54,513 nucleotides of DNA from Isosphaera sp. (GTDB taxonomy: Bacteria; Planctomycetota; Planctomycetia; Gemmatales; Gemmataceae): assembly GCA_013822345.1 (NCBI GenBank), contig PNKH01000046.1, forward strand, positions 1 through 54,513, written 5' to 3'. Below are positions 1 through 54,513 of this stretch, one piece after another. Made by a program: the position numbers and the translations under genes. Below the pieces are notes generated by a model, which was not told where the DNA came from, did not search any database, and saw only the letters and a list, made by a program, of their open reading frames with translations. Numbering within the stretch: position 1 is the stretch's first letter; every line of letters starts with the position of its first letter.

Positions 1-17
1 AGGAGTTACGCAGTTGC
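1..17. repeat. left terminal inverted repeat of the IS
   Basis: AGGAGTTACGCAGTTGC, an exact inverted match to 1056-1072. It could extend beyond the window start. Confidence 0.85.
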
Positions 18-65
18 CCGGTTTTCGCTGGCGCGATGGATGCCGGTCGGGTACAACCGGCCGGC

Positions 66-1067
66 ATGAACCCGCCCCGCGTCCAGCCCGAGGACTACAT
101 CCAATTCCTGCTGGCCACGCCCAGGGCGTGTACCGCCACCGAGGCCGCCCGCGTCCAACCGGATCGCCCCCGGGTGCCGGCCCACGACGCCTTCACCCGC
201 CTGCTCTACCGGCTCGAACCCGACCCCGCGGACCTGTGGGCCGAGGTCCGCCCGCTCGTCCGCCGGGGCGACGGGGTCCTCGTCGTCGATGACACCACCC
301 TCGACAAGCCCCACGCCCGGCACATGCAACCCGTGACCCGGCACTGGTCGGGCAAGCACTGGCAGGTGGTCAGCGGGATCAACCTGATCACCCTGGTCTG
401 GACCGACGGCGACCGGCTCTACCCGGCCGACTACCGGGTGTACCACAAGGCCGCCGACGCCAAGACGAAGAACGACCCCTTCCGCGACCGGGTGACCGCT
501 GCCCACGCGCGGGGGTTTACCCCCCGGTGCGTGCTGTTCGGCAGCTGGTACGCGAGCCTGGACAACTTCAAGCCGGTCCGGGGCCTCGGGTGGGTGTTCC
601 TGGGTCGATTCAGGGGGAACCGGTTGGTCCGGCTCGACCGCGGCCCGCCGACGGCGATCGAAGCGCTGCCGATCACCGCGGCCGGGACGGTGGTGTGGCT
701 GCCGGGGTTCGGGCTGGTCAAGGTGTTCCGGACGGTCGCCCGAGACGGCGACGCGGAGTTCTGGGTGACCAACGACACCGGGGCGGAGGAGGTCGGTCGG
801 GTGGTGCTCGCCGAGTTGGCCTGGGCCGTGGAGGAGTTCCACCGGGGGCTCAAGCCGTTCACCGGGGCGGAGCGGTGCCAGGTCCGGTACGGGCCGGCGC
901 AGCGGAACCACATCGGGCTTTCGATCCGGGCGTTCGTGCGGCCGGAGTACCATCGGTTCGCGACCGGGGTGAGCTGGTTCGAGGCCAAGGTGCGGGTCAT
1001 CCGGGACGCCGTCCGGACCTACCTCACACGCCCGAGTATCCTCCTCCCACAGCCCGCAACTGCGTAA
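66..1067 (+). CDS. IS701-family-like DDE transposase, possible catalytic-site mutant
   Basis: Encodes about 333 residues from the ATG at 66 (N-terminus MNPPRVQPEDYIQFLL, the usual family start); an in-frame ATG at 36 adds 10 residues. The cut-and-paste transposase fold is suggested by GVLVVDDTTLDKP (first catalytic Asp region), the central VTRHWSGKH block, and WAVEEFHRGLK, where the catalytic Glu is expected. In relatives I recall, the second catalytic Asp sits in an F-D-S-W-Y motif. Here the motif reads FGSWY, with GGC at 540-542 giving Gly, which would inactivate the enzyme if the alignment is right. The reading frame is otherwise intact and ends inside the right terminal repeat. Confident about transposase, less about the exact IS family. 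Confidence 0.85.
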   Translation: MNPPRVQPEDYIQFLLATPRACTATEAARVQPDRPRVPAHDAFTRLLYRLEPDPADLWAEVRPLVRRGDGVLVVDDTTLDKPHARHMQPVTRHWSGKHWQVVSGINLITLVWTDGDRLYPADYRVYHKAADAKTKNDPFRDRVTAAHARGFTPRCVLFGSWYASLDNFKPVRGLGWVFLGRFRGNRLVRLDRGPPTAIEALPITAAGTVVWLPGFGLVKVFRTVARDGDAEFWVTNDTGAEEVGRVVLAELAWAVEEFHRGLKPFTGAERCQVRYGPAQRNHIGLSIRAFVRPEYHRFATGVSWFEAKVRVIRDAVRTYLTRPSILLPQPATA

Positions 1068-1072
1068 CTCCT
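1056..1072. repeat. right terminal inverted repeat of the IS
   Basis: GCAACTGCGTAACTCCT, an exact inverted match to 1-17. The arms stop matching inward of these 17 bp. Confidence 0.85.
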
Positions 1073-1135
1073 ACCGGTAATAGTGGGTAGGGCATGCAGC
1101 GGCCGACCGTACTCAACAATAATATTATACATTAA
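1073..1135. other. short A+T-rich spacer beside the IS
   Basis: Between the IS end and the nadE stop. The last 30 bases are strikingly A+T rich for this genome and include the 10-bp palindrome ATAATATTAT. It may have been an insertion target or part of a nadE 3' end; no hairpin-plus-T terminator is obvious. Confidence 0.4.
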
Positions 1136-3151
1136 CTAATTTTTGCCAATATCCAGCTCGTCCAGCCACACCCGCGCCGCCGCGTCCGACGGCATCCGCC
1201 AGTCGCCCCGCGGCGACACGCTCACCGACCCCACCTTCGGCCCGTCCGGCAGGCAGCTCCGCTTGAACTGGTTCGCGAAGAACCGCCGCAGGAACACCCC
1301 GAGCCAGTGCCGCACCTCGTCCGCCGGGTACGCCTTCCCGAACCTCGCGAACCTCGCCAGGAACAAGATCTTCTCCGGCCCCGCCCCCCACCGCAGGAAG
1401 TGGTACAGGAAGAAGTCCACCAGCTCGTACGGGCCGGTGCTCACCTCCGTCGCCTGCAGCGCCCTCCCCTCCGCGTCCGTCGGCAGCAGCTCCGGAGAGA
1501 TGTCGGTGGCCACGACGTCCAGCAGCGTCCGCCGGGCGTCGCCGTCGAACTCGTGCTCCGCCGCCCACTTCACCAGGAACTTCACCAGCGTCTTCGGGAT
1601 CGACACGTTCGGGTTGTACATGCTCATGTGGTCGGCGTTGTACGTCGCCCACCCGAGCGCCAGCTCCGACAGGTCCCCGGTCCCGACCACGAACCCGGCG
1701 TTCATCAAGAGGCTCGTCCGCACCCGGGCCTGCACGTTCTCGAACACCAGGTCGTGCCGGTTCTCCTCCGGCAGGTGCCGCAGCTTCTCCCCCAGCGACT
1801 CCACCGTCTCGCCGTCGAGCCGGATGCCGAACGGGGCGTGCCCGAGCGCCCGCATCTGCTCCAGGCACATCGCCCGGATGTCGCACTCCCGCACCGACAC
1901 CCCCAGCGCCCGCATCAGCGCATGGGCGTTCCCGCGCGTCCGCCCGGTCGTCCCGAACCCCGGCATCGTCAGCGCCGTGACGTGCTCCCGCGGGTCGCCG
2001 ATGTCGTCCATCGTCTTGCACAACACCAGCAGCGCGAGCGTCGAGTCGAGCCCGCCGGACACCCCGATCGACACCGCCGGCGGGTGGACGTGCAGGAGCC
2101 GCCGGCCGAGCCCCGCCACCTGCGTCTGGAAGATCTCCCGGCACCGGTCGTCCCGCGTCGCCGGGTCCGACGGCACGAACGGGGCCGCCTCCACCTCGCG
2201 CAACAGCGGCGGGTCGCGGTCGGCCACGTCCAGTTCGAAGTACAGGGTGCGGTACCTGCCGAAGTTCAGGTCCGGGGACCGGTTCGCGTCGTGGAACCCG
2301 TTCGTCTGCGTCCGGTCGTGCACCAGCCGGTCGAGGTCGAGGTCGGCGGCCAGCAGGTGCCCGCCGCGGCGGAACCGCTCCGACTCGGCCAAGAGCACCC
2401 CGTTCTCGGCGATCAGGCAGTGCCCGCCGAACACGAGGTCGGTGGTCGACTCGCCGACCCCGCACCCGGCGTACACGTACCCGGCCAGGCACCGCCCGGA
2501 CTGCCCGGTCACCAGCTGCCGGCGGTACGCCGCCTTGCCGATCACCTCGTTGCTCGCCGACAGGTTGGCGAACACCGTCGCCCCCATCAGCGCCGCGAGC
2601 GAGCTGGGCGGGACCGGCATCCACAGGTCCTCGCAGACCTCGACCGCCAGCACGAACCCGGGGAGGTTCTTGCACTCGAAGAGGAGGTTGGTGCCGAACG
2701 GGGCGGACTGGCCGGCGACCGCGACGTTCGTGGACACCGCGTTGTCGGCCGGGCAGAAGTACCGGGCGTCGTAGAACTCCTTGTAGTTCGGCAGGTACGT
2801 CTTCGGGACGACGCCGAGCACCTTCCCGGCGTGGACGACGGCGGCGGCGTTGAAGAGTTGGCCGTCGACGAGGAGCGGGAGGCCGACGACGGCGACCCCG
2901 CGGAACACGTTCGCCCCGCGCTCGACGACCCGGGCCAGGGCGTCCTCGGCGGCCCGCTGCAGGGTGCGGTGGTGGAACAGGTCGTGACAGGTGTACCCGG
3001 TCAGCCCGACCTCGGGGAAGACGACGAGGTTCACCCCGCGGTCCTCGGCCTGCTTCATCAGGGCGAGGGTGCGGTCGGCGTTGAACGGGCCGTCGGCGAG
3101 GCGGAGTTCCGGGGACGCGGCCGCCACCCGGAGGAAGCCGTGGGTGTTCAT
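1136..3151 (-). CDS. nadE: glutamine-dependent NAD(+) synthetase
   Basis: 671 residues, matching the two-domain NadE that hydrolyses glutamine and amidates nicotinate adenine dinucleotide to NAD in the cytoplasm. The N-terminal nitrilase-type glutaminase shows the expected triad: Glu47 in VVFPEVGLTGY, Lys117 in VVPKTYLPNY, Cys173 in VEVCEDLW. The C-terminal synthetase domain carries the PP-loop SGGLDS at 365-370. Length and spacing resemble the mycobacterial enzyme. The ATG at 3151 overlaps the stop of the upstream membrane-protein gene as ATGA, implying translational coupling, and rules out the longer upstream reading. Together with pncB at the head of the group it points to a nicotinate salvage unit. 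Confidence 0.95.
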   Translation of the reverse strand: MNTHGFLRVAAASPELRLADGPFNADRTLALMKQAEDRGVNLVVFPEVGLTGYTCHDLFHHRTLQRAAEDALARVVERGANVFRGVAVVGLPLLVDGQLFNAAAVVHAGKVLGVVPKTYLPNYKEFYDARYFCPADNAVSTNVAVAGQSAPFGTNLLFECKNLPGFVLAVEVCEDLWMPVPPSSLAALMGATVFANLSASNEVIGKAAYRRQLVTGQSGRCLAGYVYAGCGVGESTTDLVFGGHCLIAENGVLLAESERFRRGGHLLAADLDLDRLVHDRTQTNGFHDANRSPDLNFGRYRTLYFELDVADRDPPLLREVEAAPFVPSDPATRDDRCREIFQTQVAGLGRRLLHVHPPAVSIGVSGGLDSTLALLVLCKTMDDIGDPREHVTALTMPGFGTTGRTRGNAHALMRALGVSVRECDIRAMCLEQMRALGHAPFGIRLDGETVESLGEKLRHLPEENRHDLVFENVQARVRTSLLMNAGFVVGTGDLSELALGWATYNADHMSMYNPNVSIPKTLVKFLVKWAAEHEFDGDARRTLLDVVATDISPELLPTDAEGRALQATEVSTGPYELVDFFLYHFLRWGAGPEKILFLARFARFGKAYPADEVRHWLGVFLRRFFANQFKRSCLPDGPKVGSVSVSPRGDWRMPSDAAARVWLDELDIGKN

Positions 3152-3954
3152 ACCGGCAGTGTAGCCGGGCCGTCCGGCCCCGTCCCCGCGTCCGGGAGCG
3201 CCCGCCGGGCCGCCTTCAGCCACCAGGCGTAGGCGACACAGACCACGAGCAGCATGACCGTGCCGGCGACGACCCGGTTCGCCACCGTCGGCTCGACCAG
3301 CCGGTGCCACTCGGCGGCGGCGTAGAACCGGGCGGCCCCGATGCCGACGAAGCAGACCGCCCCCCAGCAGGCGTAGTGGTAGCCCCACGGCAACTCGGCC
3401 GCGGTGAGCGGGCAGAGCCACTGCCGGTACGACAGCTCCCGGGCCCCGGTCCCGGCCTTGAAGTACGCGAGCAGCGACCCGGACGGCGGCATCAGCCGGA
3501 CGAGGTCGGTGCGGTGCTTCAGGAACGCGACCCACAGCACCGCCCCGACGGCGACGAACACCGCCTGCGACACCGCCCCGTAGGCGTAGACGGCGTCGAC
3601 CGGCCAGCCGGCGTCAAGGAGGGCGCGGATGAGCGGGTTCGCCTCGCGGGCCAGGTCGGGGGTGTGGGTGACGGTCGCGAGGATGTCGGCGGCGGCTCCG
3701 CCGAACCAGACCGCCCACCCGGCGAGGAGCGGCCCGACCGGGGTGCGGTCGCGGCCGGCGGCGGCGAACCGGACGGCGAGGACGAGGACCACCCCGCCCG
3801 CCGCGAGGACGGCGTACACGGTCGGGACGCGGAGCGGGCGGAGCTGCGGGGCGAGCCAGACGGCGAGCACCCACAGGATCATGGCGACGAGGATGCCGGA
3901 CAGCCACCGGGCGGCCGTCCGGCCTGGCATCGGGTCGTCGGGCGACACGGGCAT
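3148..3954 (-). CDS. multi-spanning membrane protein of the NAD gene group
   Basis: 268 residues with about six hydrophobic segments, starting with WLSGILVAMILWVLAVWLA near residue 18. The stretch ADILATVTHTPDLAREANPL resembles the core of small DUF5658-like membrane proteins, but I do not recognise a firm family. No transporter signature is visible. The gene ends in an ATGA overlap with nadE, so the two are probably translated together. A role tied to NAD precursor uptake or membrane sensing is only an inference from position. Confidence 0.7.
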   Translation of the reverse strand: MPVSPDDPMPGRTAARWLSGILVAMILWVLAVWLAPQLRPLRVPTVYAVLAAGGVVLVLAVRFAAAGRDRTPVGPLLAGWAVWFGGAAADILATVTHTPDLAREANPLIRALLDAGWPVDAVYAYGAVSQAVFVAVGAVLWVAFLKHRTDLVRLMPPSGSLLAYFKAGTGARELSYRQWLCPLTAAELPWGYHYACWGAVCFVGIGAARFYAAAEWHRLVEPTVANRVVAGTVMLLVVCVAYAWWLKAARRALPDAGTGPDGPATLPV

Positions 3955-4002
3955 GGGCGGGTTCCGGGGTTCGGGTGAGTTCGACGCGGACGCCGGTGGG
4001 CC

Positions 4003-4347
4003 TCAGCCCGCCCCCTCGGGCACGCGTGACTGCCACCAGTCGAGCTCCTCCAGGCACCGCGGCGGGACGGGGTGCGGCTGGAACGGGACGTAGCCGGTCG
4101 CGGCCGCGTCGAGGTTCGCCCAGGAACCGACCCACTCGGCCAGCGCCGACAGCCCGAGGCCGCGGCCGGGTGTGACCTCCCCGTGCCCCCAGTGCCGGGT
4201 CTGCCCGGTGGCGACCGCCCGCCGGCAGAGTTCCGGGACGAGGTACTCGGTGCCGACCGACCAGCCGGCGTAGAGGCAGTCCTCCGAGACGTTGCTCATC
4301 GCCTCGCCGAGCAACTGCAGGACCGCATTCCGGGTTTCGTCCGTCAC
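4003..4347 (-). CDS. small hypothetical protein (114 aa)
   Basis: Unrecognised soluble protein, rich in Trp (WVGSWANLD, ELDWWQSRV), without signal peptide or membrane segment. GTG start at 4347 preceded by AAGGGGA about nine bases upstream. It lies between the WD40 gene (30 bp upstream) and the membrane-protein gene (48 bp downstream) on the same strand, so it is probably co-transcribed with the pncB-nadE group. Codon use and GC resemble the neighbours. Confidence 0.6.
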   Translation of the reverse strand: MTDETRNAVLQLLGEAMSNVSEDCLYAGWSVGTEYLVPELCRRAVATGQTRHWGHGEVTPGRGLGLSALAEWVGSWANLDAAATGYVPFQPHPVPPRCLEELDWWQSRVPEGAG

Positions 4348-4377
4348 GGCTCGTCCCCTTCCCGCCCATCATACCGG

Positions 4378-5304
4378 TCAGTCGTCCAGGTCGAGCAGGC
4401 CGACGTGGCCGCGGGTGCTGGTGAACGCCAGGGTCAGCCCGTCCGGGGCGAACGCCACCCAGTGGAGCGGGCCGAGGCCCGGGTCGAACACCTGCCGGCC
4501 CCGCCCGGTCTCCGCGTCCCACAGCCGGACCGTCCCGTCGTGCGAGGCCGACGCCAGGGTCCGCCCGTCCGGCGCGAACTCGACGCACATCACATGCTTC
4601 CCGTGGCCCCGGCACTCGACCATCCGCCCCGGCCGCGCCCGCCCGCCGCGCCGTCGGACCATCTCCCACACCTGAATGATGGTCCCGGACGCGGCCGCCA
4701 GCCGGCCCCCGTCCGGGGTGAACGCCAGCCCCCGGACATACCCGCGGACGGTCAGCTCGTGGTACCGCCGGCCGGTCTCCCAGTCCCAGAACCGGACCCG
4801 CCGGTCGGCGCTCCCGGACACCAGCCCGTCCGGCCCGGCGGCCAGGATGCCGATCGCCGAGTCGTGCCCGCGGAACGTCCGCGGCTCCCCCCAGCCGGCG
4901 GTCCGGTGGACGACGATCCGCTCCGAGAAAATCATCCACCCGCCGCCCGACGCCAGGTGCCGGCCGTCGAGTGACAGCACCAGGACGCCGACCGAGCCCG
5001 GGTCGGGCCGCCGCCACACCTCCCGCGGCTCGCCGGTCTCCGCGTCCCACGCCTTGACCGCCCCGCCACTCCCGCACGTCAGCAGGGTTCGACCGTCGGC
5101 GGTGAACTGCAAGTGGTTCCCGCCGCCCCCGTAGCTGACCGACGCCGCGTCCTCCACCGCCGTCCACACCGGGTCGGCCGTCCCCAGCCCGGCCGACGCC
5201 CACACCTTCACCCACCCGTCCCCGGACACGGACGCGAACCGCCGCCCGTCCGGGCTGTACCCGACGGCGTTCACCACGGCGGTGTGCGGGCGGAAGACGA
5301 TCAC
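4378..5304 (-). CDS. WD40-repeat protein
   Basis: 308 residues forming about seven WD-type blades, with repeated cores such as VGYSPDGRRFASVSGDG, VEFAPDGRTLASASHDG followed by TVRLWDAETG, and VAFAPDGLTLAFTS. No signal peptide, so probably a cytoplasmic propeller acting as an interaction scaffold. The GTG start at 5304 overlaps the pncB stop as GTGA, which settles the start against a longer in-frame reading. The partner cannot be told; coupling to pncB makes association with NAD salvage conceivable but unproven. Confidence 0.85.
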   Translation of the reverse strand: MIVFRPHTAVVNAVGYSPDGRRFASVSGDGWVKVWASAGLGTADPVWTAVEDAASVSYGGGGNHLQFTADGRTLLTCGSGGAVKAWDAETGEPREVWRRPDPGSVGVLVLSLDGRHLASGGGWMIFSERIVVHRTAGWGEPRTFRGHDSAIGILAAGPDGLVSGSADRRVRFWDWETGRRYHELTVRGYVRGLAFTPDGGRLAAASGTIIQVWEMVRRRGGRARPGRMVECRGHGKHVMCVEFAPDGRTLASASHDGTVRLWDAETGRGRQVFDPGLGPLHWVAFAPDGLTLAFTSTRGHVGLLDLDD

Positions 5305-6791
5305 GCCCCGCCCCCCGCGGACAGCCGCCCCCGGGCCGCCGCCACCTCGGCCGCCCGCATCTCCCGGAACCGCCGCAGGTGGTCGGCCACCAGCGGCGAC
5401 AGCTCCCACCGCCTGAACCGGTCCCACGTCCGCTCCGCCCGCGCCGCCTGGTCCCGGAACGACTCCGCGTACACCACCCGCCCCTGTTCCACCAGCTTCA
5501 CGAACAGCGGCTCGCCGTCGATGTCCTCCGACGCGTCCGCCACCACCACCGCGTCCCCCCGGCCGTACGCCCGCACGCACCCCGGGATCGTCTCCTTACC
5601 CGGCGAGTTCGAGAACTTCACGTTCGGCCGGCCGGCGGTCGCGGTCCGCTTGAACGCGGCGCTCACCGTGTCCCGGTGGACCAGCCGCCACCAGTACCCG
5701 CCGGCCCCCGGGAACAGCATCGTCGGTTCGACCCCCGTCCGCTCCCGGAAGGTGTCGTAGACGCGCCGCACCGCCTCCGGCGTCACCTCGTCCTCGAACA
5801 CGATCGTGCGCGGCGCCACCCCGAGCCGCCGCATCGCCTCGAAGTACAGGACGCACTGGCCGGCGATGTCCCCGCTGTCCACCCGCACCCCGACCCGGTC
5901 CGTCTCGGGGTGGCCGCGGATCACCCGCAGGGCGTTCTCCAACCCGACCGTCTCGGCGTCCACCAGGTCGCACAGCAGCGACGCGGTCCCCATCGCTGTC
6001 ACGAACCGGTCCATCATCTCGAACTCGGCTTCGCCGAGCGACCGGTCGAAGCTCTGGGCGGCGCACACCATCTCGTGGCCGATCGTGCCGACCGACCGGA
6101 ACAGCTCCGGGTACAGGAACTCGGCCGTGTCGGAAGACGTGAGCTGCGGCTCGCCGGCGGCCCCCGCCCCGCCGACGAACCGGGCCAGGAGCAGGATCAG
6201 GTTGCACACCTCGACCGGCGCCGACCGCAGCCCGAACTCGGCGTCCCGCGGGGTGGCGAGGCGCATCAGCCGGGCCTTCGTCGCCTGGATCACCGGGGCG
6301 AAGTACCGGCACATCGCCGGTTCCAGGTACGACACGAGGCCGCCGACCCCCTCGAACGCCAGGCACGGCACCCCGGCCGGGAACGTCTGCCCGCCGGGGA
6401 AGCCCCACACGTCGACCGGGAGGGTGAGGTCGTCGCCGGGTTGGGCGAGGACGGCGTCCCACAGCTCGGCCGGGAACGCCCGGGTGGCGGAGTGGTCGGC
6501 GTACCACCGGCGTGACAACTCGATGTCACCGCGGCGGAGCGGGCGGTGGAACCACTGGGCGAGGACGGCCTCGTGCCCGGCCATGACGAGCCGGCCGTCG
6601 GCCCCGGGCTCGGGCAGGCCGCGGCGGAAGGTGAGGGAGTAGCAGGCGGGGAGGAGGGCGATGTCCGGGACGGCGGCCCACATGGTCCGCTTGTAGGTGT
6701 CGGTCGCCCCGGGCCACCCGCCGAGGAGGAACAGCTTGCCGAAGAACTCGGGGCGCATCTCGGCGCGGCGGGCGGCGAACGGGTCGGACAT
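5301..6791 (-). CDS. pncB: nicotinate phosphoribosyltransferase-like protein
   Basis: 496 residues. NAPRTase-type features include ATDTYKRTMW near residue 30, TIGHEMVCA with His239 (possible phospho-accepting His), an RVDSGDIAGQ strand, and the C-terminal NVKFSNSPGKETIPG phosphate-binding segment. The family makes nicotinate mononucleotide from nicotinate and PRPP, the entry to the Preiss-Handler route that ends at NadE, encoded downstream. ATG at 6791; a perfect 28-bp inverted repeat begins only 7 bases upstream, so any Shine-Dalgarno would lie within or against it. The sequence is divergent from enterobacterial PncB; a related nicotinamide-type activity is not excluded. Confidence 0.85.
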   Translation of the reverse strand: MSDPFAARRAEMRPEFFGKLFLLGGWPGATDTYKRTMWAAVPDIALLPACYSLTFRRGLPEPGADGRLVMAGHEAVLAQWFHRPLRRGDIELSRRWYADHSATRAFPAELWDAVLAQPGDDLTLPVDVWGFPGGQTFPAGVPCLAFEGVGGLVSYLEPAMCRYFAPVIQATKARLMRLATPRDAEFGLRSAPVEVCNLILLLARFVGGAGAAGEPQLTSSDTAEFLYPELFRSVGTIGHEMVCAAQSFDRSLGEAEFEMMDRFVTAMGTASLLCDLVDAETVGLENALRVIRGHPETDRVGVRVDSGDIAGQCVLYFEAMRRLGVAPRTIVFEDEVTPEAVRRVYDTFRERTGVEPTMLFPGAGGYWWRLVHRDTVSAAFKRTATAGRPNVKFSNSPGKETIPGCVRAYGRGDAVVVADASEDIDGEPLFVKLVEQGRVVYAESFRDQAARAERTWDRFRRWELSPLVADHLRRFREMRAAEVAAARGRLSAGGGA

Positions 6792-6797
6792 GGCGGC

Positions 6798-6863
6798 CCC
6801 GGGAGGGCGAGGCTCCTGCCGGGCCGTCGGCGCTCGGCCCGGCAGGAGCCTCGCCCTCCCGGG
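6798..6863. repeat. intergenic palindrome, 28-bp perfect arms
   Basis: Arms 6798-6825 and 6836-6863 with a 10-base loop. It nearly fills the gap between the DUF1559 gene and the pncB start and could act as a terminator for the former or fold over the translation start of the latter. Confidence 0.9.
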
Positions 6864-6876
6864 CCGAAACCGGCGG

Positions 6877-7782
6877 TCAGTACGCCGGCACGGTCTCCCC
6901 GCCGGCCCGGGTGTACAGGGCCCGGAACGCCAGCCCGGAGAGCTTGTCCGAGATGAAGTGGACGGACCCGTCGCCGAACAGGAAGTTGGCCCCGGTGTTC
7001 CCGCCGTGGAAGCTGTAGATCTCGTTCCCGTTGTTGCAGTTGAAGAACGTCTTCCCCTGGTTGCAGGACGCCGGGATCACCTGGATGGTGATCCGGTTGG
7101 CCGGGTCGGCCCACTTCTCGGACCCGGCGCCGGACCCGCTGGCCATCCGCCCGTTCAGCCAGTACTGCGGGCGGCCGACGTCCTCGAACATCATGAACGT
7201 GTTCGACAGCCCGTCCGACACGTCGTCCGGACGGACCGGCAGTCCGTTGTTCCCAAAGAACCCCTCGACCTGCTTCGCCGTCGGGGCCGGAGTAGCCGGG
7301 TACCCGAGGTACGGGTACGCGCTGGTCCCGATCGAGTCCGACACGCAGTAATCGCTGACGAACTTCCCGGCCCGGGAGTTCGGGGTCGACGGGCAGATCA
7401 GCAGCGGCACGTCGTGGTTGATGATCTGCAGGTTGCTCGGCCCCCCGGCGTTGGCGGTGTTGTTGTTCCACGACTTGGCGTAGTCGTACCCCTGGACGAT
7501 GTTGTCCTGCTCGACGTACGGCAGGAGGCGGACCATGATGTTCTGGTCCGGGGCGCTGGCCGTCAGGCCGGCCCACCCCGGCGGGAACTTCCCCCTCATC
7601 GCCAGGTAGTTGTGGAGGGCGATCCCGAGCTGCTTCATGTTGTTCGTGCACTTCGTCCGGGAGGCCGACTCCCGGACCTTCTGGACGGCCGGCAGCAGGA
7701 GGGCGATCAGCACCGCGATGATCGCGATGACCACCAGCAGCTCGATCAGGGTGAACCCGCGGGGGCGAAGGCTCGGTCGCAT
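6877..7782 (-). CDS. DUF1559 prepilin-like protein
   Basis: 301 residues from the ATG at 7782. N-terminus [20 protein letters not shown] is a type IV prepilin/pseudopilin signal: cleavage after Gly, Phe at +1, Glu at +5, then a hydrophobic helix. The following [19 protein letters not shown] and the C-terminal [12 protein letters not shown] block are typical of DUF1559, a family massively expanded in planctomycetes and of unknown function, probably surface or secretion-pseudopilus associated. A longer in-frame start at 7878 would put 32 Arg/Pro-rich residues before the signal and is rejected. A good promoter candidate lies about 100 bp upstream. Confidence 0.93.
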
Positions 7783-7884
7783 GGCGGACCCTCGGGCAGC
7801 GTGACGGGACGGGGCCGATCGCCGGCGGGCCGGGGGGCGAAGCGAGGGACCGACGACCCGACCGGGATGAGAGGCCAAAGGTTG

Positions 7885-7913
7885 AATAAATCACACCCGG
7901 CGGAAGAAGGCAA
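7885..7913 (-). promoter_or_regulatory. candidate sigma70-type promoter for the DUF1559 gene
   Basis: On the minus strand TTGCCT (7913-7908), 17-base spacer, TTTATT (7890-7885). The A+T-rich -10 stands out locally. Leader to the ATG about 95 bases. Read by eye only. Confidence 0.4.
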
Positions 7914-7970
7914 GTGAGAAGTGAGCCGAAAATGAGTCGCCGGGGCCGAACTCACGCCGGCCGGGGCCGG

Positions 7971-8198
7971 TCACCGGAGTGCCGCCCACGCCAGCCCGTA
8001 CACCGCCGCCAGCCCGGCCGCCGCCGCGGCCGCCAGGCACCCGAGCGGCCCGGCCGCCGACCGCACCACCTCCCCGGCCGCGGCCGCCTCCCGCCGGACC
8101 CGCCGGTGCTCGACCCAGACGAGCACGAACAGCACCAGGCAGGCGAACACGTCCGCCGCGGCGCACGCCAGCAGGACCACCAGCGCGACGGCCCCCAT
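7971..8198 (-). CDS. small two-helix membrane protein (75 aa)
   Basis: Two hydrophobic helices (VALVVLLACAAADVFACLVL near the N-terminus and an Ala-rich one near the C-terminus) joined by a basic loop EHRRVRREAA. Its ATG at 8198 shares one base with the stop of the upstream 142-aa gene (TGATG), so the two are translationally coupled. Unrecognised family. It is the last gene of the leftward amidoligase group, 188 bp from the DUF1559 start. Confidence 0.7.
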   Translation of the reverse strand: MGAVALVVLLACAAADVFACLVLFVLVWVEHRRVRREAAAAGEVVRSAAGPLGCLAAAAAAGLAAVYGLAWAALR

Positions 8199-8626
8199 CA
8201 CTCCCCGTCGACCCGGAGGGAGGCGGCGACGGCCCGCAGCACCGGGTCGTGCGCCGCCCGGTCGTACTCGCTCACCTGGGTCAACACCAGGAGCGGCCCG
8301 GCCGCCGCCTCCAGGCACCGGGTCCGGCAGGTGGTCGACGTGTCCAGGGTGAGGAAGTCGATGTCGTGCCCGACCGCCGGCCGGCCGGCGACCGCCTCGA
8401 CCCGGTTCTCGGCGTCGAGTTCCTTGTACTCGGCCCGGAGGGCGGCGAGGGTCTGGTCGGCGAGGTCGGCCGGGTCGCGGGCGTCCGGGCGGACCGAGAC
8501 GAGCACGAACGCCGTGTCCGGGCTGCTGACCGTCACCGCCCACCCGCCGCCGTCGGACTCCTCGACCTCGACCCGCCAGGTCGCCGGGTGGCGGAACGAG
8601 ACGCCGTCGCGCTCGAACGTGTTCAT
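8198..8626 (-). CDS. DcrB/PsbP-like small protein
   Basis: 142 residues beginning MNTFERDGVSFRHPATWRVE, the sort of F-P-x-x-W opening seen in DUF1795/DcrB-like and PsbP-like folds, followed by alternating strands and VLVLTQVSEYDR. No signal peptide. Strong GGGAGGT ribosome binding site just upstream of the ATG at 8626; in-frame sequence further upstream belongs to a repeat and is excluded. Coupled to the 75-aa membrane protein, suggesting a soluble/membrane pair. Function unknown. Confidence 0.65.
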   Translation of the reverse strand: MNTFERDGVSFRHPATWRVEVEESDGGGWAVTVSSPDTAFVLVSVRPDARDPADLADQTLAALRAEYKELDAENRVEAVAGRPAVGHDIDFLTLDTSTTCRTRCLEAAAGPLLVLTQVSEYDRAAHDPVLRAVAASLRVDGE

Positions 8627-8637
8627 CGTGACCTCCC

Positions 8638-8731
8638 GTAGGGTGGGCCGAGCCCGGCGCTTCGCCGGGCGAGTCCCACCGCGGCGGGGTGGTGGGACTC
8701 GCGGGCGAAGCGCCCGCTCGGCCCACCCTAC
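8638..8731. repeat. cloverleaf-like palindrome, GTAGGGTGGGCCGAG family, copy 1
   Basis: Outer 16-bp stem 8638-8653 with 8716-8731. Inside it are two small hairpins (CCCGGCG-CTT-CGCCGGG and GCGGGCG-AAG-CGCCCGC) and an inner stem GAGTCCCACC (8671-8680) with GGTGGGACTC (8691-8700). Its right edge supplies the TAG stop of the ligase gene at 8728-8730. The second copy is at 12371-12464. Confidence 0.9.
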
Positions 8732-9837
8732 CCCAACCCCTCCCCCGTCTCGGCCACCAACTGGTCGGCGACCGCGCGGGTGCTGCCGGTCCGCTCGAAC
8801 GTCCGCAGCTGCCGGTCCGCGCTCGACCCGCCCTCCATGATCGTGTACGCGTACTCGACCTCCTTGCGGGTCCCCAGTTCGTCGATCACGTCCCGGAGGA
8901 ACCAGTCGATCATCTCGTGGATCAGCTCCCGGACCGGCACCTCCTTTTCCTTCCCCAGGTCGAGCAACTTCCCGTCCAGCCCGTACCGCACCGCCCGCCA
9001 CTTGTTCTCCTCGATCAGCTCGGTCGGGTACGGGCGGAACGTCACGTTGTCCCGCCGCATCTTCCACAGCTTGGCGATGATCGCCTGGAAGATCGCCGCC
9101 ACGCACACCGCCTCGTCCACCCGGGTGCAGACGTCGCAGATCCGGAACTCGAGCGTCGGGTACCGGTGGTTCGGGCGGACGTCGTACCAGATCTTCGACC
9201 CGTCCGGGATGCACCGCGTCTCGACCATCGTCCCGACCATCTCGTCGTACTCCGCCCACCCGTTGAACCGGCGGGGGATGCCGCTGCGGGGGAAGTGGCG
9301 GAAGACGATCGACCGGTAGCTCTTCAGCCCGGTGTTCCGCCCGGTCCAGAACGGGGAGCTGGTGGACAGGCAGAGGACGTGCGGGGCGAAGTACCGGGAC
9401 ACGTTCATCGCGTCGATCAGGAACTCCCGGTCCTCGATCCCGACGTGGACGTGGGTGCCGAAGATGAGCAGCTGCTGGGCCAGGTCGGCCATGTCCTGCT
9501 TCACCCCGAGATACCGCTCGAACGGGGTGATCTCCTGCTCCTCCCAGTTCGAGAACGGGTGGGTGCCGGCGGCCGCGATCCGCAGCCCGTGCCGCCCGGC
9601 CAGGTCGGAGATGCACCGGCGGAGCTTGACCAGCTCCGCCCGGGCCTCGGCCGGGGTGCGGCACACCTCCGTCCCGACCTCCACCATCGACTGGTGCAGC
9701 TCGGCCTTGATCTGCTCCTTCAGGACGAGCTTCCCCTCGTCGAGGATCTGCGTGATGTACGACTTCAGCTCCCCGGTCGCGGGGTCGATGATCTGGTACT
9801 CTTCCTCGATCCCGAGCGTCAGCGACGGAGCCTTCAT
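8728..9837 (-). CDS. GCS2-family carboxylate-amine ligase (YbdK-like)
   Basis: 369 residues. Family signs are [11 protein letters not shown] at the N-terminus (metal-binding glutamates), [24 protein letters not shown], and [15 protein letters not shown]2170 enzymes resemble the catalytic core of glutamate-cysteine ligase and join a carboxylate to an amine using ATP; weak glutamate-cysteine ligase activity is known for E. coli YbdK, but natural substrates are mostly unknown. ATG at 9837; the upstream in-frame extension lies in a repeat. It follows two ATP-grasp genes and an esterase on the same strand, arguing for a dedicated amide-bond-forming pathway rather than glutathione synthesis. Confidence 0.92.
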
Positions 9838-9859
9838 TGCTGCCCCAAGCAGAAGAGGA

Positions 9860-9986
9860 GCCACGGATGGACACGGATGAAACACGGATCCGGACAGAGA
9901 TGATTGTTCAGATCGGCGGGAGGAATGCCACAGGTCTTAACCCTGTTTCCCTCTTCATCCGTGTTTCATCCGTGTCCATCCGTGGC
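9860..9986. repeat. long-loop inverted repeat, 30-bp perfect arms
   Basis: Arms 9860-9889 and 9957-9986, identical as inverted copies, built on the word CACGGATG and separated by 67 bases of lower-GC DNA. It occupies most of the gap between the ATP-grasp stop and the carboxylate-amine ligase start. Confidence 0.9.
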
Positions 9987-9997
9987 CGCTTCATCCG

Positions 9998-11356
9998 TCA
10001 GCGCGGCTCGACCAGGAACGTCGGGACGGTGCTCCCGCCGCCGGCGGTGACGTTCACCAAGGGGTCGGTCGAGATGCGGGTCAGGCACCCGTGGACGAAC
10101 GCCCCGAACGCCACGTACGGGTTCGTGTCGAGGGTGCGGTCGAGGACGTGCAGGGTGCCGTTCTCGAACCCCGGGAACGGCTCCCGCGGCAGCCGCACCT
10201 TCTTCTGCACGACGTGCGGCGACTCCAGGGCGACCTTCACCGCCGCCTCCCACGCGGCCTGGTCGACCGTCCACCCGAGGACGATCCCCTTCCCGCCGTA
10301 GTCGTCGTTCGGCTTCAGCACCAGCGTCTCGCGGTTCGCCAGGGTCCACGGGACGAGGTCGACCGGCGAGCCGTCCGGGGCGACCGTCTTCCGCTCCTCC
10401 AGCACGCGCGTCCAGGGGATGTGCCGCTTGACCGCGGCGAGCTGGGCGGCGGTGAACAGGCCGGCGTTCCGCTCGTCCGACAGGACCGCCAGCGACGCCT
10501 TCTTGAACAGGACCTTGCACCGGAACGAGTTCACCATGCACGCCGCCCGGTCCCGGACGGCCCGCACCACCGGGTGCTCCATCCCGCCCCGCTCGATCAG
10601 TTCCGTGATGAGCACCCGCTTGTAGATCAGGGTGATGTGGTAGTCGCCGGCGGTCAGCTTGCCGTCGTGGTACTCGCAGTCCCGCGGGTCGACGATCCGG
10701 GCCTCGACCCCCATCCGCTTGAAGTAGTCGTAGAAGAGGACGAACTCGCCGAACGTCGGCACCTCGCGCCAGTCGAGGATGGCGACCCGCGGCGGGTCGG
10801 ACGTGTTCCCCTGCCACTGGCGGAACGAGTCGACGAGGGCGTGCAGGACGCCGGGCCGGGCCGGGATCGGGAGGACCTGGTGGGTCCGCTGGAACTCCTG
10901 GAACACCGGCAGCCCGTAGAACAGGGCGGCGAGGGCGTCGGAGTACCCGGCCCCGGCCGGCGTCTCGGTGTTGAACTCGGTGAACAAGAGCTCGTCGTCG
11001 GCCGCGAAGAACGAGTCGAACCGGCTGGTCGGGCTGGGGTCGCGGTACCCGGGGTGGACGGCGAGGAGCTCGTCCTCCCACGGCAGCAGGCGGAACTGGG
11101 CGCGGAAGGCGGGGTCGGCGAGGGCCCGGTCGTGGGCGGCCTGGAACGCCGGGAGCAGCGCCCCGACGGCGTCGCGGAGGAGGCGGTACCGGGCGGGGGT
11201 GAGGAACCGGGGGCGGAGGACGGTGCAGACCGGGCGGTCGCCGAACCGCAGCCCGCGGGCCTGCTGGGCCGACTCCAGGGCGGCGTGGGAGTCGGCCGCC
11301 AGGGCCGGCCCGGCCGCGAGCAGGTCGTGGTAGGCGGCGATCGCGTCGGCAGACAT
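9998..11356 (-). CDS. circularly permuted ATP-grasp ligase
   Basis: 452 residues from the ATG at 11356. Key segments are LLFTEFNTETPAGAGYSDA near residue 135, VAILDWREVPTFGEF, and the late nucleotide-binding stretch TLVLKPNDDYGGKGIVLGW, the order expected of circularly permuted ATP-grasp proteins (CP_ATPgrasp-like). They ligate a carboxylate to an amine through an acyl phosphate. No signal peptide or membrane segment, so cytoplasmic. The longer in-frame start is made of repeat DNA. Sits between a RimK-like ATP-grasp and a GCS2 ligase, suggesting successive ligations on one product. Exact subfamily uncertain. Confidence 0.82.
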   Translation of the reverse strand: MSADAIAAYHDLLAAGPALAADSHAALESAQQARGLRFGDRPVCTVLRPRFLTPARYRLLRDAVGALLPAFQAAHDRALADPAFRAQFRLLPWEDELLAVHPGYRDPSPTSRFDSFFAADDELLFTEFNTETPAGAGYSDALAALFYGLPVFQEFQRTHQVLPIPARPGVLHALVDSFRQWQGNTSDPPRVAILDWREVPTFGEFVLFYDYFKRMGVEARIVDPRDCEYHDGKLTAGDYHITLIYKRVLITELIERGGMEHPVVRAVRDRAACMVNSFRCKVLFKKASLAVLSDERNAGLFTAAQLAAVKRHIPWTRVLEERKTVAPDGSPVDLVPWTLANRETLVLKPNDDYGGKGIVLGWTVDQAAWEAAVKVALESPHVVQKKVRLPREPFPGFENGTLHVLDRTLDTNPYVAFGAFVHGCLTRISTDPLVNVTAGGGSTVPTFLVEPR

Positions 11357-11371
11357 AGCCGATCTCCGCTC

Positions 11372-11428
11372 GTGGGCGAGGCACTCCTGCCTCGCTGCCG
11401 GGGTGCGAGGCAGGAGTGCCTCGCCCAC
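11372..11428. repeat. intergenic palindrome, 23-bp perfect arms
   Basis: Arms 11372-11394 and 11406-11428 (word GTGGGCGAGGCACTCCTGCC), loop about 11 bases. It lies between the two ATP-grasp genes. Confidence 0.9.
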
Positions 11429-11440
11429 AAAACCATACGG

Positions 11441-12358
11441 CTAGAACAGCTTCGCCCACCGCAGCTCGGCGAGCTGCGGGCGGGGGCTCAGGGCCCGGTC
11501 GACGACCACGTCGGCCATCTTCTGGACCACCCAGTCGAAGTACCCCGGGGTCAGGGAGTTGATGTCCATGTCCGGGGCCGGGTTCATGAAGTCGATGGCG
11601 TACGGCACCCCGTCCTTGATCGCCCACTCGACGGTGTTCATGTCGTACCCGAGGGCCCCGACCAGCTTCAGCGAGTCGGCGACGACTCGGGCCCGGACGG
11701 CCGGGGTGAGGTAGTCCTCGTCGGCCAGGTACCGGCGGTTGTGGGTGTCGTACGGCATCGGCAGGACGGCCTCCCGGCCGAGGCACATGACCCGGACGTA
11801 CTGGTCCCACTTGACGAACTCCTGGGCCACCATGGTCAGCAGCCCGGACCCGTCGTAGTACCGGATCAGCTCCTCGACCGAGTGGCAGACGTACACCCCG
11901 CGCCACCCGCCGCCGTGGGCGTCCTTGAGCACGCACGGGAGCCCGACGTAGTCGACGATCGCCTGCCAGTCCATCGGGTAGGTGAGATTCCGCAGGCTCT
12001 CGGTCTTGACGATCCCGGGGACGTAGTCCTTGTTCGGCAGGGCGACCGTCTTCGGGTGGGCCAAGCCGAGCTTGGCGCAGAGCGAGGCGCCGAAGAACTT
12101 GTCGTCGGCGGTCCACATGAACGGGTTGTTGACGACCGTCACGCCCTCGAGCACCGCGTGCTTGAGGTAGCTGCGGTAGTACGGGACCTCGTGGGAGATG
12201 CGGTCGACGAGGACGGCGTACGGGACCGGCTCGTCCATCCGGGTGCCGCCGAGCTTGGCGAACTCGGCGACGACGCCGCGGTCCCGGCGGTTCACCTCCT
12301 CGATGAACCGCGGCGGGAACGACCACTCCCGACCGACCAGCACGCCGACGCGCTTCAT
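11441..12358 (-). CDS. RimK-like ATP-grasp ligase
   Basis: 305 residues from ATG at 12358 (MKRVGVLVGREWSFP). ATP-grasp features are CVLKDAHGGGWRGVYV for nucleotide binding, WDQYVRVMCLGREAV, and the Mg-binding C-terminal run TVEWAIKDG followed by AIDFMNPAPDMD with Glu, Asp and Asn in the family order. No export signal. Such enzymes add amino acids or other amines to a carboxylate. It is followed 84 bp downstream by the permuted ATP-grasp gene and preceded by the esterase gene, all leftward. Substrate unknown. Confidence 0.88.
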   Translation of the reverse strand: MKRVGVLVGREWSFPPRFIEEVNRRDRGVVAEFAKLGGTRMDEPVPYAVLVDRISHEVPYYRSYLKHAVLEGVTVVNNPFMWTADDKFFGASLCAKLGLAHPKTVALPNKDYVPGIVKTESLRNLTYPMDWQAIVDYVGLPCVLKDAHGGGWRGVYVCHSVEELIRYYDGSGLLTMVAQEFVKWDQYVRVMCLGREAVLPMPYDTHNRRYLADEDYLTPAVRARVVADSLKLVGALGYDMNTVEWAIKDGVPYAIDFMNPAPDMDINSLTPGYFDWVVQKMADVVVDRALSPRPQLAELRWAKLF

Positions 12359-12370
12359 GGGTGCCTTCTC

Positions 12371-12464
12371 GTAGGGTGGGCCGAGTCCGGCGCTTCGCCG
12401 GGCGAGTCCCACCTGGGTAGGCGCGGTGGGACTCGCCCGCAGAGCCGGGCTCGGCCCACCCTAC
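12371..12464. repeat. cloverleaf-like palindrome, GTAGGGTGGGCCGAG family, copy 2
   Basis: Outer 15-bp stem 12371-12385 with 12450-12464; inner 14-bp stem 12400-12413 with 12425-12438; small side hairpin CCGGCG-CTT-CGCCGG. The left half is almost identical to 8653-8680, showing the two are copies of one element. Confidence 0.9.
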
Positions 12465-12469
12465 CAAAC

Positions 12470-13189
12470 CTAATCATGTCCGCCGATGTACATCCCGACC
12501 ATCTTGTGCCAGACCGGCCAGTCGTGGGCGAACCCGTCCCACTCCCGCAGGGCGTTCCCGACCCCCTTGTGCCACAGCTTCCCGGACAGCTCCCGGTTCT
12601 GGTGAACCAGCCGGTCCCCGTTCCCGACCGCCAGGATCACGTCCTGTCGGCGGAGGTGGTGGAGCCGCCAGCCGTCGTTCTCGTTCGGGATGAAGTCGAC
12701 CGGGTTCTGGAAGTACACCGTCTCGTTGTGGTACCCGCCGAGGAACTCCTTGATGTCGACCAGCCCGCTCATGGCGAGGATGCGGTCGACCTTGTCCGGG
12801 TGGCGGAGGCCGATCGACGCGGCGTGGAACGCCCCGAAGCTGGCCCCGGTCAGGATGGTGTACGGGTGGCCGTTCCGCCACCGGGTCCAGGGGAGGACCT
12901 CGTTGACGATGTACGAGGTGTACTGCTCGTTCCGCCAGGCCCGGGCCCCGGGGTGCCGGTGGTACGCGTACCAGCTCTCGCGGTCGACGGCGTCGACGCA
13001 GGTGAGGTGGAGCCAGCCGTTCTCCAGGAGGTGGGCGAGGGCGTGCGGCATGCCGCGGTCCTCCCACTCGTGGAACCGCCCGCCGGAGGTCGGGAAGGCG
13101 ATCGCGCGGGCGCCGCCGTGCCCGAACTCGAGGAGCTCCATGTCCCGGTGGAGGGACGGGCTCCACCACCGATGGTACGCCCGGTGCAT
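12470..13189 (-). CDS. alpha/beta-hydrolase esterase
   Basis: 239 residues. Esterase-D-like hydrolase with nucleophile elbow TGASFGAFHAA, a likely acid in VGNGDRLV, and a late His in DGFAHDWPVW. No signal peptide, so intracellular. First gene of the leftward amidoligase operon, starting at the ATG at 13189 with a promoter candidate about 45 bp upstream. A hydrolase beside three amide-forming ligases could release, trim or transfer the product. Family known, substrate not. Confidence 0.85.
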   Translation of the reverse strand: MHRAYHRWWSPSLHRDMELLEFGHGGARAIAFPTSGGRFHEWEDRGMPHALAHLLENGWLHLTCVDAVDRESWYAYHRHPGARAWRNEQYTSYIVNEVLPWTRWRNGHPYTILTGASFGAFHAASIGLRHPDKVDRILAMSGLVDIKEFLGGYHNETVYFQNPVDFIPNENDGWRLHHLRRQDVILAVGNGDRLVHQNRELSGKLWHKGVGNALREWDGFAHDWPVWHKMVGMYIGGHD

Positions 13190-13233
13190 GCGTCGGCCGG
13201 ACCGCGCGGGTGACGGGATGAGAGGATAAGTGG

Positions 13234-13262
13234 AGTATGCGCGGGCGGGGCGGGATCGGCAA
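13234..13262 (-). promoter_or_regulatory. candidate promoter of the amidoligase operon
   Basis: Minus strand TTGCCG (13262-13257), 17-base spacer, CATACT (13239-13234), about 45 bases before the esterase ATG. Four of six matches in each box; by eye only. Confidence 0.35.
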
Positions 13263-13324
13263 CGGACGGGTCGGGCGAAACGGGTCGCCGGCCGGGCCGG
13301 GGGGTGCGGCGGTGACGGCCCGGG

Positions 13325-13352
13325 TTGACAACCGGGCGCGGGCGGTTATCCA
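13325..13352 (+). promoter_or_regulatory. candidate promoter for the divergent lipoprotein gene
   Basis: TTGACA at 13325-13330, 16-base spacer, TATCCA at 13347-13352, then a leader of about 25 bases to the ATG at 13384. The -35 is perfect, the -10 weak. Confidence 0.4.
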
Positions 13353-13383
13353 CCTTCATTCCCACATTCACGAGGCGACGCCG

Positions 13384-13884
13384 ATGCGCCCCGCGTGCCT
13401 TGCACTGGTCTCCGCCGCGGCGGCGTGCGCCGGCTGTGCCGGCCTCGTCGCCGGGCACGGCCTCGACCCGGACTCCCTCTACCGCTCGCGGATCGAGGAG
13501 ATCGCGACGCCCGGGACGGTTACGGCGGACGAGGACGGGTCGGTCCGGTTCCGGACCTGCCGCAAGGTGGCCGAGCCGGAGCGGGCCGACCGTTATTGGA
13601 GGAACGACCTGGGCACGTTCTGGCTGGCAGAGGTTCCGCACCTCCCGCACGAGCTGTACCGTGCCGCCCGCACCAACCTGTCCGGCCAGGACGTGACGGT
13701 GGCGTACACGGACCTCGGCTTCGTCAGCGCGGTGTGGGTCGACGGCCACGCGGCGTACTTCCGCCCCATCAAGCCGGACGACCCGGCGTACGGGCGGCCG
13801 GCGACCGCGGCTTACTCCGGCGGCCGGCCGGGCGAACCGCGACCGTCAGGGAGCGGGTGTAGCTCGGACACACCCGCTCCCTGA
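13384..13884 (+). CDS. putative lipoprotein ending inside a repeat
   Basis: 166 residues. The N-terminus MRPACLALVSAAAACAGC looks like a lipoprotein signal with an Ala-Gly-Cys end, though the -3 residue is not the usual Leu. The mature part is unrecognised (FRTCRKVAEPERADRYWRND, then DVTVAYTDLGF). The last 16 or so residues (GEPRPSGSGCSSDTPAP) are read through the palindrome at 13829-13901, and the TGA at 13882 lies in its right arm, so the original C-terminus was probably replaced by repeat DNA. In-frame sequence upstream of 13384 lacks a signal and is rejected. Confidence 0.65.
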   Translation: MRPACLALVSAAAACAGCAGLVAGHGLDPDSLYRSRIEEIATPGTVTADEDGSVRFRTCRKVAEPERADRYWRNDLGTFWLAEVPHLPHELYRAARTNLSGQDVTVAYTDLGFVSAVWVDGHAAYFRPIKPDDPAYGRPATAAYSGGRPGEPRPSGSGCSSDTPAP

Positions 13885-13901
13885 CGGTCGCGGTTCGCCC
13901 G
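13829..13901. repeat. palindrome, 32-bp perfect arms, overlaps a gene end
   Basis: Arms 13829-13860 and 13870-13901 (word GCGACCGTCAGGGAGCGGGT), 9-base loop. It sits between convergent genes, so it may also serve as a bidirectional terminator, and it supplies the stop codon of the lipoprotein gene. Confidence 0.92.
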
Positions 13902-13909
13902 CCGGGCGG

Positions 13910-14848
13910 TCACGCCGCCGCGTACTTGTCCCGCAGCTTGTCCAGGTACTTCTTGCTGTCCGCCGTCACCTGCCAGGCGTCCGGCCAGAAGCACAGGTCG
14001 ACGCACCACCAGTCGTGCGGCACCCCGGCCGACCGCAGCGCCGGGGCGAGCTGGTCGAAGTTCAGCTTCCCCGTCCCGAACGGGTTGTGCGTCGACGTGT
14101 TGTGCTCGTTCAGGCTCCCGTCCGAGTCGATCACGTGGACGTGGGTGATCTTCCCCTTCAGCTTCTCCAGCAGCTCCAGTTCGCCGCCCGGCAGCGTCTC
14201 CTTCGCCCCGCTCTGGTTCGCACCGACGACCGCGCACATGTGCGCGTGGCAGGTGTCGTACAGCACCCCGAAGTTGTTGTTCCCCTTCGCCCGCACCAGG
14301 TCGACCAGCGTCACGATCTCCGACGGCTTGTTGAACGCGAACCCCGGCTCGAACTCCCAGCACACGTTCATCCCGTAGTCGGCCGCCATCCTGCTCGCCT
14401 TATCCCAGACCGCCGCGATCCGCTCCATCCCCTTCTCGGCCCCGAGGTCCTTCCCGTCCTTCTCGAAGTAATCCGGGCCGATCACGGTGTCGACGCGGAT
14501 CGTCTTCACGTCCAGGTCGGCGGCGAACGCGCACCACCCGAGGAAGGCGGTTAGGTAGGCGGAGGGCGTCTCGTCCATGATGGAGGTGCCGGGCGTCTTG
14601 AACGCCCACAGGTCGATCGCGATCCCGGACAGGGCCAGGCCGTGGTCGGCGATCGTCTTCTTCAGCTTCGCCCGGCTGGCCCGGGTCGGGTGCGACGCCG
14701 GGCTCGGGTGCGGGCCGAAGCTGCCGAGCTCCACCCCGTCGTACCCGAGGTCCTGCAGCTTGTGCAGGATGACGTGGAAGTCGTTCGTCGGCTCCTTCTG
14801 GTTGAACAGGTACGCCCAGGTGCCGATCGAGATGCGAGCCTTGGCCAT
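13910..14848 (-). CDS. xylose-isomerase-like TIM-barrel sugar isomerase/epimerase
   Basis: 312 residues, no signal peptide. AP_endonuc_2/IolE-type barrel: KARISIGTWAYLF at the first strand, GYDGVELGSFG, NVCWEFEPGFAF with a metal-binding Glu, NFGVLYDTCHAHM with Asp and His, and THVHVIDSDG. These are the strand-end ligand positions for a divalent metal in this family. ATG at 14848. Stands alone between a convergent lipoprotein gene and a divergent small gene; a planctomycete sugar-catabolism role is likely but the substrate is unknown. The 280-bp region upstream shows no clear promoter. Confidence 0.88.
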   Translation of the reverse strand: MAKARISIGTWAYLFNQKEPTNDFHVILHKLQDLGYDGVELGSFGPHPSPASHPTRASRAKLKKTIADHGLALSGIAIDLWAFKTPGTSIMDETPSAYLTAFLGWCAFAADLDVKTIRVDTVIGPDYFEKDGKDLGAEKGMERIAAVWDKASRMAADYGMNVCWEFEPGFAFNKPSEIVTLVDLVRAKGNNNFGVLYDTCHAHMCAVVGANQSGAKETLPGGELELLEKLKGKITHVHVIDSDGSLNEHNTSTHNPFGTGKLNFDQLAPALRSAGVPHDWWCVDLCFWPDAWQVTADSKKYLDKLRDKYAAA

Positions 14849-15128
14849 GGTCGTGTCCCCTGGTGAGAGAGTGGGCCGGGCGTGACGGTCGTGCCGGGGC
14901 CGGGCGGCCGCGGGGCGCCACCCGACCTCGACATTTGACCACCATCGACGTATCCTTCAAACCCCCGCGGCGGGGGGGGTGTCGGAAGCTCGGTTCTAGC
15001 CCCGACTTCCGGGGATTACAAGCGGTGGGGGACACTTTTTCCCGCCCGCCGCGCAAGTTCCGGCCGGCCGGGGCGAACTTGACAGTACAAGACGTGTCTA
15101 CTCCGGTGTGACACGAGGAGCGGGAGAC

Positions 15129-15479
15129 ATGAGCAAGGTCCGGGAGAAGTGTGGGGCGGTGGCGACGGCGCGGCGGCCGCGGGCGGTCGTGGTCGGCGGG
15201 GCCCGCCGCGGCCGGGTCGCGGACCGGTTCCGCGAGCTCGGCTGGGAGGTGACCCCGGTCACCGCCGGGGCCGGCCTCGCCTGCGGCATCCTGAGCCTGG
15301 TGCGGAAGCCGGCGGTCGTGGTCCTGCCGGTGGACACCGGGTGGGAGAGCGGGTACCTGGTCGCGGCCAAGCTGCGGGCCGCCCGGCCGGGGCTGCGGGT
15401 GATCCTGGTCGCCCCGGCCCGGACCCCGTGGACCGAGCGGTTCGCCCGGTTCGTCGGGGCGACCCTGGTGGCCGGATGA
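15129..15479 (+). CDS. CheY-like pseudo-receiver protein (116 aa)
   Basis: The predicted alternation of strands and helices follows a receiver domain: RAVVVGG, RVADRFRELG, WEVTPVTAG, PAVVVLPVDTG, LVAAKLRAARPG, LRVILVAP. The acidic pair after strand 1 is missing and the usual phospho-Asp after strand 3 is not clearly present, so it would not be phosphorylated conventionally. ATG at 15129 with GGAGCGGGAG just upstream; a GTG at 15108 is an alternative. Single-gene unit ending at the edge of a palindrome. Fold assignment is inference. Confidence 0.6.
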   Translation: MSKVREKCGAVATARRPRAVVVGGARRGRVADRFRELGWEVTPVTAGAGLACGILSLVRKPAVVVLPVDTGWESGYLVAAKLRAARPGLRVILVAPARTPWTERFARFVGATLVAG

Positions 15480-15488
15480 CCCCCCGTT

Positions 15489-15566
15489 TAGCCGTGGCGC
15501 GGAGTCCTCGGAGCGGAGCGCGAGGTCTGCGTCGCGCTCCGCTCCGAGGACTCCGCGTCGCGGCTA
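15489..15566. repeat. palindrome, TAGCCGCGACGCGGAGT family, copy 1
   Basis: Arms 15489-15523 and 15532-15566, 33 of 35 bases complementary. Lies between convergent genes. A related element is at 36618-36688 and fragments are at 19215-19233 and 29590-29606. Confidence 0.9.
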
Positions 15567-15571
15567 CGCGG

Positions 15572-16039
15572 TCACTCCACCTCGAAGACGCATTCGATCT
15601 CGACGGCGATGTTCCCGGGCAGCGAGTTGTGCCCGACCGCGCTCCGCGCCCCGACCCCGTTCTCCTCCCCGAACACGTCCTTCATCAGCTCCGAGAACCC
15701 GTTGATCACCTTCGGCTGGTCGAGAAAGTCGTCGGTGCAGTTCACCATCCCGTAGGTCTTCAGCAGCCGCTTCACCTTCTTCAGCGACCCGAGGGTGTCC
15801 TTGACGGTGGCGAGGATCGCCAGGCCGGTCTGGCGGGCCGCCTCCTTCCCCTGGTCGACGGTCATGTCCTTCCCGAGCCGGCCGGTGATCATCGTCTTGT
15901 CGGCCTTCAGCGGGCCGTGCCCGGACACGAACAGCAGGGTGCCGTGCTTGACCGCCGTCTTGTACACGGCGACCGGCTTCGGGGCCGGCGGCAGGGTAAG
16001 GTGCAGCTCGTCGATCCGCTTGTCCGGGTCGCTCAGCAT
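15572..16039 (-). CDS. ridA: RidA/YjgF-family protein
   Basis: 155 residues. Family marks are LLFVSGHGPLKAD, DQGKEAARQTGLAILATVKD and the C-terminal NIAVEIECVFEVE; the usual imine-binding Arg is expected near VGARSAVGHNSLPGN. RidA proteins hydrolyse reactive enamines and imines from amino-acid dehydration. It follows the enolase-like gene by 55 bp on the same strand and may be the last member of the Liv transporter operon, which fits amino-acid turnover. Somewhat longer than the 128-residue E. coli protein. Confidence 0.9.
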   Translation of the reverse strand: MLSDPDKRIDELHLTLPPAPKPVAVYKTAVKHGTLLFVSGHGPLKADKTMITGRLGKDMTVDQGKEAARQTGLAILATVKDTLGSLKKVKRLLKTYGMVNCTDDFLDQPKVINGFSELMKDVFGEENGVGARSAVGHNSLPGNIAVEIECVFEVE

Positions 16040-16094
16040 GGCGGGCCTCCGTGGGGGGTGACCATGTGATACCCGGGCGGCGCGGGAACGGCAA

Positions 16095-17171
16095 TCACGC
16101 GACCCGCCACCGCCCCGCGCCCGGGCCGACCGCCAAGCCCAGCCCCGGCTCGGCCGGCGGCGCCAGCTTCCCGCCCTCCGCCCGCGGCCCGCCGGCGAAC
16201 ACGTCCTTGAACCACGCCACTGAGTCGACGTGCGGCACCCCGGCCAGCCCGCACGCCAGGTGGACCCCGACCTCCGGCATCCGGACCGGCGACACCGCCA
16301 CCTGGAACGCCTCGGCGACGGCCGCCACCTTCAGCACCGGGGTGATCCCGCCGAGCCGGCACACGTCAGGGCGGACGGTCCGGACGTGCCCGGCCCGGAT
16401 CGCCCGGAAGAACGCGTCGCGCGCCCCGAACCCGGCCCCGACCGCCAACGGCACCCCGGCCAGCCCGGCCAGCCGCGCGTACCCCACCTCGTCGGCCGCC
16501 GGCAGCGGGTCCTCGAACCAGTCGACCCCGACATCCTCGAAGAACAGGGCCAGCGCCTGGGCGGTGTTCAGGTCGAACCGGCCGTCGGCCGCGACCCCGA
16601 CCCAGGCCCCGTCCCCGAGCCCCTGGGACACCTCCAGCACCCGGTCGGCGTCGGCCTGCACGTCGCCCCCGCCGACCTCCAGCCGCACCCCGGCCGCCCC
16701 GTCCTTCAGCAGCGGCTTGGCGTTCACCACGTCGCGCCCCACGTCCGACCGGAAGAACGGCGCCGCCGGCCGGGCCGCCCCGAGCAACTCCGCCAGCGGC
16801 AGCCCGGCCGCCTTCGCCTTCACGTCCCACAGGGCCACGTCCACCGCCGCGTACGCCCGGGCCGCCAGCCCGGCGAACCCGACCGGCCGGAAGTGCCCCT
16901 CGGCCCGCGCCAGCAGGGCGTCGGTGTGCCGCGGGTCCGCCCCGGCGACGAGCGGCGACACCTCGGTGTCGATCAGCCCGCGGACGGCGGACGCCCCGGG
17001 GCCGAGCAGGTAGGTGAACCCGAGCCCCGTGACGCCGGCGTCGGTGTCGAGGTGGACCAGAACCAGATCGACCGCCGCCGGGCCGGGCGGGGTCGGGTCG
17101 GTGAGCGGGACGCGGGGCGGCTTCCCGAGCGGGACGCGGAGGTGGTCGGTGCGGAGCGCGGTGACGTGCAT
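16095..17171 (-). CDS. enolase-superfamily protein with degenerate active site
   Basis: 358 residues from ATG at 17171. Overall MR/MLE (mandelate racemase-like) architecture: N-terminal capping domain, ALWDVKAKAAGLPLAELLGA, and barrel motifs. Key residues look lost. Where the family has K-x-K the sequence is GVRLEV (Arg163, Glu165). The first metal-ligand strand reads VGVAADGRF with Ala194 in place of Asp. WFEDPL keeps Glu220. The third ligand site reads AVGAGFG with Ala246 where Glu is usual. The barrel scaffold, including RPDVCRLGGIT, is kept. Either a pseudoenzyme or a changed mechanism. Located after the Liv ATPase gene and before ridA. Confidence 0.82.
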   Translation of the reverse strand: MHVTALRTDHLRVPLGKPPRVPLTDPTPPGPAAVDLVLVHLDTDAGVTGLGFTYLLGPGASAVRGLIDTEVSPLVAGADPRHTDALLARAEGHFRPVGFAGLAARAYAAVDVALWDVKAKAAGLPLAELLGAARPAAPFFRSDVGRDVVNAKPLLKDGAAGVRLEVGGGDVQADADRVLEVSQGLGDGAWVGVAADGRFDLNTAQALALFFEDVGVDWFEDPLPAADEVGYARLAGLAGVPLAVGAGFGARDAFFRAIRAGHVRTVRPDVCRLGGITPVLKVAAVAEAFQVAVSPVRMPEVGVHLACGLAGVPHVDSVAWFKDVFAGGPRAEGGKLAPPAEPGLGLAVGPGAGRWRVA

Positions 17172-17180
17172 CAATTCCTT

Positions 17181-17242
17181 CCGTGGCACAGGCCGCCGGA
17201 CCCGTGCCCCTTGACCCACAGGTCTGGAGACCTGTGCCACGG
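17181..17242. repeat. palindrome with nested hairpin
   Basis: Outer arms CCGTGGCACAGG (17181-17192) and CCTGTGCCACGG (17231-17242); nested CACAGGTCT (17217-17225) with AGACCTGTG (17228-17236). The word CACAGG/CCTGTG appears three times, allowing alternative folds. Confidence 0.8.
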
Positions 17243-17250
17243 TAACCCGC

Positions 17251-19038
<1,788 letters not shown>

Positions 19039-19083
19039 GGGGTCCCCGGCACGTCGTCGATCAGCCCCGGGCCGATGTCCCCC

Positions 19084-19190
19084 GAACCCAGGCCGTTGGC
19101 CTGGGCTGAGGGAGGCCGCCCCTTCGGGGCTTGGGGTGGCTGAGGGCCGAAGGCCCGCCCTCCCTCAGCCCAGGCCAACGGCCTGGGTTC
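19084..19190. repeat. palindrome with two tip hairpins, 30-bp perfect arms
   Basis: Arms 19084-19113 and 19161-19190. The interior carries GCCCC-TTC-GGGGC and GGGCCGAAGGCCCG (19144-19157); the latter 14-mer recurs at 29633-29646. It fills the LivM/LivGF gap. Confidence 0.9.
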
Positions 19191-19214
19191 TTCGTCCCCG
19201 GCGCGCTCCCCTTC

Positions 19215-19233
19215 GGGTCGCGGCTAAACGGGT
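19215..19233. repeat. fragment of the TAGCCGCGACGCGGAGT repeat family
   Basis: GGGTCGCGGCTAAACGGG matches one half of the arms at 36665-36688. It covers the TAG stop codon of livM (19224-19226). Confidence 0.65.
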
Positions 19234-20297
19234 TTCGTCGGCTCCTCGTGCAACTCCCGCCGGTGCCGGGCCTCCGGCAGCATCCCCTCGGGGCGGTACC
19301 GCATCATCAGGATCAGCACCGTGCCGAAGATCATCAGCTTCCACCCGCTGACCTTGGTGTACGACGGGCCGCCGGAGCCGACGTGCTCCTGGATCAGGTT
19401 GTCCAGGACGTTGGTGGCGACCCGGTCGAACCCCATCAGCAGGAGAGTACCGAGCAGCACCCCGGGGCGGTTCCCGAGCCCACCGAGGATGACGCAGCAG
19501 ACCATCGTCATCGACAGGGTGAAGTCGAACCCCTGGGGGTTGCCGGTCCCCTGCAGGGCGATCGCGTACAGGGCCCCGGCCAGCCCCGCCAGCCCGGCCC
19601 CGACGGCGATGGCGGCGAGCTTCAGCCGGGCCGGGTTCAGCCCGGTGCAGGCGGCGGCCAACTCGTCCTCCCGCAGGGCCACCCACGCCCGCCCGAGCCG
19701 GCTCCGCTCCAGGTTCCGGAGGAACAGCATCACCAGCCCGAGGACCCCCAGGGCGAGGAAGTACAGGTACGGGTACCGGTACCACCGCACCCCCCACCCC
19801 GGGAACAGCCGCCACCCCGACAGGTCCGCGTCCTCCGCCACCCCCGGGACCGGCCCTGCCCCGATCGGGTTCATCCCCTTCGTCCCCTCGGTGATCGCGT
19901 CCAGGTTGCGGATCGCGTACAGGGTGATCAGCCCGAACCCGAGGGTGACCAGGGCCAGGTAGTCCCCGCGGAGGCGCAGGACCGGGGCGGTGGTGGCCAC
20001 CCCGGCGGCGGCGGCGGCCAGGGTGGCGGCCGTGGCGGCCACCAGGAAGCTCTGCCCGAACGGGAAGTACGGGACCGTGAGGATGCCGACGGTGTACGCC
20101 CCGATCCCGAAGAACGCCGCGATCCCCAGGTGCAGGAGCCCGGCGTACCCGATCACCACGTTCAGCCCAAGGGCCAGGACCGCGTAGACGAACAGGACGG
20201 TGAACTGCTCCCCCCGGTTCGGCTCGGCGACCGGCAGGAACGGGTACGCGGCCAGGAGCACGAACAGGGCCGGGACCCAGTACCGCCCGGGGCTCAT
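19224..20297 (-). CDS. livM: branched-chain amino-acid-type ABC permease LivM
   Basis: 357 residues, about ten membrane segments. Marks include LNVVIGYAGLLHLGIAAFFG near the N-terminus and the transmission loop LNPARLKLAAIAVGAGLAG, standard in LivM. ATG at 20297 overlaps the livH stop as ATGA, which fixes the start; a longer in-frame reading comes from livH itself. Forms the translocation pore with LivH in the inner membrane and contacts the fused ATPase. The C-terminal tail (RRELHEEPTKPV) ends in a stop that lies in a repeat fragment. Confidence 0.93.
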   Translation of the reverse strand: MSPGRYWVPALFVLLAAYPFLPVAEPNRGEQFTVLFVYAVLALGLNVVIGYAGLLHLGIAAFFGIGAYTVGILTVPYFPFGQSFLVAATAATLAAAAAGVATTAPVLRLRGDYLALVTLGFGLITLYAIRNLDAITEGTKGMNPIGAGPVPGVAEDADLSGWRLFPGWGVRWYRYPYLYFLALGVLGLVMLFLRNLERSRLGRAWVALREDELAAACTGLNPARLKLAAIAVGAGLAGLAGALYAIALQGTGNPQGFDFTLSMTMVCCVILGGLGNRPGVLLGTLLLMGFDRVATNVLDNLIQEHVGSGGPSYTKVSGWKLMIFGTVLILMMRYRPEGMLPEARHRRELHEEPTKPV

Positions 20298-21250
20298 ACC
20301 TTCTCCCGGGTGCGGGCCCCGAGCAGGCCGGCAGGGCGGAACACGAGGATGACGATGAGGATGGCGAAGACGGTGGCCTCGCTCCACTTCGCCCCGAGGT
20401 ACGCCTTCGACAGCTCCCCGACGACCCCGATGACCAGCCCGCCGACGACCGCCCCGGGGATGTTCCCGACCCCCCCGAGGACGGCCGCGGTGAACGCGTA
20501 CAGCCCGTTCTGGAACCCCATCTGGAAGTCCACCGCCTTGATGTACAGGCCGTAGACGACGGCCGCCACCCCGGCCAGGGCCCCGCCGAGGGCGAACGTG
20601 GCGGACACCACCCGGTCCACGTCCACCCCCATGAGCCGGGCGGCGGTCGGGTTCTGGGCGGTCGCCCGCATGGCCTTGCCGAGCGGGGTGTACCGGACGA
20701 ACAGGGTGAGGGCGAGCATGGCCGGAGCGGTCACCCCGACCACCATCACGTCCTTCCAGGTGAGGCGGAGCCCGTCCGAGGCCAGCAGGTTGGTGTCCGG
20801 GATGAGGTCCGGGAACTTGACCGGGCTGGGCCCCTTCCAGAACAGCCCGAGGTTGACGAAGACGAAGCTGACCCCGACGGCGGAGACGATGGCGGTCAGC
20901 TTCGGGCTGGCCCGGAGCGGCCGGTACACCACCCGGTCGGCGGCCACGTTCAGGGCGGCGCAGAACAGGGCGGCGGCCGCGATCCCGCCGGCGACCATCC
21001 AGGCCAGCAGGTACGCCGGGGCGGAGGCCGCGAAGGCGGGGTCGGTCAGCCCGGACCAGGCGAGGTGGGTGACGGCCAGGAACGCCCCCAGCATGAACAG
21101 GTCGCCGTGGGCGAAGTTGATCAGCTCGATGATCCCGTAGACCATCGTGTACCCGAGGGCGATCAGGGCGTACAGGGAGCCCATGACCAGCCCGGTCACG
21201 AGGAACTGCCCGAACCCGGCGGCCTCGGCCTGGGCGAACAACTCCGGCAT
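20294..21250 (-). CDS. livH: branched-chain amino-acid-type ABC permease LivH
   Basis: 318 residues. Classic LivH opening LVTGLVMGSLYALIALGYTM followed by IIELINFAHGDLFMLGAF; the ATPase-contact loop is AARLMGVDVDRVVSATFALGG. About eight or nine membrane segments. The ATG at 21250 follows the binding-protein stop by 20 bp; ends in a 4-bp overlap with livM. Inner-membrane permease of the same importer. Confidence 0.94.
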   Translation of the reverse strand: MPELFAQAEAAGFGQFLVTGLVMGSLYALIALGYTMVYGIIELINFAHGDLFMLGAFLAVTHLAWSGLTDPAFAASAPAYLLAWMVAGGIAAAALFCAALNVAADRVVYRPLRASPKLTAIVSAVGVSFVFVNLGLFWKGPSPVKFPDLIPDTNLLASDGLRLTWKDVMVVGVTAPAMLALTLFVRYTPLGKAMRATAQNPTAARLMGVDVDRVVSATFALGGALAGVAAVVYGLYIKAVDFQMGFQNGLYAFTAAVLGGVGNIPGAVVGGLVIGVVGELSKAYLGAKWSEATVFAILIVILVFRPAGLLGARTREKV

Positions 21251-21270
21251 CGGACCCCCAGCCGGCGCGG

Positions 21271-22482
21271 TCACTCGGAGACGGTCCGGACCGGCTTGAA
21301 CGGCCAGCCCTCGACCTTGCTGACGGTCAGCACCTTCAGGGTGGTGTCCCCGTCCGGGTCGAAGCTCCACTTCCCGAGGGCGCCCTTGTCGAAGTCCTTG
21401 GTGGCCAGGACCGCCTCCCGGATCGCCTCCCGGTCCTTCCTCCCGACCTTCTTGATCGCCTCCAGGACGACTTTGGCGGCCTCGTACCCGTACACCGCGT
21501 ACGCCTCCGGGTCGGCCCCGTGCTTCTCCTTGTACTTCCGGACGAACTCGGCCCCGGCCCCTTTCAGCTGGGACGGGTCGAACCCGCCGACGGTGGCGTA
21601 GCACGGGACCGCCTTGACCGTGTCCAGCCCGGCCGCGTCCACGAACGACTTCTCGTAGCACCCGTCCGGGACCATGAGCGGGCAGGTCAGCCCCTCCCCC
21701 TTCATGTCGATGGCGATCTGCGGCCCCTTGGTCACCGTGGTCCCGCCGAAGTACAGGAGGTCGGGGTTCTTCCCCTTGATGGTGGCGATCACGGTCTTGA
21801 AGTTCTGCTGGCTGGCGACGATGCTGTCGTGCCCGAGCACCTCGATGCCCAGATCCCCGCACTTCTTGATGAACAGCCCGGCGATCCCAGACCCGTACAG
21901 CTCCTTGTCGTCCAGGACGTACACCCGCTTGGCCCCCAGCACCTCCTTGGCGAAGACCGCGCTGAGCGGCCCCTGGACGAAGTCGTTCGGGCAGACCCGG
22001 CAGAAGGTCACCTTCCCCGACTTGCGGAAGATGTCCGGCTTCCCGGACTGGTCCCCGGGGACCTTCTTGGTCAGTTGGACCGACGTGCAGGCGGGGGAAA
22101 TCTGGACGAGCCCGGCCTCGTTCAGGATCGGCATCGAGTTCTCGGCCGCCCCCGAGTTGTACGGGCCGATGAACGCCATCACGTTCGGGTCGTTCGCCGC
22201 CTCCCGGGCGTTATCCTTCTCCTTCGCCGCGTCCCACCCGCCTTGGGCGGCGGTCGCGTCGTCCATGTCCTGGTGGCGGAGCTTCATCCCGGCGACCTCG
22301 CCGCCCGACTCCTCCAGCGCCATCTTCAGGCCGTTGACGATCGACTCCGTCTGCCCCTGGGCGATCCCGGTCCGCGGCAGGCTGGACGCGATCACGACCG
22401 TGTCCTTGCTCCCGCCGCACCCCCCCAGGAGGAGCGACCCGGCCCCGCCGGCCGCGGCGGTGAGGAACTTGCGACGGTCCAC
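21271..22482 (-). CDS. Liv-type periplasmic substrate-binding lipoprotein
   Basis: 403 residues from a GTG at 22482, chosen because GGGAG lies just upstream and the protein then begins MDRRKFLTAAAGGAGSLLL, a twin-arginine-like signal leading to lipobox LLGGC. The mature domain is a type I periplasmic binding fold (Peripla_BP_6): DTVVIASSLPRTGIAQGQ, VMAFIGPYNSGAAENSMPIL, KRVYVLDDKELYGSG, EAYAVYGYEAAKVV. First gene of the importer operon, with a good promoter candidate upstream. Substrate is probably an amino acid or related amide or urea compound; specificity cannot be read. Confidence 0.92.
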   Translation of the reverse strand: MDRRKFLTAAAGGAGSLLLGGCGGSKDTVVIASSLPRTGIAQGQTESIVNGLKMALEESGGEVAGMKLRHQDMDDATAAQGGWDAAKEKDNAREAANDPNVMAFIGPYNSGAAENSMPILNEAGLVQISPACTSVQLTKKVPGDQSGKPDIFRKSGKVTFCRVCPNDFVQGPLSAVFAKEVLGAKRVYVLDDKELYGSGIAGLFIKKCGDLGIEVLGHDSIVASQQNFKTVIATIKGKNPDLLYFGGTTVTKGPQIAIDMKGEGLTCPLMVPDGCYEKSFVDAAGLDTVKAVPCYATVGGFDPSQLKGAGAEFVRKYKEKHGADPEAYAVYGYEAAKVVLEAIKKVGRKDREAIREAVLATKDFDKGALGKWSFDPDGDTTLKVLTVSKVEGWPFKPVRTVSE

Positions 22483-22519
22483 GGTGAACTCCCGGTGAGG
22501 GCGGGGTGGGGCCAGCGAG

Positions 22520-22548
22520 AATCTAGGGGCGGGCGGGGCGCCCGTCAA
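22520..22548 (-). promoter_or_regulatory. sigma70-type promoter of the Liv importer operon
   Basis: Minus strand TTGACG (22548-22543), 17-base spacer, TAGATT (22525-22520), about 40 bases before the GTG start. Five and four of six matches with ideal spacing: the best promoter candidate in the window. Confidence 0.55.
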
Positions 22549-22582
22549 CGACCCGGTCCCGAACCCGGACGCGCATTCCCGG

Positions 22583-23224
22583 TCACGGCTTCCGCCGCGG
22601 GTCGAAGTCGTACACCACCGGGGCCGCCCAGTTCTTCAGGTGCCGGGCCGCGAACCGGTCGTGGACCGGGTCGGCGAGGTATGCCCGCACCCCGGCCGCG
22701 TCGTCGAACAGGAGCACCAGGGCGACGGCGTAGTCGGTGGCCGCGTCCGGCGTCGCCTTCGCCGCCGGCTTCCCGGCCCACAGCCCGCGGACGCCCTTGA
22801 TCTTCGCCAGCTGGGCGACCGCGTCGTCGATCAGGTCCTGGGCGGCGCCGCGGGGCGTGTCCGGCTTCGCCTTCAGGATGACGACGTGGACCAGGCCGGC
22901 GTCGCGGAACCCCTCGACCGTGTCGCGGAGGGCCTTGATCGTCCGGTCGTCGCCGTCGTTCTTCTCCTTTTTGAGCTGGGCCTGGAGGCGGTTGTTCTCG
23001 GCCTCGGCCTTGTTCAGGGCGGCCTTGAGCTGGGCGACATCCTGCTTGAGGGCGGCCGCCTGCTTCTCGGCCTGGGCGGCGTCCTGGAGGGCGGCCTTGA
23101 GCCGCTTCTCGATGGCGTCGTCCTTCTTGTCCTTGTCCTTCGGGACTTGGGCGGAGAGGGGCCCGGCGACGAGGGCGGCGGAAACGGCGAACAGCCCGGC
23201 GCACAGGGCGTACCGGCGTGGCAT
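22583..23224 (-). CDS. exported coiled-coil protein with Dabb-like domain
   Basis: 213 residues. Signal peptide RRYALCAGLFAVSAALVAGP ending near PLSAQ; then a Lys/Glu/Ala-rich coiled coil (about residues 35-95); then a stress-responsive A/B-barrel-like domain starting GLVHVVILKAKPD and containing AVALVLLFDDAAGVRAYLAD and a C-terminal VVYDFDPRRK. Dabb domains are small dimeric barrels of unknown function in bacteria. ATG at 23224. Lies 76 bp after the exported propeller gene on the same strand; possibly one unit. Confidence 0.75.
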   Translation of the reverse strand: MPRRYALCAGLFAVSAALVAGPLSAQVPKDKDKKDDAIEKRLKAALQDAAQAEKQAAALKQDVAQLKAALNKAEAENNRLQAQLKKEKNDGDDRTIKALRDTVEGFRDAGLVHVVILKAKPDTPRGAAQDLIDDAVAQLAKIKGVRGLWAGKPAAKATPDAATDYAVALVLLFDDAAGVRAYLADPVHDRFAARHLKNWAAPVVYDFDPRRKP

Positions 23225-23300
23225 GGCGGCGGCTCCGGGAGGGGGCTTACATGAATGATGACCGACCGCCGGGCGGGGGGGAAGGGAAATCCCGCCGGCG

Positions 23301-25328
23301 TCACTTCGCGGCCAGGTCCCAGACGAGGGCGGTGCCGTCCTGGTAGCCGACGACGAGGCTCTTGCCGTCCGGGCCGAACGCGGCCGCGGTCGGGCGCGAC
23401 ACCCCGCCGTCGTACACCACCGGCTTGACCCGCCCCGACTCCGCGTCGCACACCCGCACCCCCGTCCCCGCCCCGCCCCACACCGCGACCCGCTTCCCGT
23501 CCGGGCTGTACCGGGCCACGTTCCCGCCGAGCTTCCCCAGTTCGTGCTCCGCAACGCACCGCCCGGTCTTCACGTCGAACGTCCGCAGCGTGACCACGAA
23601 GGTCCGCTCGTCCTGTTGGGCGACGGCGATCCGGCGGCCGTCCGCCGAGGCCGCCAGCCGGTGCTCCGCCCGGGAGCCGTTGCGGACCTTCTCCGGGCCG
23701 ACGACAACCTGGCACGCCTCCTTGCCGGTGTCCGTCGCGTACCCGGTCACCACGTCGTCGGTGCCGACGAACAACATCGCCCCGTCGCCCGACAGGGCCA
23801 GCGGCGGCAGCGTGTGCCCGTCGAACACCCGCACCTCCGGCCCGGCAGGTACGTCCCAGGTGCGGAGCGACTTCCCGGCCGGGCCGTCGTACACCTCGGC
23901 GACGACCGCCTTCCGGGCCGGGTCGGCGCGGACCCCGACGACCCGGTTTCCGTCGTGGGAGAGGACGTGGTGGGGGATCTTGTCGCCCATCGGCATTCGC
24001 CAGGCGAAGGCCTGCTTGTCGGGGTCCCAGGCGACCAGGTCGGCCGTCTTCCCGTCCCGTCCGAACGCGGCCCAGGTGAGCCGGCCGCCGAGGGCCGGGG
24101 CGTGAAGCCCGAGGGTGTCGCGGATCTCCGGCGGGGCGGCGACCGCCTTCCGCCCGCCGTCCGGCCCCCAGGTCGTGACCTCCCAGGTGTCGGCCGTGAT
24201 GACCCGGTCGCCGGCCGGGGAGAACCCCACCCACGTGACCCGCCCGGCGTGTCCGGGCGGCACGGCCGGCGGCTTCCCGGTAGCCGCGTCGTACACCTGG
24301 ATCCGGCCGGCCGCCGGGGGACAGACGGCGATCCGCGCCCCGTCGGGGGACACGACGATCTGGCCGTCGGCCGGGATCGGCGCGACCCAGTCGCGCTTGC
24401 GGGCGGCGACGTCCCAGCGGGACAGCGTGAAGACGAACGGCCCCGGCGGGCGCACCGCCAGCGCGGCGACGACGACCGCGTCCTGGCCGACGAACCGGAA
24501 GTACGTCGGCCGGCCCCCGACGTCGAGCTTCCCGACCACCCGGTTCGCGGCGGCGTCGTGGACGGTGAGATGGGTGTGGTACTCGAGCTCTCGCCCCGCC
24601 CCGGGCCCGTCCTTCGCCACCCCCGCCCCGCGCGTCAGCACCCACTTCCCGTCCGGCGACGCGTCCAGCAGGTTCGTCCGCCCGTCCGTCCCGGCCAGGT
24701 CGGGGAGCGCCTTCCCGGTCGCCACCTCCCACCGGCGGATCGGCTTCCCGATCTCGCGGACGTACAGCGTCTTCCCGTCCGGCGACGGCCGCGCCCCGGC
24801 CCCGTACGTCTTCTCGACCCCGGCGGCGTGGAGCCGCTTCCCGGTATCGACCGCGTACACCTCCACCACCTTCCCGGCCACCGAGACCGCGGACAGGTAC
24901 TTCCCGTCGGGTGTGACGGCCAGGGGCGGGATCTGTGGCGGGTAGGTGTAATTCTCGAACCCGGCCCGGCCGTCGCACGGGATCCGGCTCACCTCGCGGC
25001 CGTCGGCCAGTTCCCGGACGACGACCCCCCCGCCCCCGCCGGAGAAGAGCCGGCCGCCCGCCGTCGCCGGGGCGTACGTACCCCCGCCGGGGAGCGGCCT
25101 CGTCGGCAGCGCCCGCCCGGTGTCGGGGTCCCACGCGAACAGCTTGTCGCCGTCCGGGGCGAGGAGTTGCTTCCCGTCGGCCGAGAAGGTCAGCGCTTGC
25201 AGCCGGTCGCCGAACAGCACGACCGACCCGAGGCGGGCGGTCGCCCCTTTCGGGAGGGGGTCCGGCGGCGGCGCGGCGGTGGCCGTCGCGGCGGCGAAGA
25301 GGACGGGCACCCACAAGAGACGTGACAC
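23301..25328 (-). CDS. exported WD40-like beta-propeller protein
   Basis: 675 residues with a short signal peptide (LLWVPVLFAAATATA). Many propeller blades are visible as S-P-D-G-K / L-A-W-D units: FSADGKQLLAPDGDKLFAWD, VTPDGKYLSAVSV, ASPDGKWVLTR, YSPDGKRVAVWGG, FGPDGKSLVVGYQDGTALVW. Enough for two propellers. Likely a periplasmic or surface interaction platform. No catalytic domain is fused. ATG at 25328. The 73-bp gap to atpC holds no palindrome. Confidence 0.85.
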   Translation of the reverse strand: MSRLLWVPVLFAAATATAAPPPDPLPKGATARLGSVVLFGDRLQALTFSADGKQLLAPDGDKLFAWDPDTGRALPTRPLPGGGTYAPATAGGRLFSGGGGGVVVRELADGREVSRIPCDGRAGFENYTYPPQIPPLAVTPDGKYLSAVSVAGKVVEVYAVDTGKRLHAAGVEKTYGAGARPSPDGKTLYVREIGKPIRRWEVATGKALPDLAGTDGRTNLLDASPDGKWVLTRGAGVAKDGPGAGRELEYHTHLTVHDAAANRVVGKLDVGGRPTYFRFVGQDAVVVAALAVRPPGPFVFTLSRWDVAARKRDWVAPIPADGQIVVSPDGARIAVCPPAAGRIQVYDAATGKPPAVPPGHAGRVTWVGFSPAGDRVITADTWEVTTWGPDGGRKAVAAPPEIRDTLGLHAPALGGRLTWAAFGRDGKTADLVAWDPDKQAFAWRMPMGDKIPHHVLSHDGNRVVGVRADPARKAVVAEVYDGPAGKSLRTWDVPAGPEVRVFDGHTLPPLALSGDGAMLFVGTDDVVTGYATDTGKEACQVVVGPEKVRNGSRAEHRLAASADGRRIAVAQQDERTFVVTLRTFDVKTGRCVAEHELGKLGGNVARYSPDGKRVAVWGGAGTGVRVCDAESGRVKPVVYDGGVSRPTAAAFGPDGKSLVVGYQDGTALVWDLAAK

Positions 25329-25401
25329 GACACACCTCGTGGGACGGGGACGTGAACTCGGTACCCCGCACCCCAGACGAGTCCCAGCCCGACTCCTAAC
25401 C

Positions 25402-25809
25402 TCAAGCCTTCGCGGCGACCTGCTTCATCCCGCGGGCGCGCTCCTGCGCCTTCGTCTTGTTCGCCCGCTCCACCGCGTTCCCCGACGGCAACGCCTCCGC
25501 CTCCGCCGCAGCCGCGGCCGCCTTGTCCGCCGTCACCTCCGCCGCCGGCACCGCACGGGCGGTCAGCACCGTCACCACGTCCGCCCGCACCTGCACGAAC
25601 CCCGCCTCGACGAAGTACCGCCGCGTCCCGGCCGCCGTCGTCAGCCGCAACTCGCCAGCCCCGAGCCGGCCGATCAGCGCGGCGCGACCCGGCTGCACCC
25701 CGAGTTCGCCGTCGAACAGCGGGACGGTGACGTACGTCGCCGGCTCGTCCAGCACCGCCTTCTCGGGGGTGACCACCACGCACCGGACCGTCTTGCCCGT
25801 CTCAGCCAT
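25402..25809 (-). CDS. atpC: F1Fo ATP synthase epsilon subunit
   Basis: 135 residues. The N-terminal beta-sandwich is clear (VRCVVVTPEKAVLDEPATYV, PLFDGELGVQPGRAALIG, RRYFVEAGFVQV). The C-terminal helical part is Ala/Lys-rich and degenerate. It couples rotation of gamma to the c-ring and may inhibit ATP hydrolysis. Last gene of the atp operon, separated from atpD by a 34-bp-arm palindrome. Confidence 0.93.
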   Translation of the reverse strand: MAETGKTVRCVVVTPEKAVLDEPATYVTVPLFDGELGVQPGRAALIGRLGAGELRLTTAAGTRRYFVEAGFVQVRADVVTVLTARAVPAAEVTADKAAAAAAEAEALPSGNAVERANKTKAQERARGMKQVAAKA

Positions 25810-25832
25810 GTGTCACCCTCGGAGTCGGAAGA

Positions 25833-27442
<1,610 letters not shown>

Positions 27443-27447
<5 letters not shown>

Positions 27448-27919
27448 ACCGCGGGACCAGGAAGCTCAGGTGGTGGGCGCAGTGCAGCAGGTTCACGCGG
27501 AACCACTCGTCGCGGGTCAGCGCCCCGAGCAGCGGGGACGGCTTCGGCGGGTCCGGGTGGGCCGCCATCCGCCCGGCCGTCCGCCGCAGCTCCGCGACCG
27601 CCCCCGCCGCGTCGCCGCCCGGCGGCGGGACGGTCTGCTTGAGCGTCGGCGCCCCGGCGGGCATCCCGCCGGTCGCCAGCATCTTCCGCAGCGTCCGCCG
27701 GCCGATCGTGTTCCGCAGCGCCCAGAACAGGACCCGCACCGGGACCCACTGCCGGGGGAACCCGTCCATCGGGAACCGCATCCACTCGGCCAGGTGCCCG
27801 CAGCACTGGGCGAGGTCCCAGTTCCCGGCCCGGTCGTACCCCCGCGCCAGCAGGTTCTCGGCGTCCGCCACCGCCTCGTCGAGGGTGGCGAAGGTCAGCT
27901 TCCGGCGCCCGACCGCCAT
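27443..27919 (-). CDS. DUF1569 (DinB-like fold) protein inside the atp operon
   Basis: 158 residues. DUF1569 pattern is WDLAQCCGHLAEWMRFPMDG with the first His, and NLLHCAHHLSFLVP at the end with the other conserved His residues, a possible metal site on a four-helix bundle. The function of the family is unknown. It sits between atpG (22 bp upstream) and atpD on the same strand, so it is transcribed with the ATP synthase, yet it is not a known subunit. Stop codon lies in a palindrome. Confidence 0.85.
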
Positions 27920-27941
27920 CGCGCTCCCCTCCGGGGGCGGG

Positions 27942-28826
27942 TCACTTCAGCGCCTCGGACCCGCCGATCAGCTCCGAGATCTCCCGGGTGATGTTCGCCT
28001 GCCGGGTCCGGTTGTACAGCCGGGTGATGTCCTTGATCAGGTCGCCGGCGTTCTCCGTCGCCGCCTTCATCGCCACCCGCCGGGCGATCTGCTCGCTCAC
28101 CGCCGCGTCCAGGAACACCTTGAACAGCCGGACCTTCAGGGCCGCCGGCACCAACTCCTCCAGGATCTCCCCGGCGTCCGGCAGGAACTCGTAGTCCACC
28201 CGGTTCCCGGCGGCGGGCGCGACCCCCGCCGCCGGTTCGGCCGTGACCGACGACAGCGGCAGCAGCGTCTCGACCACCGGCGTCTGCCGGGCGGCGTTCA
28301 GGAACTTCATGTACGCGACCTTCACCTCGTCCACCTGCCCGGTGACGAACAGGTCGATGAGGCGGCTCGCCAGCACGTCGACCTCGGCGAACGTCGGCTT
28401 GTCCTCGAAGTTCGTGTACTCGGCGGCCCGGGCGAGGCCCTGGAACTTGAAGAACGCGATCCCGCGCTTGCCGGCCACCTCCAGGTCGAACGGGGCGTTC
28501 GCGGCGCGGTACGCCCGGACGGCCCCCATCGCCTCGCGGATGACGCTGCCGTTGTACCCGCCGCACAGCCCGCGGTTCGCGGTGACGACCAGCAGCAGCG
28601 ACTTCCGGACCGGTCGGGTGGCGAGCAGCGGGTGGCTGACGTCGCCGGCGTTCCGGCTCAGGTCGGCGGCGAGTTCGGCGATCTTGCGGGTGTACGCGTC
28701 GGCCTCGGTGGCGCGGTCGAGCGCCTTCCTGAACCGGGCGGTGGCGATCAGCTCCATCGTCCGGGTGATCTTCCGGATGTTCCGCACCGCCTTGCGGCGC
28801 TTCACGAGGGAACGCAGGTTCGGCAC
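27942..28826 (-). CDS. atpG: F1Fo ATP synthase gamma subunit
   Basis: 294 residues from a GTG at 28826, giving MPNLRSLVKRRKAVRNIRKIT, the standard gamma N-terminus; the longer ATG reading runs back into a palindrome and is rejected. LLLVVTANRGLCGGYNGSV and the C-terminal NRTRQANITREISELIGG are diagnostic. Central rotor shaft of F1. A GGGGGATG stretch precedes the start. Upstream neighbour is a lipoprotein gene instead of atpA. Confidence 0.95.
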   Translation of the reverse strand: MPNLRSLVKRRKAVRNIRKITRTMELIATARFRKALDRATEADAYTRKIAELAADLSRNAGDVSHPLLATRPVRKSLLLVVTANRGLCGGYNGSVIREAMGAVRAYRAANAPFDLEVAGKRGIAFFKFQGLARAAEYTNFEDKPTFAEVDVLASRLIDLFVTGQVDEVKVAYMKFLNAARQTPVVETLLPLSSVTAEPAAGVAPAAGNRVDYEFLPDAGEILEELVPAALKVRLFKVFLDAAVSEQIARRVAMKAATENAGDLIKDITRLYNRTRQANITREISELIGGSEALK

Positions 28827-28840
28827 GGTGTCATCCCCCC

Positions 28841-28944
28841 GCCCGGGGTTGAAACCCGGGCTATTCTCGGTGACCCCTTCGGGGTCCAAGGCCTTCCGAC
28901 CCCGAAGGGGTCACCGGCAATAGCCCGGGGTTTCAACCCCGGGC
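28841..28944. repeat. large palindrome upstream of atpG, 46/47-nt arms
   Basis: Arms 28841-28886 and 28898-28944 pair with two mismatches and one bulge. Each arm holds its own nested hairpin (GCCCGGG...CCCGGGC). Longest arms in the window. Confidence 0.92.
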
Positions 28945-28958
28945 GGACCACCGTCCGA

Positions 28959-29504
28959 TCACTTCGCCTGCCACGGCTTCGGGAAGAGCCGCCAGTTCCC
29001 GTTCACCTTCACCAGCCCGTCGAACCTCAGCCCGCTGTTCTTGCCCGGCTCGACGAACTCGAACACGTACACCGTCAGCCCGGGCTTGAACTTGTCGGCC
29101 ACCTGCTTGTACCCGCCGGGGAAGTTGGCCGCGCCCGCCCTCAGTTCCTCGGTGGTCGCCGAGGTCACCAGCACCGCCGCCTGCCCGCGCTTCGGGGCGA
29201 CCCCCGCCAGGCCGGAGTCCCAGTCTTTGGCCCGGAAGGCCTCGAACTTCGCGGCAAACTCCGGCTCGAACACCGCCTCGTAGTCGGCCTTGGTCGGGCG
29301 GAGCTTCTTCGTCAGGGCGGCGTGGTCGGCCCCGGGCTTGAGGAACTCCTCGAGCATCGCCTTCGGGTCGCCACCGGCCGGCGTCCGGTCCCCCGCCGCG
29401 GGGTCGGGACCGGGGGTCGAGTCCGGCATTGGCGCGGACTTCTTCCCGCACCCGGCGAGGGCGGCGGCCAAAACGAGCACGGCGATCGGGCGGACGGCGG
29501 TCAT
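28959..29504 (-). CDS. lipoprotein gene inserted between atpA and atpG
   Basis: 181 residues from ATG at 29504: signal MTAVRPIAVLVLAAALAGCG with lipobox LAGC, Pro/Gly-rich linker, then a compact domain (KLRPTKADYEAVFEPEFAAK, TVYVFEFVEPGKNSGLRFDG, NGNWRLFPKPW) resembling small periplasmic NTF2-like or DUF4878-like modules, but not firmly assignable. Flanked by palindromes on both sides. No known ATP synthase subunit is a lipoprotein of this kind, so its place in the operon is odd. Upstream in-frame codons come from repeat DNA. Confidence 0.75.
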   Translation of the reverse strand: MTAVRPIAVLVLAAALAGCGKKSAPMPDSTPGPDPAAGDRTPAGGDPKAMLEEFLKPGADHAALTKKLRPTKADYEAVFEPEFAAKFEAFRAKDWDSGLAGVAPKRGQAAVLVTSATTEELRAGAANFPGGYKQVADKFKPGLTVYVFEFVEPGKNSGLRFDGLVKVNGNWRLFPKPWQAK

Positions 29505-29522
29505 TTGGTTTTCTCCGCAGCA

Positions 29523-29665
29523 GGCCGCCAGGGGTTGCGCTGCGCTCCACCCCTGGCTAACGTCACACGTCCCTCCGGGACTCAAAACTTAGCCGCGGAG
29601 CGGCGACCGACGGTAGCCAGGGGTGGAGCGACGGGCCGAAGGCCCGAGCGCAACCCCTGGCGGCC
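29523..29665. repeat. composite palindrome between atpA and lipoprotein gene
   Basis: 29523-29541 pairs with 29647-29665, and 29543-29559 pairs with 29615-29631. The right arm carries the extra tip hairpin GGGCCGAAGGCCCG (29633-29646), also found at 19144-19157. The loop contains a fragment of the TAGCCGCG family (29590-29606). Looks like a mosaic of repeat modules. Confidence 0.85.
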
Positions 29666-29701
29666 GACACGATCAACCCCTGAGCCTGAATCCGCCCGGC
29701 C

Positions 29702-31432
29702 CTACCCCCGGAACTGCGGCTGGAACGCGGCGATCGCCGCGTTCAGCTTCTCCACCACCTCCGGCGTCATGTCCTTCTTCTCCGCGACCAGCGCCCGCAC
29801 CTCCGGCATCTGCTCCTTCATGAACTTCAGGAACTGCTCCTCCCACGCCTTCACCTGCGTCCGGTCCTTGATCTTGTCCATGGCCCCGCTGTTCCCGGCG
29901 TAGATGATCATCACCTGGTCGACCACGTTCAGCGGCCGGTACTGCCCCTGCTTCAGGATCTCGACCATCACCCGCCCGCGGTCGAGCTGCCGCTGCGTCG
30001 CCGGGTCGAGCTCCGTCCCGAGCTGGGCGAACGCCTCCAGCTCCCGGAACTGGGCCAGCGTCAGCTTGAGCCCGCCGGCCACGGTCTTGTTCTTCATCGC
30101 CTTGATCTGGGCGTTCCCGCCGACCCGCGAAACCGAGATGCCGACGTCCACCGCCGGCAGCACCCCGGCGTTCTTCAGGTCCGGCTGCAGGTAGATCTGC
30201 CCGTCGGTGATCGAGATCACGTTCGTCGGGATGTACGCCGACACCTCGCCTTCCAGCGTCTCGATGATCGGCAGGGCGGTCAGGCTGCCGCCGGTCCCGG
30301 CCACCTTGGCGATCTTCGCCCCCGGGAACTGCTTCAGGTCGTGCTTCGCCTGCTCCAGCCCGCCGGCCTCGCCGGGACCGGTGTACACCATCCCGGTGTC
30401 GCCGGGGCCGCGCCGCTCGCCGGGGCTGTTCGCCTTGTTGATCCCCCAGTGCCCCTCAGCTTTTGCCCCGTCCGTCGCGCCGTCCAGGATGACCCACTTC
30501 TCGGCCAGCTTGGCGCTCCGCTCCAGGAGGCGCGAGTGGGCGTAGAACACGTCCCCGGGGTACGCCTCGCGGCCCGGCGGGCGGCGGACCAGGAGCGACA
30601 ACTGCCGGTACGCGGCCGCCTGCTTCGACAGGTCGTCGTACACCACCAGGGTGTCCCGGCCCTGCTCGTACATGAAGTACTCGGCCATCGCGCAGCCGGC
30701 GTACGGGGCGATGTACTGGAGCGGGGCGGCGTTCGACGCCGAGGCGACGACCACCGTGGTGTAGTCCATCGCCCCGTTCTTCCGCAGGATCTCGACCACC
30801 CCCGCGACCTTCGACTCCATCTGCCCGCACGCCACGTACACGCAGAGGACGTTCTCTTCCTTCTGGTTCAGGATCGTGTCAATGGCGATCGCGGTCTTGC
30901 CGGTCTTCCGGTCGCCGATGATCAGCTCCCGCTGGCCCCGGCCGATCGGGGTCATGGAGTCGATCGCCTTGATCCCGGTCTGCAGCGGGGTCTTCACCGG
31001 CTGGCGGTCGACGATCCCCGGGGCCGGGCTCTCGACCAGCCGCCGCTTCGTCGCCAGAACCGGCCCCTTCCCGTCGAGCGGGTTCCCGAGCGGGTCCACC
31101 ACCCGGCCGATCAGGGCGTCGCCGACCGGCACGGAGAGCAGTTCGCCGGTCGTCCGGACCTCCATCCCCTCGCGCACCTTCAAATAGTCGCCGAGGATGA
31201 TGACGGAGACGGCGGACTCTTCGAGGTTGAACGCCAAACCCTTCACCCCGGCGTCGGGGAAGTCGACCAGTTCGCCGGCCATGACGGTGGACAGGCCGAA
31301 GCAGCGGGCGATCCCGTCGCCCACCTCGAGCACCTGCCCGACCTCGCGGCTCTCGACCTTCCGGTCGAAGTCCATGATCTGGCGGGACAGGACGCTGATG
31401 ATCTCGCCGGCGTTAATCGCGTTGGACGGCAT
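29702..31432 (-). CDS. atpA: F1Fo ATP synthase alpha subunit with 65-residue insertion
   Basis: 576 residues against about 510 for typical AtpA. P-loop GDRKTGKT at 173-180; [19 protein letters not shown] and [20 protein letters not shown] are standard. The excess is one insertion of about 65 residues (roughly 311-378; nt 30293-30502) between [14 protein letters not shown] and [11 protein letters not shown], where other alpha subunits have only a few residues. It contains Gly-rich and charged stretches ([20 protein letters not shown]). ATG at 31432 overlaps the delta gene by 20 bp. Structural, non-catalytic nucleotide-binding subunit of F1. Confidence 0.97.
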
Positions 31433-32033
31433 AACTGCTGCCCCTGTCGAGCAAGAGGGTGCGGAGGGTGCTGAGCCGGGTGCGGACGGACGTGTCGAAG
31501 ACGCGGTCGCCGACCTGCACGACCATCCCGCCGAGCAGGTCGGGGTCGACCCGGACATCGAGGATCGGTTCCTGCTTCAACATCCCGGCCAGGTGCGTGG
31601 TCAGGGCGTCCCGCTGGTCGTCGGTCAGTTCGGTGGCGGCCGTCACCTTGACCCGCACGCGCCCGGCCCGCTCGTCGAGGAGCTGGCGGTAGGCGGCGGC
31701 GACCCCGCGGACGAGGTCGAGTCGGCCGTTCCGGGCGAGGACGGCGAGCAGCCCGCGGAGCAACTCGGACGCCTGGCCCGGCAGGGCGGCGTCGAGGGCG
31801 GCGGCCTTCGTCTTCTTCCCGACGGCCGGGCTGGCGAGGAACCCGGACACGACCGCGTCCCGGTCCAGGATGTCGGCGACGAACGCGGACAACTCCTCGC
31901 CGGCGGCGTCGGCCGCGGTCGGCCCGCCCTGCTTGAGGGCGGCGGCCAACAGGGCCTCGGCGTACACCTTGGCGAGCCGGGCGCGGACGGACCCGGCTTC
32001 CAGGACGGTGTCGTGCGTGTCGGGGAGAGCCAT
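31413..32033 (-). CDS. atpH: F1Fo ATP synthase delta subunit
   Basis: 206 residues. [17 protein letters not shown] at the N-terminus and the C-terminal [21 protein letters not shown] are the family marks. Connects the F1 crown to the peripheral stalk. The gene runs 20 bp past the atpA start (31413-31432), consistent with coupling. Upstream gap holds a three-copy repeat. Confidence 0.95.
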
Positions 32034-32055
32034 GTGCGGTTCCGGGCGGTTTCCA

Positions 32056-32155
32056 GGCGAGCCGGGAGCGTAGGCGACCGGAGCAGGCGTCCGGCGAGCC
32101 GGGAGCGTAAGCGACCGGAGCGGCTGTCTCCGGTCGCCTACGCTCCCGGCTCGCC
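32056..32155. repeat. three-copy repeat (two direct, one inverted) between atpF and atpH
   Basis: 27-bp unit beginning GGCGAGCCGGGAGCGT: copies at 32056-32082 and 32093-32119 (one mismatch), inverted at 32129-32155. A further single unit is at 34092-34118. Confidence 0.9.
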
Positions 32156-32166
32156 GGACGGTTCGG

Positions 32167-32754
32167 TCACGCCTTGCTGGCCGCGTCCTTCAGCTCGGCG
32201 ATCGACTCGTCGAGCAACCGGCGGTGGTCCTCGGCGGACACGGTCCGCCGCAGCGCCTTCTCGGACATCAGGGCGGCGAGCCGGACCGCCTGGTCGTAGA
32301 TGTCCTTCAGGGCGGCGTCCCGGGCGGCGTCGATCTCCCGCTTGGCCCGCTCCCGCTCGGCCGCGGCGTCGCGGGCCCCGGCCTCCCGCTCGCTCGCCTT
32401 CAGGGCGTCGGCGTCGCGGCGGGCCTCGTCCAAGAGCGCCCGCACCTGGTCGGTCGCCTTCGCCATCTCGGCCTGCAGCTGGGCCCGCATCGCGGCCGCC
32501 TCCTCGCGGGCCGTCCGGGCCTCCTCCAGCGCCTGGTACTGGGCCTGCTCCCGGGCCGCCAGGCCCTTCATGATCGGCCCCCAGGCGAACCGGTACAGGA
32601 TCGCCAGCAGCCCGAGGAACACGACCAGGGTGACGACCGAGTTCACCAGGTTCGGGGTCAGCGGGTCCGCCGGCTTCCCGCCCTCGGACGCGGCCAGGCC
32701 GAGGGCGGGGGTGGCGAGCAGCACGGCCGCGGCGGCCAGCGTCCGGACGGTCAT
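32167..32754 (-). CDS. atpF: F1Fo ATP synthase b subunit
   Basis: 195 residues from ATG at 32754, preceded by GGGAG. An N-terminal signal peptide (TLAAAAVLLATPALGLAAS) precedes the true membrane helix SVVTLVVFLGLLAILYRFAWGP; the rest is a long charged coiled coil (EREAGARDAAAERERAKRE) forming the peripheral stalk. A signal peptide on b is unusual for model bacteria but, as far as I recall, seen in planctomycetes. A single b gene is present, no b'. Confidence 0.93.
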   Translation of the reverse strand: MTVRTLAAAAVLLATPALGLAASEGGKPADPLTPNLVNSVVTLVVFLGLLAILYRFAWGPIMKGLAAREQAQYQALEEARTAREEAAAMRAQLQAEMAKATDQVRALLDEARRDADALKASEREAGARDAAAERERAKREIDAARDAALKDIYDQAVRLAALMSEKALRRTVSAEDHRRLLDESIAELKDAASKA

Positions 32755-32795
32755 GTGCGGTCTCCCGGCGAGGGGGTGCGAAGGTCGGCCGCGGG

Positions 32796-33140
32796 TCACG
32801 GGGCCGGGATTCGCCCGACCAGGGCGAACGCGATGACCAGCAGGGCGATGATCGCCACGCCCTCGACCAGGGCGGCCATGACGATCATGTTGACCTGGAT
32901 CGCCCCCTTCTGCTCCGGCTGGCGGGCGATGGCGGACAGGGCCGACGCCCCGACCAGCCCGATCCCGATGCCGGCCCCGACGATCGCCAGCCCGGCCGCG
33001 AGCCCGGCCCCGATGCCGGCCCCGTTCCGCCCGGTGTCGGCGACCGCGGCCGGGGCGGCCCCGGTCTGCGCGAACGCCGGGCCGGCGGCGACCACGAACA
33101 GGGTGAACATCACCAGGGCGAGCCGGACGACAGGCTTCAT
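32796..33140 (-). CDS. atpE: F1Fo ATP synthase c subunit
   Basis: 114 residues including a cleavable-looking signal (LALVMFTLFVVAAGPAFA) and a short linker. Helix 1 has the Gly-repeat GAGIGIGLVGASALSAIA, then the polar loop RQPEQ, and helix 2 carries the ion-binding Glu in MAALVEGVAIIALL. The residue after Glu is Gly, not the Ser-Thr of sodium-binding c subunits, which argues for proton coupling. ATG at 33140. Longer than the usual 75-85 residues because of the signal. Confidence 0.95.
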   Translation of the reverse strand: MKPVVRLALVMFTLFVVAAGPAFAQTGAAPAAVADTGRNGAGIGAGLAAGLAIVGAGIGIGLVGASALSAIARQPEQKGAIQVNMIVMAALVEGVAIIALLVIAFALVGRIPAP

Positions 33141-33205
33141 GGCGGTCGGTCCTCGTGTCACGGGTGAGGGAATCGGTCGGTCGGCGGGGTCCGCCGGGTG
33201 GTTCC

Positions 33206-34072
33206 TTAGTGCTCCGGGTTCAGTTGCAACCCGATGAAGATCGAGCTCAGCAGGACGAACACGAACGCCTGCAGGAAGGCGACGAACAGCTCCAGCACGC
33301 TCAGGGCGGTCCCCATCAGGACGGCCGCCACCGTGCCGCCGGGGGAGAACCCGCCGTGGTGCACGTCGGCGACGGCGAACAGCAGGATCACCCCGAGGGC
33401 GACGTGCCCGGCGAAGATGTTGGCGAACAACCGGACGGCGAGCACCGCGGCCCGGATGAACGCCCCGAGCACCTCGATCAGGGCGATCAGCGGGACGATC
33501 AGCACCGTCAGGAAGATCTTCATCGGCAGGTTGTCGGCCTCCAGGTGGGGGATGAACGACTTCACCCACCCGCCGAACCCGTTCTTCGCGATCGACCCGA
33601 AGTGGATCACCAGGAACACCAGGGCCGCCAGCACCAGCGTGACGCTGAGTTCCGCCGTCGGGGAGCCGAGGAACGGCACCATCCCGAACAGGTTGCACGT
33701 CAGGATGAACAGGAACAGCGTCCACAGGAACGGGACGTACCGGTCCGCCGGGTGGCGGGTGGCGGCGTGCGGGGCGCGGCCGTGGACCTCCGCCGCGAGC
33801 GTGTCGGAGATGTCGTGCTGCGCGTCGTCGTGCGCGTGGTCGTGCCCGGCCCCGATGTTCGGCCGGGCCACCTCGTCCCGGATGAACAGCAGGAGCATCT
33901 CGAGGAAGTTCCAGAGCGCCCCGCGCGGCGGGGTGCCGTCTTTCACCCGGCGGGCGAGCAGGATGAACGGGACGGCGACGGCGACGGCCGCCGCGACCAG
34001 CAGGATCTGGTGCTTGGTGACCGACCCGACCCACGCGTGGTCGAGGACGTGTTCGAGAGGGTCCATCGCCAT
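33206..34072 (-). CDS. atpB: F1Fo ATP synthase a subunit
   Basis: 288 residues, five to six membrane helices. LAVRLFANIFAGHVALG contains the essential stator Arg. A polar, His-rich stretch (GHDHAHDDAQHDIS, about residues 76-108) precedes the second helix, larger than in E. coli AtpB. Forms the proton half-channels against the c ring. ATG at 34072, 28 bp after the AtpZ gene. Confidence 0.96.
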   Translation of the reverse strand: MAMDPLEHVLDHAWVGSVTKHQILLVAAAVAVAVPFILLARRVKDGTPPRGALWNFLEMLLLFIRDEVARPNIGAGHDHAHDDAQHDISDTLAAEVHGRAPHAATRHPADRYVPFLWTLFLFILTCNLFGMVPFLGSPTAELSVTLVLAALVFLVIHFGSIAKNGFGGWVKSFIPHLEADNLPMKIFLTVLIVPLIALIEVLGAFIRAAVLAVRLFANIFAGHVALGVILLFAVADVHHGGFSPGGTVAAVLMGTALSVLELFVAFLQAFVFVLLSSIFIGLQLNPEH

Positions 34073-34091
34073 GTTCGCGCCCCCGCCGCCC

Positions 34092-34118
34092 TCCGGTCGC
34101 TCACGCTCCCGGCTCGCC
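34092..34118. repeat. single unit of the GGCGAGCCGGGAGCGT repeat
   Basis: TCCGGTCGCTCACGCTCCCG followed by GCTCGCC, one inverted unit of the family at 32056-32155 with one or two changes. It covers the stop codon and last residues of atpZ (TGA at 34101-34103). Confidence 0.75.
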
Positions 34119-34334
34119 CTTCTTGTTCTCCCGCCAGGCGATCACGATCAGGTGGGCGATCCCGCCGACGAACCCGAGCGTCGCCCCGACCGCCAGTCCC
34201 CACGGCGCCCACCCGTACCGGCCGTCGAGCCACACCCCGATCAGGATGGGGGCGACGATCTCGCCGACCGCCGTCCCGGCCAGGGCCAGGCCGCGGTAGT
34301 CAACCCGCCGGTCCTTCCCCGGGTCGCGGCTCAC
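34101..34334 (-). CDS. atpZ: AtpZ/AtpI-type small membrane protein of the ATP synthase
   Basis: 77 residues from a GTG at 34334 with GGGGG about seven bases upstream. Two membrane helices: LAGTAVGEIVAPILIGVWLD and GLAVGATLGFVGGIAHLIVI. This is the PF09527-like pattern, often encoded ahead of atpB and linked to c-ring assembly or Mg/Ca transport. Overlaps the preceding gene by 35 bp. The C-terminal KKGEPGA and stop are encoded by a repeat unit. Without the GTG start no suitable in-frame start exists before the first helix. Confidence 0.75.
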   Translation of the reverse strand: MSRDPGKDRRVDYRGLALAGTAVGEIVAPILIGVWLDGRYGWAPWGLAVGATLGFVGGIAHLIVIAWRENKKGEPGA

Positions 34335-34710
34335 GCTTGGCCCCCGCCGCCCCGCGGACCAGCAGGGCGGACTCCGCCACAAGGGTGGTGAGATACAGGA
34401 ACACGACCCAGGCGGCGAACCGGTCCGGGTCGACCCCCGCCCGGCCCAGCGTCCCGCCAAGTCCGACAACCCCTACGACCGCTACCACCATCCGGAACGC
34501 CGTCCCGACCATTACCGCCACCGGCCCGTAGTCGGGAAACCGCCGGAACACCAGGTCGGCCAACAGGAGCGTGACGGCCGCCGGCGGCAAACAGAGGCCC
34601 GCGGCCGCGGCGGCCGGAACCAAGTGTCCGCCGCCGAGGCACAGCTCCGCGAGGGCGACCGCCGGGGCCGCCACAGCAACGGTGGCCAGAGAAAGTACGG
34701 CGACCTTCAC
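34300..34710 (-). CDS. AtpI-like four-helix membrane protein
   Basis: 136 residues, GTG start at 34710. Four hydrophobic segments: LATVAVAAPAVALAELCLGG, AAVTLLLADLVF, FRMVVAVVGVVGLGGTLG, AWVVFLYLTTLVAESALL. Position (first gene of the operon, before AtpZ and AtpB) and topology match the ATP synthase I protein, but similarity is too weak for certainty. A promoter candidate lies about 40 bp upstream. Confidence 0.65.
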   Translation of the reverse strand: MKVAVLSLATVAVAAPAVALAELCLGGGHLVPAAAAAGLCLPPAAVTLLLADLVFRRFPDYGPVAVMVGTAFRMVVAVVGVVGLGGTLGRAGVDPDRFAAWVVFLYLTTLVAESALLVRGAAGAKREPRPGEGPAG

Positions 34711-34749
34711 GGCCGGTTGCCGCCCATCGCGTCCGGATTGTGAAGCCGT

Positions 34750-34777
34750 ATTGTGGGCGGACCGTGGGCAAAGTCAA
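34750..34777 (-). promoter_or_regulatory. candidate atp operon promoter
   Basis: Minus strand TTGACT (34777-34772), 16-base spacer, CACAAT (34755-34750), about 40 bases before the GTG of the first atp gene. Confidence 0.35.
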
Positions 34778-34995
34778 TCCGCATCTCGTGAAATTCTTCA
34801 CAAGCCCGAGGGACGGTTCAGAACCGGTTGGCCCGTTTAGAGAAAGACGGGACGTGGTCGTTTTCTGTTCTTCAAGAATGTCTTTCGAAAGGATTAATGA
34901 TTTCTGCCAAGAGGTTGGGCAAGCTTCGCCCAGGAACCGGGCCGTCACTTCCGACCGGGGCGAAAGGTTTTGTTGTCACTTCTTGCCGATTTGCG

Positions 34996-35024
34996 TTGAC
35001 AGCACCGACCCGACAAATTTAAAT
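34996..35024 (+). promoter_or_regulatory. candidate rightward promoter
   Basis: TTGACA at 34996-35001, 17-base spacer, TTAAAT at 35019-35024. It would give a leader of about 310 bases to the DUF4912 gene. Confidence 0.35.
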
Positions 35025-35164
35025 TAGGTGTAAGTCGGGGTGTTAGTTACGTCACGCCCCCCGGTGTGCTCGGTGGATTTTTCCCCACGGGACACGCCAC
35101 CCCGCGGCTGCGCCAGGCGGACCCCCGCCGGCACCTCCCGGCACCGGTCGTTACGACGACGAAC

Positions 35165-35173
35165 TGGTAGAAT
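35165..35173 (+). promoter_or_regulatory. candidate extended -10 promoter
   Basis: TGGTAGAAT: a TG-n extended element followed by TAGAAT (five of six). No good -35. Leader about 160 bases to 35342. Confidence 0.3.
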
Positions 35174-35341
35174 GAGTCGAGCGGCCGGTCCGACCGGACG
35201 CCCCGCCCGGTGACGGCTCTCCCGCCCGGATCGCCCGAGGCCGGTCCGGCGAGGGCTAGACCGTTGACCCCGAAGTACCCGCACGGACGCCCGGTCCGAA
35301 ACCGTCCCCCCACCGCCGTCCGGCGAGGGAGTGGTTCGCTG

Positions 35342-36607
35342 ATGAGTACCGCTGGCCCGCTGAACGACCGGCCGAAGAAGGAGTTGGCCGAGATGGCCCG
35401 CCGCCGGGGCGTCCGCGGTTGGGACGCGATGGACAAGGCGGGCCTGGTCCGGGCGCTGTCCCGCCTCGCCGCCAAGCCCGCCGCGGCCCCGAAGCCGAAG
35501 GCGGCCGCCAAGCCGGCTCTCAAGCCCGTCACGGCCCCGCGCCTGGTCAAGCCCGCCCCGGTCCCGAAGCCGGCCGCCAAGTCCGCGGCGAAGGTCACCC
35601 GCCCGGTCAAGCCGCTCCCCGTCCCGCTCCGCCCGGCCGCCCCCGCCGCGGCCGCGAACGGGGCGCACCGCCCCGCCGCCGTGAACGGGTCGAAGCCGGC
35701 GGCCAAGCCCGCCGAGCCGGCGAAGCCGGTCCCGCCGGCCCGGCCGCTCGTCGCCAAGCCCGCCGCCCCGGCCCGGGAGCCGGCGGCCCGGGCCGCCCTC
35801 CCCCCCGGCCCGACCAAGGACCGCATCTTCATCGCCGTCCCCGACCCGCACTGGCTCCACGTCATCTGGGAGCTGTCGGCCCAGTCGGTCCAGCGGGCCG
35901 AGGCGGCGCTGCGGCAGGACTGGTACGGGGCGAAGCTGGTCATCCGCCTGTCCGACGTGACCAGCGTCGACACCACCAGCACGTCCGAGACGCCGATCCG
36001 GGACATCGAGGTCGGCCCGGACTGCACCACCTGGTACCTGAACGTCCCGCAGCCGCCCCGGCAGTACCGGGTGGACGTCGGGTACAAGTCCCGCCGCGGC
36101 GACTTCTTCGTCCTGGCCCGGTCGAACGTCGTCACCCCGCCGAAGGCCGGCGCGTCCGACGCCCTCGACACCCCGTTCACCTTCGACCTGAAGCAGGCCG
36201 AGCGGACCCTGGCCCGGTCGACCGGGTTCGAGTCGGCCGGCAACCCGGAGCTGCGGGAGTTCTTCGAGGAGCGGCTGAAGCGGTCGCTCGGGGCCCCGCG
36301 GGAGACGGCGTTCGGCACCGGGGCCACCCCGCCGGGCAGCCTGAAGAAGTTCTTCTTCGACATCGACGCCCGCCTGGTCGTGTACGGCCGGACCGACCCG
36401 GCCGCCCACCTGACGCTCGGGAACGACCCGGTCAGCCTGAAGCCGGACGGCACCTTCGCCATGTGGTTCAGCCTGCCGGACAGCCGGCAGATCATCCCGG
36501 CCGTGGCCACCTCGGTGGATGGGGTCGAGGAGCGGACCATCGTGCTGGCCGTCGAGCGCAACACCAAGTACCTCGACCCGATGATCCACGACCAGATGAC
36601 GGAGTGA
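35342..36607 (+). CDS. DUF4912 protein with Rho-N/SAP-like N-terminus
   Basis: 421 residues. Residues 8-42 (DRPKKELAEMARRRGVRGWD...GLVRALSRL) resemble the helix-extension-helix of Rho N-terminal or SAP domains, which bind nucleic acid. A Lys/Ala/Pro linker (about 43-155) is low-complexity and basic. Then DUF4912: DRIFIAVPDPHWLHVIWEL, AKLVIRLSDVTS, TWYLNVPQPPRQYRVDVGY. The last part (KKFFFDIDARLVVYGRTDP...) is an Ig-like strand-rich segment with AMWFSLPDSRQIIPAVA. ATG at 35342 with GAGGGAG 12 bases upstream; a GTG at 35210 is a possible longer start. Function unknown. Confidence 0.85.
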   Translation: MSTAGPLNDRPKKELAEMARRRGVRGWDAMDKAGLVRALSRLAAKPAAAPKPKAAAKPALKPVTAPRLVKPAPVPKPAAKSAAKVTRPVKPLPVPLRPAAPAAAANGAHRPAAVNGSKPAAKPAEPAKPVPPARPLVAKPAAPAREPAARAALPPGPTKDRIFIAVPDPHWLHVIWELSAQSVQRAEAALRQDWYGAKLVIRLSDVTSVDTTSTSETPIRDIEVGPDCTTWYLNVPQPPRQYRVDVGYKSRRGDFFVLARSNVVTPPKAGASDALDTPFTFDLKQAERTLARSTGFESAGNPELREFFEERLKRSLGAPRETAFGTGATPPGSLKKFFFDIDARLVVYGRTDPAAHLTLGNDPVSLKPDGTFAMWFSLPDSRQIIPAVATSVDGVEERTIVLAVERNTKYLDPMIHDQMTE

Positions 36608-36617
36608 CGTGGGGTGA

Positions 36618-36688
36618 CCCCGTTTAGCCGCGACGCGGAGTGCAGGTCGCGCTCCGCTCCGAGGACTCCGCGTCGCGGCTAAACGGGG
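36618..36688. repeat. palindrome, TAGCCGCGACGCGGAGT family, copy 2
   Basis: Perfect 24-bp arms 36618-36641 and 36665-36688. The middle (GTCGCGCTCCGCTCCGAGG) is shared with the right arm at 15532-15549, so this copy has lost one inner half-arm. Confidence 0.9.
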
Positions 36689-36701
36689 CGGTTGGCGCAC
36701 G

Positions 36702-37685
36702 ATGCTCGACCTCCTCTTCCCGCCCGCCGACGCCCCCGCCGAGTTCACCCTCGTCCGCGCCAGCCGCCGGGCGATGGCGACCACCTTCGAGGTCGCCGTC
36801 CCGGCCGGCACCCACCCCGACCCGGTCGCCGCCGCCACCGCCGCCCTCGACCTGATCGACGACCTCGAAGACCAACTGACCGTCTACCGCGACCACTCCG
36901 AGGTGTCCCGGCTGAACGCCGCGGCGGCCGACGCCCCGGTGCCCGTGGAGCCGCAGCTGTACGAACTGCTCGCCCGCTGTGCCGGGTGGACGCGCGAGAC
37001 CGACGGGGCGTTCGACGTGGCGACCGGGGCGCTGATCCGGGCGTGGGGCTTCCTCCGCCGCGAGGGGCGGGTGCCGGCGGCGAAGACCCTATCCGCGGCG
37101 ATGAGCCGGACCGGGTTCCGCCACGTCGTCCTCGACCCGGACGGGCGGGCGGTGAAGTTCCGCGTCGCCGGGCTGGAGATCAACCTCGGGGCGGTCGGCA
37201 AGGGGTACGCCCTCGACCGCGCCGCCCGGCTGCTGCGGGACGGGTGGGGCGTGTCGTCCGCCCTGCTCCACGGCGGCGGGAGCAGCGCCTACGCGATCGG
37301 CCGGCCGCCCGGGGAGCCGCGCGGGTGGCCGGTCCGGCTCCGCCACCCGACCGACCCGGATGCCTCACTCGGCACGGTTTACCTCCGCGACCGGGGGCTG
37401 GGAACGTCCGCGGCCACGTTCCAGTTCTTCGAGTACAATGGGCGGAAACTCGGTCACCTGCTCGACCCGCGGACCGGGTGGCCGGCGGCCGGCACCGCCA
37501 GCGCCAGCGTCGCCGCCGGGACGGCGGCCGAGGCCGACGCGATGTCCACCGCGGCGTTCGTCCTGGGCCCGGCCGGGACCGAGACGCTGACCCGGCTGAA
37601 GCCCGCGCTGGCCGCGGTCGTGCTCGCCGACCCGCCCGCCCTGACCGCACTGAACCTCGACCCCGACTCGTACACCGCGCCATGA
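36702..37685 (+). CDS. apbE: FAD:protein FMN transferase (ApbE)
   Basis: 327 residues, no signal peptide or lipobox, unlike many exported ApbE proteins. Family motifs are SRRAMATTFEVAV, LEDQLTVYRDHSEVSRLN, EINLGAVGKGYALDRAARLL, KLGHLLDPRTGWPA, and AEADAMSTAAFVLG (metal/FAD-site Asp). Covalently attaches FMN to Ser/Thr of flavoprotein subunits. It overlaps the next gene (ATGA at 37682-37685), so the two products are coupled. No NqrC/RnfG-type target with the usual acceptor motif is seen in the window. Confidence 0.93.
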   Translation: MLDLLFPPADAPAEFTLVRASRRAMATTFEVAVPAGTHPDPVAAATAALDLIDDLEDQLTVYRDHSEVSRLNAAAADAPVPVEPQLYELLARCAGWTRETDGAFDVATGALIRAWGFLRREGRVPAAKTLSAAMSRTGFRHVVLDPDGRAVKFRVAGLEINLGAVGKGYALDRAARLLRDGWGVSSALLHGGGSSAYAIGRPPGEPRGWPVRLRHPTDPDASLGTVYLRDRGLGTSAATFQFFEYNGRKLGHLLDPRTGWPAAGTASASVAAGTAAEADAMSTAAFVLGPAGTETLTRLKPALAAVVLADPPALTALNLDPDSYTAP

Positions 37686-39031
37686 GCACCTCCCCGCTCC
37701 CGCTCGCCGTCCTGTACTCCGGCCTCGCCGGGACCGTGCTCGCCCTGATCGTCGCCACCGCCCAGCAGCGGTGGCAGCCGCGGGTGTTCTTCCTCCTCGC
37801 CCTCCGCCTGGCGATCGGCTGGCACTTCCTGTTCGAGGGGCTGCACAAGATCCACTCCCACCGGGTCGGCCCGACGGAGACGAGCAAGCCGTTCACGAGC
37901 GAGCCGTACATGCGGGTCGCCCCGGGGCCGATCGGCGGGCTGATGCGGCGGCAGTTCGAGGACCCCGAGGCGGTGATCGCGGCCAAGGTGAGGCGGCCGC
38001 AGGACCTCACCCCCGAGGGGTTCCGCGCGCTGCCGGCCGAGAAGCAGGTCGAGGGGTTCCGCGCGCTGCCGGCCGAGAAGCAGGCCGAGGCGTGCCCGCC
38101 GGCGGTCGCCGAGCAACTCGGCAAAATGGAGGAGGCGGCCCGGAAGGCGGTGAAAGCCGAGGCGGAGGCGGAGGCGAGGGCCGCGACCGCGGCCGAGGAG
38201 AAGGCGGTCAAGGAGGCGAACGAGGCGGAGGCGAAGGCGCTGAAGGACCCGAAGGCCGACCCGGCCAAGGTCAAGGCGGACGCCGACAAGGCCCGGGCGA
38301 AGGCGAAGGCCGACGCGGACAAGGCCCGGGCCGACGCCGCCAAGAAGGGGGAGTCGTTCGAGGCGGTCGGGCACGACCTGGTGACCGCGGCCCGGGCGAG
38401 CTACGCCCGGTGGGTGTACGGGGTGGACGCCCGGGACGCGAAGGTGAAGTTCATCGCCCAGGAGGTGCCGCTGACCGCCCCGCAGCGGCTCGCCCACCTG
38501 GACTGGCTGCGGGAGCAGCTCAAGGCGGCCGAGGGCCGGCAGTCGCCGGGGCTCGGCAACGGGTACGGGATCGACCAGAAGCGGGCGGCCGAGGTGCGGA
38601 TGGACCTGCTGACCGCCGAGTCCGACCTGGCCCGGGACGCGAACGCGTTCGTCGCCGAGCTGCGGACCGGCCTGAACGGCGGGAAGGCCCCCGAGGACGA
38701 GAAGCCGCCGCCGTCGGCCGGGCAGCGGATGGACCGCGTCACCATGTGGTTCCTGGTGGTCGTCGGGGCGTGCCTGTTGGCCGGGCTGTTCACCCCGGTG
38801 GCGTGCGTCCTGGGGGCCGGGTTCCTGGTGACGACGTACCTGCTCCACCCGCCGTTCCCGTGGTACCCGCTGCCGCCGAACACCGAGGGGAACCCGCTGT
38901 TCGTGAACAAGAACGTGATCGAGTGCCTCGCGCTCCTGGTGGTGGCGACGTTCCCGACCGGCCGGTGGATGGGCCTCGACGCCCTGCTCTGCCGCTGCGT
39001 CCGCGGCCGCCGCGAGGTGCCGGCGGCGTGA
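37682..39031 (+). CDS. DoxX-like membrane protein with long coiled-coil insertion
   Basis: 449 residues. N-terminal helices (LAVLYSGLAGTVLALIVA; FFLLALRLAIGWHFLFEGLHKI) carry the DoxX look; the last part returns to membrane helices (MWFLVVVGACLLAGLF; NVIECLALLVVATFPTGRWMG). Between them lies a soluble stretch of about 300 residues, including an Ala/Lys/Glu coiled coil (about 148-225). A 36-bp DNA repeat duplicates the 12-residue unit EGFRALPAEKQV/A. Translationally coupled to apbE and followed by a Gfo/Idh gene. DoxX proteins are often redox-linked membrane subunits; here the role is unknown. Confidence 0.78.
   Translation: MSTSPLPLAVLYSGLAGTVLALIVATAQQRWQPRVFFLLALRLAIGWHFLFEGLHKIHSHRVGPTETSKPFTSEPYMRVAPGPIGGLMRRQFEDPEAVIAAKVRRPQDLTPEGFRALPAEKQVEGFRALPAEKQAEACPPAVAEQLGKMEEAARKAVKAEAEAEARAATAAEEKAVKEANEAEAKALKDPKADPAKVKADADKARAKAKADADKARADAAKKGESFEAVGHDLVTAARASYARWVYGVDARDAKVKFIAQEVPLTAPQRLAHLDWLREQLKAAEGRQSPGLGNGYGIDQKRAAEVRMDLLTAESDLARDANAFVAELRTGLNGGKAPEDEKPPPSAGQRMDRVTMWFLVVVGACLLAGLFTPVACVLGAGFLVTTYLLHPPFPWYPLPPNTEGNPLFVNKNVIECLALLVVATFPTGRWMGLDALLCRCVRGRREVPAA
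38015..38086 (+). repeat. in-frame 36-bp tandem duplication
   Basis: Units 38015-38050 and 38051-38086 differ at one base. Each encodes 12 residues (EGFRALPAEKQ plus Val or Ala). Confidence 0.95.
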
Positions 39032-39034
39032 CCG

Positions 39035-39154
39035 GGCGAACGGCCACGCGTGAGCGGGCCGAGGAACGTACCCGGCGCGGTCGGCGACACGGTCCGGTCC
39101 GCCGCGTCCGGAGATGGGCCGGTTCCTCGGCCCGCTCACGCGTGGCCGTTCGCC
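39035..39154. repeat. palindrome, GGCGAACGGCC...GAGCGGGCCGAGG family, copy 1
   Basis: Perfect 33-bp arms 39035-39067 and 39122-39154, 54-base loop. Shares its arms, bar one or two bases, with 52522-52589. Confidence 0.92.
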
Positions 39155-39228
39155 GAGACCGGTTTTCCCGCTTCCAACATCCCGCCCGACCCCGCACAAT
39201 ACACCCATCCTCCCGGAGTGGACCCCTC

Positions 39229-40992
39229 ATGGCTCTCGACCTCACGCCCGAGCAGAAGGCGACCGGCAAGGCGAACTTCGACCAGGCCGCCGGCGACCTC
39301 GCCCGGGGCGGGAAGATGAAGGACACGATGGCCGTCGGCGGGGACCCGACCCGCCGCGACCTGCTGAAGGTCGGGCTGGCGGCCGGGGCGGTCGTCCCGG
39401 TGTCGGCGGCGGTGTACTTCGGGTACGAGTCGTGGAAGGGGAACAAGGCGGTCAAGACGGCGTTCATCGGGACCGGGGACGAGGGCGGGGTGCTGGTCGG
39501 GGAGCACAATCCGGAGTTCAACGAGGTGGTCGCCGTCTGTGACATCCGGCCGACCAACCTGGACCGGATCTTCAAGGGCGAGCCGAACGGCCCGCGGAAG
39601 GGGCTGGACAAGATCTACGGGGCGGACGCGGAGAAGAAGATCGCCCGGTACGACAGCGTCGAGAAGCTCTTGGCCGACAAGGACAAGCTCGGGCTGGAGG
39701 CGGTGGTGATCGCCACCCCGCTGAACACCCACGACCCGATCACCAGGCTGTGCCTGGACGCCGGGCTGCACGTCCTGTGCGAGAAGCTGATGGCCCGGAC
39801 CATCGGCCGGTGCAAGGACATGATCCGGCACGCCCAGGACAAGGGCCTGCTGCTGTCGATCGGCCACCAGCGGCACTACAGCACCCTGTACGCCCAGGCG
39901 ATGGAGGTGCTGAACACCGGGGTGCTCGGCGACATCAAGCACATCCGGGCGCTGTGGCACCGGAACAACTCGTGGCTGTACTCCGCGTCCGAGGCGGAGA
40001 AGGCGAAGTACGCCCTGGAGTACGGCCTGCCGTACTACATCGACGGGTGGTGGAAGCCGGTCCCGAAAGAGGACGCGAAGGCGCTGCCGCCGGAGCGGCT
40101 GAAGGAGCTGGCGTTCGGCAACCCGGCCGTGTACGGGTTCAGGGACGTCGGCGAGCTGGTCCGGTGGCGGATCTCGAACACGGCCGGCGGCGGGCTGATG
40201 GCCGAACTGGGCAGCCACCAACTCGACGCGTCGTCGATCATCCTGGGGCACGTCCACCCGCTGGCGGTGTCGGGGGTCGGCGGGAAGTTCTTCTACGGCA
40301 CTGACCCGGACGGGAAGAACCGGAACGACCGGGAGAGCGACGATGGGGTGTTCGTGACCTACGAGTTCCCCGGGCCGACGCACCCGAAGGCCGGCAAGGG
40401 CGGGAAGAACGCGGACGACGTCGTGGTGGTGACGTACACCTCGATGAACACGAACGAGTTCGAGAGCTACGGCGAGTGGGTGATGGGGAGCAAGGGGACG
40501 ATGTTCCTGGAGAAGGAAGCGAACGTCTACCTGTTCCGGGAGAAGGACAAGACGAAGAAGGGGGACGCGGCGGCCGGCGGGCGGGACACCAAGGTGACGG
40601 TCGGCGGGGCGGGCGGCGGGAAGCCGGCGCTGGAGGCGACGAGCACCTGGGGCGGGGGCGGCGGGGCGGCCATCTCGAAGGCCGCGGGCTCCCCGGAGTG
40701 GGACACCGCGGTCCGCGGGTACCGGACGGAGATGGAGCACTTCGCGTACTGCGTCCGGCGGTGGCAGGAGCAGGGCGGGAAGGTGAGCTACGAGAAGGAC
40801 GAGAAGGGGAAGCTGAAGTACGCCGACATCCTGCCGCGGTGCCACGGGGAGGTGGCGATGGCGGACGCGATCGTCGCCCTGACCGCGAACATGGCGATGG
40901 CGAAGCGGGAGCGGATCGTGTTCGAGGACGCCTGGTTCGACCCGAAGTCGGACGAGGTGCCGGAGACGAAGCACGCGAGGAAGCAGGCGTGA
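39229..40992 (+). CDS. Gfo/Idh/MocA-family oxidoreductase, Tat exported
   Basis: 587 residues. A twin-arginine signal (TRRDLLKVGLAAGAVVPVSA, about residues 41-60) follows an unusually long 40-residue N-region; this layout is common in planctomycetes. NAD(P)-binding Rossmann: VKTAFIGTGDEGGVLVGEHN, VVIATPLNTHDP, and the conserved CEKLMARTIG (the Lys of the EKP motif). The C-terminal Gfo/Idh domain contains GGGLMAELGSHQLDASSIIL with the usual His. Likely periplasmic sugar oxidation or epimerisation. ATG at 39229 with GGAG upstream. Confidence 0.92.
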   Translation: MALDLTPEQKATGKANFDQAAGDLARGGKMKDTMAVGGDPTRRDLLKVGLAAGAVVPVSAAVYFGYESWKGNKAVKTAFIGTGDEGGVLVGEHNPEFNEVVAVCDIRPTNLDRIFKGEPNGPRKGLDKIYGADAEKKIARYDSVEKLLADKDKLGLEAVVIATPLNTHDPITRLCLDAGLHVLCEKLMARTIGRCKDMIRHAQDKGLLLSIGHQRHYSTLYAQAMEVLNTGVLGDIKHIRALWHRNNSWLYSASEAEKAKYALEYGLPYYIDGWWKPVPKEDAKALPPERLKELAFGNPAVYGFRDVGELVRWRISNTAGGGLMAELGSHQLDASSIILGHVHPLAVSGVGGKFFYGTDPDGKNRNDRESDDGVFVTYEFPGPTHPKAGKGGKNADDVVVVTYTSMNTNEFESYGEWVMGSKGTMFLEKEANVYLFREKDKTKKGDAAAGGRDTKVTVGGAGGGKPALEATSTWGGGGGAAISKAAGSPEWDTAVRGYRTEMEHFAYCVRRWQEQGGKVSYEKDEKGKLKYADILPRCHGEVAMADAIVALTANMAMAKRERIVFEDAWFDPKSDEVPETKHARKQA

Positions 40993-41005
40993 CGGATGAC
41001 GGGCC

Positions 41006-41065
41006 GGCCGGGGTCAACCCGGCCGCTCGCCCCGGACACGGCGAGCGGCCGGGTTGACCCCGGCC
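41006..41065. repeat. palindrome between convergent genes, 26-bp perfect arms
   Basis: Arms 41006-41031 and 41040-41065 (word GGGGTCAACCCGGCCGCTCG), 8-base loop. Suitable as a bidirectional terminator, but lacks a T run. Confidence 0.92.
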
Positions 41066-41073
41066 GTCTTCGT

Positions 41074-42213
41074 TCACTTCTTCTCGCCCGGCAGTTCCGC
41101 GATCCGGATGTTGCGGAACAGCAGGTCCGTGGTCGGGTCGTGGCCCTGGATCGAGATCGGCCCCTTCGCGGCACGGTACCCCTGCCGCGGGTTCTCGTTC
41201 TCCTTCCGGTCGTCCGTCCAGTCCACCGTCTGGTACCCGTTCACCCACGTCGCGATGTGCCGGCCGTCGGCGACCACCGTCATCGTGAACCACTCGTTGT
41301 CGTCGCTCACCACCTTCCGGGCCGGGACGCGACGGTAGATCGCCCCGGTGCCGAAGTCCTTCGGCTTGGTGCGGTCCTTGTCGAGGAACGCGTTCTGGAC
41401 CTGCGCCTCGTACCCGTTCTGGTACTGGCCGGGGATGCAGCGGAAGAACACGCCGCTGTTGAGGCCGTCGCCGAGCGTCTTGCACTCGAACTGCAGGACG
41501 AAGTTGGCGAACTCCGCCTCGCTGACGAGGTCGCCGGGGCCGTTCTTGACCGACAGCTCGCCCGCCTTGGTCACCTCGAACTTCGACGCCACCCGCTTCG
41601 GGTCGGCCTGGTTCACCTTCCACCCGTCGAGGTTCTTCCCGGCGAAGAGGGGTTTCGCTTCGAGGGGACGGAGCTTGAGGTTGCGGAGTTCGATGCGGCC
41701 GTCCTCGCCGTCGGGAAGCTTGAACCCCACGGTCGCGACGATGTCCTGTCCGAAGGCCGGGCCGGAGAGCCCCGACTTCCCGGGTTCTCCCGCGGCGACG
41801 AGCGTCTCGCGAGGGGTCAGGCGGACGATCAGCCTGCGCCACTCGTCCTTCTCGCTCGGGAGCAGACCGTCCCCCGCCCCGAGGCCCACGCCGGGCGATT
41901 CGAGAGTGACATCGAGGCTGCTGCCTTTCGTCGCCGTACGGTACTCCCCGGTCAATTCCGCGTACCGGAACCGGGTCGTGAACTGAACCCCGACCCCCTT
42001 CCCGGCGATTACGAGGGCGCCGTCCTTGGCGGCGAGTTCGGCCTTCTTCCCCTCCTTGGCCTCCTTCCACCCGAACGTGGTCTCGCCGTCGAACAGCAGG
42101 ACCCACCCGTCGGCGATCTCCTTCGGGGTGAGCGTGTTCGGCTTCGGCTTGTCGTCGGCCAGCGCCGGGAGGGCGAGCGCCAGCAGGGCGCACGCGGCGA
42201 GCAGTCGGGGCAT
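41074..42213 (-). CDS. exported DUF1080 protein (two lectin-like domains)
   Basis: 379 residues with signal peptide LLAACALLALALPALA. Two DUF1080 (3-keto-disaccharide hydrolase/concanavalin-like) modules: the first from GWVLLFDGETTFGWKEA, partly degenerate; the second from PLFAGKNLDGWKVNQ through FVLQFECKTLGDGLNSGVFFRC, YEAQVQNAFLD, WFTMTVVADGRHIATWVNG and LLFRNIRIAELP, well conserved. Probably periplasmic carbohydrate binding or 3-keto-glycoside cleavage, which would pair logically with the convergent Gfo/Idh oxidoreductase. ATG at 42213. Confidence 0.9.
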   Translation of the reverse strand: MPRLLAACALLALALPALADDKPKPNTLTPKEIADGWVLLFDGETTFGWKEAKEGKKAELAAKDGALVIAGKGVGVQFTTRFRYAELTGEYRTATKGSSLDVTLESPGVGLGAGDGLLPSEKDEWRRLIVRLTPRETLVAAGEPGKSGLSGPAFGQDIVATVGFKLPDGEDGRIELRNLKLRPLEAKPLFAGKNLDGWKVNQADPKRVASKFEVTKAGELSVKNGPGDLVSEAEFANFVLQFECKTLGDGLNSGVFFRCIPGQYQNGYEAQVQNAFLDKDRTKPKDFGTGAIYRRVPARKVVSDDNEWFTMTVVADGRHIATWVNGYQTVDWTDDRKENENPRQGYRAAKGPISIQGHDPTTDLLFRNIRIAELPGEKK

Positions 42214-42238
42214 GGGGCACCTCGGGTATGGGATACGG

Positions 42239-42298
42239 GTCCGAGCCCGAGCGCCAGCGAGGGACGGCGTCAACCCTCGCTGGCGCTCGGGCTCGGAC
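42239..42298. repeat. palindrome, 25-bp perfect arms
   Basis: Arms 42239-42263 and 42274-42298 (word CCGAGCCCGAGCGCCAGCGA), 10-base loop, in the gap between the SDR and DUF1080 genes. Confidence 0.92.
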
Positions 42299-42308
42299 GG
42301 ACTCGCCG

Positions 42309-43154
42309 TCACGTCGTACCGGCCACCGCGTGCGGCAGGCCGTCGCGGTACGTCGGGAAGCGCGGCGCCCACCCGAGCGCCGCCCTCGCCTTCGCGTTCC
42401 GGACGCGGCGGTTCGCCGTCCCCGGTTCCGGGCGGTGGTCGAACGTCGCCGGCGGCGCGCCCAGCAACTCCGCGAGCCGCGCGTAGAACCCCCGCCGCGG
42501 CGCCGGCTCGTCGTCCGCGATGTTGTACGTCCCCCCGGCCGCCCCGCGGGCCTCCGCCGCCAACACCGCGTCGGCCCCGTCGTCGATGTGAACCAGGTTC
42601 AGCCACTTGTCCGCGTCGCCGACGTGCGGCTCGCCGCTCAACAGCGGCTGCCTGCGGATGAGTCGGCCCGGGCCGTAGTGGCCGGCGAAGCGGAGGATGA
42701 TCGCGTCCGGCCGCTTCTCGCGCAGCAGCCGCTCAGCCTCCAGCACGACCCGGCCCGACTCTTCGACCGGTTCCGTCGCGGACTCCTCGTCCACCCACCC
42801 GCCGTCGGTCTGGCCGTAGACGCTCGTGCTCGACACGTAGACGAACCGGTCGCACCCCGGCAGCGTATCCAGGACATGCCCGAGGCCGCCGACGTACACC
42901 TCCCGCATCCCCTTCCCTGCCGACCGGTCCAGGCCGACCGCGTACAGCACGGTGGACGCCGCCGGCAGCCCCCGCAGGCTGTCCGGGTCGAGCACGTCGC
43001 CGACGACCGGCTCGATGCCCAACGCCAACAGCGCGTCCGCGTTCCGCCGGGTGAGGGCGGCGACGCGGCGGCCGGCGGCGACCCACCGGGCGGCGACCCG
43101 CCGGCCGAGGTAGCCGCAGCCGACGATCAGGGCGGGGGCGTCGAGGGGTGACAT
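42309..43154 (-). CDS. atypical SDR NAD-dependent epimerase-like protein
   Basis: 281 residues. Rossmann start ALIVGCGYLGRRVAARWV, RFVYVSSTSVYGQTDG with the SDR Ser and Tyr, but the Lys four residues after the Tyr is absent, as in atypical SDRs of the YeeZ type. WLNLVHIDDGADAVLAA is typical of extended/atypical epimerases. Cytoplasmic. Upstream of the DUF1080 gene in the same direction; divergent from the large membrane protein gene. Substrate unknown. Confidence 0.85.
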   Translation of the reverse strand: MSPLDAPALIVGCGYLGRRVAARWVAAGRRVAALTRRNADALLALGIEPVVGDVLDPDSLRGLPAASTVLYAVGLDRSAGKGMREVYVGGLGHVLDTLPGCDRFVYVSSTSVYGQTDGGWVDEESATEPVEESGRVVLEAERLLREKRPDAIILRFAGHYGPGRLIRRQPLLSGEPHVGDADKWLNLVHIDDGADAVLAAEARGAAGGTYNIADDEPAPRRGFYARLAELLGAPPATFDHRPEPGTANRRVRNAKARAALGWAPRFPTYRDGLPHAVAGTT

Positions 43155-43262
43155 CGGGGCGGCGTGGCCCTAAGTAGTGGGGTGATGGCGCGGGCGGCCC
43201 GCGGCCCCCCAGAGATGGTATCCGGTCCCGGGCCGCCGTCGCACCGCGAGTGACCCCCGCCC

Positions 43263-45776
43263 ATGTCCGACCCCGCCCCGGTGCCGGCCGACGCCGACCC
43301 GCCGCCCCGGCGGCGCGACCGGCTCGCCTGGTACGCGGGCACCGCGCTGCTCAGCTGCGCCCTCGTCGCCGCCGGCCTCCGCCTCGACCGGGCCGACCTC
43401 AAGGCCCCGTTCTACTACGACCTCGACGCCTTACTGATGATCCCGTTCGTCAAGGCGACGGTCGAGCGCGGGTTCGGCGGGCACTGGCGGAACGAGCAGA
43501 TGGGCGCCCCCGGCGTCCTCGAGCTGCACGACTTCCCGGTCATCGACCACCTCCACTTCCTCGCCATCTGGCTCCTCGGCCACGTCGTGTCCAACCTGCT
43601 CGTCCTGTACAACCTGTACTTCCTCCTCACCTTCCCGCTCACCGTCCTCACGACGATGGTCGTCTGCCGCCGGCTCGGGCTGTCGCTCCCGGCGGCGGCG
43701 ACCGGCGGGCTCCTGTACGCGTTCCTCCCGTTCCACTACCAGCGGTGGGAGAACCACTACTTCCTCGCCGCGTACTGGATGGTCCCGCTGTCGCTCCTGC
43801 CGGCGTTCGCGATCCTGCGCGGCGAACTGCCGTTCTTCCACAAGGAGCCCGACGGCACCTTCCGCCGGCAGCTCAAGACCTGGCGGACGCTCGGGCTGGT
43901 CGTGCTCGCCGCGGCGGTGGCGTCGGCCGGGGCGTACTACGCGTTCTTCGCCTGCGCCCTGACGGCGTTCGCCGGGGTGTACGCGGCGGTCGCGCTGCGG
44001 GAGTGGCGGGCGGCGGCGGCCGCCGGCGGGGTGGTCGCGCTCGTGATGGGGTTCGGGGTCGCCAACCACGTCCCGACGTACCTGTACCAGGCCGAGCGCG
44101 GGGTGAACCCGATCACCCAGCGGTACCCAGAGGAGGCCGACCACTACGGGCTGAAGATCACCCACCTCGTCTTGCCGATCGAGGACCACAACCTGCCGGC
44201 GTTCAACCGGCTAAAGTGGCTGTACAACGCGGCCCAGCGGCCGGCCGAGACGGAGAACCGGTCGGCGTCGCTCGGGCTGGTCGGGGCGGCCGGGCTGCTC
44301 GGGCTGGTGGCCGTCGCCGTCCTGCCGGTCGGCCGGGGGTGGCCGTGGGGGCCGCTCGCCGGGCTGGCCGTGTTCGCCGTCCTCTTGGCGACGGTCGGCG
44401 GGCTCGGGTCGGTGTTCAACCTGCTCGTCACCCCGCAGGTCCGGGCGTACAACCGGGCCAGCGTGTTCGTCGGGTTCTTCGGCATCCTGGCCGCGGTCTG
44501 GGCGCTCGACCGGGTGTGGGCGACGCACCGGGCCGGCCTCCCGGCCCGGTACGCGGCCGGGTTCGGGGTCGGGCTGCTGGCGGTCTTCACCCTCGGGGTC
44601 CTGCTCCTGGACGTGGGCGGGAAGGTGGTGTGGCTGGCGGTGCTGGCGGTCGCGTGGGCGGCCCTGCTCGGAGTGCCGGCGTGGGCCCGGTGGCGGCACC
44701 CCGAGCGGTTCCGCCGGTGGGTCGGGCGGGCCGACGCCCGCCGGCTCCCGCCGTGGGCCCGGTACCCGGCGTGGGCGGCGGTGGCCGCGGTCGGGTTCCT
44801 CGACCAGACGCCGCGCACCTGGTTCGGGCCGGGGATCGTCGCGGCGATCGACGAGCACGCCGAGCGGTTCCGGGCGGATGCTCGGTTCTTCAGCCTGATC
44901 GAGCAGCGGATGCCGCCGGGGTCGAAGGTGTTCTGCCTGCCGTACGCCGGGTTCCCGGAGGTGCCGGAGGTGTACCGGATGCGGGCGTACGAGCACGCCC
45001 GGGGGTACTTCCACACCGCCGGGCTGGTGTGGAGCTACGGGGCGATGAAGGAGCGGGAGGCGGACGCGTGGCAGCGGGAGGTGGCGGCCGAGCCGCCGGA
45101 CGAGATGCTCCGGCGGGTGACCGCGGCCGGGTTCGACGGGCTGCTGATCGACAAGCGCGGGTGCCCGCCGGCGAACCCGGCGAGCAAGGCGGACGTGTGG
45201 CTGGCGGCGGCGGACGAGCAGTTCGCCCGGTTCGCCGGCCGCCCGGCCGCCCGGCTCCCGCGGGAGACGCACGAGGACGGGCAGCAGTTCTTCCTGGACC
45301 TGCGGCCGTACCGGGACGCGTGGCGGGGGGTGGACCCGGGGTACCACGAGGCGGCGGCCCGGCGGGAGCGGGAGTACGTGGCCGCCACCTGGCTGGGGAA
45401 GTTCATCAACCCGGCGGCCGACCCGACCGAGCCGACCCGGATCCGGTACGGCCCGCCGGACGGGTCGCTGCACCTGACCAACCCGACCGACCGGACCCGC
45501 GTGTTCAAGCTGGAGCTGACGTTCGGGGTGGACCAGCCGGGGGCGTTCCGGTTCGCCCTGTCCGGGCTGGTGGCCGACGAGTTCGACGCGGAGAAGGGGG
45601 CGGGGGACTGGGACCCGAAGCAGTTCGGGGTGCCGAGGGCGTACCTGGTGGAGGTGCCGCCGGGCCGGCACCGGATCCGGATCCGCTGCACCCCGCCCCC
45701 GGACTTCGTCCCGAGCGACGTCCGGAAGCTGTGCTACTACGTGCTGAACTTCCGCCACACCGAGTTGGCCCGGTGA
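43263..45776 (+). CDS. large membrane protein, glycosyltransferase-C-like
   Basis: 837 residues: short cytoplasmic N-tail, about 11-12 membrane segments to residue 540, then a soluble C-terminal half of about 300 residues ending with a jelly-roll-like stretch (TNPTDRTRVFKLELTFGV). The first loop has FYYDLDALLMIPFVK with an acidic motif where GT-C enzymes place their catalytic Asp. Similar in plan to YfhO-like or PMT-like proteins moving sugars from lipid carriers. ATG at 43263. Related in style to the proteins at 47345 and 49072. Confidence 0.75.
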   Translation: MSDPAPVPADADPPPRRRDRLAWYAGTALLSCALVAAGLRLDRADLKAPFYYDLDALLMIPFVKATVERGFGGHWRNEQMGAPGVLELHDFPVIDHLHFLAIWLLGHVVSNLLVLYNLYFLLTFPLTVLTTMVVCRRLGLSLPAAATGGLLYAFLPFHYQRWENHYFLAAYWMVPLSLLPAFAILRGELPFFHKEPDGTFRRQLKTWRTLGLVVLAAAVASAGAYYAFFACALTAFAGVYAAVALREWRAAAAAGGVVALVMGFGVANHVPTYLYQAERGVNPITQRYPEEADHYGLKITHLVLPIEDHNLPAFNRLKWLYNAAQRPAETENRSASLGLVGAAGLLGLVAVAVLPVGRGWPWGPLAGLAVFAVLLATVGGLGSVFNLLVTPQVRAYNRASVFVGFFGILAAVWALDRVWATHRAGLPARYAAGFGVGLLAVFTLGVLLLDVGGKVVWLAVLAVAWAALLGVPAWARWRHPERFRRWVGRADARRLPPWARYPAWAAVAAVGFLDQTPRTWFGPGIVAAIDEHAERFRADARFFSLIEQRMPPGSKVFCLPYAGFPEVPEVYRMRAYEHARGYFHTAGLVWSYGAMKEREADAWQREVAAEPPDEMLRRVTAAGFDGLLIDKRGCPPANPASKADVWLAAADEQFARFAGRPAARLPRETHEDGQQFFLDLRPYRDAWRGVDPGYHEAAARREREYVAATWLGKFINPAADPTEPTRIRYGPPDGSLHLTNPTDRTRVFKLELTFGVDQPGAFRFALSGLVADEFDAEKGAGDWDPKQFGVPRAYLVEVPPGRHRIRIRCTPPPDFVPSDVRKLCYYVLNFRHTELAR

Positions 45777-45783
45777 GACGGCG

Positions 45784-45830
45784 GTCGCCGCTCGCGGCGT
45801 TGCGCCGCCCGCAACGCCGCAAGCGGCGAC
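45784..45830. repeat. palindrome, 21-bp arms, one mismatch
   Basis: Arms 45784-45804 and 45810-45830 (word GCGGCGTTGCG), 5-base loop, just after the stop of the preceding gene: a plausible terminator. Confidence 0.85.
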
Positions 45831-45855
45831 ACAGCCCCGCAACCCGCCCGGCGCT

Positions 45856-45861
45856 TATAAT
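45856..45861 (+). promoter_or_regulatory. perfect TATAAT -10 element upstream of gdhA
   Basis: TATAAT is rare in DNA this GC-rich. It lies 52 bases before the gdhA ATG. No recognisable -35 at 16-18 bases upstream (Cys/Gly-type words only, e.g. AGCCCC), so activator dependence is possible. Confidence 0.4.
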
Positions 45862-45912
45862 TCCACCTCCCGTCCCTCCCCGACGGGCCCCTCCCCACCA
45901 GGTGCCGCACCG

Positions 45913-47214
45913 ATGTCCGCGCTCGCCCCCGCCGCCCACCCGCCGGCCAACGTGTTCGAGATGTCCGCGGTCTTCCGGATGGCCTGCCGGCAGCTCGAGA
46001 CGGTCGCCGCGGCGATCGACCTGGACCCGAACATCACCCAGCGGCTGATGGTCCCGAAGCGGTCCCAGGTGATGGCCGTTCCGGTCCGGATGGACAGCGG
46101 GAAGACGCGGGTGTTCATCGGGTTCCGGGTGCAGCACTCGCTCACCAGCGGGGCGAGCAAGGGCGGGCTGCGGTACGCCCCGGAGGTCGACCTCGGGGAG
46201 GTCGCCGCCCTGGCCATGTGGATGAGCTGGAAGTGCGGGATCATGAACCTGCCGTACGGCGGGGCGAAGGGCGGGATCGCCTGCGACCCGGCCGCCCTGA
46301 GCCTCGGGGAGAAGGAGCGGATGACCCGCCGGTTCACCGAGGAGGTGCTGAACATCATCGGCCCGCGGGTCGACGTGATGGCCCCGGACATGGGGACGGA
46401 CGAGCAGACCATGGCCTGGATCTACGACACGTACTCGATGAAGGTCGGGTACGCCTGCCCCGAGATCGTGACCGGCAAGCCGGTCGAGCTGGGCGGGTGC
46501 GTCGGCCGGCGGGAGGCGACCGGCCGCGGGGTGGTGTACTGCGTCCGGGCGGCGATGGAGGAGCTCGACCTCCGCCCGGGGGACGCGACCGCCGTCGTCC
46601 AGGGGTACGGGAACGTCGGGTCGGTGACGGCCGACGAGCTGCACAAGCTGGGGGTGAAGGTGGTCGCGATCGGGGACCGGTACGGGGCGGTCCGGCACGA
46701 CCGCGGGATCGACATCCAGGCGCTGAACAAGTACGTCGCGGCCCCGGGGAACGAGCGGCGGACGGTGGTCGGGTTCCCGGAGGCCGAGGCCCTCGACCCG
46801 GCCGACCTGCTGTCCGAGCCGTGCGACATCCTGGTCCCGGCGGCGCTGGAGCGGGTCATCACCTCCGAGAACGCCGGGCGGCTGCGGTGCCGCATCCTGG
46901 CGGAGGGGGCGAACGGCCCGACGACGCCGGAGGCGGACGCGGTGCTGGCCGGCTCGGACGTGTTCGTCATCCCGGACATCCTGTGCAACGCCGGCGGGGT
47001 GACGGTGTCGTACTTCGAGTGGGTGCAGGACCTGCAGCAGTTCTTCTGGAGCGAGGACCAGGTGAACGCGAAGCTGCGGGACCTGATGCTCGGGGCATTC
47101 CGGCGGGTGCGGGAGGTGGCCCGGCGGCGGAACCTGTCGAACCGGCTCGCGGCGCTGAGCCTGGGGGTGCAGAAGGTTGCCACCGAGAAGGCCCAGCGGG
47201 GCCTGTTCCCGTAA
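45913..47214 (+). CDS. gdhA: Glu/Leu/Phe/Val dehydrogenase (glutamate dehydrogenase)
   Basis: 433 residues. GASKGGLRYAPEVDLGEV and LPYGGAKGGIACDP contain the substrate-binding and catalytic lysines; APDMGTDEQTMAWI and the Rossmann entry AVVQGYGNVGS follow in the family order, with EGANGPTTPEAD and IPDILCNAGGVTVSYFEW near the end. Interconverts glutamate and 2-oxoglutarate plus ammonia with NAD(P)H. Single gene between two membrane-protein genes, with its own -10 element and a palindrome on each side. Confidence 0.96.
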   Translation: MSALAPAAHPPANVFEMSAVFRMACRQLETVAAAIDLDPNITQRLMVPKRSQVMAVPVRMDSGKTRVFIGFRVQHSLTSGASKGGLRYAPEVDLGEVAALAMWMSWKCGIMNLPYGGAKGGIACDPAALSLGEKERMTRRFTEEVLNIIGPRVDVMAPDMGTDEQTMAWIYDTYSMKVGYACPEIVTGKPVELGGCVGRREATGRGVVYCVRAAMEELDLRPGDATAVVQGYGNVGSVTADELHKLGVKVVAIGDRYGAVRHDRGIDIQALNKYVAAPGNERRTVVGFPEAEALDPADLLSEPCDILVPAALERVITSENAGRLRCRILAEGANGPTTPEADAVLAGSDVFVIPDILCNAGGVTVSYFEWVQDLQQFFWSEDQVNAKLRDLMLGAFRRVREVARRRNLSNRLAALSLGVQKVATEKAQRGLFP

Positions 47215-47243
47215 CAATGCCCACCGAGAACGGGTGTAAAGCT

Positions 47244-47291
47244 CCGGTTAGCGACGCGTCGCAGACGCGTCTGCGACGGGTCGCTAACCGG
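47244..47291. repeat. loopless 48-bp near-perfect palindrome
   Basis: 47244-47267 is the inverted copy of 47268-47291 with one mismatch and no loop (CCGGTTAGCGACGCGTCGC at the outside). It starts 30 bases after the gdhA stop. Confidence 0.88.
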
Positions 47292-47344
47292 GAACACGGT
47301 GTCCGAACCACGTCGGAACGTGACCCGCGGCCCGAGGACCCCGC

Positions 47345-49075
47345 ATGCCCGCCGGACGGCGCGACTTCTGGACCGACGCCGCGTGGCTGGCCGTCCTGAT
47401 GGGGTGGGCCGCCGGGTACTGCCTGACCGCGGCCGCCCGGACCGGGGTGACGTACGACGAGCCGTTCTACCTGACCGCCGGGCTGGACGGGTGGCGGGCG
47501 TGGGGGGCCCGGCCGGCGGACGACCCGCCGCCGGGGCCGGGCGAGCTGCCGCGGCGGTGGGCGGCGACCTCGGCCCTGCACGGGGTGATGCCGCTCCCGC
47601 CGGTGGCGGTCACCGCCCCGGTGTACGCGGCCGAGGTGCGGGCCGGCGGGCGGAAGTTGGAGGCCCCGCTCGACCACCTCCGGTCGGCCCGGGCGGTGAC
47701 CCTGGCGTGGCTCGCGCTGCTGCTGGTGGCGGTACTCCGGCTCGGGCGGGCGACCGGCGGGCCGTGGGCCGGGCGGGTGGCCGCCGGGCTGGTCGCCGCC
47801 GACCCGAACTTCCTCGCCCACGCGTCCCTCGCCACCACCGACATCGCGGCCGGCGCGTCGCTGCTGGCGTTCACCTGGGTGGTGTACGCCGGGCGCGGCG
47901 GCGGGTGGTGGGGGCGGGTGCTGCTGCCCGGGCTGTGGTACGGGGTCGCGGTCCTGTGCAAGCTGTCCGGGATGCTGTACGGCGGGGTGATCCTGGTCGC
48001 CCTGGAGGTGGCCTGGCGGTTCTCGTCCGGCGGGTTGTCGCGGCCGCCCGGGGCGACCCTCGGGACGTGGGCGCGGTCCGCCCTGTCCGCCACCGCCCGG
48101 TCGGTGCTGGCGGCGGCGGCGGTGATCGGGGTCGGGCTCGGGGTGGCGGCCGCCGCCTGCGGGGTGTCCGACCCGGGGGCGCGGCCGCTGGCCGCGGTGG
48201 CCCGGGCGATGCCGCCGACGGAGGCGCTCCGGCCGCGGTACGACGAGCTGGCCGCCCGGTACGACCGGGTGCCGTACGCGGCGGTGGCGCTGGCCTTCCA
48301 GGGGTGGCACAACGCGGAGGGCCGGCCGACGTTCCTGAACGGGACGTACTACCCGAACGGGGTGTGGTACTACTTCCCGGCGGTGGTGGCGATGAAGACC
48401 CCGCTCCCGGTCCTGCTGCTCGGGCTGGCCGCCCTGCTCCGCCCGCGGGCGGCGGCCAACGCCCTGGCGCTCGCCGCCGCCGGGCTGCTCGCCACCCTGC
48501 TCACCGCCAACCTCCAGATCGGGGTGCGGCTCGCCCTGCCGGTGATGGCGGTCGGGTACGCGGCGGTCGCGGTGGCGGTGTGCCGCGGGTTCCCGCGGTG
48601 GGGGCCGCGGGCCGGGCTGGCGGCGGTGGCGGTGACGGCGGCGGTGTCGGGGTGGGTGTGGCCGCACGGGCTGGGTTACCTGAACCAGCTGGCCGGCGGC
48701 CCGGCGGCGGCCCGCGCCCGGGTGACCGACTCGAACCTGGACTGGGGCCAGGGGCTGCCCGACCTGGCGGAGTGGCACCGGGCGAACGGGGAGCCGCCGA
48801 TCGCCCTGTGGTACTTCGGGACCGACCCGGCCGCGCGGCAGCCGCCGTTCGAGCCGATCCCGGTCGAGGCGTCGGGGGTCCGGACGGCGGGCGAGTTCCG
48901 GGCGGCGGTCGGGAGGCGGGTGCTGGCGGTCGGGGCGACGGTGGTCACCCTCCACCCGGAAGCCACGCCGGCGAAGAAGGTGGCGCTGGCCCACCTGCTC
49001 ACCCTCGCCCCGGTCGCCCGCACCCCGACGTTCCTGATCTACGACTTCCGCACCCCGCCCCCGGAGCAGCCGTGA
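47345..49075 (+). CDS. PMT/ArnT-like membrane glycosyltransferase
   Basis: 576 residues, about ten membrane segments. Early loop motif TGVTYDEPFYLTAG is the D-E pair typical of GT-C (PMT_2-type) enzymes that take sugar from polyprenyl phosphate; LAADPNFLAHASLATTDIAA-type second loop (residues about 150-165) is also characteristic. The C-terminal soluble part has VTDSNLDWGQGLPDLAEWH, a motif recurring in planctomycete members. ATG at 47345; ends in a GTGA overlap with the next membrane-protein gene, so the two are co-translated. Confidence 0.82.
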   Translation: MPAGRRDFWTDAAWLAVLMGWAAGYCLTAAARTGVTYDEPFYLTAGLDGWRAWGARPADDPPPGPGELPRRWAATSALHGVMPLPPVAVTAPVYAAEVRAGGRKLEAPLDHLRSARAVTLAWLALLLVAVLRLGRATGGPWAGRVAAGLVAADPNFLAHASLATTDIAAGASLLAFTWVVYAGRGGGWWGRVLLPGLWYGVAVLCKLSGMLYGGVILVALEVAWRFSSGGLSRPPGATLGTWARSALSATARSVLAAAAVIGVGLGVAAAACGVSDPGARPLAAVARAMPPTEALRPRYDELAARYDRVPYAAVALAFQGWHNAEGRPTFLNGTYYPNGVWYYFPAVVAMKTPLPVLLLGLAALLRPRAAANALALAAAGLLATLLTANLQIGVRLALPVMAVGYAAVAVAVCRGFPRWGPRAGLAAVAVTAAVSGWVWPHGLGYLNQLAGGPAAARARVTDSNLDWGQGLPDLAEWHRANGEPPIALWYFGTDPAARQPPFEPIPVEASGVRTAGEFRAAVGRRVLAVGATVVTLHPEATPAKKVALAHLLTLAPVARTPTFLIYDFRTPPPEQP

Positions 49076-50787
49076 CCGCCGCCCCGCCCCCCGCCCCGGC
49101 CTGGCACCCCGCCGGGTGGGCGCTGGTCGCCGCCGCGTTCCTGGTCGGGTTCGGCAACTACCCGCTCCAGGTGGTCGGCACGGACCTGAGCCACCTCCCC
49201 GGGGACGTGATCGACAACCGGATCAACAACTTCGTCCTGGAGCACGGGTACCGGTGGGCGTGCGGGCGGGCCGGGACCGGGTTCTGGGACGCCCCGTCGT
49301 TCCACCCGGCGGCCGGGGCGACGGCGTGGTCCGACGCCCACCTCGGGATGCTCCCGCTGTACGCCGCCGCCCGGGCCGCCGGGGCGACCCCGGAGGGGGC
49401 GTTCCAGTGGCACTTCCTCCTGGCCTGCGCGCTGAACTTCGCGGCCGCCGCCTGGGCCGCCCGGCGGCTCGGGCTCGGGCCGGCCGGGGCGGCCGCGGCC
49501 GCGTACGTGTTCGCGTTCGGGCTGCCGGTGGTCGGGCAGACCCAGCACACCCAGCTCGTCCCGCGGTTCCTGGTCCCGCCGGCGGTCGTGTTCGCCTGGG
49601 AGTTCCTCCGGCTCCCGCGGACGTGGCGGCTGGCGGCCGCCGCCGGGTGCGCCGCCGCCCAGTTCTACCTGACCGTGTACATCGGGTACTTCCTCGCCCT
49701 GACCCTGGCGGCCGGGCTGCTGGTGTCCGCGGTCCGGTTCGGCCGCGGGTTCGCCTGGCGGGAGTTGCTGCGACCGGGGTGGCGGGGGTGGGCCGGGCGC
49801 GCGGCGGCGGTCGCGGCCGCCGGGGCGGTGACGTACGCCCTGGTGGACCGGCACCGGCAGGGCACCCAGGGCGGCGCGGCCGTCGCCGACATCAAGGCCG
49901 GGGCCCCGGTCCCGGCGTCGTGGCTGACCGCCCCGAAGAACGCGTACCACCACCCGGCGAGCGGGCGGGCCCCGCTGCCGGAGTTCGCGGTCCCGGAGGG
50001 CGAACACCTGATGCACCCCGGGCTGCTGCCGGCGGCGGCGGTGCTGGTGGTCGCCGCCGCCGGGTTCTTCCCCGCCGGGGCCGGCGCCGCGCGGCGGGCC
50101 GCGGTGGCGGCCGCGTGGACGACGGTGCTCCTGGCGGTGCTGGTCACCCGGTTCGGGGACGTGTGGCTGTACGAGTCGGTCGCGAACCTCCCCGGGGCGG
50201 GCGGGATCCGCGTCCCCGGGCGCGTCTGCCTGGTGCTCCTGTTCCCCGCCGGGTTGGCGCTCGGGCACCTGCTCGACACCGGCGTGCGGCTCGCGCGGCG
50301 GGTCGGGACGGGCCCGGCGGCGGCGGTCGCGGTCGCCGGGCTGGCGGCCGTCGCCCTGGACCAGCGGCTGGTGCCGGTCGGCCCCGTGCGCGAAGGCGTG
50401 TGGTTCCAGTTCCGCGCCCCGGTGTCGGACGTGGTGGCCCGCCAGGAGCGGATCGCGCGGGCGGTGCGCCGGCACCCGGACCCGCGGTTCGTGTACGTCT
50501 TCCCGTCGGCCGGGACCGGGGAGGGCGACCGGTACGCCCTGCAGCTGGAGGTGATGCGGGCGACCCAGGACCTCGGGCTGCCGTGCGTCAACGGGTGGTC
50601 CGGGTACATCCCGCCCGGGTGGAACTTCTTCGCCAACTACCGCGAGCTGGCGACCTGGCTGCTAACGGCGAACGAGTGGCCGCCGGAGCGGCTGCACGGG
50701 CTGGTCGCGGTCGGCGCCCCCGGCCCGCCGCCGGACGAGTTCGACACGTTCCTGCGGAACACGTTCCCGCCGCACCCGGTCGACTGA
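49072..50787 (+). CDS. membrane protein coupled to the PMT-like enzyme
   Basis: 571 residues from a GTG at 49072 overlapping the previous stop. About ten hydrophobic segments (GWALVAAAFLVGFGNYPLQV; LVPRFLVPPAVVFAWEFL; AVTYALVDRHRQG) and a C-terminal soluble tail (RFVYVFPSAGTGEGDRYALQ). First loop includes LPGDVIDNRINNFVLEHGY, acidic but without the D-E pair of its neighbour. Probably another GT-C-like protein or its partner in envelope glycan assembly; a transporter-like role is not excluded. Confidence 0.7.
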   Translation: MTAAPPPAPAWHPAGWALVAAAFLVGFGNYPLQVVGTDLSHLPGDVIDNRINNFVLEHGYRWACGRAGTGFWDAPSFHPAAGATAWSDAHLGMLPLYAAARAAGATPEGAFQWHFLLACALNFAAAAWAARRLGLGPAGAAAAAYVFAFGLPVVGQTQHTQLVPRFLVPPAVVFAWEFLRLPRTWRLAAAAGCAAAQFYLTVYIGYFLALTLAAGLLVSAVRFGRGFAWRELLRPGWRGWAGRAAAVAAAGAVTYALVDRHRQGTQGGAAVADIKAGAPVPASWLTAPKNAYHHPASGRAPLPEFAVPEGEHLMHPGLLPAAAVLVVAAAGFFPAGAGAARRAAVAAAWTTVLLAVLVTRFGDVWLYESVANLPGAGGIRVPGRVCLVLLFPAGLALGHLLDTGVRLARRVGTGPAAAVAVAGLAAVALDQRLVPVGPVREGVWFQFRAPVSDVVARQERIARAVRRHPDPRFVYVFPSAGTGEGDRYALQLEVMRATQDLGLPCVNGWSGYIPPGWNFFANYRELATWLLTANEWPPERLHGLVAVGAPGPPPDEFDTFLRNTFPPHPVD

Positions 50788-51089
50788 CGCCGCCCGCCTT
50801 GACCCGCCCGCGCCGGCCCGGTATCCCGCCCGGTCAGCCACCGCCCCGGACCGCCCGCACCCGCCGCGCCGCGCGGAACCGTTCGGGGTGTAGCGGGGGT
50901 GGCGCGGGAAAAGCGAAGAAACCCGGCCGCGCGGGCCGGTCACCAACTTGTTTTTCAAAGACCCGGCGTTACGATTCGTGTTTAAAGCGTCCTCGTCGTG
51001 GCGCGAGCCGCCCGCCGAGTCGCACCCGCGAGCCGCCGCACCGTGAGCCGCGACCCGGGACACGCCGACCCGAAGAGGTCACCCGCCGC
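50788..51089. other. 302-bp spacer upstream of kamA
   Basis: No gene is supported. A GC-rich hairpin-prone stretch (around 50925-50940, CCGGCCGCGCGGGCCGG) is followed by a lower-GC part with a weak promoter candidate, TTGTTT (50948-50953), 16-base spacer, TACGAT (50970-50975). Unlike most gaps it holds no long inverted repeat. Confidence 0.4.
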
Positions 51090-52508
51090 ATGTCCGAGCC
51101 CGACGCGCGCCGCCCGCTCGCCAACCCCGGCCACCCGGCCGCCGGCGGGTTCGGCGACGACGAGCCTCCCAGTCGCCCGCGCCGCCACCCGGTGTGGGAG
51201 CACGTGCCCGACGCCCAGTGGGACGACTGGCGGTGGCAGACCCAGAACTCGATCCGGTCCGTCCGCCAGCTCCGCACCCTGCTCCGGTTCTCGCCCGAGG
51301 AGCTGGAGGCGATCGGCCGGCTGGAGGGCGACTACAAGCTCGCCATCCCGCCGTACTACTTCTCCCTGATCGACCCGGACGACCCGGCCGACCCGATCCG
51401 GCTCCAGTCGGTGCCGTCGCCGCTGGAGGCCGAGAACCCGTCCGGGTACGAGCTGGACGACCCGCTGGAGGAGGACAAGGACTCGCCCGTCCCGGGGCTG
51501 ACCCACCGGTACCCGGACCGGGCGCTGCTGATCACCACCCCGAACTGCTCGATGTACTGCCGGTACTGCACCCGGAAGCGGGCGACCCTGACCCGCGGCG
51601 GGTGGGAGGGGGTCAGCGCCGACGACGAGCGGATGATCGGGTACGTCCGGGCGCACCCCGAGATCCGCGACGTGATCGTGTCCGGCGGGGACCCGCTCAC
51701 CCTCCCGATCGGCAAGCTCCGGTTCTACCTCGAGAGCCTGAAGGAGATCGACCACGTCGACGTGATCCGGGTCGGCACCCGGGTCCCGGTCACCCTGCCG
51801 CAGCGGCTGTACGACAACGAGCTGGTCGACCTGCTGGCGTCGGCCGAGAAGGTGTACATCCAGACGCACTTCAACCACCCGCGGGAGGTGACGCCGGAGG
51901 CGGCCCGGGTGTGCAAGGCGCTGCTCCGCGGCGGGATGCCGATCAACAACCACTCCGTCCTGCTGAGGGGCGTGAACGACGACCTGGCGACGATGCGGGA
52001 GCTGCTCCGCGGGCTGTTGCGGATCAAGGTCCGGCCGTACTACATCTTCCACTGCGACCCGGTGACCGGGGCCGGCCACTTCCGGACGAGCGTGTGGAAG
52101 GGGCTGGAGATCATGGAGGGGCTGCGCGGGCACACGAGCGGGATCGGCATCCCGACCTACGTGGTGGACAGCCCGCACGGCGGCGGGAAGATCCCGATGA
52201 TGCCGAACTACCTGGTGAGCATGAGCGACGACGCGGTCGTCCTGCGGAACTACGAGGGGCTGCTGATCCGCTACCAGGCGGAGGACAAGCCGGGGACGAT
52301 CGACGGGACCGCGACCCGCGGGGTGAGCGGCCTGTTGCAGGGCGACAAGACGGTACTGGTCCCGCACGACAACGAGCGGATGGCCCGGCGGAAGCCGCGG
52401 GTGGTGCGGGACGGGTGCGGCGGGGACGGGGCGGCCGACGGCGGCCGCCCGATCCTGCCGCTGCCGATGCTCAACGGCACCGGGAACGGCCACGCCGCGA
52501 ACGGGTAG
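51090..52508 (+). CDS. kamA: KamA-family radical SAM lysine 2,3-aminomutase
   Basis: 472 residues. Radical SAM cluster motif C153-x3-C157-x2-C160 in NCSMYCRYCTRKR; SGGDPLTLP for SAM binding; Lys367 in SPHGGGKIPMMPNY is the expected PLP-binding lysine. Length and order fit lysine 2,3-aminomutase, which makes beta-lysine, rather than the shorter EpmB. N-terminal 35 residues are polar and variable; the C-terminal tail is Gly/Asn-rich. ATG at 51090 with GAGGT about 11 bases upstream. Followed by an ATP-grasp ligase gene after a palindrome. Confidence 0.93.
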   Translation: MSEPDARRPLANPGHPAAGGFGDDEPPSRPRRHPVWEHVPDAQWDDWRWQTQNSIRSVRQLRTLLRFSPEELEAIGRLEGDYKLAIPPYYFSLIDPDDPADPIRLQSVPSPLEAENPSGYELDDPLEEDKDSPVPGLTHRYPDRALLITTPNCSMYCRYCTRKRATLTRGGWEGVSADDERMIGYVRAHPEIRDVIVSGGDPLTLPIGKLRFYLESLKEIDHVDVIRVGTRVPVTLPQRLYDNELVDLLASAEKVYIQTHFNHPREVTPEAARVCKALLRGGMPINNHSVLLRGVNDDLATMRELLRGLLRIKVRPYYIFHCDPVTGAGHFRTSVWKGLEIMEGLRGHTSGIGIPTYVVDSPHGGGKIPMMPNYLVSMSDDAVVLRNYEGLLIRYQAEDKPGTIDGTATRGVSGLLQGDKTVLVPHDNERMARRKPRVVRDGCGGDGAADGGRPILPLPMLNGTGNGHAANG

Positions 52509-52521
52509 CAGGCGCGGTGTT

Positions 52522-52589
52522 GGCGAACGGCCCCGCGTGAGCGGGCCGAGGGCGTCGACCCTCGGCCCGCTCACGCGGGGCCGTTCGCC
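52522..52589. repeat. palindrome, GGCGAACGGCC...GAGCGGGCCGAGG family, copy 2
   Basis: Perfect 31-bp arms 52522-52552 and 52559-52589, 6-base loop. It ends 2 bases before the GGAGGA ribosome binding site of the ligase gene, so folding in mRNA would abut the translation start. Confidence 0.92.
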
Positions 52590-52602
52590 GGGAGGACCCC
52601 AC

Positions 52603-53628
52603 ATGCGCATCGGCATCGCGTTCGACCTGAAGCCGGACGCCCCCCTCCCCGCCGGCGCCCCCGACGACCTGCACGAGGAGTTCGACTCCCCGGCCACCGT
52701 CCGGGCGGTCGCCGACGTCCTCCGCTCCCTCGGCCACACCGCGGTCGAACTCGGCAACGGCCGGCCGCTCGTCGAGGCCCTTCTCCGCGACCCGCCCGAC
52801 CTCGTCTTCAACTTCGCCGAAGGTTCCGGCGTGAGCCGGTCCCGCGAGGCGCGGGTGCCGGCGGTGTGCGAGTTGCTCGGCGTCCCGTACACCGGGTCCG
52901 ACCCGCTGGCGCTGGCCGTCGCGCTCGACAAGGACATGACCCGCCGCATCGCCGAGTCGCACGGCGTGACCGTCCCGAAGGGGGTCACGCTCGTCCCGCC
53001 GGACGTCGAGTACGACGGCGACTACGCCGAGTTCCCGGCGGTGCTGGAGGAAGCTTGCTTGCCGCTTCCGGTGATCGCGAAGCCGACGTGCGAGGGGTCG
53101 AGCAAGGGGGTGCGGAACCGGTGTGTGGTGCGGACCGCTGCCGACTTCGGGCCGACGGTGGTGGAGCTGTGGCGGGCGTACCGCCAGCCCGTCCTCGTCG
53201 AAGAGTTCGTCGCGGGGGACGAGGTGACGGTCGGGATCGTGGGGAACGACCCGGCGGAGCCGCTCGGGGTGATGCGGATGGTGCCGAAGGCGGTGCCGGT
53301 CGGCGAGTTCGTGTACAGCCTGGAGGTGAAGCGGGACTGGGAGCGGCACGTCGAGTACGAGGCCCCGGCGAAGCTGCCGCCGGACGTGCTGCGGGCGGTG
53401 GAGGCGGACGCCCTGGCGGTGTTCGCGGGGCTGGGCTGCCGGGACGTGGCCCGGGCCGACTTCCGGGTGCGGGACGGGGTGCCGTACTTCCTGGAGGTGA
53501 ACCCGCTGCCGGGGCTGAGCCCGGAGTCGGGGGACATCGTGTTCCTGGCGTACCGGATGGGACTGACGTACCCGGACCTGGTCGGCCGCGTCCTCGCCGC
53601 CGCGACGGCCCGCCTCGGACTGGGTTGA
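52603..53628 (+). CDS. D-Ala-D-Ala ligase-like ATP-grasp enzyme
   Basis: 341 residues from ATG at 52603 with GGAGGA eight bases upstream. Ddl-type motifs: DLVFNFAEGSGVSRSREARV, GVPYTGSDPLALAVALDK, VIAKPTCEGSSKGVRNRCVV (phosphate loop), and YFLEVNPLPGLSPESG at the end (Mg-binding Glu and Asn). Would join two amino acids, or an amino acid to a carboxylate, via an acyl phosphate. Adjacent to kamA, so beta-lysine is a possible substrate; housekeeping cell-wall Ddl is the alternative. The in-frame extension upstream is repeat DNA. Confidence 0.88.
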   Translation: MRIGIAFDLKPDAPLPAGAPDDLHEEFDSPATVRAVADVLRSLGHTAVELGNGRPLVEALLRDPPDLVFNFAEGSGVSRSREARVPAVCELLGVPYTGSDPLALAVALDKDMTRRIAESHGVTVPKGVTLVPPDVEYDGDYAEFPAVLEEACLPLPVIAKPTCEGSSKGVRNRCVVRTAADFGPTVVELWRAYRQPVLVEEFVAGDEVTVGIVGNDPAEPLGVMRMVPKAVPVGEFVYSLEVKRDWERHVEYEAPAKLPPDVLRAVEADALAVFAGLGCRDVARADFRVRDGVPYFLEVNPLPGLSPESGDIVFLAYRMGLTYPDLVGRVLAAATARLGLG

Positions 53629-53700
53629 CATTTTTTTGGTGCGTCCGGGCGGCGGATTTCGCATGGTGGGGGGAACCCTCACCCGTCGCGAGGTCCGCCC

Positions 53701-54513
53701 GTGGACGAGAGCGCCGTCTTCGCCGAGGCCCTGGCCCTCACCGACCCGGCCGCCCGGGCCGCGTTCCTCGACCGGGCATGTGCCGGCAACCCCGAACTGC
53801 GCCGGCAGGTCGAGGAGTTGCTCGCCGCCCACGGCGAGGCCGGCCACGTGCTCGACCACCCGCCCCAGCCGGGCACGATCCCCGAGTTCACGCACCCGCA
53901 GCACTTCATGCCCTCCGCGCCGCCCGCCCCGGCGGTCACGGTCGGCACCGTGATCGCAGACCGGTACAAGCTGCTGGAGCGGCTCGGCGAGGGTGGGATG
54001 GGGGCGGTGTGGCTGGCGGAGCAGTCGGAGCCGGTCCGGCGGAAGGTCGCCCTGAAGCTGATCCGCGACGGCCTGGACGGCCGGCAGGTGCTGGCCCGGT
54101 TCGAGGCGGAGCGGCAGGCGCTGGCGATGATGGACCACCCGAACATCGCGAAGGTGCTCGACGCCGGCACCACCGACGGCCGGCCGTTCTTCGTGATGGA
54201 GCTGGTGAAGGGGGTGCCGATCACCGACTTCTGCGACGCCCGCCGGCTGACCGCCGAGCAGCGGCTGGGGCTGTTCGTGCCGGTGTGCCAGGCGGTGCAG
54301 CACGCCCACCAGAAGGGGGTCATCCACCGCGACCTGAAGCCGTCGAACGTGCTGGTGGCGCTGTACGACGAGCGGCCGGTGCCGAAGGTGATCGACTTCG
54401 GGGTGGCGAAGGCGACGGGCCGGGCGCTGACGGAGAAGACGCTGCACACGGCGTTCGAGGCGGTGGTCGGGACGCCGGCGTACATGTCCCCGGAGCAGGC
54501 GACGTTCAACCAA
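53701..54513 (+). CDS. Ser/Thr protein kinase, 3' end outside window
   Basis: 271 residues visible, frame open to the window end. GTG at 53701 with GAGGT seven bases upstream. The first 75 residues resemble the short helical pre-domain common in planctomycete kinases ([20 protein letters not shown]). The kinase domain follows: [18 protein letters not shown] (Gly loop), VALKLI (Lys), [15 protein letters not shown] (catalytic loop), [10 protein letters not shown] (DFG), [11 protein letters not shown] (APE region). All Hanks motifs are intact, so likely active. In relatives the missing C-terminus often holds WD40 or TPR repeats and a membrane helix. Confidence 0.92.

Follow-up and report, generated by a model that had tools for sequence, protein, structure and literature searches.

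A transporter-associated pseudoenzyme lineage of the mandelate racemase subgroup in the bacterial family Gemmataceae

What does a cell gain from an enolase-superfamily protein in which most residues of the catalytic core have been replaced? The question is raised by a gene on the 54,513-nucleotide stretch of Isosphaera sp. DNA analysed here (the window), encoding a protein of 358 amino acids for which the name MRpsi is used. The enolase superfamily is a textbook example of how new reactions evolve around a single conserved core of metal and lysine, and its chemistry needs a metal and at least one base. A sequence-only reading of the locus had taken MRpsi for a maintained pseudoenzyme, perhaps a regulator, lying between a Liv ATPase and RidA. 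In what follows “dead” denotes a full-length gene whose catalytic site is lost, “intact” one that keeps all seven catalytic and metal residues.

The reading frame of MRpsi is unbroken, running from an ATG at 17171 to a stop at 16095, and its product matches the C- and N-terminal MR_MLE domains of Pfam (PF13378, 8.4e-38; PF02746, 6.5e-17). The AlphaFold2 model is confident (mean pLDDT 90.6, pTM 0.91; the low-confidence stretch is residues 18–27, in the N-terminal part) and displays the two-domain fold of the mandelate racemase (MR) subgroup, namely a capping domain and a modified TIM barrel. Its top structural match is 2pp3_A (Z 46.6, rmsd 1.9, 353 residues), in a tie with several others, and further matches include 5xd7, a 3,6-anhydro-L-galactonate cycloisomerase (Z 46.2), and mandelate racemase itself (Z ~45); the model of an intact relative, L038, reaches a mean pLDDT of 94.4. 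At E ≤0.001, 153 distinct sequences of solved structures match MRpsi, the best being of the talarate/galactarate-dehydratase type. Thus, the premise that frame and fold have been kept was correct.

The active-site positions were set by alignment to solved enzymes of the talarate/galactarate dehydratase type and are listed in Table 1 with the numbering of MR, whose residues K164, D195, E221 and D270 we take to be catalytic or metal sites. In mandelate racemase Lys166 and His297 serve as the acid–base catalysts and Glu247 binds Mg2+ (PMC9835602). Of the seven catalytic and metal residues, MRpsi keeps two and each of the 17 intact orthologues all seven. The K-x-K motif that an active member carries at the end of barrel strand 2 reads R163-L-E165, the R-L-E of the sequence-only reading; among the three acidic metal ligands (Asp, Glu, Glu) the first is Ala194 and the third Ala246, again in agreement with that reading, and Glu220 is indeed the sole survivor of the metal site, acidic residues being absent from the other two positions. 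The loss goes further than had been noticed, since the Asp–His dyad of strands 6 and 7 is also broken: D269 is present and the His has become V296. In the dead relatives Lys occurs in none of 39 rows at position 163 and in one of 39 at position 165. The dead catalytic site of MRpsi is therefore well supported, and an enzyme-family fold from which the conserved catalytic motif is gone is what a pseudoenzyme presents. Because both the metal set and the base set are missing, classical activity is very unlikely; the enolisation on which the superfamily relies would be impossible without a full Mg2+ site and the bases.

Table 1. Features of the window: genes of the transporter locus and residues of MRpsi, with their state in the 39 dead and 17 intact family members
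Feature	Position	Strand	Assignment	State or evidence
MRpsi	16095..17171	-	enolase-superfamily protein of the MR subgroup, catalytic site dead, 358 aa	translation, Pfam, AlphaFold2
R105	16857..16859	-	Arg in N-terminal domain	R 38/39 dead; Q 16/17 intact
R163-L164-E165	16677..16685	-	replaces K-x-K (MR K164/K166)	R163 24/39, E165 33/39 dead; K at both sites 17/17 intact
A194	16590..16592	-	replaces metal-ligand Asp (MR D195)	A/S/T 33/39, D 2/39 dead; D 17/17 intact
E220	16512..16514	-	sole kept metal-ligand position (MR E221)	E 30/39 dead, 17/17 intact
A246	16434..16436	-	replaces metal-ligand Glu (MR E247)	E 0/39 dead, 17/17 intact
R267	16371..16373	-		R 39/39 dead; Gln 17/17 intact
D269	16365..16367	-	Asp of the Asp–His dyad, kept (MR D270)	D 37/39 dead
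V296	16284..16286	-	replaces catalytic His (MR H297)	H 1/39 dead, 17/17 intact
R297	16281..16283	-	Arg beside the lost His	R 35/39 dead; L 17/17 intact
RidA-family protein	15572..16039	-	downstream of MRpsi	Pfam PF14588 8.4e-15
LivG-LivF-type fused ATPases	17251..19038	-	branched-chain-amino-acid/urea-type ABC transporter, directly upstream of MRpsi	
LivM-type permease	19224..20306	-	start approximate	NCBIfam PRK11301 5.7e-61, best match, under cut-off
LivH-type permease	20294..21193	-	searched stretch; true start slightly upstream	PRK10740 9.3e-65, best match, under cut-off
LivK-type periplasmic binding protein	21271..22488	-	start approximate	PRK15404 1.1e-28, only match, under cut-off

Could the usual activity nevertheless be present, the ligands being masked by a shifted alignment? 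The one indication in this direction, a weak one, is that 26 of the 39 dead rows carry Asp at position 249, but MRpsi has Gly there and its residues 246–250 include no acidic residue at all; Asp196, which MRpsi does possess, is shared by just 14 of the 39. No obvious acidic stand-in is found near the lost ligands of MRpsi, the flanking motifs fix the register, no acidic residue conserved in the clade lies beside A194 or A246, and both lysines and the His are missing as well. The shift is accordingly rejected and a conventional active enzyme is scarcely credible.

An error confined to one genome, or a pseudogene, is likewise rejected: the same loss is common to 38 other full-length orthologues, and chance or a sequencing slip is excluded for that reason. 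Among 95 genomes of the Gemmataceae (source genome included), 60 have a match to MRpsi at E 1e-30 or better; the full-length genes are dead in 39 of these, MRpsi among them, and intact in 17, three genomes hold fragments (G016, G025, G083) and one (G037) a gene of another subgroup. In a draw of 297 genomes from the class, two more genomes outside the family have a match at E 1e-40, with canonical residues in the aligned stretch.

The 39 dead rows form one clade, with support of 95/98 after removal of 13 diagnostic columns (13 of the 17 intact rows used) and an SH-aLRT value of 99 in a tree containing all 17 intact rows. The latter tree comprised 74 rows and omitted the fragments L030, L034, L040, L097 and L101, the same-gene duplicates L001, L037, L038 and L039, 18 distant enolase-superfamily loci and L066, which had no usable match; the former further omitted L086, L088, L089 and L090, near-copies of L087, together with 16 of the 18 outgroup rows, L183 being added. 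Rooted on two distant rows, the intact rows branch at more than one point outside the dead clade, in an order that is moderately supported, and L183, an intact gene from another family of the class, lies outside the dead and intact family rows altogether (96/98). Since the intact rows and L183 are all outside the dead clade, the loss is derived. Within the clade the closest relative of MRpsi is 75% identical; L079, L081, L091, L092 and L094 have long branches, and the basal position of L092 is not settled exactly, the other 38 rows grouping together with 73/88. MRpsi is thus a member of a pseudoenzyme lineage of one bacterial family, which descends from an intact MR-subgroup protein resembling talarate/galactarate dehydratases and from which both lysines of the catalytic pair, the catalytic His and all but one of the three metal ligands have disappeared, the fold being kept.

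The taxonomic distribution also bears on the idea that MRpsi is a purely structural partner, for example the dead subunit of oligomers shared with an intact paralogue from the enolase superfamily. Mandelate racemase forms homo-octamers (PMC9835602), the source genome has other enolase-superfamily genes, several of them with canonical motifs, and G006, G026, G088 and G094 carry a distant second gene with an intact K-x-K. On the other hand, the paralogues in its own genome share no more than 27–35% identity with MRpsi in the matched parts and are found on different contigs, and no genome of the 95 carries, among its matches at E 1e-30, a dead and an intact member of the MRpsi family together; a purely structural role is for these reasons improbable. 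Other enolase-superfamily matches are also clustered in the source genome (L002, L003, L005, L006 and L007, at G000:C3:122042-131939), and the metal and lysine motifs are canonical in at least some of them.

Maintenance of the dead genes by selection is indicated by the dN/dS comparison among orthologues, the check that the sequence-only reading had suggested. In all 32 dead pairs of more than 74% identity omega is well below 1, the NG86 values ranging from 0.09 to 0.36 and thus staying under 0.4 throughout, and the YN00 values from 0.04 to 0.10 in the 12 of 32 pairs for which one was obtained; the dS values are rough, third-position GC being as high as 99%. Intact pairs are lower, with NG86 omega of 0.02–0.14 where dS was computable and one value of 0.26. 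For MRpsi itself the two estimates, 0.23 and 0.36, come from NG86 alone and are rough, the nearest relative being 75% identical. No internal stop codon occurs among the matches listed from the 95-genome search. The dead clade is under purifying selection, and the earlier proposal of a maintained pseudoenzyme is well supported by the single clade, the open frames, the selection and the retention of the gene after it had left the liv operon. As judged from sequence, MRpsi is very probably a maintained pseudoenzyme devoid of classical activity.

What, then, is being maintained? Four of the 358 columns hold a residue common to at least 35 of the 39 dead rows and unlike that of the intact majority, namely R105 (38), R267 (39), P278 (37) and R297 (35). 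Fifteen columns are invariant over the dead rows, the first by construction, because a rule fixed the start codon and the first residue was always written as M, and R267 alone among the fifteen departs from the intact majority. Lying two residues ahead of D269, R267 is expected to face the barrel interior. The somewhat higher overall Arg content of the dead rows (6.9% vs 5.1% in the intact ones) may contribute to the new arginines, but by itself does not explain 39 out of 39.

In the 22-row subclade to which MRpsi belongs, six of nine MR active-site positions are invariant, compared with 77 of 358 columns overall (p 0.004), and ten invariant residues lie at or beside the former active site (R163, E165, E220, D221, R267, D269, V296, R297, E300 and D316). 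These ten residues are an argument for a re-invented enzyme, in which a pocket made of E165, R267, D269 and R297, joined in the 22-row subclade by R163, E220 and D316, would catalyse, without metal, a new reaction of an imported amino acid or amino-acid derivative; the persistence of the gene away from liv in several genomes would also suit an enzyme. However, the second subclade, of eight rows, has other residues at R163 and E220, and the dead subclades disagree at positions 91, 92, 95, 145 and 146, all of them fixed among the intact rows. Furthermore, we know of no precedent for metal-free catalysis in the enolase superfamily, which also counts against such an enzyme, and we regard it as rather unlikely. 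In the eight-row subclade only three of the nine active-site positions are invariant (p 0.66), and over all 39 dead rows the old active site has no excess of conservation, none of the nine being invariant; a single conserved ligand for the whole clade is consequently doubtful.

A second line of evidence comes from the neighbourhood of the gene. On the minus strand of the window the genes run livK-livH-livM-livGF(fused)-MRpsi-ridA. The fused ATPases pass the NCBIfam cut-offs for LivG (393.7 bits, cut-off 362), UrtE (338.1, 285.8) and UrtD (313.9, 304.1) and stay under that for LivF (328.8, 441). As the UrtD and UrtE cut-offs are passed too, “amino-acid” stands for the usual substrate class of the family and the substrate of this transporter is putative. 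Besides the window, G040 (L094) apparently has the LivG–LivF fusion, the two pieces being separate in most other genomes; in the window the LivG half bears an insert of ~90 residues, with two hydrophobic segments recognised by eye, before residue 159, where the match to the LivG model resumes. The 79-base spacer between livGF and MRpsi (17172-17250) forms a hairpin of high stability (-47.8 kcal/mol, z -5.2) whose core motif has 17 genome-wide matches with ≤2 mismatches vs none for the reversed control, and which is therefore an interspersed palindromic repeat. An operon break between liv and MRpsi is rejected, no terminator-like site being present in 15400-19400 in spite of the strong hairpin repeat there.

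Linkage across the family was scored when a transporter match of >100 bits was found on the same strand within 2 kb upstream. By this rule 26 of the 39 dead genes follow LivF, hence a liv-type ABC operon, and one, L092, an APC permease, whereas a permease precedes 15 of the 17 intact genes (14 APC, one SNF symporter); the two left are L067, with too little upstream sequence, and L036, which is unlinked. The match ends are 8–246 bp apart in 38 of the 42 linked genes and 448–1409 bp apart in the other four (L070, L022, L068, L021), which may have a gene in between. Fragments of the gene in G016, G025 and G045, outside the 39, adjoin LivF too. LivH is detected at E 1e-30 in 35 of the 39 genomes with a dead gene (it was not found in G003, G014, G024 and G091, the last of which has a LivFG match) vs none of the 17 with an intact one, and a single APC permease query matches at E 1e-60 in 14 of 17 intact-gene vs 6 of 39 dead-gene genomes; no more than 11 candidates per genome were scored for APC, and its absences hold at that depth. 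The genomes being related, none of these linkage, LivH and APC counts represent independent events, and the change of transporter and the loss of catalysis may reflect one shared history and not a functional link. Across all 95 genomes the liv operon and the type of APC permease that precedes intact genes are nearly mutually exclusive (46 genomes have LivH at E 1e-30, 46 have APC at E 1e-60 and 6 have both).

The placement between a Liv ATPase and RidA proposed from the sequence holds as a family trait for its first half; the second half is looser. Indeed, ridA is present in 85 of the 95 genomes and lies within 2 kb downstream of 16 of the 39 dead genes, and as a specific partner it is rejected.

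The association with liv has exceptions of its own. Of the 12 unlinked dead genes, L069 and L076 have <900 bases of upstream sequence and L014, L015, L083 and L091 0.9–1.5 kb, and for the other six (L008, L009, L010, L018, L019 and L024) no liv gene was found in ~7 kb upstream; L008-L010 are the nearest relatives of MRpsi. At the loci of these three nearest relatives (L102, L103 and L104) the dead gene, away from liv, and a D-Ala-D-Ala-ligase-type ATP-grasp gene are divergently oriented. G051 and G072 lack the MR gene between livF and ridA, the liv operon leading directly into ridA, and no MR copy was seen near the liv loci of G009, G010, G033 and G073; the MRpsi protein is therefore dispensable to the transporter in those lineages. 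That the gene is missing from some liv operons and has moved elsewhere in other genomes lowers the confidence in a transport role, and the clean absences might suggest that it is a passenger of the operon in decay, useless or nearly so, as might the several long branches of the dead clade, the average rate at which the old pocket positions evolve over the whole clade and an omega above that of intact pairs. Yet omega is well below 1, the matches listed have no internal stop, R267 is invariant in 39 of 39 and copies have been retained after leaving the operon; selection and fixed arginines argue against a dead relic, and decay is quite improbable.

Because the gene recurs behind three kinds of transporter, before as well as after catalysis was lost, a ligand-binding role linked to transport is the best single guess. 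MRpsi would be a cytosolic accessory of the transporter that binds a ligand without metal, the new arginines probably taking the place of Mg2+ either as counter-charge for a bound carboxylate or through internal salt bridges; it might, for example, report an imported amino acid, or its keto or hydroxy acid, to the LivGF ATPases. That the job of MRpsi is tied to the transporter is put forward tentatively, at slightly less than even chances, and the explanation as a whole, i.e., a pseudoenzyme lineage that now serves as a metal-free ligand-binding accessory of import, we hold with the same reserve; a regulatory function, as first proposed, is plausible. The dead, APC-linked L092 near the base of the dead clade suggests that catalysis was lost before the transporter was exchanged. 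A full scenario can be imagined in which a TIM-barrel enzyme lost catalysis behind an APC permease, as in L092, converted its Mg2+ site into a set of arginines binding an amino-acid-derived carboxylate metal-free, and was later re-attached to an unrelated, liv-type ABC transporter to become a sensor gating its ATPases by the amino-acid pool of the cell; spelled out to this extent, the scenario is unlikely to be right.

As to the ancestral function, the neighbours of the intact sisters (APC, SNF, HPPD-like, homogentisate-dioxygenase-like) suggest amino-acid metabolism, and their best NCBIfam matches are too far below cut-off to name a substrate. At L130:3232-10612 an intact gene has SNF and APC transporter genes to one side; to the other side are an HPPD-like gene and one weakly resembling homogentisate dioxygenase, a hint of aromatic amino-acid catabolism.

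A lineage that has discarded the core of the superfamily and kept the fold, with intact orthologues in sister genera, makes the route from enzyme to pseudoenzyme directly testable. Automatic annotation is likely to call the dead proteins racemases or dehydratases, which is probably wrong, and their shared place behind APC, SNF and liv-type ABC transporters points to a possible non-catalytic role in planctomycete amino-acid import. Within the open-access literature searched, no described MR-subgroup pseudoenzyme and no Gemmata case was found; in that literature the novelty lies in an MR-subgroup pseudoenzyme lineage with a transporter association.

Among the systems with which MRpsi can be compared, talarate/galactarate dehydratase (2pp0/2pp3) and its Polaromonas relative (2og9/3cb3) have the same two-domain fold (Z 45.1–46.6, rmsd 1.9, 27–32% identity), but MRpsi has other residues at the two catalytic lysines, at two of the metal-ligand positions and at the His. 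Its score against the NCBIfam model of L-talarate/galactarate dehydratase (NF047820) is 188.3 bits, below the cut-off of 500, and three intact sisters, for which, as for MRpsi, the same model is the best match, are also far below it with 305–319 bits. The intact sisters (L033, L036/L038, L082, L084, L087), orthologous to MRpsi by the tree and usually located after a transporter as well, differ in keeping all seven residues and in the transporter type, APC or SNF and not liv. Mandelate racemase (1mns etc.) has the fold in common (Z ~45) and served as the position-by-position frame of reference; its Lys166 and His297 (PMC9835602) are Glu and Val in MRpsi. Finally, pseudoenzymes in general, as presented in PMC10415035 and PMC10211241, resemble MRpsi in that the fold is kept, the catalytic motif is lost and a ligand-binding or regulatory role is probable.
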